A stretch of DNA of 37,595 nt from an uncultured delta proteobacterium. GTDB lineage: Bacteria > Myxococcota_A > Polyangia > Polyangiales > Polyangiaceae. The stretch lies in assembly GCA_903906315.1 (NCBI GenBank), contig CAIVJW010000300.1, positions 1-37,595 of the forward strand, given 5' to 3'. The notes under the pieces were generated by a model, which ran no database searches, was not told where the DNA came from, and was given only the letters and a program-made list of their open reading frames with translations. Both the position numbers and the translations under genes were made by a program. Below, piece by piece: positions 1-37,595 of the stretch (position 1 is its first letter; each line of letters opens with the position of its first letter).

Positions 1-2
1 CG

Positions 3-551
3 CGCCCCGCGTCGGTGCCGCCGCCTGCGCAGCCGCCCCGCGCGCCGACCGCGCCCCCCCCGGCGCGCGTGATGGAGGCCGCTCCCGCGCCGATCGCAGC
101 CGCCGCCGTCGAGCCGTCGCGGGCCTTCGGCGCGGCCGCCCCGGAGCTCGCCGCGTGGCGACGCGTCGTCGAGTCGCTCCGCGCGCGCAAGCCCGCGCTC
201 GCGTCGGTGCTCGAGCACGCCGCCCTGCTCGAGTTCGGCCCCGACCGCGTCGTGCTCGGCTACCAGCACGGGTCGTTCCTCGCCGCGCAGGTCGCCGACC
301 CGAGCGCGCTCGAGGCCGCGCGCGGGGCCGTGCGCGCGCACTTCGGCCGCGAGACCGAGCTCGCGTTCGACGAGGTCTCGTCGCGGGCCGGCGCGACCAC
401 GGTCGCCCAGATCGAGTCCGCCGAGCGCAGGGCCAAGGTCGAGGCCGCGCGTCTGGTCGTCGCGTCGCACCCGCTCGTGCTGGCCGCCATCGCCGAGCTC
501 GGCGCGGAGCTCCGCGACGTGAAGCTCGCGCCCGACGCGATCGACGGCTGA
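3..551 (+). CDS. dnaX: DNA polymerase III subunit gamma/tau, C-terminal part (truncated by window edge)
   Basis: The frame is open from the left edge, so only the last 182 or so residues of the protein are visible. A Pro/Ala-rich linker of about 45 residues leads into a compact domain that begins near ELAAWRRVVESL and ends with ASHPLVLAAIAELGAEL. Both segments match the C-terminal domain of bacterial DnaX, the clamp-loader subunit. The AAA+ ATPase part lies outside the window. The usual partners ybaB and recR do not follow; instead the gene converges on bioA with only 7 bases between the stop codons, so the two transcripts probably overlap. The GTG at 15 is an internal codon, not a start. The family call rests on the C-terminal domain alone. 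Confidence 0.8.
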   Translation, partial: RPASVPPPAQPPRAPTAPPPARVMEAAPAPIAAAAVEPSRAFGAAAPELAAWRRVVESLRARKPALASVLEHAALLEFGPDRVVLGYQHGSFLAAQVADPSALEAARGAVRAHFGRETELAFDEVSSRAGATTVAQIESAERRAKVEAARLVVASHPLVLAAIAELGAELRDVKLAPDAIDG

Positions 552-558
552 CGCCGGA

Positions 559-1899
559 TCACGCCCCCACGACGGCCGCGATGCTGGCTCGCACGATGGC
601 GAGCAGCTCCTCGAGGTCGGCGTCGGGGATCGTGAGCGGCGGCGCCACGTAGACGGTGTCGCCGAGCGGGCGCAGGTAGGCGCCGCGGCGGCGGGCCTCT
701 TCGTAGACGCGCCACCCCGCGCCGCCGAGGTAGCTCGCGGTGGCGGCGAGGTCGACGGCGCCGATCATGCCGATCGATCGCGGCCGCACGACCGACGGGA
801 GGTCGCAGAGCGCCTCGAAGGCGTCGGCGATGCGGCGGGCCTTCGGCGCTGCGCGCGCGAGGATGTCCTCGTCGCGGTAGATGGCCAGCACCTCGCGCGC
901 GACCGCCGCGCCGAGCGGGTTGCCGCAGAACGAGTGGCCGTAATAGAAGGCGCGGTCGGGCGCGCCGAGGAACGCGTCGAAGACGCGGCGGCTCGCGAGC
1001 GTCGCGGCCATCGGCAGGACGCCGCCGCAGAAGCCCTTCGCCGTGCAGAGCAGATCGGGCCGCGCGCCCGCGGCCTCGCACGCCCACATCGGGCCCGTGC
1101 GCCCGTAGCCGGTGAAGACCTCGTCGATGATCAGCAGGACGTCGTGGTCGTCGCAGAGCGCCCGCGTGCGTCGCAGGTACTCCGCGTCGTACACGAGCAT
1201 GCCCGCCGCGCCCTGCACGCGGGGCTCGAGCACCACGGCCGCGATCTCGTCGGCGCCGCGTCGGACGACCTCGGCGAGCGCGTCGAACGCGGCCGCGTGC
1301 CCGTCGCCGCCCCGCGCGCCGCCCGGCGTCGGCACGTGCACGCAGTCGAGCACCACGCCCGCGAACGGCCGCCGGAAGACCTCGACGCCGCCGAGGCTCG
1401 TCGCGCCGAGCGTCTCGCCGTGGAAGGCCCCGTCGAGCGCGACGAAGCGCTTGCGCGCCGGGCGCCCCTCGTTGAACCAGAGCTGCACCGCGAGCTTGAT
1501 CGCGACCTCCACCGCCGTGGACCCGTCGTCGCTGAAGAAGACCTTCTCGAGCCCGGGGGGCGCCACCGCCACGAGCTCCTCCGCCAGCCGCGCCGCGCCC
1601 TCGTGCGTCACGCCGGCGAGCGAGGTGTGGCAGAGCTTGCCGGCCTGAGCGCGCAGCGCCGCGACGAGGCGCGGGTGGTTGTGGCCGAGCAGCGCGACCC
1701 ACCACGACGAGTTCGCGTCGAGGTAGCTCCGCCCGTCGACGTCGAAGAGCCGCGCCCCGGCGGCGCGATCGATCACCAGCGGGTCGACCTCGTCGAGGTA
1801 ACGCTGCATCGGCGTGTACGGATGCCACACGCACGCCTTGTCCGCGCGCACGATCGCCGCTCGTCGCGCGGCCGCGTCCCCGGTGCCGCTCGTCGTCAT
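559..1899 (-). CDS. bioA: Adenosylmethionine-8-amino-7-oxononanoate aminotransferase
   Basis: A 446-residue PLP-dependent class III aminotransferase, full length for BioA. It converts 7-keto-8-aminopelargonate to 7,8-diaminopelargonate in biotin synthesis with SAM as amino donor, in the cytoplasm. Diagnostic segments are WHPYTPMQ at 25-32, DANSSWWVALLGHNHP at 61-76, DDGSTAVEVAIK at 124-135, the PLP-binding aspartate D259 in IIDEVFTGYGRTG, and the Schiff-base lysine K288 in CTAKGFCGG. The WHPYTPMQ and SSWW segments separate BioA from related aminotransferases. The ATG overlaps the TGA of the upstream histidine kinase (ATGA), so translation is probably coupled. No other bio gene is in the window. 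The biotin function is well supported; the partnership with a sensor kinase is unexplained. Confidence 0.93.
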   Translation of the reverse strand: MTTSGTGDAAARRAAIVRADKACVWHPYTPMQRYLDEVDPLVIDRAAGARLFDVDGRSYLDANSSWWVALLGHNHPRLVAALRAQAGKLCHTSLAGVTHEGAARLAEELVAVAPPGLEKVFFSDDGSTAVEVAIKLAVQLWFNEGRPARKRFVALDGAFHGETLGATSLGGVEVFRRPFAGVVLDCVHVPTPGGARGGDGHAAAFDALAEVVRRGADEIAAVVLEPRVQGAAGMLVYDAEYLRRTRALCDDHDVLLIIDEVFTGYGRTGPMWACEAAGARPDLLCTAKGFCGGVLPMAATLASRRVFDAFLGAPDRAFYYGHSFCGNPLGAAVAREVLAIYRDEDILARAAPKARRIADAFEALCDLPSVVRPRSIGMIGAVDLAATASYLGGAGWRVYEEARRRGAYLRPLGDTVYVAPPLTIPDADLEELLAIVRASIAAVVGA

Positions 1900-3488
1900 C
1901 GATCGCCCTCCGTCTCCCCGCCCCGTGGTGCCAGCGCTTCACGCAGCTCGACCTGGAGCGGGGGCGGCGCCGAGGCCGCCTTCGCCCACGAGGCCGGCCC
2001 CTCGCCGTCGTCGTCGGCCGCCCCGCCGTCCGCGCTCGCGGGCAGGAACACGCGCGCCGACGTCCCCTCGCCCGCGGCGCTCTCGATGCGCAGCCGGCCG
2101 CCGTGCGCGCGGACGATGCGCCCGACGATCGCCAGCCCGAGCCCCGTCCCGCTCGGGCGCGTCGTGAAGAACGGATCGCCCGCGCGACCGCGCACCGCGG
2201 TGCTCATGCCCTCGCCGGTGTCCTCCACGGCGACCTCGACGCCCGGCCTGCCGTCGACCTCCGCGTGGCGGAGCGCGATGCTCAGCACGCCCCCGTCGGG
2301 CATCGCTTGCAGCGCGTTGGCGACGAGGTTGTCGAGGGCCTGGCGCAGCAGGTTCGGATCGCCCGGCACCGGGCCGACCGGCTCCACCTCGACGATCGCG
2401 GTCGTGACGTGCGCGCGCCCTCCGGCGAGCGCGAGGGCGCGCTCGGCGATCTCGCGCAGCCCCACCGGCTGTCGCTCGACGTTGACCGGCCGGGCGTACA
2501 CGAGCAGATCGCCGACGAGCCGGTTCAGCCGCGAGACCTCCTCGTCGAGGATGCCGAGCAGCACGCCGCGCTCGTCGGGGCGGATCGCGTCGCGCCGCAA
2601 CGTGGCGGCCGCGGTCGTGATGATCGCGAGCGGGTTGCGGACCTCGTGCGCGATCACCGCGGACAGCTCCCCGATGGCCGCGAGCTGTTGCCTGTGCACG
2701 AGCTGGGCCTGCGCGGTCTTCAGCTCCTCGTACGAGCGCCCGAGGTCGCGCGATCGCCGCTTGAGATCGCGCGTGCGCCGCTCGAGGTGTCGCCGCAGCG
2801 CCGCGTAGGACCCCAGCATCGCCACCACGACGCCGACCGAGAAGGCGGCGTAGCCGAGCGGCAGCAGCACCGGCGTCCCCACGCCGCGCGCGGAGAGCGC
2901 CGCGTCGTGCAGGGCGCACGCGGCGAGGGCGACCGCCCCGATCACGGCCGGCAGCACCTCGCGGCGCCCGGCGAGGAGCGCTCGGCCGAGCGCCGCCATC
3001 CCGCCCAGCACGGTCGCGCCGAGCAGCGCGTCGAGCAGGATCGCGCCGAACGTCGGCTGGCGAGACCACACCGACACCGTCGTCATCGCGACCCGAACGT
3101 CGTGGTGCCGGATCGCCGGCGCGCCACCGACCTCGGCGCCGGCCGCGAGCACCACCAGCCCGCCGAGCGCGGCGTAGAGCGCGAACAGGGCGCGTCGCGG
3201 CCAGGCCGCCCCCGTGTAGGCGAGGGCGAAGTGCAGCAGGAACGCGGCCGCGGCGACCCGGCTCGCGCTCGTGACGGCCAGCGCAAAGCGGGCGCGATCC
3301 GGGTCGACCGCGACCGCGAGCGCGGCCGCGCCGCCGTTCAGCGCCGCGAGCGAGGTGGCGAGCAGGCCGAAGACGAGCGTGTCGATCGGCACGGCGCCGC
3401 GCGCCGAGGCCGAGAAGCAGTACGCCGCCATGATGGCGTAAGCGAGCACCCAGGCGCTGAGGAATCCGGCGATCGCTTCGGGGGACAC
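1896..3488 (-). CDS. Orphan membrane sensor histidine kinase with multi-TM input domain
   Basis: A 530-residue histidine kinase. The N-terminal 230 residues hold about seven hydrophobic segments, probably a membrane-embedded sensor. A charged coiled-coil linker (about 232-265) follows. The catalytic part has an H-box with H281 (VIAHEVRNPL), an N-box (DNLVANALQAM, N387/N391), G1 DTGEG at 423-427, F-box DPFFTT at 438-443 and G2 GTGLGL at 447-452. The GTG at 3488 was chosen because GGGAG lies just upstream and the first hydrophobic helix begins within ten residues; the frame stays open to 3563. No response regulator is adjacent, so the partner is unknown. The 3' end overlaps bioA by four bases. 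The last 45 residues are an acidic/Pro-rich tail. Its ligand cannot be inferred. Confidence 0.88.
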   Translation of the reverse strand: MSPEAIAGFLSAWVLAYAIMAAYCFSASARGAVPIDTLVFGLLATSLAALNGGAAALAVAVDPDRARFALAVTSASRVAAAAFLLHFALAYTGAAWPRRALFALYAALGGLVVLAAGAEVGGAPAIRHHDVRVAMTTVSVWSRQPTFGAILLDALLGATVLGGMAALGRALLAGRREVLPAVIGAVALAACALHDAALSARGVGTPVLLPLGYAAFSVGVVVAMLGSYAALRRHLERRTRDLKRRSRDLGRSYEELKTAQAQLVHRQQLAAIGELSAVIAHEVRNPLAIITTAAATLRRDAIRPDERGVLLGILDEEVSRLNRLVGDLLVYARPVNVERQPVGLREIAERALALAGGRAHVTTAIVEVEPVGPVPGDPNLLRQALDNLVANALQAMPDGGVLSIALRHAEVDGRPGVEVAVEDTGEGMSTAVRGRAGDPFFTTRPSGTGLGLAIVGRIVRAHGGRLRIESAAGEGTSARVFLPASADGGAADDDGEGPASWAKAASAPPPLQVELREALAPRGGETEGDR

Positions 3489-3498
3489 GCGCGCTCCC

Positions 3499-3518
3499 GG
3501 GCTCTCTCGCTCGAGCCC
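3499..3518 (-). promoter_or_regulatory. Inverted repeat in the 5' region of the histidine kinase
   Basis: GGGCTC and GAGCCC form a perfect 6-bp stem with an 8-base loop. It ends 11 bases before the GTG start of the minus-strand kinase and abuts its GGGAG ribosome-binding site. It could be an operator or an mRNA hairpin that limits access to the start. No run of T follows, so it is not a typical terminator. Confidence 0.3.
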
Positions 3519-3568
3519 TCCACCGCGCGGCCTTACCCCAGTTCCCCGGCGGGCGCGACCCAAGGGAC

Positions 3569-3597
3569 TTGACCCGCTAGCGTCCCGAGGCTGAAGT
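3569..3597 (+). promoter_or_regulatory. Candidate sigma-70 promoter of the cytochrome c peroxidase gene
   Basis: TTGACC (3569-3574) is followed after 17 bases by TGAAGT (3592-3597). This predicts a start near 3604, just ahead of the AAAGG ribosome-binding site that serves ATG 3622. A TAGCGT hexamer at 3578-3583 is an alternative -10 element but has no good -35 at the right distance. The gene is divergent from the kinase, so the 133-base gap must hold both promoters. Confidence 0.35.
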
Positions 3598-3621
3598 TGC
3601 GCCGATCAGAAAGGTCCGCGC

Positions 3622-4728
3622 ATGTCGCCTCGCCTCGGTGCTCTGCTCGTCGCCGTGTTCTTCGCCTCCGCCGTGACCGCGGGCTGCGAGGACAAGCCAC
3701 CGCCGCCTCCTCCGGCTCCGCCCGCCGCCTCGGCATCCGCCGCGCCGTCGTCGTCCGCGTCGCCCGCGCCGGGCGGCTCCGGATCGAAGGTCGCCGCGCC
3801 TCCGCTCCCCGCGACGCCGCTCGCCCTGCCGGAGCTCAAGGTCCCCGCCGACAACGATCTGACCCCCGCGAAGGTCGCCCTCGGCAAGCAGCTCTTCTTC
3901 GACAAGCGCCTGTCCAAGGACTTCACCTCGTCGTGCGAGACCTGCCACGCCCCCGAGAAGGGCTGGAGCGACGGCCGGCCGCTCACGCAGAAGGTCGGCG
4001 GCGCGACGAACACGCGCCACACCCCCTCGTTGTTCAACGTCGGCTACGGGCAGGCCTTCGGCTGGGACGGTCGCAGCGACACGCTCGAGAAGGAGGTCGC
4101 CACGCAGTGGACGACCCAGATGGGCGCGGAGCTGCCCACGATCACCGCCTCGATCGCCAAGATCCCGGGCTACGCGACCCAGCTCAAGGCGGTGTTCGGC
4201 GGCGACCCGACGCCGGAGATGATCGTGAAGGCGATCGCCGCCTACGTGCGCACGATCCGCAGCGGCGGGTCGCCGTGGGACCGCTTCGAGAAGGGCGAGA
4301 AGCGCGCCGTCGGCGAGGACGCGCAGCGCGGCTTCGAGCTGTTCAAAGGCAAGGCGAGCTGCACGCAGTGCCACGCGCCGCCGCTCTACACCGACGACGC
4401 GTTCCACAATCTCGGCGTCGGCTTCGACAAGCCGGACCGGGACCTCGGCCGCGGCAAGGTAGCCTCCGACGACAAGCTGAACGGCGCCTTCAAGACCCCG
4501 AGCCTCCGGTCCATCTCGACGCACCCGCCCTACCTGCACGACGGGCGCGCGCTCAGCCTCGAGCAGGCCGTCGACGTCATGTTGGCCGGCGGCATCAAGG
4601 AGAAGAACAAGGGCCTCGACCCGAAGGTGAAGCCCATCAAGCTGACGTCGAAGGAGAAGGACGACCTGCTCGCCTTCCTCAAGTCGCTCGAGGCGACCGT
4701 CGCCGTCGAGAGGCCCCGGCTGCCCTGA
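3622..4728 (+). CDS. Di-heme cytochrome c peroxidase / MauG-family lipoprotein
   Basis: A 368-residue exported di-heme protein. The signal peptide ends in a lipobox (VTAGC, Cys22), so the mature protein should be lipid-anchored and face the periplasm or outer surface. A Pro/Ala/Ser-rich tether (about 25-62) precedes the catalytic region. Two c-type heme sites are present: CETCH at 105-109 and CTQCH at 247-251. The RHTPSLFNVGY segment and HPPYLHDGRALSLEQAVDVM near the C terminus are typical of bacterial cytochrome c peroxidases (CcpA/MauG family), which reduce hydrogen peroxide with electrons from small cytochromes. The ATG has AAAGG eight bases upstream. The gene is monocistronic by spacing. 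The substrate could be something other than peroxide, since MauG relatives modify proteins. Confidence 0.88.
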   Translation: MSPRLGALLVAVFFASAVTAGCEDKPPPPPPAPPAASASAAPSSSASPAPGGSGSKVAAPPLPATPLALPELKVPADNDLTPAKVALGKQLFFDKRLSKDFTSSCETCHAPEKGWSDGRPLTQKVGGATNTRHTPSLFNVGYGQAFGWDGRSDTLEKEVATQWTTQMGAELPTITASIAKIPGYATQLKAVFGGDPTPEMIVKAIAAYVRTIRSGGSPWDRFEKGEKRAVGEDAQRGFELFKGKASCTQCHAPPLYTDDAFHNLGVGFDKPDRDLGRGKVASDDKLNGAFKTPSLRSISTHPPYLHDGRALSLEQAVDVMLAGGIKEKNKGLDPKVKPIKLTSKEKDDLLAFLKSLEATVAVERPRLP

Positions 4729-4738
4729 GCGGCCCTGT

Positions 4739-4761
4739 CCGCCCCATTCTGCCACGGGCGG
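4739..4761 (+). terminator. Candidate weak terminator after the cytochrome c peroxidase gene
   Basis: CCGCCC (4739-4744) pairs with GGGCGG (4756-4761) across an 11-base loop, 10 bases after the stop codon. The stem is short and is followed by mixed sequence (GCGCGTTGCTCC) rather than a T run, so termination would be inefficient or factor-dependent. Confidence 0.3.
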
Positions 4762-4853
4762 CGCGTTGCTCCTCGGTCGCCGTCCGGCCGCATCGCCCTC
4801 GGGCCACCCGACCGCGACGGCGCGCCGACGTGGCCCGTTCGGCACGAGGCGTG

Positions 4854-4930
4854 CACTGGGCGCCCGCGCTGCTCGTCGAGCCCAGTGAGGGGGAGCCGGT
4901 CGCTCCGCTCGCTCCGCCTCCCCGGGCTCG
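4854..4930 (+). promoter_or_regulatory. Two mutually exclusive hairpins ahead of the HAMP histidine kinase
   Basis: Stem A is a perfect 8-bp pairing of CACTGGGC (4854-4861) with GCCCAGTG (4880-4887). Stem B pairs CGAGCCC (4877-4883) with GGGCTCG (4924-4930) and, stacked inside it after a six-base bulge, GGGGAG (4890-4895) with CTCCCC (4918-4923). Bases 4880-4883 are needed by both stems, so only one can form. Stem B ends 18 bases before ATG 4949, which has no evident Shine-Dalgarno sequence. The arrangement resembles an attenuator or conformational switch. The inverted repeats are seen directly; the regulatory role is inference, and chance pairing in such GC-rich DNA is possible. Confidence 0.4.
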
Positions 4931-4948
4931 CGCGCCGTCCGACACGCC

Positions 4949-6405
4949 ATGAAGCTCGCTCGCAAGCTCGTCGTCGCCTTCCTCCTCGTCGTGTGCGCGG
5001 TCTTCGCCGTGTACGCGGCGAACCGGGTCGACCGCGAGATCCGCCTCTTCGAGACGGACATGCAGCGCGACGCCAAGGTGCTCGGCCGCGCGCTGTCCGC
5101 GGCGATGATCGAGGTCTGGAAGGCAGACGGCGAGGCCAGCGCGCTCCGGATCGTGGCGCTCGCCGACGCGCAGTCGAAGGACGTGAAGATCCGGTGGGTC
5201 TGGCTCGAGGGCGCGGACCCGGGGCAGGGCGCGCAGCTCACGCCGGCGGAGCTCGACGCAATCCTCCGCGGGCGCGAGGTCGTGCGCATGGACTCGATGT
5301 CGAGCGACTCGTCGCACCTCTACACGTACGTGCCGGTGCCCGTGCCGGCCAGTCGGCGGGGCGCGCTCGAGCTCCGCGAGTCGCTGCGCGAGGAGCGCGC
5401 CTACATCCGATCGACGATCGTCAACACGGTGCTCGTCACGGCCGTGCTCGTCGCGACCTTCGGCCTGGTCGCCATGCTGCTCGGGATGTGGTTCGTCGGT
5501 CGCCCGATCCACGGGCTCATCGAGCAGGCGCGCCGCGTCGGCACCGGCGACCTGTCGAAGCGCCTCGACGTTCGCCAGGGCGACGAGATCGGCGAGCTCG
5601 CCGCCGAGATGAACGTCATGTGCGACCGGCTCGCCGACGCCAATGACAAGGTCGCGGTCGCCACCCAAGCGAAGCTCGCCGCGCTCGACCAGCTGCGCCA
5701 CGCCGAGCGCCTCAGCACGGTCGGCAAGCTCGCGTCCGGCATCGCCCACGAGCTCGGTACGCCGCTCAACGTGATCTCGGGGCGCGCCAAGATGATCGCC
5801 GCCGGCGAGCTGAGCGGCGACGAGATCCCGCACAGCTCGCGCATCATCGCCGAGCAGTCGGAGCGGATGGCGACGATCATCCGCCAGCTGCTCGACTTCG
5901 CCCGGCGCCGCCACGCCTCGAAGGCGCCGCGCGACCTGCGCCAGACCGCCCGAACGACGCTCGTCCTGCTCCAGACGCTCGCCGACAAGCGCCGCGTCGA
6001 GCTCGGGCTCGCCGAGGGCGACGAGCTCGTCGTCGAGGTCGACGAGGGGCAGATCCAGCAAGCGCTCACGAACCTCGTGGTGAACGGGATCCAGGCCATG
6101 GACGCGGGCGGCCACCTCACCGTCTCGATCGCGCCCGCCCGGGTGACGCCGCCGGCCGATCTCGGCGGCGCGGAGGACGACTACGCACGCATCTCGGTCC
6201 GCGACGAGGGCGTCGGCATTCCGGCCGACGTCCTCGCACACGTATTCGAGCCCTTCTTCACCACGAAGGGCGTCGGCGAGGGCACCGGTCTCGGGCTCTC
6301 GGTCACCTACGGCATCGCGCACGAGCACGGCGGCTGGGTCGTCGCGGAGAGCGAGCCGGGTAAAGGCAGCATGTTTTCCATCTACCTTCCGCAGCGAGGA
6401 CGAGC

Positions 6406-6409
<4 letters not shown>
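4949..6409 (+). CDS. HAMP-domain sensor histidine kinase, partner of the adjacent NtrC-type regulator
   Basis: A 486-residue kinase of the NtrB/AtoS/ZraS style. TM1 is at 7-25, followed by a periplasmic sensor segment of about 130 residues, TM2 at 157-183 and a HAMP domain at about 180-235. The dimerisation H-box is GIAHELGTPLNVISGRA with H267. The N-box is NLVVNGIQAM (N375/N379), G1 is DEGVG at 419-423, the F-box is FEPFFTTKG, and G2 is GTGLGL at 445-450. The stop overlaps the next start in an ATGA, so kinase and regulator are translationally coupled and form one two-component system. The sensor segment matches nothing I recognise, so the stimulus is unknown. The start lacks a clear Shine-Dalgarno site and sits below a structured leader. 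Confidence 0.93.
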
Positions 6410-7767
<1,358 letters not shown>

Positions 7768-7781
7768 GCCGGCCCGTGCTT

Positions 7782-7797
7782 GGCCGCGATCGCGGCC
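7782..7797. other. 16-bp perfect palindrome after the two-component pair
   Basis: GGCCGCGATCGCGGCC is a perfect palindrome in the 99-base gap between the response regulator and the ferredoxin gene, with a second small stem-loop (GGCG-GCTCAT-CGCC) just after it. Having no loop, it suits a dimeric protein site on DNA better than an RNA hairpin. A role as operator or as part of a terminator is open. Confidence 0.35.
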
Positions 7798-7831
7798 TCG
7801 ATCGGCGGCTCATCGCCGTCACGACCCGCGC

Positions 7832-7860
7832 TTGACCCTCGCGCGCGGACGCTCGACCAT
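7832..7860 (+). promoter_or_regulatory. Candidate leaderless promoter of the ferredoxin group
   Basis: TTGACC (7832-7837) is separated by 17 bases from GACCAT (7855-7860). Only six bases then remain before GTG 7867, which has no Shine-Dalgarno sequence, so transcription would begin at or next to the start codon. The -35 is good; the -10 is poor. Confidence 0.35.
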
Positions 7861-7866
7861 CGGCCC

Positions 7867-8223
7867 GTGACCCAGCGCAATCACTACCTCTTCGTGTGCG
7901 CGAACCGGCGCCCGGACGGCTCCCCCAAGGGCTCGTGCGCCGCGGCCGGCTCGGTCGAGCTCGCGGCGGCGCTGAAGGACGAGATCGGCCGCCGCGGTCT
8001 GCACCGCACCGAGGTCCGGCCGTGCACGTCGAGCTGCCTCGACGTGTGCTGGGCCGGGCCCGTGATCGCCGTCGAGCCGGACGGCTACTTCTACGGGCAC
8101 GTGGCCGCGTCGGACGTGCCGGAGATCGTCGACGCCCTCGTCGCGGGCGCGAGGGTCGAGCGCCTCGTGATCGCGCCCGAGGGCTTCGACGAGCCCACGG
8201 CCAAGGCGCGGAGGGCCACGTGA
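7867..8223 (+). CDS. Thioredoxin-like [2Fe-2S] ferredoxin
   Basis: A 118-residue (2Fe-2S) ferredoxin of the thioredoxin-fold family, also found as the NuoE C-terminal domain and the Aquifex/Clostridium-type Fdx. It opens with NHYLFVCANRRP, and the cluster ligands are C11 and C24 (twelve residues between) plus C53 and C57 (three between) in RPCTSSCLDVCWAGP. C61 is an extra cysteine. GVVP-type residues that follow in the family appear here as GPVIAVEPDGYFYG. GTG 7867 is chosen because the family domain begins a few residues later; the frame extends to 7780 without conserved sequence. The stop overlaps the next start (GTGA). It is a cytoplasmic electron carrier whose redox partner is not identifiable here. 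Confidence 0.85.
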   Translation: MTQRNHYLFVCANRRPDGSPKGSCAAAGSVELAAALKDEIGRRGLHRTEVRPCTSSCLDVCWAGPVIAVEPDGYFYGHVAASDVPEIVDALVAGARVERLVIAPEGFDEPTAKARRAT

Positions 8224-8660
8224 GCGGCTTCGAGTTTCACGAGACGATGGCGGGCAGCTACCGGCTCGTCGACGGCTCCGTCGACCGCCCGATGTCGTTC
8301 ACGATCCGCGCGCGATCGGCGCGCCTGGGGTCGTTCCTGCGCCGCCCCGAGGTGGTCATCGAGGGCGAGGTCGACGCCGAAGGCTTCGCTGATCACCGCT
8401 ACCTCCGCGGCACGCTCGGCATGGACCCGCTCCGCACGCGCACGCTCCCGTACGCGTTCGAGTTCACCGCCAACGACGGCCGTCACTACGCCTTCGCGGG
8501 CGAGAAGACGATCTCCCTCGCCCACCTCACCGAGTCGATGACCGTGCTCCCGGGCGCGATCCGCGACGATCGCGGCGCCGAGGTCGGCCGCGCGCTCCTG
8601 CGCTTCGACCTGAAGCGCGACCTCGCGTCCTTCCTTCACAGCTTCAAGCCCTCGAGGTGA
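8220..8660 (+). CDS. Small protein of uncertain family, coupled to the ferredoxin
   Basis: A 146-residue soluble protein that starts at GTG 8220, overlapping the ferredoxin stop. It has no signal peptide or membrane segment. It begins with FEFHETMAGSYRL and has alternating hydrophobic residues typical of an all-beta fold, with YAFEFTANDGRHYAFAGEK near 81-99. The arrangement reminds me of the small beta domain attached to some GMC-type (cholesterol oxidase-like) oxidoreductases and lipid-active enzymes of actinobacteria and myxobacteria, where an ETM-G motif opens the domain. That resemblance is from memory and not decisive. The tight coupling to a ferredoxin and the hydrolase that follows suggests a shared pathway. 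Confidence 0.7.
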   Translation: MSGFEFHETMAGSYRLVDGSVDRPMSFTIRARSARLGSFLRRPEVVIEGEVDAEGFADHRYLRGTLGMDPLRTRTLPYAFEFTANDGRHYAFAGEKTISLAHLTESMTVLPGAIRDDRGAEVGRALLRFDLKRDLASFLHSFKPSR

Positions 8661-8667
8661 GCCCAGC

Positions 8668-9225
8668 ATGCAACGCCTCGAGCCTGCGCAGTGCGCCGTC
8701 GTCGTCATCGACCTCCAGGACAAGCTCCTGTCGGCCATGCCCGCGTCGCGGGTCGCGGACGTCCTCCGCGCCGGCAACGTGCTGATCGAGGCCGCCGCGC
8801 TGCTCGGCGCTCGCGTGATCGCGACCGAGCAGTACCCCGCCGGCCTCGGCCACACGGTCGCGCCGATCGCGGATGGCCTCGAGCGCCTCGGCGCTCCGAT
8901 CCTCCCGAAGCTCGACTTCTCCGCGTGCGACGATCCGGAGTTCGATCGCACGTGGGCCCGCTTCGGCGTTCGCGCCGCGATCGTGATCGGGGTCGAGGCC
9001 CATGTCTGTGTGCTCCAGACCGTGCGCGACCTCTGCGCGCGCGGCGTACAGGTGCTCGTGCCCCTCGACGGCGTCGCCTCGCGTCGCGACGATCACCGCG
9101 CCGCCGGGCTCGATCTTTGCCGCGCCGCCGGCGCCACGGTCACCACCGCGGAGAGCGTCGTGTTCGACTGGCTGCGTCGCGCCGGCACCGACGAGTTCAA
9201 GAAGCTGTCGAAGCTCATCCGCTGA
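8668..9225 (+). CDS. Isochorismatase-family cysteine hydrolase
   Basis: A 185-residue cytoplasmic hydrolase of the isochorismatase/nicotinamidase superfamily (YcaC-like size). The catalytic triad is visible: D15 in VVVIDLQDKL, K81 in LPKLDFSA and C114 in GVEAHVCVLQT. ATEQYPAGLGHT at 52-63 and LDGVASRRDDH further on are family landmarks. Members cleave C-N or ether bonds in substrates such as nicotinamide, isochorismate or biuret; the residues here do not single one out. ATG 8668 follows the previous stop by seven bases. The gene probably shares a transcript with the ferredoxin and FabH-like genes. Confidence 0.88.
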   Translation: MQRLEPAQCAVVVIDLQDKLLSAMPASRVADVLRAGNVLIEAAALLGARVIATEQYPAGLGHTVAPIADGLERLGAPILPKLDFSACDDPEFDRTWARFGVRAAIVIGVEAHVCVLQTVRDLCARGVQVLVPLDGVASRRDDHRAAGLDLCRAAGATVTTAESVVFDWLRRAGTDEFKKLSKLIR

Positions 9226-9308
9226 CGCGGCGGGGCTCTGCTGCGGGCGCCGCCATGCCGAGCGGACCGTTGACGCACGCATCGGCCGCCGATACACGCG
9301 CGGCAGCC

Positions 9309-10340
9309 ATGACGAACGCCTTCATCTCGGGCACGGGCTCCTACGTCCCTCCGCGCGTGGTCACCAACGCCGACCTCGCGAAGGATTACGGCATCGACAC
9401 CACCCACGAGTGGATCGTGCAGCGGACCGGCATCGAGGAGCGCCGCTTCTCCGAGCCGGGCGTCATGACCTCGGACCTCGCGCTCGAGGCCTCGAAGCAG
9501 GCGCTCGAGGCGGCCGGCCTCGTGCCGACGGATCTCGACATGATCCTCTTCGCGACGCTGTCGCCCGACATGTGCTTCCCCGGCACGGCCGTCTTCCTCC
9601 AGCGCAAGCTCGGCCTCTGCGAGGGCGAGACGCCGAAGTTCGTCGGCGCGATGGACATCCGCAACCAGTGCTCGGGCTTCCTCTATGGGCTCGGCACGGC
9701 GACGAGCATGGTCAAGTCGGGCGCGTGCAAGCACGTGCTCGTCGTCGGCGCCGAGACGCACTCGGCCGCGATCGACATGACGACGCGCGGCCGCACGGTC
9801 TCGACGTTGTTCGGCGACGGCGCCGGGGCGTTCGTCGTGAGCGCGACCGACGAGGATCGCGGCATTCGATCGTGGCACGTCGGCGCCGACGGTCGCTTCG
9901 CCGAGAAGCTGTGCATGCGGGTCTGGGACATCGCCAAGCGCCCGTACGTGGATCTCGACGAAGAAGGGAACGGCAAGGTCCCTCCCGAGATGCTGTGGCC
10001 TCACATGGACGGCAAGGTCGTCTTTCGCCACGCGATCGAGCGCATGTGCGGCGCGCTGCTGCAGGCGTGCTGGGCCAACGGCGTCGAGCTCAAGGACGTC
10101 GACCTGTTCTGCTTCCACCAGGCGAACAAGCGCATCAACGAGTACGTCGCCAACACGATGGGCATCCCGCCGGAGAAGGTGCTCAGCAACATCGAGCGCT
10201 ACGGCAACACGACCGCGGCCACGATCCCGCTGCTCGTCGCCGAGGCCGAGCGCACGGGCCGGCTCGAGCGCGGGATGAAGGTCGCGATGGTCGCCTTCGG
10301 ATCCGGCTTCACCTGGGGGTCGGCGCTCGTCGACTGGTGA
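9309..10340 (+). CDS. 3-oxoacyl-ACP synthase III-like protein (FabH family)
   Basis: A 343-residue ketoacyl synthase III homologue. It condenses an acyl-CoA or acyl thioester with malonyl-ACP, or a related substrate, in the cytoplasm. The Cys-His-Asn triad is complete: C121 in RNQCSGF, H270 in FCFHQANKR and N300 in ERYGNTTAAT. GDGAGAFVVSA at 169-179 and FGSGFTWGSALVDW at the end complete the fold signature. The nucleophile motif NQCSG differs from the AACSG usual in housekeeping FabH, so a paralogue with another primer, for example in branched fatty acid or secondary metabolism, is possible. ATG 9309 was chosen because FabH proteins begin in this way (SGTGSYVPPRVV); an upstream ATG at 9255 adds unconserved residues. 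No acpP or fabD is adjacent. Confidence 0.88.
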   Translation: MTNAFISGTGSYVPPRVVTNADLAKDYGIDTTHEWIVQRTGIEERRFSEPGVMTSDLALEASKQALEAAGLVPTDLDMILFATLSPDMCFPGTAVFLQRKLGLCEGETPKFVGAMDIRNQCSGFLYGLGTATSMVKSGACKHVLVVGAETHSAAIDMTTRGRTVSTLFGDGAGAFVVSATDEDRGIRSWHVGADGRFAEKLCMRVWDIAKRPYVDLDEEGNGKVPPEMLWPHMDGKVVFRHAIERMCGALLQACWANGVELKDVDLFCFHQANKRINEYVANTMGIPPEKVLSNIERYGNTTAATIPLLVAEAERTGRLERGMKVAMVAFGSGFTWGSALVDW

Positions 10341-10474
10341 GCGGGCCCTGCGGCCGCGCGGGCTCTCCGATGTGAACGCAGCGAGCGCCCCTCGGGCCTC
10401 GAAGGGGAGGCGATCGGCGCCGAACCCCGCCCCCGCGGCGGCTCGCGCGCCTCGACTCCTACGGAGCGCGGGTC

Positions 10475-10502
10475 GATTGTCGGGGGCGGCCGCTCGACAA
10501 TC
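10475..10502. promoter_or_regulatory. Inverted-repeat operator candidate ahead of the second NtrC-type regulator
   Basis: GATTGTCG (10475-10482) and CGACAATC (10495-10502) are perfect 8-bp inverted arms. Their centres lie 20 bp apart, about two helical turns, as expected for a dimeric DNA-binding protein. The right arm covers the predicted -35 element of the downstream gene, so binding would repress it. A GATTGTC half-site recurs at 11979-11985 in front of gspC. Autoregulation by the product of the downstream gene is inference. Confidence 0.5.
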
Positions 10503-10523
10503 TGGCTGACGGTGTGACATTCT
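10494..10523 (+). promoter_or_regulatory. Candidate leaderless promoter of the second NtrC-type regulator
   Basis: TCGACA (10494-10499, one mismatch to TTGACA) is followed after 18 bases by CATTCT (10518-10523). Six bases then lead to ATG 10530, which lacks a Shine-Dalgarno sequence, so a leaderless mRNA is predicted. Confidence 0.4.
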
Positions 10524-10529
10524 GTCGCC

Positions 10530-11945
10530 ATGGTAGACACCCTGGCGACGGGATCGCCAACGAGCGGCGACGCGGACCGCCCCCCGCGCGCGGCGGGTTC
10601 GCCGGATGCGCCGACGGTGCTCGTCGTCGACGACGAGCCGTCGAACCTGGCCTCGCTGGAGAAGATTTTCCAGCGCGACGGCATGCGCGTCATGACGGCC
10701 GACAACGCCAAGGCGGCCCTCGAGATCGCGCGGACCCACCGCGTCCAGGTCGTCCTCACGGACCTGATGATGCCCGGCGTGAGCGGCATCGAGCTGCTCC
10801 GCGCGTTGAAGCAGGTCTCGCCCGACACCGAGGTCGTCATGATGACGGCCTACGGCACGGTCGAGACGGCCGTCCAGGCCATGCGCGAGGGCGCGTACGA
10901 CTTCGTCGAGAAGCCGCTCAAGCGCATGAGCATCGTGAAGAGCGTGCGCAAGGCGGCCGAGCGGCAGTCGCTGGTCGTCGAGAACCGATCGCTGCGACAG
11001 GAGATCCGCCTGCTCACGCGCCGCGAGATCGTCGGATCGAGCCCGGCGCTCCGGCGCGTGCTCGAGGTCGCCACCCAGGCCGCGCCCTCGAGCGCCACCG
11101 TGCTCGTGCTCGGCGAGAGCGGCACCGGCAAGGAGCTGCTCGCGCGCTTCATCCACGAGCACAGCGCCCGCTCCCGCGCAGCGTTCGTCGCGGTCAACTG
11201 TTCGGCCATCCCCGAGACGATCCTCGAGGGGGAGCTGTTCGGTCACGAGCGAGGCGCGTTCACCGGCGCGTTCGCCCGCCGCGAGGGGCGGTTCGCGAAG
11301 GCCGCCGGCGGCACGCTCTTCCTCGACGAGATCGGCGAGCTCTCGCCTTCGGTGCAGGTGAAGCTCCTGCGGGTCCTTCAGGAGGGCGAGTACGAGCCGG
11401 TCGGGGGCGACACGGTGCGCGCCGACGTGCGCATCGTGGCGGCGACGAACAAGGACCTGCGCGCGGAGGTCACCGCCGGCCGCTTCCGCGAGGACCTGTT
11501 CTACCGGCTGAACGTGATCGCGATCACGGCGCCGCCGCTGCGCGCGCGCCGCGAGGACATCCCCCTGCTCGTCGACCACTTTCTCGGCGTCTACTGCGCC
11601 AAGAACGGCCGCCCGCGGCTCGAGGCCCCGCGCGAGGTGCTGCAGGCCCTGCTCGACTACTCGTGGCCGGGCAACGTGCGCGAGCTCGAGAACGTCATCG
11701 AGCGCGCGGTCGTCCTTTGCCGCGCCGACCGCATCGGGCCGGACGACCTGCCCGACCAGGTCCGGCAGGCCGAGGGCGCCGAGCCGAGCAGCATCGCGTT
11801 CTCGGTCGGCACCCCGCTCGACGAGGTCGAGCGCCGTCTCATCCGCGAGACGCTTCGTCACGCCCGGGGCGACAAGTCCGTCGCCGCGCAGCTCCTCGGC
11901 ATCTCGACGCGGACGGTCTACCGAAAGCTCGGCGAGGTGGAGTAG
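10530..11945 (+). CDS. Sigma-54-dependent response regulator directly upstream of the T2SS operon
   Basis: A 471-residue NtrC-family activator. After a 28-residue Pro/Ala leader the receiver domain carries D34/D35, phosphoacceptor D78 ([10 protein letters not shown]) and K128. The AAA+ domain has Walker A GESGTGKE at 195-202, the sigma-54 loop GAFTGA at 242-247 and Walker B TLFLDE at 262-267. The C-terminal Fis-type helix-turn-helix is [21 protein letters not shown], about 447-467. No kinase gene is next to it, so its phosphodonor is elsewhere. It stands alone between fabH and gspC, in the same direction and 175 bases from gspC, which makes it a candidate regulator of type II secretion. Shared GATTGTC motifs before both genes fit that, but no convincing sigma-54 promoter is visible. 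Confidence 0.93.
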
Positions 11946-11978
11946 TCCGCGCGGCGCAAGCGGGGGGGCACGCGGCGC

Positions 11979-12026
11979 GATTGTCACTTTGGCAGGAGCG
12001 CGCCCCCGGGGGGCTCGGAGCGCGCC
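11979..12026. promoter_or_regulatory. GATTGTC half-site and direct repeat in front of gspC
   Basis: A GATTGTC motif (11979-11985) matches the arms of the inverted repeat before the upstream regulator. Next to it, GGAGCGCGCC occurs twice as a perfect 10-bp direct repeat (11995-12004 and 12017-12026) with a 22-bp period, about two helical turns, and a CCCCCGGGGG palindrome between the copies. The site lies 55-100 bases upstream of the predicted gspC promoter, where activator sites are expected. Confidence 0.4.
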
Positions 12027-12080
12027 ACGTTGTCCGATCGGACGCTCGCGGGGCCCGAGATCCTTCGAGAAAAAGAGCGA

Positions 12081-12109
12081 TTGCCGTTGGCATGTGGCTC
12101 GCTTAGACC
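12081..12109 (+). promoter_or_regulatory. Candidate sigma-70 promoter of the T2SS operon
   Basis: TTGCCG (12081-12086) is followed by a 17-base spacer and TAGACC (12104-12109). An A-rich stretch (GAGAAAAAGAGCGA) sits directly upstream like an UP element and is conspicuous in this GC-rich DNA. The -10 ends 11 bases before ATG 12121, which lacks a Shine-Dalgarno site, so the leader would be absent or a few bases long. Confidence 0.45.
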
Positions 12110-12120
12110 CGCTCGGCCGA

Positions 12121-13092
12121 ATGGGTCTCGACGCCATCCTCAAGCGCTACTTCCCGGTCGTGGTCTGCGTCCTGATCGGGATTGCGGCGTACTTCCAGGC
12201 CTCTGGCATGGGTCAGCTGGTCGCCGCGAGCGTCGCCGTCGATCCGTCCGCCGTCCCGGTGGCGGGGCCGGTGTCGCGCCCCGCGCCCGCGCCCGCGCCG
12301 ACGAACCCGGACCACACCTCGAGCGCCGCCCTCATCCTCTCGCGCAACCCGTTCGACTCCGTGACGGGCCCGCTCGACGGGACGTCGATCGAGGTGCCCA
12401 CGGGGCAGGCGACGCCGGAGCCGGCCAACACCGATCCGCTCCTCGACCCGCCGTGCGACGTCGCCAAGGTCCTGCTCATCACGGAGTCGGACGACCCGTC
12501 GTGGTCGTTCGCGGCGATCCAGGGCGGCGACGGCAAGTCGATGCTCCGGCGCGTGGGCGACGAGGTCGGCGGTCACAACGTCTACTTCATCTCCTGGGAT
12601 CGCGTGTGGCTGACCCAGGGGGGCCAGCGCTGCCAGATGGTGGTCGGCGGCAAGGTTCAGCCGAAGGCCACGCCGAAGCCGGCCACCCCGGCGCCGTCGA
12701 CCGGCGGGGCCTCCAGCTCGCGCCCGAGCGGCGTGCCCAAGGACATCGCCTCGAAGATCCACAAGATCAGCGAGACGCAGTTCGACATCGAGCGCTCGGT
12801 CGTCGACCAGATCCTCGAGAACCAGGCCGAGCTCATGAAGTCCGCCCGCATCGTGCCGGAGAAGGAGGGCGACAAGATGGTCGGCATCCGTCTCTTCGGC
12901 ATCCGCGGCGATTCGCTGCTCGGCGCGCTCGGCCTGGAGAACGGCGATCGGCTGCAGTCGATCAACGGCTTCGAGATGACCGATCCGCAGAAGGCCCTCG
13001 AGGCCTACGCCCGGCTCCGGACGGCGGACCACCTCACGGTGGCCGTGAACCGGCGCGGCAAAGACACGAACCTCGATTTCAACATCAAGTGA
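12121..13092 (+). CDS. gspC: Type II secretion inner-membrane protein GspC
   Basis: A 323-residue bitopic protein that links the inner-membrane platform to the GspD secretin. A short cytoplasmic tail is followed by one TM helix (about 11-27), a Pro/Ala-rich stretch (42-62) and the homology region (about 68-178), which opens with ALILSRNPFDS. C112 and C171 in that region may pair. A second Pro/Ser/Gly linker leads to a C-terminal PDZ domain (about 242-320, IRGDSLLGALGLENGDRLQSINGFEM). This domain order is that of GspC. The gene is first in the operon, which is the usual position. ATG 12121 starts directly before the TM segment; longer in-frame extensions upstream are unconserved. Confidence 0.9.
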   Translation: MGLDAILKRYFPVVVCVLIGIAAYFQASGMGQLVAASVAVDPSAVPVAGPVSRPAPAPAPTNPDHTSSAALILSRNPFDSVTGPLDGTSIEVPTGQATPEPANTDPLLDPPCDVAKVLLITESDDPSWSFAAIQGGDGKSMLRRVGDEVGGHNVYFISWDRVWLTQGGQRCQMVVGGKVQPKATPKPATPAPSTGGASSSRPSGVPKDIASKIHKISETQFDIERSVVDQILENQAELMKSARIVPEKEGDKMVGIRLFGIRGDSLLGALGLENGDRLQSINGFEMTDPQKALEAYARLRTADHLTVAVNRRGKDTNLDFNIK

Positions 13093-13157
13093 CATCGGAC
13101 CGGCTCGCCCGGGCCCCGACGGGCCCTGGCCTCCGATCCGGGGAGTGACGCGCGACC

Positions 13158-13460
13158 ATGACCCGCATCAAGGCACTGTGGACCGGAGGCAGCCTCGTCA
13201 CGCGCACGCTGCTGCACGTGGCCACGTTCGTGATCGGCTCGCTCGTGGTCGTGTCGGTCATGAGCTTCGCCCTGGTGTCGACGGCGAAGGGGCTCTTGTC
13301 CGCGCGAGGCGGCGCGGCTACGGCGGCCTCGGCGCAGGACGAGGCGCCGCCGGCGGCTCAACCGCCGGGCGCCGCGGGGCTGCGCGGCCCGGCCGCGGTG
13401 AAGCCTTCGGTGAAGCTCCGTCGCGGCGGCGATGCGCGCGGGGCGTCCCGGGAAGAGTAG
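13158..13460 (+). CDS. Small single-pass membrane protein between gspC and gspD
   Basis: A 100-residue protein with a basic N terminus, one long hydrophobic helix (about 16-43) and an Ala/Pro-rich, then basic, C-terminal tail. It belongs to no Gsp family I recognise. It lies in the gap between gspC and gspD, in the same direction, 65 bases after gspC. GGGGAG lies 13 bases before the ATG, farther than ideal. The topology is probably N-in with the disordered tail outside. It could be an accessory T2SS membrane factor, but nothing beyond position and membrane anchoring supports this. Confidence 0.6.
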   Translation: MTRIKALWTGGSLVTRTLLHVATFVIGSLVVVSVMSFALVSTAKGLLSARGGAATAASAQDEAPPAAQPPGAAGLRGPAAVKPSVKLRRGGDARGASREE

Positions 13461-13510
13461 CTCCGAGGCGGGGCCCGTTCGAGCGAGTGACGAGGAGACG
13501 AGAGGAATCG

Positions 13511-13594
13511 ATGCCCGCGATGCACGATGGTCAGCTGATCGACGCTCTGCCGACGACGCCTGCGCGTCGGCGACAGGACCGGAAGGTCGGCTGA
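13511..13594 (+). CDS. Possible 27-residue leader peptide immediately upstream of gspD
   Basis: ATG 13511 is preceded at ideal spacing by AGAGGA, one of the better Shine-Dalgarno sites in the window. The frame encodes 27 residues, ends in RRRQDRKVG and stops seven bases before the gspD start. A stem-loop (13549-13571) lies inside it. Third codon positions are less GC-biased than in the surrounding genes, which argues against long-term protein selection. It may be a translated leader that couples ribosomes to gspD, or chance. Confidence 0.3.
   Translation: MPAMHDGQLIDALPTTPARRRQDRKVG
13549..13571 (+). promoter_or_regulatory. Stem-loop upstream of gspD
   Basis: GCCGACG (13549-13555) pairs perfectly with CGTCGGC (13565-13571) over a nine-base loop, ending 30 bases before the gspD ATG. 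It lies within the candidate leader peptide and could modulate gspD translation or be a processing site. The evidence is the inverted repeat only. Confidence 0.3.
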
Positions 13595-13601
13595 GGACGC
13601 C

Positions 13602-16289
13602 ATGGATACGACGCGACGGCTCCGATCCGTTCTCGGCCTCACTGCGGCGGCGATCACGCTCGCCATGGCGTCCGGCCCCGCTTTCGCACAGACGACGCGC
13701 GGCGCGCCCGTGCTGCGCACGCCTCCGCGGCCAGGCACCGGCGTGAGCACGGGCGTCGGCCCGTCGGCGCCCGCGGCTCCGACGCCCGCCCCGTCGCCCT
13801 CTCCGCCCCCGGCCGCCGCGCCGGCGAGCCCGCCCCCGAAGCCGGGCGCTCCCCCGAGCCCCGGCGCGGCTCCGGCGGGCGCTGCGGGCACATCGGGCGC
13901 ACCCGGCGTGTCCGGGGGCGACGACCCGTTCGCGGCCCTGAAGCAGGGTCAGCGCGAGGTCGACTGGAAGCCCAAGGGGGGCGGCTTCCCGGTGTCGTTC
14001 AACCTCGACGAGGCCGACCTCCCCGACCTCGTCAAGGCGATCAGCAACATCACCGGCAAGCGCTTCATCTACGGCGGCAAGCTCCGCCAGATCAAGGCGA
14101 CGGTCTACTCGCCGGAGAAGGTCACCGCGGGCGAGGCCTACAGCGCGTTCCTCTCGATCCTCGAGACGAACGGCATGACGGTCATCCCGCACGGTCGCTT
14201 CCTCAAGATCATCGAGACGCCGGGCATCGCGACGCAGCTGACGCCCATCGTCGGCACCGCGACGCCCGTGCCGGGTGAGGAGCGCTACGTCACTCGGCTC
14301 TACCGCCTGCAGCACGTCGACGGCACCGAGGTCGCGACGCTGCTCGGCAAGTTCAAGTCGAAGGACGGCGACATCTCCGTCTACGCGCCCGGCAACCTCC
14401 TCATCATCACGGACACCGGGTCGAACATCCAGCGCATGCTGCGCATCCTCGAGGACGTCGACGTCGGCGGCGCCGGCGACCAGATCTTCATCGAGCCCAT
14501 CCACTACGGCTCGGCGTCGGACATGGCGAGCCGCCTGAGCGACATCTTCGACATCAAGAAGGGCGGCAGCGGCGGCGGCGCGTCTCCGGCGCCGGGCGGC
14601 AAGAGCGGCGGCGGCGGCCCGACGACCCGCATCATCGCGGACGATCGCACGAACTCGCTCATCATCGTCGCGAACCAGAACGACTACCTGCGTCTGCTCG
14701 AGATCATCAAGCGCATCGACGTCAAGCAGACGGGCGAGGGCGAGATCCACGTGATGGCCCTGCAGTACGCGGCCTGCAAGGACCTCTCCCAGACGCTGAA
14801 CCAGATCCTCGGCGGCGGGGCCGGCATGATGGGCGGCCAGGCGGGCCGGCCGGCCGGCGCGGCGGGGATGGCGCCGGGTGGTGCCGGCGCGGCGGGTCGC
14901 TCGCCGAACCAGGCGCTCGCGGAGGAGGTCTTCGAGGGCCGCATCCGCGTGACCTGCGACGAGGCGACGAACTCGCTCGTCACGACATCCTCGCAGCGCG
15001 ACTACGCGCAGCTCCGCACGGTCATCGACAAGCTCGATCACCCGCGCCGGCAGGTGTTCATCGAGGCGGTCATCATGGACGTCAACATGGACCGATCGAT
15101 GGACCTCGGCCTCGGCTATCACGGCGGCGCGCCGTTCGACGTGGCAGGCAAGCAGGGCCTCCTGTTCCAGGGCTTCAACACGAAGCAGTCCGCGCTCGTC
15201 GGCCTGCCGTCGAACCTCGATGCGTTCGCGCTCGGCGTTCGCGGCCCCGAGATCGAGGGCTCCGCGGCGCTGTCGGGCACCGGCATCTCCATCCCGGGCT
15301 TCGGCGTCGTGATGCACGCCATCGCCCAGGACGGCAACTCGAACGTCCTCGCGACGCCGCACATCCTCGCGACCGACAACGTCCCGGCCGAGATCTCGAT
15401 CGGTCAGAACATCCCGCTGCAGACGAACATCGCCGGTGGCCTCGGCGGCCTCGGTGGCGCGGCGACGCAGGGCGGGGCGGCGGGCGGGCTCGGCGCGCTG
15501 GGCGCCCTCGGCGGGCTCGGCATGATGGGCGGCTTCAACGCTCAGCGCCTCGACGTCGGCACCAAGATCAAGGTCACGCCGCACGTCAACGACTCCGACC
15601 AGGTGCGACTCGAGCTCGTCGAGGAGATCTCGGAGGCCGGCGCGCCGCTCGGCAGCCTCGGCGCCATCCCGATCACCAAGCGCACGGCGACGACGACGCT
15701 CATCGTCAAGGATCAGCAGACGGTCGTCATCGGCGGCCTGATGCGCGACAACGTCACCTCGGGTCAGACGAAGGTGCCGATCCTGGGCGACATCCCGGTG
15801 CTCGGCCTGCTCTTCAAGCAGTCGCAGAAGAAAACGCAGAAGACGAACCTGATGCTGATCATGACGCCGTACGTCATCCGCGAGCAGGACGACCTGCGCG
15901 GCATCTTCGAGCGCAAGATGCAGGAGCGGCAGGAGTTCCTCGATCGGTACCTGGTCTTCAGCGACTCGCAGCCGTGGGAGCCGCCGCGCGACTACTCGCG
16001 CACGAACGGCCTCGTCGAGGACATCCGCCAGTCGTTCTTCGACGTCGACGAGAAGGTCCGCATCGAGCGCGAGTCGAAGCCGAAGACGCCGCGTACCCAC
16101 GAGCCGCGCGAGCCCATCCCGATGCCGAGCTTCGGCAACCGCGGTCGCGCGGCGGCCGCAGCCGGCGGCGACGACGACGGCAGCACCGCGATCGCGGGCG
16201 GCGGACGACCGCGCCCGCGACCGTCGGCCGCGCCGCCGCCGTCCTCGGCCGGGTCGACCTCGCCCAAGCAGGTCGAGCGGGTGGAGTAG
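13602..16289 (+). CDS. gspD: Type II secretion outer-membrane secretin GspD
   Basis: An 895-residue secretin, long for the family (about 650-750). The signal peptide ends at about A29 (SGPAFA-QTT). A disordered Pro/Ala/Gly-rich segment (36-105) precedes the N0 domain (about 128-205), N1 (about 228-290), N2 (about 295-375) and N3 (about 381-480). The secretin core (about 484-760) has VFIEAVIMDVNMD, GNSNVLATPHILATDN and VPILGDIPVLGLLF. Gly-rich loops interrupt N2 (321-340), N3 (404-432) and the gate region (612-645). The C-terminal 135 residues are charged and then Pro-rich, where a pilotin-binding S domain might lie. GAGGA sits five bases before the ATG. The product forms the outer-membrane channel of the machine. 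Confidence 0.95.
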   Translation: MDTTRRLRSVLGLTAAAITLAMASGPAFAQTTRGAPVLRTPPRPGTGVSTGVGPSAPAAPTPAPSPSPPPAAAPASPPPKPGAPPSPGAAPAGAAGTSGAPGVSGGDDPFAALKQGQREVDWKPKGGGFPVSFNLDEADLPDLVKAISNITGKRFIYGGKLRQIKATVYSPEKVTAGEAYSAFLSILETNGMTVIPHGRFLKIIETPGIATQLTPIVGTATPVPGEERYVTRLYRLQHVDGTEVATLLGKFKSKDGDISVYAPGNLLIITDTGSNIQRMLRILEDVDVGGAGDQIFIEPIHYGSASDMASRLSDIFDIKKGGSGGGASPAPGGKSGGGGPTTRIIADDRTNSLIIVANQNDYLRLLEIIKRIDVKQTGEGEIHVMALQYAACKDLSQTLNQILGGGAGMMGGQAGRPAGAAGMAPGGAGAAGRSPNQALAEEVFEGRIRVTCDEATNSLVTTSSQRDYAQLRTVIDKLDHPRRQVFIEAVIMDVNMDRSMDLGLGYHGGAPFDVAGKQGLLFQGFNTKQSALVGLPSNLDAFALGVRGPEIEGSAALSGTGISIPGFGVVMHAIAQDGNSNVLATPHILATDNVPAEISIGQNIPLQTNIAGGLGGLGGAATQGGAAGGLGALGALGGLGMMGGFNAQRLDVGTKIKVTPHVNDSDQVRLELVEEISEAGAPLGSLGAIPITKRTATTTLIVKDQQTVVIGGLMRDNVTSGQTKVPILGDIPVLGLLFKQSQKKTQKTNLMLIMTPYVIREQDDLRGIFERKMQERQEFLDRYLVFSDSQPWEPPRDYSRTNGLVEDIRQSFFDVDEKVRIERESKPKTPRTHEPREPIPMPSFGNRGRAAAAAGGDDDGSTAIAGGGRPRPRPSAAPPPSSAGSTSPKQVERVE

Positions 16290-16292
16290 CCC

Positions 16293-18065
16293 GTGAGCGC
16301 CTCGCAGTACGAGTATCTCGGCGAGATCCTGGTCCGGCGCGGCGTCGTCCCGGCGGAGCGGATGCCCGCCCTGTTCGAGACGGTCCGCGATCGCGGGCAG
16401 GCGCTCACCGACCTCGTGGTCGCGCAGAACATCGCCGACGAGGGGCGCATCGCGCAGGCGCTCGCAGACGAGTGCGGCCTCGGGCTGATGGCGAAGATCG
16501 ACATCGACGCGGTGCCCGCCACCGTCGCGATGCGCATCCCGATCACCTACGCGAAGCAGCACAAGATCCTGCCGCTCTCCGAGGACGACGTCGCCGTCTA
16601 CTGCGTGCTCGCCGACCCGCTCGACACCGTCGCGGTCGACGACGTCCGCACGATCTTCGGCAAGCCCGTCGAGACGGCCGTCGCGACGAGCGAGCTCGTC
16701 CTCAACGCGATCAACCGCGTCTGGGAGAAGCTCGACGGCGGCGGGACGCTCAAGGGCGACCACGCGCTCGAGGAGGACAACCTCGTCGACATCATCGACT
16801 CGGACGACGACGCCCCCATCATCGCGTGGGTCAACGGCCTCTTCGCCCAGGCGGTGCGCGAGCGCGCGAGCGACATCCACATCGAGCCCGAGGAGCGCGA
16901 CGTCGTCGTCCGCTACCGCATCGACGGCGAGCTCTACGTCGCGAAGCGCGCGTCCAAGCAGTTCATGGCGCCGATCATCGCGCGCGTGAAGATCATGGCG
17001 TCGCTCAACATCGCCGAGAAGCGCCTGCCGCAGGACGGCCGCATCACGCTGAAGATCGCCGGCAAGAGCGTCGACATCCGCGTCTCGACGATCCCGACGA
17101 GCCGCGGCTTCGAGCGCATCGTCATGCGCATCCTGCACAAGACGAGCGTCCTCTTCGGCCTCGACGAGCTCGGCTTCGGCCCGCGCGACCTCGGCATCAT
17201 GGATCAGCTGATCCAGAAGCCCGACGGCATCGTGCTCGTCACCGGTCCGACGGGCTCCGGCAAGACGACGACGCTGTACGCGTGCCTCAACAAGATCAAC
17301 GACCCGAGCCGCAACATCCTCACGGCGGAGGATCCGGTCGAGTACGAGATCGGCGGCATCCACCAGGTGCACGTGCACTCGTCGATCGGGCTGACGTTCG
17401 CGAGCGCGCTGCGCGCGTTCCTCCGGCAGGACCCGGACGTCATCATGGTCGGCGAGATCCGTGATCGCGAGACCGCCGAGATCGCGATTCACGCCTCGCT
17501 CACCGGCCATCTGGTGCTCTCGACGATCCACACGAACGATGCCGCCGGCGCCGTCACGCGCCTCGTCGAGATGGAGATCGAGCCCTTCCTCGTCCGATCG
17601 AGCGTCATCGGCATCCTGGCGCAGCGCCTCGTGCGCATGCTCTGCACGTGCAAGATCGCCTACCAGCCGACCGACTACGAGCTCACGCAGCTCGGGCTCG
17701 ATCCGGATCGGCTCGCGCAGAAGGCCCGCCGGCTGGTCTCGCCGCGCTACCAGGTCCACGGGATGAAGTACGAGTTCGTCGGCCAGACGATGCGCGATCC
17801 CGTCTTCTACAAGCCCGGCGGCTGCGAGGCGTGCAACGGCAAGGGCTTCATCGGCCGCCGCGGCATCTACGAGCTCATGGTGATCGACGACGCGATCGGG
17901 CCGCTCATCCTGAAGAGCGCCGACGCCCAGACGATCAAGCGCGTCGCGCAGAATCAGGGCATGGATACCCTGCGAGACGACGGCGCGCGCAAGGTGCTCT
18001 TGGGGATGACGACCGTCGAAGAGGTGCTCGCCGCCTCGCAGGACGACGTCATCGTCGACGACTAG
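16293..18065 (+). CDS. gspE: Type II secretion ATPase GspE
   Basis: A 590-residue cytoplasmic assembly ATPase that powers pseudopilus growth. It starts at GTG 16293, three bases after gspD, with GGAG upstream. The N-terminal domain (1-140) binds GspL in relatives. The catalytic part has Walker A GPTGSGKT at 318-325, the Asp box AEDPVE at 345-350, Walker B GEIRD at 387-391 and the His box TIHTNDA at 411-417. The C-terminal zinc site normally has two CxxC pairs. Here the first is C451-T-C453 (CxC) and the second is C511-C514, with 57 residues between. The shortened first pair is either a variant zinc site or a lost one. All ATPase motifs are intact. Confidence 0.96.
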   Translation: MSASQYEYLGEILVRRGVVPAERMPALFETVRDRGQALTDLVVAQNIADEGRIAQALADECGLGLMAKIDIDAVPATVAMRIPITYAKQHKILPLSEDDVAVYCVLADPLDTVAVDDVRTIFGKPVETAVATSELVLNAINRVWEKLDGGGTLKGDHALEEDNLVDIIDSDDDAPIIAWVNGLFAQAVRERASDIHIEPEERDVVVRYRIDGELYVAKRASKQFMAPIIARVKIMASLNIAEKRLPQDGRITLKIAGKSVDIRVSTIPTSRGFERIVMRILHKTSVLFGLDELGFGPRDLGIMDQLIQKPDGIVLVTGPTGSGKTTTLYACLNKINDPSRNILTAEDPVEYEIGGIHQVHVHSSIGLTFASALRAFLRQDPDVIMVGEIRDRETAEIAIHASLTGHLVLSTIHTNDAAGAVTRLVEMEIEPFLVRSSVIGILAQRLVRMLCTCKIAYQPTDYELTQLGLDPDRLAQKARRLVSPRYQVHGMKYEFVGQTMRDPVFYKPGGCEACNGKGFIGRRGIYELMVIDDAIGPLILKSADAQTIKRVAQNQGMDTLRDDGARKVLLGMTTVEEVLAASQDDVIVDD

Positions 18066-18079
18066 GCCGGGAGGGCACC

Positions 18080-19306
18080 GTGGCAGTCTTCGAGTACCGC
18101 GGCATCCTCATCGGCTCGGGCAAGCCCGTGAAGGGCGTGCGCGACGCCGAGAACGCGAAGGTGCTTCGCGCCGTCCTGCGCAAGGACGGCATCCTGCTGA
18201 CGACGGCTGCCGAGGAGAAGGCGGGGGCCGAGAAGAAGCAGTCCTCGCTGAGCTTCAAGGCGTTCACGGGGCGCCCGTCGACGGCCGACGTCGCGCTCGC
18301 GACCCGTCAGCTCGCGACGCTCATGCGCGCGGGCATCCCGCTGCTCGACTCGCTCAACGCCCTCATCGATCAGGTCGAGAAGGACGGCCTCAAGCGTGCG
18401 CTCACGGCCATCCGCGAGCAGGTCCGTGAAGGCATCAGCTTCGCGAAGGCGCTCGAGCAGCATCCGACGATCTTCCCTCCGCTCTACGTGAACATGGTGC
18501 GCGCGGGCGAGGCGTCCGGCACGCTCGAGGGCGTGCTCGAGCGGCTCACGGACTTCATGGAGTCGCAGGCGCGCCTGCAGGGCAAGGTCGTCGCCGCCAT
18601 GGCGTACCCCGCGCTGATGGTGCTCATCGGCACGACGCTCATCTCCGTGCTGATGGTCGCCGTCGTGCCGAACGTGGTGACGATCTTCCAGTCGATGGAC
18701 CAGGCGCTGCCCTGGTACACCGCGACGCTCATCGCCGTCTCGAACGCGATGTCGAACTACTGGTGGCTCATCCTGCTGGTCATCTTCGCGGCGTCGTGGG
18801 GCTTCCGACGCTGGAAGCGCACGCCGACGGGGCACTTCGCCTGGGACCGGTTCGTGCTCCGCATCCCGGTCGCCGGCAGCCTCGTGCAGATGCTGTCCAT
18901 CGCGCGGTTCGCGCGGACGCTTTCCACGCTGCTCGGCGCGGGCGTCGCCCTGCTGACGGCGATGGACATCGTGCGGAACGTCCTCGGAAATGCGGTGCTC
19001 GAGAAGGTCGTCGTCGAGGCGATCGGGTCCATCCGCGAGGGGCAGAGCATCGCGGAGCCGCTGCGGCGGAGCGGTCGCTTCCCGCCGATGGTGACGCACA
19101 TGATCGCGGTCGGCGAGAAGAGCGGGCAGCTCGAGAAGATGCTCGAGAGCGTCTCGAACGCCTACGACGCAGCCGTCGAGAGCCGCGTGCAGCTGCTGAC
19201 CAGCCTGCTCGAGCCCCTGATGATCGTCCTCATGGGCGGCGCGGTCGGCTTCATCGCGGTGTCGATCCTCATGCCCCTCATCCAGATGTCGAGCTTCGCG
19301 GGCTAG
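18080..19306 (+). CDS. gspF: Type II secretion inner-membrane platform protein GspF
   Basis: A 408-residue polytopic protein at the core of the inner-membrane platform, which couples GspE to pseudopilin insertion. Two repeated cytoplasmic T2SSF domains are present (about 70-192 and 272-394), each with the pattern ARQLATLMRAGIPLLDSL or ARTLSTLLGAGVALLTAM. The TM helices lie at about 171-200, 225-242 and 376-400. The motifs EASGTLEGVLERL (144-156) and EKSGQLEKMLESV (346-358) mark the repeats. GTG 18080 is chosen for the strong GGGAGGG site upstream and because AVFEYRG is the usual GspF beginning; the frame runs open further upstream inside gspE. Spacing to gspE is 14 bases. Confidence 0.96.
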   Translation: MAVFEYRGILIGSGKPVKGVRDAENAKVLRAVLRKDGILLTTAAEEKAGAEKKQSSLSFKAFTGRPSTADVALATRQLATLMRAGIPLLDSLNALIDQVEKDGLKRALTAIREQVREGISFAKALEQHPTIFPPLYVNMVRAGEASGTLEGVLERLTDFMESQARLQGKVVAAMAYPALMVLIGTTLISVLMVAVVPNVVTIFQSMDQALPWYTATLIAVSNAMSNYWWLILLVIFAASWGFRRWKRTPTGHFAWDRFVLRIPVAGSLVQMLSIARFARTLSTLLGAGVALLTAMDIVRNVLGNAVLEKVVVEAIGSIREGQSIAEPLRRSGRFPPMVTHMIAVGEKSGQLEKMLESVSNAYDAAVESRVQLLTSLLEPLMIVLMGGAVGFIAVSILMPLIQMSSFAG

Positions 19307-19402
19307 GCGGGCATAGGCCATGCTGGGTCGTGGTTGTGAGGCGTTGGTGCGGCTCGGCGATACGCGGTGTGCGCGCGCGGGCGCGAGGTAGAGGCGAGGG
19401 GA

Positions 19403-19816
19403 ATGGCGCGGCGCAGGCAGCGGGAGCAGACGATCTTCTTCCCGTGGGAGCGGGGCGGGGGATTCCTGCGTCGAAGCGGGCTCGCGCGCGCCAAGCCCTT
19501 CGTGGCCGCGATCGGGATGGCGTTGCTGTTGCTGCTGCTCGGCAGTCGCGAGCGACGGCAGGCCGGTCTCCGCGCGACGAGGGTGACGCTCGACGTCGTC
19601 CACTCCGGCCTGGACGCCTACCGTGCCGATCACGATCGTCGCTGCCCGGCGGAGCTCACGGAGCTGCGCAGGGATGGCTACCTCGCCGTCGCTCCCATCG
19701 ATGCGTGGGGGCGCCCGCTGCGCCTCGTGTGCCCGGGCCGCAAGGATCCGCAGGGCTATGACCTCTTGAGTGACGGGCCCGACGGCGAGATCGGCGGGCT
19801 GGACCGCGTGGAGTGA
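19403..19816 (+). CDS. GspG-like protein without a prepilin leader
   Basis: A 137-residue protein whose C-terminal half is a major-pseudopilin (GspG) domain. CPAELTELRRDGYL is followed by DAWGRPLRLVC (100-110) and the calcium-loop-like SDGPDGEIGGLD (123-134). C81 and C110 have the same 29-residue spacing as C82 and C111 in the true GspG encoded next. The N terminus differs: a 30-residue basic region precedes an ordinary hydrophobic helix (about 31-47), with no GFTLxE-type peptidase site and no Glu at +5. It should therefore stay as an unprocessed membrane anchor. ATG 19403 has GAGGGG upstream. The 96-base gap after gspF is the largest between gspE and gspN; it holds TTGTGA (19334) and GATACG (19359), a poor promoter candidate. 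Confidence 0.8.
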   Translation: MARRRQREQTIFFPWERGGGFLRRSGLARAKPFVAAIGMALLLLLLGSRERRQAGLRATRVTLDVVHSGLDAYRADHDRRCPAELTELRRDGYLAVAPIDAWGRPLRLVCPGRKDPQGYDLLSDGPDGEIGGLDRVE

Positions 19817-19821
19817 AGGAC

Positions 19822-20292
19822 ATGAACCATTCGTTGACGATTGCGAGGATTCGGGCGGCGCGGCGCGCGGCGGAGCGGGGTGTGACGCTCGTCGAGGTGC
19901 TGATCGTCGTCACGATCATGGCGCTCATCGCGGGCGGCGCGGTGCTGGTCGCGTTCCCGCAGCTGCGCGAGGCGCGGGTCAAGACGGCCATCACGAGCGC
20001 GGGCGCGGTGCGGCAGGCCGCGCAGCTCTACGTCGAGGTCGACATGGCGGGCAACACGGACAAGTGCCCGACGGTCGAGGACCTCGTGGCGTCGAGGAAG
20101 CTCGAGCGCGGCAAGACCGAGGACCCCTGGGGCCGCGGGTTCAAGGTGCTGTGCGTCGACGGCGAGATCCGCGTCCTGTCCCTGGGCGCCGACGGCCGCG
20201 AGGGCACCCCCGACGACGTGCGCGACGACACCTCGCTGAAGGACGTCGCGAAGATCGCGAACGGCGTGCAGTCCCCGGCGGCCGCGAAGTAG
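19822..20292 (+). CDS. gspG: Major pseudopilin GspG
   Basis: A 156-residue type II pseudopilin. The basic leader ends at the prepilin peptidase site G20-V21 (AERG-VTLVEVLIVV), with the conserved Glu at +5 (E25) and the hydrophobic spine 21-44. The globular domain has the GspG hallmark DPWGRGF at 101-107 and an acidic SLGADGREGTPDD loop (120-132) where calcium binds in the family. C82 and C111 are positioned for a disulfide. GTG 19813 is also in frame and overlaps the previous stop, but ATG 19822 has GGAG at eight bases. The product polymerises into the pseudopilus that pushes substrates through GspD. Cleavage needs GspO, which is not encoded in this window. Confidence 0.94.
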   Translation: MNHSLTIARIRAARRAAERGVTLVEVLIVVTIMALIAGGAVLVAFPQLREARVKTAITSAGAVRQAAQLYVEVDMAGNTDKCPTVEDLVASRKLERGKTEDPWGRGFKVLCVDGEIRVLSLGADGREGTPDDVRDDTSLKDVAKIANGVQSPAAAK

Positions 20293-20298
20293 CCGCGC

Positions 20299-21042
20299 AT
20301 GGGCCGTACCCACCAGCGGCCGAGGGGATCTCGACGGGGCGTGACGCTCGTCGAGCTGCTCTTCGTCGTCGGCATCGTCGCGGTGCTGACGGTGGGCGCG
20401 ACCTATGGGTTCTCGGCCATCACGACCGCGCGGCTCCGGCGCGGCGCGGTCATGATCGCGAGCGCGGCGCGGATCGCGTATGCGCACGCCAACGCCACGG
20501 GCAAGACCGTGCGGCTGGTGTTCGACTTCGATCGGAAGCTCGTCGCGCTCGAGGAGGCGAGCGCGATCCTCGCGATGCAGCGCGGCGACCGCACCGGCGG
20601 CGCTCAGGCGGCGACCGAGACCGAGCGGAAGGCCGTCGAGGAGGCCGACAAGATCATGAAGGGGCCGCAGAAGCCCCGCCCCGCGTTCCGTCCGACCAAG
20701 GCCTTCGGCTTCAACGCCGACGCGGGCAAGCCCGGGCGCGAGCTGCCGTCGGGCATCCGGTTCGTTCAGGTCGAGACGGGTCACGACGACCTGCCGTCGA
20801 CGTCGCAGCGCGCGTACCTCTACTTCTGGCCCGGCGGTCAGACCGAGCGCGCCTCCATCCAGCTCACGAAGTCGCGGCTCGATCCGACCGAGAAGGCCGA
20901 GCGCCTCGACGAGCGCGACGTGATGACGATCCTCATCGCGCCGCTCACGGGCAAGGCCGACATCCGCCTCGGCAGGTTCTCGATGCCCCGGCCCCGCGAC
21001 GACCGCGAGGAGTCCGAGCGCGTCGACAGCGGGGGCTTCTGA
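20299..21042 (+). CDS. gspH: Minor pseudopilin GspH
   Basis: A 247-residue type IV-like pseudopilin. The leader ends at G14-V15 (SRRG-VTLVELLFVVG), with Glu at +5 (E19). The globular part opens with RLRRGAVMIASAARIAYAHANATGKTVRLVFDF, the GspH pattern of helix and first strands. It is longer than the usual 150-200 residues because of a charged helical stretch (about 95-140) between strands. It follows gspG by six bases, and its TGA overlaps the gspI ATG. GspH joins GspI, J and K at the pseudopilus tip. Confidence 0.9.
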   Translation: MGRTHQRPRGSRRGVTLVELLFVVGIVAVLTVGATYGFSAITTARLRRGAVMIASAARIAYAHANATGKTVRLVFDFDRKLVALEEASAILAMQRGDRTGGAQAATETERKAVEEADKIMKGPQKPRPAFRPTKAFGFNADAGKPGRELPSGIRFVQVETGHDDLPSTSQRAYLYFWPGGQTERASIQLTKSRLDPTEKAERLDERDVMTILIAPLTGKADIRLGRFSMPRPRDDREESERVDSGGF

Positions 21043-21983
21043 TGGCGCGCGATCGCGGCTTCACGCTGCTCGAGGTCATGGTCGCGGTCGCGATCCTCGG
21101 GCTCGGGCTCACCGCGATCCTGTCGGCGCAGGCGGGGTCGTTCAACGCCTCCCGCCACGCGCGCAACATCAGCGTCGCGACCGGGCTCGCGCGCTGCAAG
21201 ATGAACGAGGTCGAGGAGCAGCTCGCGAAGCTCGGCTACCAGGACCTCGACGTGGTCGACAGCGGCCCGTGCTGCGAGGGCGACACGACCGCGAACGTCC
21301 GGTGCGCGTGGCGCATCGAGAAGCTCACGCTGCCCGATCCGCAGTACGGCAAGCTCGATCTCGCGGCGGCCATCCCCGGGACGATGGGCGCGCCCGGCGC
21401 ACCCGGCGCGGCGCCCGGGGGCGGCATGCTGGGCGGCCTCGGCGGGCTGCTCGGTGGCGCGCCCGGCGGCGCGCAGGGGGGCGGGGCGCTCGGCGGGCTC
21501 GGCGCGATGGGCGGGGCGCTCGGCGGGCTCGGGATGCTCGCGCAGAACAGCCAGCAGCCCGACAGCTCGATGTCGATGTTCCCGCCGGACGCGGGCGTCG
21601 CCGGCATGGCCGATCAGCTGACCGGATCGAGCAACGCCACGGTCAGCGCGGCGGCGTCGATGGGCTTCGGCGGCGCGCTGCAGATGCTGATGGGGATGGT
21701 GTACCCGCAGCTCAAGCGGGTGTTCGAGGTCGGGTCGCGGCGCGTGACGGTCACGCTCACGTGGAGCGAGGGCAAGAAGGAGCACTCGATCGACATCACG
21801 CAGTGGGTGACCGACGGGCGGCAAGCCGGCCTCATCGGCGACATCCCCGGCGCGGACGGCGCGATGCCGGCCGCGAGCGGTAGCGGGGCGGCGCTGCCTG
21901 GATCGCCGGCCCTCGGCGGCGGCACCGGCACGGGCACGGGCACGGGCACGGGCACGGGCAGCAGCGGCGGGACGACGCGATGA
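21042..21983 (+). CDS. gspI: Minor pseudopilin GspI with a large Gly-rich insertion
   Basis: A 313-residue pseudopilin, more than twice the usual 120-130. The leader is minimal, with cleavage at G6-F7 (RDRG-FTLLEVMVAVAILG) and Glu at +5 (E11). The helix runs on to about residue 65. The small beta domain appears split: WRIEKLTLPDP (90-100) is separated from RRVTVTLTWSEGKKEH (233-248) by about 130 residues, of which 112-167 are Gly/Ala/Leu/Met repeats. A second low-complexity tail (272-313) ends in a Gly-Thr repeat. C77, C78 and C88 cluster before the insertion. Stop and start overlap with gspJ (ATGA). GspI nucleates the pseudopilus tip in characterised systems; how the insertion is accommodated is unknown. 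Confidence 0.92.
   Translation: MARDRGFTLLEVMVAVAILGLGLTAILSAQAGSFNASRHARNISVATGLARCKMNEVEEQLAKLGYQDLDVVDSGPCCEGDTTANVRCAWRIEKLTLPDPQYGKLDLAAAIPGTMGAPGAPGAAPGGGMLGGLGGLLGGAPGGAQGGGALGGLGAMGGALGGLGMLAQNSQQPDSSMSMFPPDAGVAGMADQLTGSSNATVSAAASMGFGGALQMLMGMVYPQLKRVFEVGSRRVTVTLTWSEGKKEHSIDITQWVTDGRQAGLIGDIPGADGAMPAASGSGAALPGSPALGGGTGTGTGTGTGTGSSGGTTR
21481..21532 (+). repeat. 22-bp perfect direct repeat inside gspI
   Basis: The same 22 bases occur at 21481-21502 and 21511-21532, a 30-bp period. They lie in the region that encodes the Gly-rich insertion (GGALGGLG units). The period is a multiple of three, so copy-number change would keep the frame. Confidence 0.8.
21921..21962 (+). repeat. Hexanucleotide tandem repeat at the 3' end of gspI
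   Basis: Seven consecutive units based on GGCACG (the first ends ACC, the last AGC) encode alternating Gly and Thr near the C terminus. A run this regular is prone to slippage. Each gain or loss changes the protein by two residues without a frameshift, and the run ends 18 bases before the overlapping gspJ start. Confidence 0.85.
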
Positions 21984-22669
21984 CGCGCAGGGCGGCAGCG
22001 CGCGGCGTCACCTTGCTCGAGGTGATGGTCTCCGTCGGCATCCTCGCCCTCGTGGCCTCGCTCATTTACGGCGCGTTCGACGGGATGGCCAAGGCGCGCA
22101 CGTCGATCTCGCGCATCAACGACCGCTACCATCAGGGGCGACAGGCGCTCTCGCGCATGAGCCGGGAGCTCGAGTCGGCGTTCGTGTCGAAGCACCTGCC
22201 GCTGCAGCTCGGCGCCGCGGTCCGACAGACCGCGTTCGTCGGCCGGAAATCGCGCCCGGCGGACCGCGTCGACTTCACCGCGTTCGCGCACCGGCGGCTC
22301 GCTCGCGACGTGCACGAGTCCGATCAGTGCGAGGTCGGCTTCTTCGGCGCGCCCGACCCCGACCGTCCGGCCAAGGTCGACCTCGTCCGTCGCGAGCAGA
22401 GGACGATCGATCTCGAGCCGACCAAGGGCGGCGTCGTGCAGGTGCTGGTCGACGACATCGAGAGCTTCGAGCTCCGTTACCTCGACCCCGGGACGTCGCA
22501 GTGGGCCGAATCGTGGGACTCGACGCAGCTCGTCGGGCAGCTCGGCCGGCTGCCGTCCCAGGTCAAGATGACGATCATCCTGAAGAACGGGGTGTACGGC
22601 GCGCCGATCCGGCTCATGACGCGCACGCCGATCGCCATGCAGTCACCCCTCGATTTCGCGATCAAATGA
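21980..22669 (+). CDS. gspJ: Minor pseudopilin GspJ
   Basis: A 229-residue pseudopilin with a leader ending at G9-V10 (AARG-VTLLEVMVSVG) and Glu at +5 (E14). After the hydrophobic helix, DRYHQGRQALSRMSRELESAFVS (about 48-70) is the typical GspJ alpha helix. The beta domain ends with FELRYLDPG, then WAESWDSTQ and LPSQVKMTIIL. Length and order fit GspJ, which forms the tip complex with GspI and GspK. It starts in an ATGA overlap with gspI and ends in another with gspK, so gspI, J and K are translationally coupled. Confidence 0.92.
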   Translation: MTRRAAARGVTLLEVMVSVGILALVASLIYGAFDGMAKARTSISRINDRYHQGRQALSRMSRELESAFVSKHLPLQLGAAVRQTAFVGRKSRPADRVDFTAFAHRRLARDVHESDQCEVGFFGAPDPDRPAKVDLVRREQRTIDLEPTKGGVVQVLVDDIESFELRYLDPGTSQWAESWDSTQLVGQLGRLPSQVKMTIILKNGVYGAPIRLMTRTPIAMQSPLDFAIK

Positions 22670-24135
22670 CGATGCGCGAGCGAACGACCCCCCCGAACCC
22701 CGCGCTCCGACGGCGCCGCATCCGGCGGCGAGCCGAGCGTCGCGGCGTCGCGCTCATCATGGTGCTCGCGGCGATCACCGTCCTCACGGTGTTCCTCACG
22801 GAGCTGCAGGACGACACGTCCGCGGAGCTGTCCTCGGCGCTGGCCGAGCGCGACACGATGCGCGCGGAGTACCACGCCCGGAGCGCGATCAACCTGTCGC
22901 GGCTGCTCATCGCGACCGAGCCGGGCATCAAGCGCGCGCTCGGGCCGCTGCTCGGGATGCTCGGCGTCGGCAAGATGCAGCTGCCGGTGTGGGAGTTCGC
23001 CGACGTGGTGCTCGGGCCGTTCAACGATTCGGCGGGCGTGCGAGGGTTCGCCGGCATCGCGAACCTCGACATGACGACGGCGAAGAACCTCGGATCGACG
23101 GGCAGCGGGCGCTTCGAGCTCGTGATCGTCGACGAGGACTCGAAGATCAACGTCAACGCGGCGGCGCGCAACGAGGTGATGTCCAAGCAGCGGCTCGCGG
23201 GCCAGCTCATGGGCATGTTCACGCCGCAGCAGTACGCGCCGCTCTTCGATGGCCGCGACTCGGACGGTCAGTTCTCCGATCGGCAGACGGTGTGCGGCGC
23301 GATCATCGATTTTGCCGACGCGGAGCCGGATGGTAACGAGCAGGCGACGATGTGCGATCTCCGGCCGAGCGCGCCTGCGTCGAGCGCCGCGGAGGACAGC
23401 TTCTACCAGATGCTGCAGGTCGACTACCGGCGCAAGAACGCGGCGTTCGACTCGCTCGAGGAGCTCCGGCTCGTCCGCGGCCTCGGCAGCGACGAGATGT
23501 GGTCGACCTTCGTCGACCCGGACCCGGCCGATCCGCGCAAGCGCATCCTGACCGTGTGGGGGCAGGGCAAGATCAACATCGGCACCGCGAACGCGCAGAC
23601 GCTGCTCGCGGTCATCTGCGGCGCCGACCGGACCACCGCCGAGACGGACCTCTGCGCCGACCCGAACCAGCTCGCCTCGTTCATCATGGCCGTGTCGATG
23701 GTCAAGAGCCTGTTCCCCGGGATCCCCATCTTCCCGACGCCGCAGGAGTTCCTCAAGACGCTGAACGGGCAGGGCCTGTTCGGGCCGATCCTCTCGGGGC
23801 TCGGCGTCAAGCCGGTCGGGTTCAAGGCGCCCACCGAGGTCACGAAGAACCTCGCGAACGGCAGCAAGCTGTTCAGCATCTACGCCACCGGCGTCGTGCC
23901 CGGAAACCGGCGCGAGCTGCGGGTGCGCGTGCACTCGGTCATCGACTTCCGCGGCGTGGCGGACCTCGGCGCCGGCCTGCCGGGGTCGCAGGGCGCGTCG
24001 GGTGCCGCAAGCAACGCGGCCGGGGGCGTGCCGCCGATGCAGGACGCTTCGGGGGCGTCGCTCACGCCCGAGCAGATCATGGCGGCGATGGCCACCAACC
24101 CGATGGGCCGGGTCGTCTACTGGCGCGTCGAGTAA
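22666..24135 (+). CDS. gspK: Pseudopilus tip protein GspK
   Basis: A 489-residue protein, longer than most GspK (about 320-400). A very basic 27-residue leader precedes the cleavage site G27-V28 (ERRG-VALIMVLAAITVL). As usual for GspK there is no Glu at +5, which fits a place at the very tip. IVDEDSKINVNAA (about 154-166) and the helical domain DSLEELRLVRGLGSDEM are GspK landmarks, followed by GKINIGTANAQTLLAVICG. Several cysteines (for example C216, C236, C330 and C341) may form disulfides in the exported domain. ATG 22666 overlaps the gspJ stop; ATG 22672 is an alternative. The C-terminal 60 residues are low complexity and then a conserved-looking end (GRVVYWRVE). Confidence 0.92.
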   Translation: MTMRERTTPPNPALRRRRIRRRAERRGVALIMVLAAITVLTVFLTELQDDTSAELSSALAERDTMRAEYHARSAINLSRLLIATEPGIKRALGPLLGMLGVGKMQLPVWEFADVVLGPFNDSAGVRGFAGIANLDMTTAKNLGSTGSGRFELVIVDEDSKINVNAAARNEVMSKQRLAGQLMGMFTPQQYAPLFDGRDSDGQFSDRQTVCGAIIDFADAEPDGNEQATMCDLRPSAPASSAAEDSFYQMLQVDYRRKNAAFDSLEELRLVRGLGSDEMWSTFVDPDPADPRKRILTVWGQGKINIGTANAQTLLAVICGADRTTAETDLCADPNQLASFIMAVSMVKSLFPGIPIFPTPQEFLKTLNGQGLFGPILSGLGVKPVGFKAPTEVTKNLANGSKLFSIYATGVVPGNRRELRVRVHSVIDFRGVADLGAGLPGSQGASGAASNAAGGVPPMQDASGASLTPEQIMAAMATNPMGRVVYWRVE

Positions 24136-24157
24136 GTTCGCAAGAGAGGGTCAGGGA

Positions 24158-25765
24158 ATGGCGAGGCTTCTGGGGATCGATGCGGGTCGGACGGTCGTGC
24201 GGACGGTGCTCGTGCGCACGTCGTATCGGCACGTCGCCATCGAGGCGTTCGGCGAGGTGCCGGTCGCGCCGATCGCCGGGCCGGTCGACGGCCTGCCCGA
24301 GGCCGAGCTCCACGAGGCGCAGCGCAAGCGGCAAGCGGCGGCCGAGGTCGAGGCGATCCGCGCCGCGCTGGGCGGGCAGAAGGCCGACGCGGTGTCCGTC
24401 GCGCTGTCGGGCGAGCGCACGTTCTTCCGGCGGCTGGAGCTGCCGGCGGCCGCGCAGAAGGAGCTCGAGAACGTCCTCGGCTTCGAGCTCGAGGCGACCG
24501 TGCCCTTCGACATGGCGGACGCGACGTACGACTACCGCATCCTGCGGCGGGCCCCGGGCGACGCCGCCGCGCTGCCGATCTTCGCGGCGCTCGCGCGGAC
24601 CGACGACGTGCGCGACCGCATCGCCGTGGTGCGCGACGCGGTCGGCTTCGAGCCGGAGCGCGTCGGCACGGGCGCGTTGCCGCTCGTCAACCTGACGACG
24701 GTGATGCCCGAGCTCGAGACGCCGTGGAAGGGCGCGGCGGTGCCCGGTGCGCCGCCGCCCGCGGCCGGGCCGGTCGCGATCCTCGAGCTCGCCGAGACGA
24801 CGACGGACATCGTCATCGTGCAGGGGGGCGAGGCCGTCTTCGCGCGCACGCTCTCGCGCGGCACCGTCGGCCTGCCGGCGTCCGCGCCGACCCTCGGCCG
24901 CGAGCTCCGCCAGACGTTCGCGGGGTGGCGGGCGCAGGGCGGCGAGCCGCTGTCGGCGCTGTGGCTCGCGGGGGCCGGCGCCGCGGCTCCGGGCGCCGCG
25001 CATTTCTTGTCGACCGAGCTCGGCGTCGCGGTGCTCCCGCTGCCCGCGCCGCGCGTCGACGGCGTCACGCCCGAGCTCGCGGCTTCGCTGCCGCGCTTCG
25101 CGAAGGCGCTCGGCCTCGCGGTCGGCCTCGCCGGGCGCCCGCGCACGTTCAACCTGCGGCGCGGCGGGCTCGAGGCCGAGCGGCGCTACCCGTTCCTGCG
25201 CGAGAAGATCCCGCTGCTCTCGGGGCTCGCCGCCGTCATCGTGGTGAGCTTCGGCTTCTCGATCGTGGCAGAGAGCCGCGCGCTCGAGTCGGAGCGCGAC
25301 GTGATCGAGGCGCGGCTCGCGCAGGTCACGCGCGACGTGCTCGGCGAGGAGACGAGCGACCCGGATCGCGCTCGCGAGCTGCTCGAGAAGGGGCCGGGCG
25401 CCGACGAGGACCCGCTCCCGCGCGCCGACGCCTTCGACGTGATGGTGCAGCTCTCGAAGGCGGTGCCGAAGGACGTCGTGCACGATGTCGTCGAGCTCGA
25501 CGTCGCGCGAGGGCACGTCGTCGTCCAGGGCCTCGTGCCGACCAACCGCGACGCCGAGCACATCGCCGAGAAGCTGAAGGAGCACCGCTGCTTTCGGGAC
25601 GTGAAGATCCCGCGCACGACGCAGTTCGCCGAGGGCAAGCAGAAGTACGTGCTCGAGTTCGAGATCAAGTGCGAAGAGAAGAAGAAGAAGGCCGACGCCG
25701 CCGACTCCGCCGCGCCGGCCGCGGGATCGGCGCCGAAGCCCGAAGCCAAGCCGGAGGGTCGCTGA
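24158..25765 (+). CDS. gspL: Type II secretion platform protein GspL
   Basis: A 535-residue bitopic protein. The cytoplasmic part (1-345) is an actin-like (PilM-type) fold that begins with LLGIDAGRTVVRTVLV, with a second phosphate-loop-like strand at AILELAETTTDIVIVQGG (207-224). It recruits the ATPase GspE. A single TM helix follows at about 351-371. The periplasmic ferredoxin-like domain is at about 424-505 (FDVMVQLSKAVPKDVVHDVVELDV). A Lys-rich then Ala/Pro tail (506-535) is not typical. The gene is 22 bases after gspK. Its TGA is one base before the gspM ATG. Domain order makes GspL clear despite low conservation in the family. Confidence 0.9.
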   Translation: MARLLGIDAGRTVVRTVLVRTSYRHVAIEAFGEVPVAPIAGPVDGLPEAELHEAQRKRQAAAEVEAIRAALGGQKADAVSVALSGERTFFRRLELPAAAQKELENVLGFELEATVPFDMADATYDYRILRRAPGDAAALPIFAALARTDDVRDRIAVVRDAVGFEPERVGTGALPLVNLTTVMPELETPWKGAAVPGAPPPAAGPVAILELAETTTDIVIVQGGEAVFARTLSRGTVGLPASAPTLGRELRQTFAGWRAQGGEPLSALWLAGAGAAAPGAAHFLSTELGVAVLPLPAPRVDGVTPELAASLPRFAKALGLAVGLAGRPRTFNLRRGGLEAERRYPFLREKIPLLSGLAAVIVVSFGFSIVAESRALESERDVIEARLAQVTRDVLGEETSDPDRARELLEKGPGADEDPLPRADAFDVMVQLSKAVPKDVVHDVVELDVARGHVVVQGLVPTNRDAEHIAEKLKEHRCFRDVKIPRTTQFAEGKQKYVLEFEIKCEEKKKKADAADSAAPAAGSAPKPEAKPEGR

Positions 25766-25766
25766 C

Positions 25767-26369
25767 ATGGGCCTCGCGGAACGAATCGAGAAGCTCGAGC
25801 CGCGCGAGCGGCGCCTGCTCGGCGTGCTCGGCGGCCTCCTCGGCGCGGCGCTCTTCCTCGCGCTGCCGGTGTACCTCTGGGCGCGCGTCGCGGCGCAGCG
25901 CGACGAGGCTCGCGACCTGCGCGACCTGACGCAGCAGATCCTCGACCAGCGCGCGCTCGTGGCCGAGCGCCGCGCCAAGAAGGACGCGCTCCTCGCGCGG
26001 TACGCGCGGCCCGCGCCGCCGCTCGGCAGCTTCATCGAGGAGGCGCTGAAGGCGAACGGCCTCAGCGTGCCGGAGTCGCAGGATCGCCCCGAGGTGCCGC
26101 ACGGCAAGCGCTACTCGGAGCGGATGACGGTGGTGCGCCTGCACAAGATCGGCATGAAGCCGCTCGCGCAGACGCTCGAGAAGATCGAGTCGTCGGGGTT
26201 CCCGGTCGCGATCACCCGACTCGACATCAAGCCTCGCGCCGGCGAGCCGGACATGTACGAGGTCGAGCTTGGCGTCTCGGCCTTCGACCGCAAGCCCGAC
26301 GCGCCTTCGGCGGCCGCGTCGGCGTCGGCCTCGGCCGCGCCGTCGGCCTCGGCCGACAAGGAGCCCTGA
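25767..26369 (+). CDS. gspM: Type II secretion platform protein GspM
   Basis: A 200-residue bitopic protein that pairs with GspL. The start ERIEKLEPRERRLLGVLGG is the standard GspM opening, where a short basic cytoplasmic tail enters a TM helix at about 16-38. A coiled-coil stretch (about 40-80, DLRDLTQQILDQRALVAERRAKK) leads to a ferredoxin-like periplasmic domain (about 88-176). The last 25 residues are Ala/Ser-rich. GGAGGG lies eight bases before the ATG. Position between gspL and gspN agrees. Confidence 0.9.
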   Translation: MGLAERIEKLEPRERRLLGVLGGLLGAALFLALPVYLWARVAAQRDEARDLRDLTQQILDQRALVAERRAKKDALLARYARPAPPLGSFIEEALKANGLSVPESQDRPEVPHGKRYSERMTVVRLHKIGMKPLAQTLEKIESSGFPVAITRLDIKPRAGEPDMYEVELGVSAFDRKPDAPSAAASASASAAPSASADKEP

Positions 26370-26372
26370 AGC

Positions 26373-27812
26373 ATGAACGAACGACTCCTGCGCGTCGGGA
26401 AGCTCCTCGTCTACCCCGCGTTCTACCTCTTCGCGCTCGCCTTCTTCGGGTACCTCACGTTCCCGTTCGATCGGCTCAAGGACCGCGTGATCGCCGAGTT
26501 CGACGAGGCCCAGCGCAAGGGCGCGGCGCCGGGCGCGGCTCCGATGCGGCTCGAGATCGACAAGCTCACGTCGTACTGGTTCACGGGCGCGGAGGTGAAG
26601 GGGCTCCGCCTCATCGTCCCGGCCGCGAAGGATTCCGGCGCGCGCGACGCGTTCGGCGGGGCGAGCGGCGGCGACAAGCCCTCGGCCGACACGGTGCTCG
26701 CGGTCGACGAGGCGCACGTGCGGGTGCGGATGCTGCCGCTGCTCATCGGGCGCGTGCGCGTCGACTTCTGGGCGAGCGTGTTCGGCGGCGCGGTGAAGGG
26801 CTCGGTCCCGGTGGGGTCGGGCGGATCGGTCGAGCTCGCGCTCGAGGGCGTCGAGCTCGCGAAGGTCGACCCGGTCGTGAAGGGGCTCGGGCTGCCTTTG
26901 CACGGGACGCTCAGCGGCCAGCTCGAGCTCGTCCCGACCGAGGGCAAGTTCAACAAGGCGAGCGGGTCGCTCGACCTCAAGATCGCCGACCTCGGCGTGG
27001 GCGACGGCAAGACCAAGATCCAGGGGCTGCTCGCGATCCCCGAGGCCAAGCTCGGCGACGTGATCATCAGCGCCGAGGCCAAGGACGGCGTCCTCAAGCT
27101 GACGAAGTTCGCGTCGTCGACGGGGCGCGACCTCGAGCTCGCCGGCGACGGGAAGATCGCGGTCCGCGAGCCCGCGACCGAGTCGACGGCCGACCTCTAC
27201 GTTCGCTTCAAGTTCGCGGACTCGTATCGCGGCAAGAACGACACCACCAAGGCGCTCCTCGGCACGCCCGGCTCGAGCGCGCCGGCGATGCTCGACCTGG
27301 ACGCGAAGGTGAAGCGGGCGAAGCGGGCGGACGGCTTCTACGGCTGGCACGTCTACGGGCCGCTCTCGAAGCTGAAGTTCGACCCCTACGCGCAGGACGC
27401 GCCGGGCGCCGCAGGGGGCCCCGCTCCCAAGGTGCGCAAGGGCATCGACAGCGGATCCTCGACGTCGCCGACGAAGCCGAGCGTCGCGCTGCCGCTCGGC
27501 GCTTCGCAGGCGAACCGCGCCGATCCGGCCTCTCCGCCGCCGCCGCCGTCTCCGCCGCCGCCTCCGGTCGACGACCCGGGGCTCCGCGCGCCGCCGCCGC
27601 CGCCTTCCCCTGCGCCCAGCCCGCCGCCGGGCGTGGTGCTTCCGCCGGGGATGCCGATCGTCGAGCGGATGAACGTCCTGGCACCGAGCACGGCGGGCGG
27701 CCCGCCCTCGACCGCGGGCGCGGGCGACTCGCCCTCGGCCGGGACGCCGCCGTCCGACCAGCCGACCGAGGCCACGCCGCCGTCGGGCGCGGATCCGACG
27801 ACGGCCGAGTGA
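26373..27812 (+). CDS. gspN: Type II secretion protein GspN with Pro-rich C-terminal extension
   Basis: A 479-residue inner-membrane protein of the deltaproteobacterial GspN type. One TM helix (about 10-30) is followed by TFPFDRLKDRV and a long beta-rich periplasmic part (about 50-350) with repeated amphipathic strands, as in lipid-transport-like AsmA/GspN folds. SYWFTGAEVKGLRL and the LPLHGTLSGQLEL segment resemble GspN of related bacteria. The final 105 residues (about 372-479) are Pro/Ser/Gly-rich and disordered, including runs of five or more prolines. AAGGAG precedes the ATG. It is last in the operon and is followed by a strong hairpin. GspN is dispensable in some systems and its exact task is unsettled. 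Confidence 0.82.
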   Translation: MNERLLRVGKLLVYPAFYLFALAFFGYLTFPFDRLKDRVIAEFDEAQRKGAAPGAAPMRLEIDKLTSYWFTGAEVKGLRLIVPAAKDSGARDAFGGASGGDKPSADTVLAVDEAHVRVRMLPLLIGRVRVDFWASVFGGAVKGSVPVGSGGSVELALEGVELAKVDPVVKGLGLPLHGTLSGQLELVPTEGKFNKASGSLDLKIADLGVGDGKTKIQGLLAIPEAKLGDVIISAEAKDGVLKLTKFASSTGRDLELAGDGKIAVREPATESTADLYVRFKFADSYRGKNDTTKALLGTPGSSAPAMLDLDAKVKRAKRADGFYGWHVYGPLSKLKFDPYAQDAPGAAGGPAPKVRKGIDSGSSTSPTKPSVALPLGASQANRADPASPPPPPSPPPPPVDDPGLRAPPPPPSPAPSPPPGVVLPPGMPIVERMNVLAPSTAGGPPSTAGAGDSPSAGTPPSDQPTEATPPSGADPTTAE

Positions 27813-27892
27813 CCGCGGGCTGATCGGGCCACGCGCGGCCGGCGGTCCGAGAGGGCGCCGGCCGCGTGCGTTTTGTGGTCTGGAAACGCGAA

Positions 27893-27920
27893 CGGCCGGA
27901 GGCGTGGGAGCCTCCGGCCG
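27893..27920. terminator. Bidirectional terminator between gspN and ccmE
   Basis: CGGCCGGAGGC pairs perfectly with GCCTCCGGCCG across a six-base loop (GTGGGA), an 11-bp GC-rich stem in the 140-base gap between convergent genes. The minus strand continues with TTCGCGTTTCC and an ACAAAAC tract further on. The plus strand lacks a T run. It is the clearest hairpin in the window and fits the end of the T2SS operon. Confidence 0.7.
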
Positions 27921-27952
27921 ACGTCGACCCTGGGGCGCGAGGCGCCGCGCGG

Positions 27953-28558
27953 TCAGTTGATGGGCATCGCGGCCGGCGCCTTGCCGCCGCCCGGCTCCTT
28001 CGCCATCTCGTGCGACTTCGGGTCGTACTTCGAGCTGCACTTGGCGAAGACCTGCGTCGCCTGGAAGTGCCCCTCGGCGGTGAGCGAGCCCTCGACGGTG
28101 ACCTGCACGCCGCCGGCCGGCATGTCGCGGAACGTGTCGGGGATGACGCACTGCCCGTAGCGCACGGGGAGCTGAATCTTCGCGTCCAGCGCGGCGGCCG
28201 CGTTCTGGGCCGGGATCGGGTGGACCGTGAAGCGGTACTCGCAGGGCGAGTCCCGTTTGACGAGCGTGCCCGGGACCAGCTCGCCCTCGACCCGGATCTT
28301 GCGACCGGTCAGCTTGCCCGTCTGCGTCAGCACCTGATCGACCGGCATCGCGTAGATGGCGGCTTCCTTGAAGCCGACGAGGAACAGGCCGACGAGGCCG
28401 CCCACCATCACGAGCAGCGTGAGCAACAAGCCCATGCTGCGCCTCGACCGATCCGGCGCGCGTCGGGGCGCGGCCTTCGCGGGCGCGGCCGCGCCATCGC
28501 CGGCATCCTTCGTGTCACCGAGCGCTTGCTCGAGCTCTTCGTCCAACCGCTTGCTCAT
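27953..28558 (-). CDS. ccmE: Cytochrome c maturation heme chaperone CcmE, CxxxY variant
   Basis: A 201-residue protein that receives heme from CcmC and hands it to CcmF for attachment to apocytochromes on the periplasmic side. A charged, Ala-rich cytoplasmic tail (1-40) precedes one TM helix (42-63). The OB-fold domain has GRKIRVEGELVPGTLVKR (85-102) and ends in GHFQATQVFAKCSSKYDP. The heme-binding motif is C174-S-S-K-Y178, the CxxxY form known from some archaea and sulfate-reducing bacteria, where the classical protein has HxxxY. AGGG is the ribosome-binding site. No other ccm gene is near. The neighbouring di-heme peroxidase would need this pathway or another one. Confidence 0.85.
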   Translation of the reverse strand: MSKRLDEELEQALGDTKDAGDGAAAPAKAAPRRAPDRSRRSMGLLLTLLVMVGGLVGLFLVGFKEAAIYAMPVDQVLTQTGKLTGRKIRVEGELVPGTLVKRDSPCEYRFTVHPIPAQNAAAALDAKIQLPVRYGQCVIPDTFRDMPAGGVQVTVEGSLTAEGHFQATQVFAKCSSKYDPKSHEMAKEPGGGKAPAAMPIN

Positions 28559-28578
28559 CGTGCCACCCTGTTTGGGGT

Positions 28579-28584
28579 AGCCTA
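28579..28584 (-). promoter_or_regulatory. Candidate -10 element of ccmE
   Basis: TAGGCT on the minus strand ends 20 bases before the ccmE ATG and matches the TAG-S-S-T hexamers found before three other genes in this window. Here the distance leaves room for a leader with its AGGG ribosome-binding site. No clear -35 element accompanies it. Confidence 0.3.
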
Positions 28585-28718
28585 GCCCGCGGGGGAAGGG
28601 GGGTCGAGCGACGGACGCGACGATACGGCACGATCGGCCTCGAGGGCTTCCCGGAGGGGGCCACCGGGATCGATCGCCTCGGGTTGACGGCGCGTGGCCG
28701 GGCTCGGAGCATCCGGCC

Positions 28719-31700
28719 GTGCGGCGCGCGATCGGGCTTCGGATGGGCGTTCCCGGGCGATCGGGCGCGTGCATGGCCCTCGGCGTGGTCGGCGCGGCCG
28801 TCATGGTCGCGGTCGGCTGTGGCGGCGCGATCGACGCCGTGGGGGGCGCCGCTCCGCCGCGCGCGGATCGGTCCGGTGCGATCGCCACGGCCGCGCCGGT
28901 CGTTCGGGGCGGGACGGAGGTGGTCGTCGAGGCGGTCGACGTCGCGGCTCGGAGGCCGGGGCGTGCGGCGCTCGGCGAGGCGGAGACCGAAGCGCTCGCG
29001 CTCGAGGTGCTGCAGGTCGCGGGAGGTCGGTCGGTCGTGATCGTGTCGGCGAGCGGCGACCCGCGGGGAGCGTTCGTGCGGCGGATCGACGGAGCGAGCG
29101 GTCGCATGGGGCCGCTGCTCGCGTTCGCGGACGATCGGCCGGTCGCGGCGTTCGACGGGGAGGGCGGGCGTTTCACGCTGGTGACGTCGACCGGCGAGCG
29201 GCTGTGCGTCGCGGCCTACGAGGCGGATGCGGCCACGCCGTCGGCGCGCGGGTGCGCGGCCGTGCGCCCGCAGGCGATCGCGGCCGTCGGCGGCGATCTC
29301 GCGCTGCTCGAGGTCGCCGTCGTGGACGCGCCCCGGCCGGCGGCTCCCGCGGCGGCCGCGAAGGCGAAGCCGAAGGCCGCGTCTCCGAAGGGCAAGCCCT
29401 CGCCTCGCAAGGAGCGGCGCGCGGCCGGGACCGACCGGCGGGGGGGCGCGCCATCCGCGCCGAAGCGGAAGGCCGTGGAGTCGTCGGGGCGGCGTGGGTC
29501 GTCCCCGAAGGTGAAGGTCGAGGTTCGGATCCGGCGCGTGAGCCGCGAGGGCGTGTTTCAGGATGTGGCCGCGTCGACGGGGCTCGCGTTCCAGCGACCG
29601 CTCGACGGCATGACCCTCGTCGACGCGGCGGGGCGCGCGGGAGGGGTCGATCTCCTCTGGTACGAGGTGCAGCCGAAGCCCGTGCGCGCGTCGGCGCTCG
29701 GCGCGGCGGACCTCGTGTGGGGCCGGCTCCGGGCCGACGGGACGTTCGATCCGGCGACGCGCGTCGCGGTGGCCGGCGGCGATCTCGAATTCGGCTGGAT
29801 CCGCGGGCACGACGCGCCTCGCCTCCTCGCGAGCGAAGCGGGCTCGGCCGTGCTCACGCTGACGGAGAAGGATCGCGCGTGCGAGGTCGTGCGGGTCGCT
29901 CCGGCGACCGTGCGGCTCGCGCCCGATCGGGCGATCTGCGCGCTCGACCCGCTGCGCCTCGCGTCGCCGGCGCCGCCTCCCGCGGCAGAGGTCGCGAGCC
30001 TCGGCAGGCTGCTCGCCCGCGATCCGCGGCGCGTCGCCGGCCAGCCGCGCGCGGACGTCGGCCTCGCCGCGTGGGCCGGGGATCGCGCGTTCTTCCTGGA
30101 GGGCTCCTCGCTCCGTTCGGTCGCGCGCGACGGGACGCCGCCGCGCGACGAGCCGGCCCCGTTCGCGGCGCGCCGGCGGCGGATCGCGTGGGGGTCGATC
30201 GCGGCCGACGGCGAGGGGATCGCGCTCGCGGGCGGCCGGCTCTATCGCCTCGACGCGAGCGGGCGCGTCGCCGACGCGGGGCCCGCGCCGGTCGCGAATG
30301 CTGGCGCGCCGGGCGAGGGGCGCGCCCCGGGCTTCACGCCGCCGCCGATGGTCGAGCCGGACCCGGTGGGCCGCGCGTCGCTGGCGCGCATCGGCGCGGC
30401 GTGGTTCCTCGCGCGAGGAGACGTCGTGCGGATCGGCCCCGAGGCCGTGCCGGTCGCCGCCTTGCGCGGCCGCGCGCACCCGGACACGTCGGCGATCGTC
30501 GGCGGCGCGCGGCGCGGGCTGTTTCTCGAGATCGCCGGCGGCGCGCTCTCCGTCGACGCGATCGACGAGGCCGGCGCCTCGACGCCGCTTCGGCCGGCGC
30601 GCGCGCGCGTCGCCGCGCCGGTGAGGCCGGGCTTCCACGCGACCGCGCGCGCGGCGGGCGGAGCGATCGTCGCCGGCGTGCGGCTCGCCGATCCGCCGAA
30701 GGTCGTCGCGTTCGCGGTCGATGAGGCCGGCCACGTCGGCGCGCCGCACGAGACGAGCCTGCCCGTCCGCGCGGGCGATCTCGGGGTGCGGCTCGTCGCG
30801 CTGCCGGGCGGCGGCGCGCTGCTCGCGGACGCCGCGCGCCGCCACGTGGTCTGGCTCGACGATGACGGCCGCGAGCTCGCCTCCGCGCCGTGGCCGGCCG
30901 CGGCGAGCGAGGCCGTGTGCCTCGACGGCGCGCCTGCGCGCAGCACCGTGCCCGCGCCCGACCCCGGCCGGTTCCTCCAGGTGCCCGCGCTCGCCGAGCC
31001 GGGCACCTGCGTCGTCGGGGATCCCGTGTGGGCGAACGACGGATCGCTGCGCTGGTTCGGCGCCGACGCGCGCGGCCTCGACTCGATAGCCGAGGCCGCC
31101 GTGATCCGCCTCGGCCCGCCGGTCGACGGGCGCGCCCCCGATCCGCGCGCGGTCGTCGATGCGTCGCTCGCCGCGACCACGCGGGGCGCGTGCCCTCCCG
31201 AAATGGTCACGATCGCGGGGAGATTTTGCGTGGATCGCTTCGAGGCCTCGATCGTCGACGCCGCCTCGGGCCGCGCGATCTCGCCGGATTGGCCGACCGC
31301 GCCGGCGATGATCGAGCGCGTCCTCGAGGCGTGGACCACGCAGCGCGAGCGCGTCGGCGATCTCCACGCGCGCGCGCTGCCGCTGCCGTTCCTGCCGCCG
31401 TGGCAGCGTGCGGCGGCCCTCGCGCCCGTCGCGGTGAGCCGCCTCGGCGCGCGCCCGAGCGGCTACGTCACCGGGCTCGTCGCCGAGGCCGCGTGCGTCG
31501 CGGCGGGCAAGCGCCTCTGCACGCACGACGAGTTCGTCACGGCGTGCCGCGGGGAGGCCGACACGCCCTTCCCGTACGGCGACGACTACCAGGACGGCGC
31601 GTGCAACGTGTTCCGCGACGAGCACCCGGCGGCGCTGCTCCACGGCAACGCCTCGATCGGCCACCTCGACCCGCGCCTGAACCGCGTGCGCACGACCAAG

Positions 31701-31943
31701 GGCGAGCCGCTCCTTCGCGCGACCGGCGCGACGCCGGCGTGCCGCAGCCGCTGGGGGGCCGACGCCGTCTACGATCTGGTCGGCAACCTCGACGAGTGGG
31801 TCGACGAGCCCGGCGGCGCGTTCGCAGGCGGCTTCTACGCGCGGTCGACGCGATCGGGCTGCGACGCGATCGTGACCAACCACCCGAAGGCGTACCTCGA
31901 CTACTCGACCGGCGCGCGCTGCTGCCGGGACGCCTCGAAGTAG
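28719..31943 (+). CDS. Large lipoprotein with C-terminal SUMF1 (formylglycine-generating-enzyme-like) domain
   Basis: A 1074-residue exported protein. The signal peptide ends in a lipobox (VAVGC, Cys34). Residues about 60-200 and 270-820 form alternating short hydrophobic strands with repeated DG and WGR turns, consistent with a beta-propeller-like scaffold, though I cannot assign a family. A basic Ala/Pro/Lys/Arg linker lies at about 205-270. From 827 a SUMF1/FGE-sulfatase domain begins (MVTIAGRFCVDRFEAS) and continues with AACVAAGKRLCTHDEFVTACRG, FPYGDDYQDGACN, DLVGNLDEWVDE and the end GARCCRDASK. Many myxobacterial SUMF1 proteins are not formylglycine-generating enzymes. GTG 28719 has GGAG nine bases upstream; ATG 28743 is an alternative. 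Confidence 0.8.
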   Translation: MRRAIGLRMGVPGRSGACMALGVVGAAVMVAVGCGGAIDAVGGAAPPRADRSGAIATAAPVVRGGTEVVVEAVDVAARRPGRAALGEAETEALALEVLQVAGGRSVVIVSASGDPRGAFVRRIDGASGRMGPLLAFADDRPVAAFDGEGGRFTLVTSTGERLCVAAYEADAATPSARGCAAVRPQAIAAVGGDLALLEVAVVDAPRPAAPAAAAKAKPKAASPKGKPSPRKERRAAGTDRRGGAPSAPKRKAVESSGRRGSSPKVKVEVRIRRVSREGVFQDVAASTGLAFQRPLDGMTLVDAAGRAGGVDLLWYEVQPKPVRASALGAADLVWGRLRADGTFDPATRVAVAGGDLEFGWIRGHDAPRLLASEAGSAVLTLTEKDRACEVVRVAPATVRLAPDRAICALDPLRLASPAPPPAAEVASLGRLLARDPRRVAGQPRADVGLAAWAGDRAFFLEGSSLRSVARDGTPPRDEPAPFAARRRRIAWGSIAADGEGIALAGGRLYRLDASGRVADAGPAPVANAGAPGEGRAPGFTPPPMVEPDPVGRASLARIGAAWFLARGDVVRIGPEAVPVAALRGRAHPDTSAIVGGARRGLFLEIAGGALSVDAIDEAGASTPLRPARARVAAPVRPGFHATARAAGGAIVAGVRLADPPKVVAFAVDEAGHVGAPHETSLPVRAGDLGVRLVALPGGGALLADAARRHVVWLDDDGRELASAPWPAAASEAVCLDGAPARSTVPAPDPGRFLQVPALAEPGTCVVGDPVWANDGSLRWFGADARGLDSIAEAAVIRLGPPVDGRAPDPRAVVDASLAATTRGACPPEMVTIAGRFCVDRFEASIVDAASGRAISPDWPTAPAMIERVLEAWTTQRERVGDLHARALPLPFLPPWQRAAALAPVAVSRLGARPSGYVTGLVAEAACVAAGKRLCTHDEFVTACRGEADTPFPYGDDYQDGACNVFRDEHPAALLHGNASIGHLDPRLNRVRTTKGEPLLRATGATPACRSRWGADAVYDLVGNLDEWVDEPGGAFAGGFYARSTRSGCDAIVTNHPKAYLDYSTGARCCRDASK

Positions 31944-32019
31944 TGCGCAAGCGCTGCGCGTCCGCACGGGCGGCGGGCTCGTTCGGCCGCGCGCCGCGGG
32001 TTCCGTTGCGCGAGGCGCG

Positions 32020-32028
32020 TGGTAGGGT
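32020..32028 (+). promoter_or_regulatory. Extended -10 promoter candidate of the TPR gene
   Basis: TGG-TAGGGT carries the TGN extension and a TA---T hexamer. It ends eight bases before ATG 32037, predicting a leaderless transcript. The AGGG inside it could alternatively act as a Shine-Dalgarno site. No -35 is recognisable. Confidence 0.4.
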
Positions 32029-32036
32029 CCGCGCCG

Positions 32037-32990
32037 ATGAGGCTCGGCTGGCTTCGAGGCGCGGTGGTGGCGGCAGCGCTGACGACCGCTGCGACCGCGA
32101 TCGCGCGCGACCCGGTGGCCGCCGAGGCGCTCTTCGACGAGGCGCGCGCCGCGGCCGCGCAGGGCGATTACGCGCGCGCGTGCGAGAAGCTGAGCGAGAG
32201 CCAGCGGCTCGACCCCGCGCCCGGCACGCTGCTCAACCTCGCCGACTGCAAGGAGCGGCTCGGGCTGGTAGCGACCGCGTGGCAGCTCTACCGCGAGGCC
32301 GCGGATCTGTTCGCGCGGGCGAACGCCGACGACCGCGCCGCCTTTGCCCGCAAGCGCGCGGCGGCGCTCGAGCCCCGCCTCGCTCAGCTCTCGATCGTCC
32401 TCGCTCCCGGTGTCGCCCCGGCGCGCGTCACGCGCGACGGCGTCGACCTCGCTGGGGCCAGCCTCGGATCGGCGCTCCCGCTCGACCCCGGGGCGCACGT
32501 CGTCGTCGTGACGTCGTCGGGGCGCCGTGACGCTCGCTACGAGGTGCGCCTCGCCGAGGGCGAGACCAGGACCTTGCGCGTCGAGCCGGGCCCCCCGGGG
32601 GAGGCGCCGGTCGAGCCAGCCGCCGTCGCCCCGGTTGCGCCGCCCTCCGGCGTCGGCGCTCCGCGCGCGGCCGGCCTCGCGCTCCTCGGCCTGTCGGCCG
32701 GCGCGATCGCGGCGGGCGTGGTGACCGGCGTGATGACGCTCGACCGCAAGGCGACGGTCGACGCGAGCTGCCGCGACAAGCTCTGCGGCGTGGCCGGGGT
32801 CGACGCCGCCGCCGAGGGGCGCACGCTGTCGGCCGTCAGCACCGTCTCGTTCCTCGGCGGCGCGGTCGGGCTCGCGCTGGGCGCGTACCTGACCGTCACC
32901 GGTCCGCGCTGGGCGGGCGCGCCGTCGGTCCGCGTGCGCCCGGCGGCCGGCCCCGGTGCGGCCTCGCTCGGGCTCGACGGCGCCTTCTGA
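32037..32990 (+). CDS. Exported TPR / PEGA-like membrane protein
   Basis: A 317-residue protein of a style common in myxobacteria. The signal peptide (1-23, ending TAIA-RDP) is followed by a helical TPR-like region (27-112) with AEALFDEARAAAAQGDYARACEKLSESQRLDP. A beta domain of PEGA type (about 115-183) comes next, then a Pro-rich linker and two TM helices (about 211-236 and 264-288) that flank a small loop with C245 and C250. Such proteins sit in the envelope, perhaps binding cell-surface polymers or partners; the exact role is unknown. ATG 32037 was chosen because the signal peptide starts there. Confidence 0.8.
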   Translation: MRLGWLRGAVVAAALTTAATAIARDPVAAEALFDEARAAAAQGDYARACEKLSESQRLDPAPGTLLNLADCKERLGLVATAWQLYREAADLFARANADDRAAFARKRAAALEPRLAQLSIVLAPGVAPARVTRDGVDLAGASLGSALPLDPGAHVVVVTSSGRRDARYEVRLAEGETRTLRVEPGPPGEAPVEPAAVAPVAPPSGVGAPRAAGLALLGLSAGAIAAGVVTGVMTLDRKATVDASCRDKLCGVAGVDAAAEGRTLSAVSTVSFLGGAVGLALGAYLTVTGPRWAGAPSVRVRPAAGPGAASLGLDGAF

Positions 32991-33027
32991 GGCCCTCCCG
33001 AGCGCTGGCGCGACCGCCCGATCGGCG

Positions 33028-33036
33028 TGGTAGGCT
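33028..33036 (+). promoter_or_regulatory. Extended -10 promoter candidate of the acyl-CoA dehydrogenase gene
   Basis: TGG-TAGGCT ends nine bases before ATG 33046. The surrounding 20 bases, from GGCGTGG to CCGCGCC, are nearly identical to those before ATG 32037. No Shine-Dalgarno site is present, so a leaderless transcript is predicted. Confidence 0.4.
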
Positions 33037-33045
33037 CCGCGCCCC

Positions 33046-34197
<1,152 letters not shown>

Positions 34198-34506
34198 CGC
34201 TCGCGGTCCTCGTCGGGCATTCGTGCGCGGATCGCGCGTCTCGCCGAAGGGCGTCCGGCCCGCGGGACGTGGTGACGCGCCTTGCGGTCGCTCGAGCGCA
34301 CGCGTGCCGAGCGTGGGCAGTGCCGCCCGCTGGGTCCGCTCATCGTCGGGATCCCGATCGCCGGTCGGTGATCGTGGATCGCGCCGACGCTCGTGAATGC
34401 CTCGGTCGAGTCGGTTGAGAGCTGCGCCCGTATTGTGCGCCAGCCCACTTCGCGCGTACCGTGGTCGTTCGGCCGCTCTCCGGCCGGGAGCGAGGAGGGG
34501 ATCCTG
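34198..34506 (+). promoter_or_regulatory. 309-base gene-free region with candidate promoter and 5' hairpin
   Basis: The first 230 bases hold nothing I can identify. TTGTGC (34433-34438) and TACCGT (34457-34462) form a candidate promoter with an 18-base spacer. The predicted start near 34469 is followed at once by a stem-loop, CGGCCG-CTCTC-CGGCCG (34470-34486), and then by a strong GGAGGGG ribosome-binding site before ATG 34507. The hairpin would cap the 5' end of the mRNA and could stabilise it. Confidence 0.4.
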
Positions 34507-35244
34507 ATGTTCAATCGATGGGTTGGGTGGGTCGTCGCGGTGGCCTTGGGCGCAGGGTGCGGCGACGGCGCGGCGAGCGACGGGGCCGGCACGACGGGCG
34601 CGTCCACGACCACGACCACGACCGCCGCCGGCGGCGCGGGCCAGGGAGGCGGCACGACGGCTGCCGGCGGCGCGAACCAGGGCGGCGGCGGTGCCGGCCA
34701 GGGCGGTGGCACGGCCGCCGGGGGTGGCGGCGCAGGTCAGGGAGGCGGCACGGCGGCGGGCGGCGGTGGCGCGGGCCAGGGAGGCGGCGGGGGCGGGGGG
34801 CCGGTAAGCGGCACGATCTCGTGGAAGGCCGACGGAGCGGCCATCACGACCGCCACGTTCAACCCGGGGTCGGATCCGGTGACGCTGCCGGCGGCGGGCA
34901 TGTCCGGCCTGGGGATCGTCGCCGCGACCGCGGACTTTCAGGAGCAGATGTCGATCGTCCTCGTCTTCACGAAGGGTGAGAGCATCCCGGCGGGCACGTA
35001 CACCTGCGGCGCGCTGCCCAACGACAACGACTCGGTCCTGATCACGCTCGCCCACCTCGGCGTCGTCGCGCAGGCGAAGGACGACATCCTCGGCGTGAGC
35101 GGCGCGTGCACCATCACGCTCGACGGGGACGCCGTGCCGGGCGGCCACGTGACGGGCAGCTTCACGGTCGCCGCGCCCCGACAGGGAGCGGTCGGGCCGG
35201 ACATCGTCATCACCGACGGCGTGTTCGACGTGACGGACCACTGA
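34507..35244 (+). CDS. Lipoprotein with Gly/Ala/Gln repeat linker and unknown beta domain
   Basis: A 245-residue protein. The signal peptide ends at a lipobox (GAGC, Cys18). Residues 30-40 are Thr-rich. A linker of repeated GGAGQGGGTAAGG-like units (about 42-98) comes next, then a 145-residue domain that starts at PVSGTISWKADGAAITTATF and has the strand pattern of a small beta sandwich, with C167 and C201 as a possible disulfide. I do not recognise the domain. Such repeat-tethered lipoproteins are common on myxobacterial surfaces. The ATG is fixed by a textbook GGAGGGG seven bases upstream; the frame is open for 114 bases before it. It is convergent with the next gene. Confidence 0.85.
   Translation: MFNRWVGWVVAVALGAGCGDGAASDGAGTTGASTTTTTTAAGGAGQGGGTTAAGGANQGGGGAGQGGGTAAGGGGAGQGGGTAAGGGGAGQGGGGGGGPVSGTISWKADGAAITTATFNPGSDPVTLPAAGMSGLGIVAATADFQEQMSIVLVFTKGESIPAGTYTCGALPNDNDSVLITLAHLGVVAQAKDDILGVSGACTITLDGDAVPGGHVTGSFTVAAPRQGAVGPDIVITDGVFDVTDH
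34633..34797 (+). repeat. Imperfect tandem repeat encoding the lipoprotein linker
   Basis: About four degenerate units of 36-45 bases encode GGAGQGGGTAAGG-like sequence (residues 43-97). Units differ at the DNA level, mostly at third positions, so the repeat is old or under protein-level selection. The tail of a similar repeat (GGAGQGGAG) ends the partial gene at the right edge of the window. Confidence 0.75.
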
Positions 35245-35255
35245 CGGCGACCGGC

Positions 35256-35310
35256 CGATCCCGCGGCGAAAGGGTGGCAGGGATCGACTCGGGCCCTGCG
35301 CCTCCTGCCA
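35256..35310. terminator. Overlapping inverted repeats between convergent genes
   Basis: CGATCCC (35256-35262) pairs with GGGATCG (35280-35286), and TGGCAGG (35275-35281) pairs with CCTGCCA (35304-35310), the latter extendable to nine pairs with one G-U on the plus strand. The two stems share bases 35280-35281 and are alternatives. In a 78-base gap between converging genes, a bidirectional terminator is the simplest reading. Confidence 0.45.
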
Positions 35311-35322
35311 TCGGCTTGCCGG

Positions 35323-37413
35323 TCAGCGCCGCGCCTTCTTGACGTCCGCGCTCCGCTTCACCGGCGCGGCCCTCGCGACCGCCAGCCCCCGCACCTCGGC
35401 CTCTCCGCCCTCGCCGGGAGCGAACGCGATCGTCGCGGGCCCGCCTGCGTGCTGCGCCGGGAGCTTCGCGGCGAGGCGCTGGTCGCCGACCGTGATCTCG
35501 AGGACGGCGCCGCGGACCGTGACGCGCACGTCGTGCCCCTCGGGCGCCGGCGCCGCGAGCGCGACCGGATCGCCCAGCGGTAGCGCGTTGCCGTTGCCGT
35601 CGAGCGCGGACAGGGTCGCGATCGCCTCGCGGTCAGGCTCGATCGTGAGCGCCGCGCCGGCGATGTCGCCCGCGCCCGCCGCTGCGCGGACGACGACGGC
35701 GCAGGGCGCGCCCACGCAGCGCAGGCGCAGCGTGGCGCTGAAGTCGTGCTGGGGGGCGGCGACGGCGACGGCGTCGCGGCCCTTGCCGGCCGGAGAGCTC
35801 CTCACGACCACGCGGCCGGCGTCGTCGAAGCCGACCTCGGGGCGGCCTGCGAGGCGCGTGAGTCGCAGGCCCGGGAGCTTCGCCGCGAGGGCAGGAGGCG
35901 GGGCCCACTCGTCGGCGGCCGCGGTCGGCACGCGCGCGGTCGCGAGCGTCGAGAGCGTCGGTGGGCGGCCGTCCCGCGTCACGGTCGCGATCGCGCCGTC
36001 CGGGTGCCACTCGATCGCGAGGTCGTGGCCGTCGAGGGTGAACCGCTCGACCCGCGCGGGCTTGCCGGCGATGCCGGTCACCGCGAGCGGCGTGCGCGCG
36101 CCGTCGGGCGCGGTGTAGCCGACCTCGGCCGAGGGCCGCAGCGCGCCGTCGTCGCCGGCCGCGATCACCGCGAGGGCGAGGGCGAAGGTGGCCATGGGCT
36201 CGCGCTCGCCGAGGGCTGCGCGCGCGAGGGCGAGATCGAGCGCGCGCGGCGCGTCCATCGCGACGAGCTCGACCGCGCGGCCGATCAGCTCGGCGGATGA
36301 GAACGCGGGGCCGTCGGCGCCGCCCGAGGGGCCGAGGCTCCCGGCGAGCGGGGCGAGCGCGAGCGTGGCCGGATCGCCTCCTTTGCGCACGCGATCGGCG
36401 ACGCGGATCGCGGCGGCATCGAAGGCGGGGACGAGGCGGGCGAGCCGCACCGCGCCCGCGCGACCGAGCGCGAAGGCCAGCTCGGAGAGAGCTGCGTCCG
36501 GGCGCGAGGGCGCGACGGCCGCGGGCCAGCGCTTCGCGGCGGGAACGCGCGCGAGGCTGCCAAGGGGCGCCTGCGACACGATCGTCGCGCCGGCCGCCAT
36601 CACGCGGTGGGGCCAGCCCTTGCCGATCCACAGGAGCGACGTCCCGCGCGCGGCGATGGGCATCGACTCGATGAGGCGCACGGCCTCCGCGGCGCGCGCG
36701 GCCGAGGCGCGATCGAGGCCGGCGCACAGGACGCCCGTGCGCTCGAGCACCTCGCGCGCGGGCCCGTCGAGGCCGATCGCGCCCGCGAGATCTCCCGGCG
36801 CGACGAGGCCCGCGCCGAGCGCGATCATGGCCAGATCGGCCTGCGTTTGCGCAGCGGCGATCGCGGGGTCGAGGCTCGCGCGCATCGCGGAGGGGACCGC
36901 GGCGCGCGCACGGTAGGTGGCGAGCGCGGCGCGGCGCGCGTCGGCGCGGATGCCGGTGTCGCGCTTCGGGTCGGCGCCGCCGGCGATCTCGAGGGTCACG
37001 AAGCGGTGGATGCGGACGAGCTCCTCGGCGCGATCGGCCGCGCGGCCCTCGCCGGACGCGAGGTCGCCCGCGCGCGCGAGCAGGGCCTCGACCACCGGCG
37101 GCACGATCTCGGTACGCGACGCCTGCGTCGCCGGGCCGAAGAGCAGCGCGCGCACGAACGCGAGGTGGCGCTCGTCGAAGCGCACGCCCCGGGCAGCGTC
37201 GGCGAGCGCGGCGCCGGTGTCCGCCGCGTCGAGGTCCGGCCGCGCGACGAGCGCGCGGACCACGGGCGCGGAGGCCAGGTCAGCCCGCTCCCAGCGCGCG
37301 CGCAGCTCGGACCTCTCGGACGCGGTGAGCGCGGCGTGCGCGGGTCCCGCCGCGAACATCGCCGCGCCGAGCGCGAGCCACCCCGCGAAGATTCCGAGCC
37401 GAGGACGAGCCAC
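35323..37413 (-). CDS. Exported protein of unknown function, 696 residues
   Basis: I recognise no family over the first 450 residues. A signal peptide (1-27, ending GPAHA-ALT) indicates export across the inner membrane. Residues about 30-420 are Ala/Arg/Leu-rich and helical, with HEAT-like spacing in places (for example LVARPDLDAADTGAALADAA). A beta-rich middle (about 430-520) has VERFTLDGHDLAIEWHPDGAIATVTRDG. The last 140 residues (FSATLRLRCVGAPCAVVVRA, then VRVTVRGAVLEITVGDQRL) have the strand pattern of a LamG or 3-keto-disaccharide-hydrolase-like jelly roll, with C572 and C577 close together. The GTG start is supported by the signal peptide and a TAGCCT element six bases upstream. The end is basic (RSADVKKARR). 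Confidence 0.78.
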   Translation of the reverse strand: MARPRLGIFAGWLALGAAMFAAGPAHAALTASERSELRARWERADLASAPVVRALVARPDLDAADTGAALADAARGVRFDERHLAFVRALLFGPATQASRTEIVPPVVEALLARAGDLASGEGRAADRAEELVRIHRFVTLEIAGGADPKRDTGIRADARRAALATYRARAAVPSAMRASLDPAIAAAQTQADLAMIALGAGLVAPGDLAGAIGLDGPAREVLERTGVLCAGLDRASAARAAEAVRLIESMPIAARGTSLLWIGKGWPHRVMAAGATIVSQAPLGSLARVPAAKRWPAAVAPSRPDAALSELAFALGRAGAVRLARLVPAFDAAAIRVADRVRKGGDPATLALAPLAGSLGPSGGADGPAFSSAELIGRAVELVAMDAPRALDLALARAALGEREPMATFALALAVIAAGDDGALRPSAEVGYTAPDGARTPLAVTGIAGKPARVERFTLDGHDLAIEWHPDGAIATVTRDGRPPTLSTLATARVPTAAADEWAPPPALAAKLPGLRLTRLAGRPEVGFDDAGRVVVRSSPAGKGRDAVAVAAPQHDFSATLRLRCVGAPCAVVVRAAAGAGDIAGAALTIEPDREAIATLSALDGNGNALPLGDPVALAAPAPEGHDVRVTVRGAVLEITVGDQRLAAKLPAQHAGGPATIAFAPGEGGEAEVRGLAVARAAPVKRSADVKKARR

Positions 37414-37419
37414 GTCGCG

Positions 37420-37428
37420 AGGCTACCA
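37420..37428 (-). promoter_or_regulatory. Extended -10 promoter candidate of the 696-residue exported protein
   Basis: On the minus strand TGG-TAGCCT ends six bases before the GTG start at 37413. It is the third member of the CGTGG-TAG-S-S-T set in this window. No Shine-Dalgarno site lies between, so a leaderless transcript is predicted. Confidence 0.4.
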
Positions 37429-37517
37429 CGGGGGAATCGGCGGCCCTCGCATGGCCGCGGCGTGGTGGCTCCACGGCGCGATCGATCCGCGCGGTCGTCC
37501 GGCGCGACCGTGCCTTG

Positions 37518-37595
37518 TCAGCCCGCGCCTCCCTGACCCGCGCCGCCCCCACCCGCGCCGCCGCCGCTGGCCGCGCCGCCCGCGCCGCCCGCGCC
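37518..37595 (-). CDS. C-terminal end of a Gly/Ala-rich protein (truncated by window edge)
   Basis: The minus-strand frame is open from the right edge for 25 codons to a TGA at 37518. It reads Gly, Ala, Ser and Gln only and ends GGAGQGGAG, similar to the linker of the lipoprotein at 34507. It could be the end of another repeat-bearing surface protein. With so little visible and such biased composition, a chance open frame cannot be excluded. Confidence 0.45.
   Translation of the reverse strand, partial: GAGGAGGAASGGGAGGGGAGQGGAG

Follow-up and report, generated by a model that had tools for sequence, protein, structure and literature searches.

The question raised by the locus

The DNA analysed here, referred to below as the window, is a stretch of 37,595 nucleotides from an uncultured delta proteobacterium of the order Polyangiales, class Polyangia. 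Its T2SS operon holds two GspG-like genes in tandem. The second encodes a leader-bearing GspG, the major pseudopilin; the first, called X here, encodes a protein with a GspG-like head and no prepilin leader. How pseudopilins pass from the membrane into the growing pseudopilus has long been an open question in T2SS research. A first-pass annotation of the window had held that X cannot be processed by GspO, and the absence of a leader from its sequence indicates that it should indeed not be. What, then, is this protein, and what might it do beside the pseudopilus? The features on which the argument turns are the following, all on the + strand.

18065..19306, +: gspF, polytopic inner-membrane T2SS protein, directly upstream of X (TIGR02120 at 469.5 bits against a cut-off of 424; T2SSF match)
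19403..19816, +: X, leaderless, membrane-anchored GspG paralogue of 137 aa (T2SSG match, PF08334; AlphaFold2 model with PDB matches to GspG; conserved gspF-X-gspG order)
19430..19456, +: putative cytoplasmic motif of X, residues 10-18, T-I-F-F-P-W-E-R-G (W15 in 25/25 and P14 and E16 in 96% of the 25-sequence alignment A1; genome census)
19490..19546, +: transmembrane segment of X, residues 30-48, poorly conserved (mean hydropathy 1.91 over 19 residues; highest entropy among the segments compared, at residues 31-47)
19571..19582, +: juxtamembrane patch of X, R57-x-T59-R60 (conserved in X of the order, not in GspG)
19631..19813, +: GspG-like head of X, residues 77-137, with C81, D100-A-W-G and C110-P-G (pLDDT about 86-92; match to 3fu1_B over residues 49-137)
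19822..20292, +: gspG, leader-bearing major pseudopilin (N_methyl and T2SSG over cut-off; sequence)
20299..21042, +: gspH, minor pseudopilin, next downstream of gspG (N_methyl; GspH and XpsH matches below cut-off)

The frame of X translates without an internal stop and lies 96 nt downstream of gspF within the operon. For gspG there is an alternative start at GTG 19813; the likelier start is ATG 19822, 5 nt past the X stop, which gives the numbering C82/C111 for the GspG cysteines.

A GspG relative without a prepilin leader

The Pfam T2SSG model matches X with 33.2 bits against a gathering cut-off of 21, and the window GspG with 23.2 bits in addition to its leader-model match. The leader of GspG reads R-G-V-T-L-V-E and lies over the cut-off of N_methyl (PF07963). 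The same Pfam scan gave no N_methyl match in X, no leader was found in any of the three frames upstream of it, and X has neither the Gly-1 nor the Glu+5 of a class III signal. These features extend to its relatives: in the set of 53 formed by the window X and its 52 named-locus relatives, every member has a T2SSG match and none a listed N_methyl match at E 0.01. X matched only T2SSG and TIGR01710, so that an identity as one of the minor pseudopilins GspH, I, J or K found no backing among the profiles. By its profile matches X thus belongs to the T2SSG domain family; with no leader, it is filed outside the GspG pseudopilins. Pairwise comparison with the window GspG is weak by itself (BLAST E 0.013 over 37 residues); the relationship is drawn from the family, profile and fold evidence taken together.

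TIGR01710, with a cut-off of 88.85, scores X at 30.1 and the window GspG at 33.9 bits, both so far under the cut-off that the model cannot separate them. A whole-genome search with PF08334 listed X, and not GspG (window 19813-20292). Given this low score and this listing, automatic naming may confuse the two proteins.

The first-pass annotation had described X as a leaderless GspG paralogue beside a true GspG, sharing with it a DxWGR motif and two cysteines 29 residues apart, and this description holds. X has D-A-W-G-R at residues 100-104 and the pair C81/C110, and GspG has D-P-W-G-R and a cysteine pair of equal spacing. The acidic calcium-loop-like segment, also said to be shared, fares less well. 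D-D-N occurs in part of the X family, whereas the D-D that is invariant in GspG of the order is absent from the window X, which ends G-E-I-G-G-L-D-R-V-E; a complete calcium site in the window protein is therefore doubtful. The basic 30-residue tail and plain hydrophobic helix are both borne out, with the addition that the tail carries a conserved P-W-E. Residues 1-31, before the membrane helix, include 9 basic and 2 acidic residues, and by the positive-inside rule this suggests that the N-terminus of X remains in the cytoplasm.

The fold predicted for X is that of GspG. An AlphaFold2 model built from 53 sequences (mean pLDDT 84.6, pTM 0.65) shows one continuous 50-residue helix, residues 27-76, and a head modelled with confidence; for the first 30 residues confidence is low (pLDDT about 60). 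The best Foldseek match is to the GspG structure 3g20_A (E 8.7e-4), and a second structure comparison aligned the model with the GspG 3fu1_B (Z 11.4, rmsd 1.7, 87 residues aligned) and with the PulG pseudopilus 5wda (Z 10.0, rmsd 5.1, 111 aligned). The closest solved folds are GspGs, and no archaellin is among the matches listed. Because the best structure matches are GspGs, the model indicates that X is a pilin-like lollipop in which the first residues have been exchanged.

Occurrence within the order

A search with X found a match in 170 of the 183 genomes of the order, although some of these matches may be GspG. Gene order was inspected in 95 of the 183, which were picked from protein hits and not at random. 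X is present in 93 of these 95 and lies between gspF and gspG in 90, so that the two-gene arrangement recurs in related operons; absence of the gene from all related operons, likewise looked for, did not hold. The 95 comprise two sets. In the first (47 genomes) the leaderless copy has gspF upstream and a leader-bearing GspG downstream in every case. In the second, of 48 genomes checked by hand, X was found in 46, with gspF upstream in 44 of the 46 and GspG downstream in 43. The exceptions are loci L209 and L135, where neither gspF nor gspG was found beside X, and L131, where gspG was not. The three genomes concerned are G171, where gspF adjoins X and no neighbouring gspG was seen, and G088 (L209) and G172 (L135). 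In the last two X carries P-W-E, neither gspF nor gspG was recognised in the surrounding stretch, and the gspF of the genome is located on a different contig.

Two genomes of the second set gave no X. One, G115, showed only a GspG-like gene, in a locus that was centred on that gene. In the other, G023 (L137), which is 99% complete, gspF is followed directly by gspG, and the absence of X is a real loss. X is therefore not indispensable. Among the 13 genomes of the order with no hit to X, a GspF search matched three at 49-53% identity: G019 and G037, whose gspF runs off the end of the contig, and G023, described above. The other ten say little about X, since they gave either matches of only 33-43% identity (eight genomes), which are read as the pilus paralogue PilC, or no gspF match at E 1e-40 (G001 and G127).

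Presence in 93 of 95 genomes rules out chance or sequencing error as the source of X. A frameshift or start-site artefact is ruled out by the conservation of the gene in relatives together with the leaderless upstream frames; the first-pass annotation had allowed that an upstream frameshift might restore a leader, and a search of the three frames did not bear this out.

Among the named organisms that carry X are four Sorangium cellulosum strains, at 73-75% identity, as well as Minicystis rosea (72%) and Polyangium fumosum (70%). The named set comprises 52 loci, two of an initial 54 (L115, a leader-bearing GspG, and L116) having been left out as Planctomycetota. Because it overlaps other genomes and was found partly via an F-P-W-E pattern, its motif count of 51/52 is biased. 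L178 is a GspG and is not counted as X, L218 and L227 are counted with X, the arbitrary stretch L048 was dropped, and L032 and L033 duplicate L003 and L009. No match for X was found on plasmids. In one genome (G104, locus L218) X, GspG and GspH lie in a single uninterrupted frame of 546 codons from position 2005, which is either a natural fusion or an error of the draft assembly.

Leaderless copies outside the order and their origin

Inspection was extended to 40 genomes that belong to the class but not to the order and that gave a GspG-like hit; 52 of the 317 genomes searched gave none. A leaderless copy was found in 17 of the 40 and a single leader-bearing GspG in 23; in each of three loci from other classes there is one GspG, with a leader. 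Fifteen of the 17 copies stand between gspF and gspG, in families f13, f14 and f26 and one genome of f18, and in the other two genomes (G208, locus L126; G312, locus L160) the leaderless copy follows gspG instead of preceding it. P-W-E is absent from 16 of the 17. The exception is the f18 genome G210 (L127), and this may be a stray contig in a draft genome, since its length is only 3,075 bases and the X and GspG that it carries both cluster with the window's family. The other copies have different basic tails, often with a hydrophobic-L-x-G stretch as judged by eye. The f14 copies at L124, L165 and L167 are without both of the otherwise nearly invariant cysteines.

A tree of the head domains, in which 88 columns are few for 66 rows, places X of the order with the copies of f26 and f13 in one clade (89/81). 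The f14 copies fell outside this clade in one tree; grouping them with it, which gives a single origin to all 26 copies in the tree that lie between gspF and gspG, was not rejected (p-AU 0.317). Placing the G208 copy in the X clade was rejected (p-AU 0.001), and this copy is sister to the GspG of its own genome (100/88); for the G312 copy the corresponding p-AU is 0.284. The groups used in these topology tests were named after a tree had been seen. With the G208 copy placed apart, the tree and the test results appear to be fitted best by one old duplication and at least one independent later origin of a leaderless copy.

In L116, a Planctomycetota MAG, a leaderless membrane protein with a GspG-like head is found around positions 2248-2994. 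Like X it combines a membrane helix with such a head and has no prepilin leader; unlike X it has no P-W-E, and none of the six ORFs listed in its surroundings was recognisable by eye as a T2SS gene.

A proposed role at the foot of the pseudopilus

The reading preferred here, to which a probability of about one half is attached, is that X is a GspG duplicate which has ceased to be a filament subunit and become a permanent inner-membrane component of the T2SS. Its N-terminus would stay in the cytoplasm, where the P-W-E tail would dock on a cytoplasmic part of the assembly platform (GspL, GspE or GspF). The head would lie in the periplasm, kept at the foot of the pseudopilus and imitating a GspG subunit, and might act as seat or stator for subunits on their way in or out. 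The first-pass annotation had offered nucleator, cap or brake; the choice between a seat or stator and a brake is likewise a matter of inference, and a cap at the tip of the filament seems the least probable, since the usual way out of the membrane is closed to X.

X seems to be an addition to the T2SS. In four loci without X, gspD-H and gspJ-L were found in all, and for this reason X is not regarded as a substitute for any of these genes; a role as replacement of a missing T2SS gene is unlikely. At the threshold used, gspC was not found in two of the four loci, gspM in three and gspN in one, and gspI lay outside the comparison. The gspI query used (21342-21983) lacks the beginning of the gene.

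Docking through the tail would agree with the pattern of conservation. P-W-E is exact in 86 of the 93 X-bearing genomes of the order, and four more keep the tryptophan with one neighbour changed (P-W-Q, S-W-E twice, A-W-E), so that W is kept in 90; G063, G065 and G066 are without the motif. Entropy in X is 1.14 bits over the motif (residues 11-18), 2.19 over residues 19-30 and 2.29, the highest value, over the membrane segment (31-47). GspG shows the reverse, with its most conserved parts around the leader cut (0.53 bits, positions -1 to +7) and in the membrane helix (1.04), the very segment which in X is conserved least. Such variability would be expected if the helix of X no longer packs in a filament. 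It also bears on whether X might be an unusual minor pseudopilin, entering the pseudopilus unprocessed or through an unknown peptidase. A full 50-residue helix is retained, and continuous in the model, as that explanation would have it; yet Gly-1 and Glu+5 are missing, and the hydrophobic helix, described in PMC4471445 as the main assembly interface in filament subunits, is here the least conserved segment. That X is such a pseudopilin is very unlikely.

The head has kept much that is common to GspG. C-P, D-x-W, C and S-x-G are found in both proteins, while R57, T59, R60 and R74 set X of the order apart, being conserved there and not in GspG. Both cysteines are present in 100% of 29 X and 25 GspG sequences of the order and in 95-100% of 19 single GspGs of the class; being near-invariant there too, the pair is inherited and not specific to X. 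After the second cysteine X keeps the C-P-G of the single GspGs of the class (P 95%, G 95%), whereas GspG of the order most often has E after the cysteine. That the anchored head might instead bind certain exoproteins, as a substrate adaptor outside filament assembly, would suit a lineage-specific addition to an otherwise ordinary T2SS operon. So many conserved head positions are common to GspG, however, and the cytoplasmic motif is left so far unexplained, that an adaptor is very unlikely.

A brake or length limiter is the main rival to a seat or stator. The anchored head would join the base of the pseudopilus, could not be extracted and would stop polymerisation. A GspG-like head on a long helix, as modelled, with no usual way out of the membrane would suit such a device, as would the gap of only 5 nt before the gspG ATG; the loss of X in one lineage is what might befall a regulator. 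The rates of change point the other way. By best-segment identity, X lies closer to its window counterpart than GspG does in 32 of 46 loci, with medians of 57.7% for X and 47.3% for GspG (Wilcoxon p 4e-6, the loci not being independent). The comparison was split by the identity of gspF, since a split by that of X would introduce bias. Where gspF is at least 62% identical to that of the window, X is the better conserved in 31 of 32 loci (medians 62 and 49%); below 62% this holds for only 1 of 14 (medians 37 and 40%). Judged from these identities, X is better conserved than GspG within its own family and near relatives, and not across the order. Such constancy in the closer loci, together with presence in 93 of 95 genomes, is unexpected for an accessory brake, and a brake alone does not explain the conserved P-W-E tail. 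This explanation is accordingly rather unlikely.

A partner for the tail was sought among T2SS positions that change where P-W-E is lost, and no clear candidate emerged. One more specific version of the docking proposal, which overlaps with it, is that X mimics PilN of type IV pili, its tail docking on the PilM-like cytoplasmic domain of GspL and thereby tethering the GspG-like head. Both proteins carry, as judged by eye, a short hydrophobic-Pro-basic motif on the cytoplasmic side, followed by a single membrane helix; the PilN encoded in this genome starts V(M)-I-R-V-N-L-L-P-Q-K-R, and X has T-I-F-F-P-W-E-R. This likeness of short motifs is without statistical support, however, the periplasmic domain of PilN is different, and no match to the PilN domain PF05137 is listed in X at E up to 1. 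Moreover, the window GspL has a linker of its own that could fill such a groove. Mimicry of PilN in this precise form is unlikely. The GspL linker in question (GspL at window 24002-25765), F-N-L-R-R-G before the membrane helix, itself recalls the PilN start, and stretches like it were seen in some X-bearing relatives with or without P-W-E and in one locus without X.

Parallels in other systems

Set beside the GspGs known as PulG, EpsG and XcpT, X resembles them in its T2SSG head, long helix, operon neighbourhood and class-typical cysteine pair. It differs in having no class III leader or Glu+5, a conserved cytoplasmic tail, an unconserved membrane helix and a shortened C-terminal calcium loop. 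Paired GspGs have a precedent in the mitochondrial T2SS of some protists, where a second GspG paralogue stands beside GspG; according to PMC8134430, the eukaryotic GspGs, unlike X, keep all maturation features including Glu+5.

For the docked seat or stator the nearest parallel in working is the archaellum. According to PMC8667602, the archaeal proteins ArlF and ArlG, for which a stator role is proposed, derive from a duplicated filament subunit. Like X, they are filament-subunit duplicates kept in the operon, with an N-terminal membrane helix and a proposed static role (PMC8667602). Their fold is an archaellin beta-sandwich and not that of GspG, so the comparison concerns how they work and claims no homology; ArlG further differs from X, being cleaved by an unidentified protease and forming a filament of its own. 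The fuller proposition, that X is a dedicated stator or seat derived from a duplicated piston subunit, a non-polymerising GspG tethered through its P-W-E tail which constitutes a bacterial parallel to ArlF and ArlG, with at least one further leaderless copy of independent origin in the class, is put forward tentatively, as having some chance of holding in full. A literature search on pseudopilin and GspG paralogues, Myxococcota, Sorangium and uncleaved pilin-like proteins, which covered few subscription journals, found no description of X.

Implications for the T2SS

The distribution of the gene supplies natural controls: operons with X and the motif, with X and no motif, with no X, and with leaderless copies after gspG. 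If the preferred reading is true, a non-polymerising GspG fixed next to the platform would offer a natural means of studying how subunits are handed over, as a frozen subunit with partners that could be trapped. It would also mean that the conversion of a filament subunit into a static part of the machine, as proposed for the archaellum, has occurred in bacterial secretion as well.
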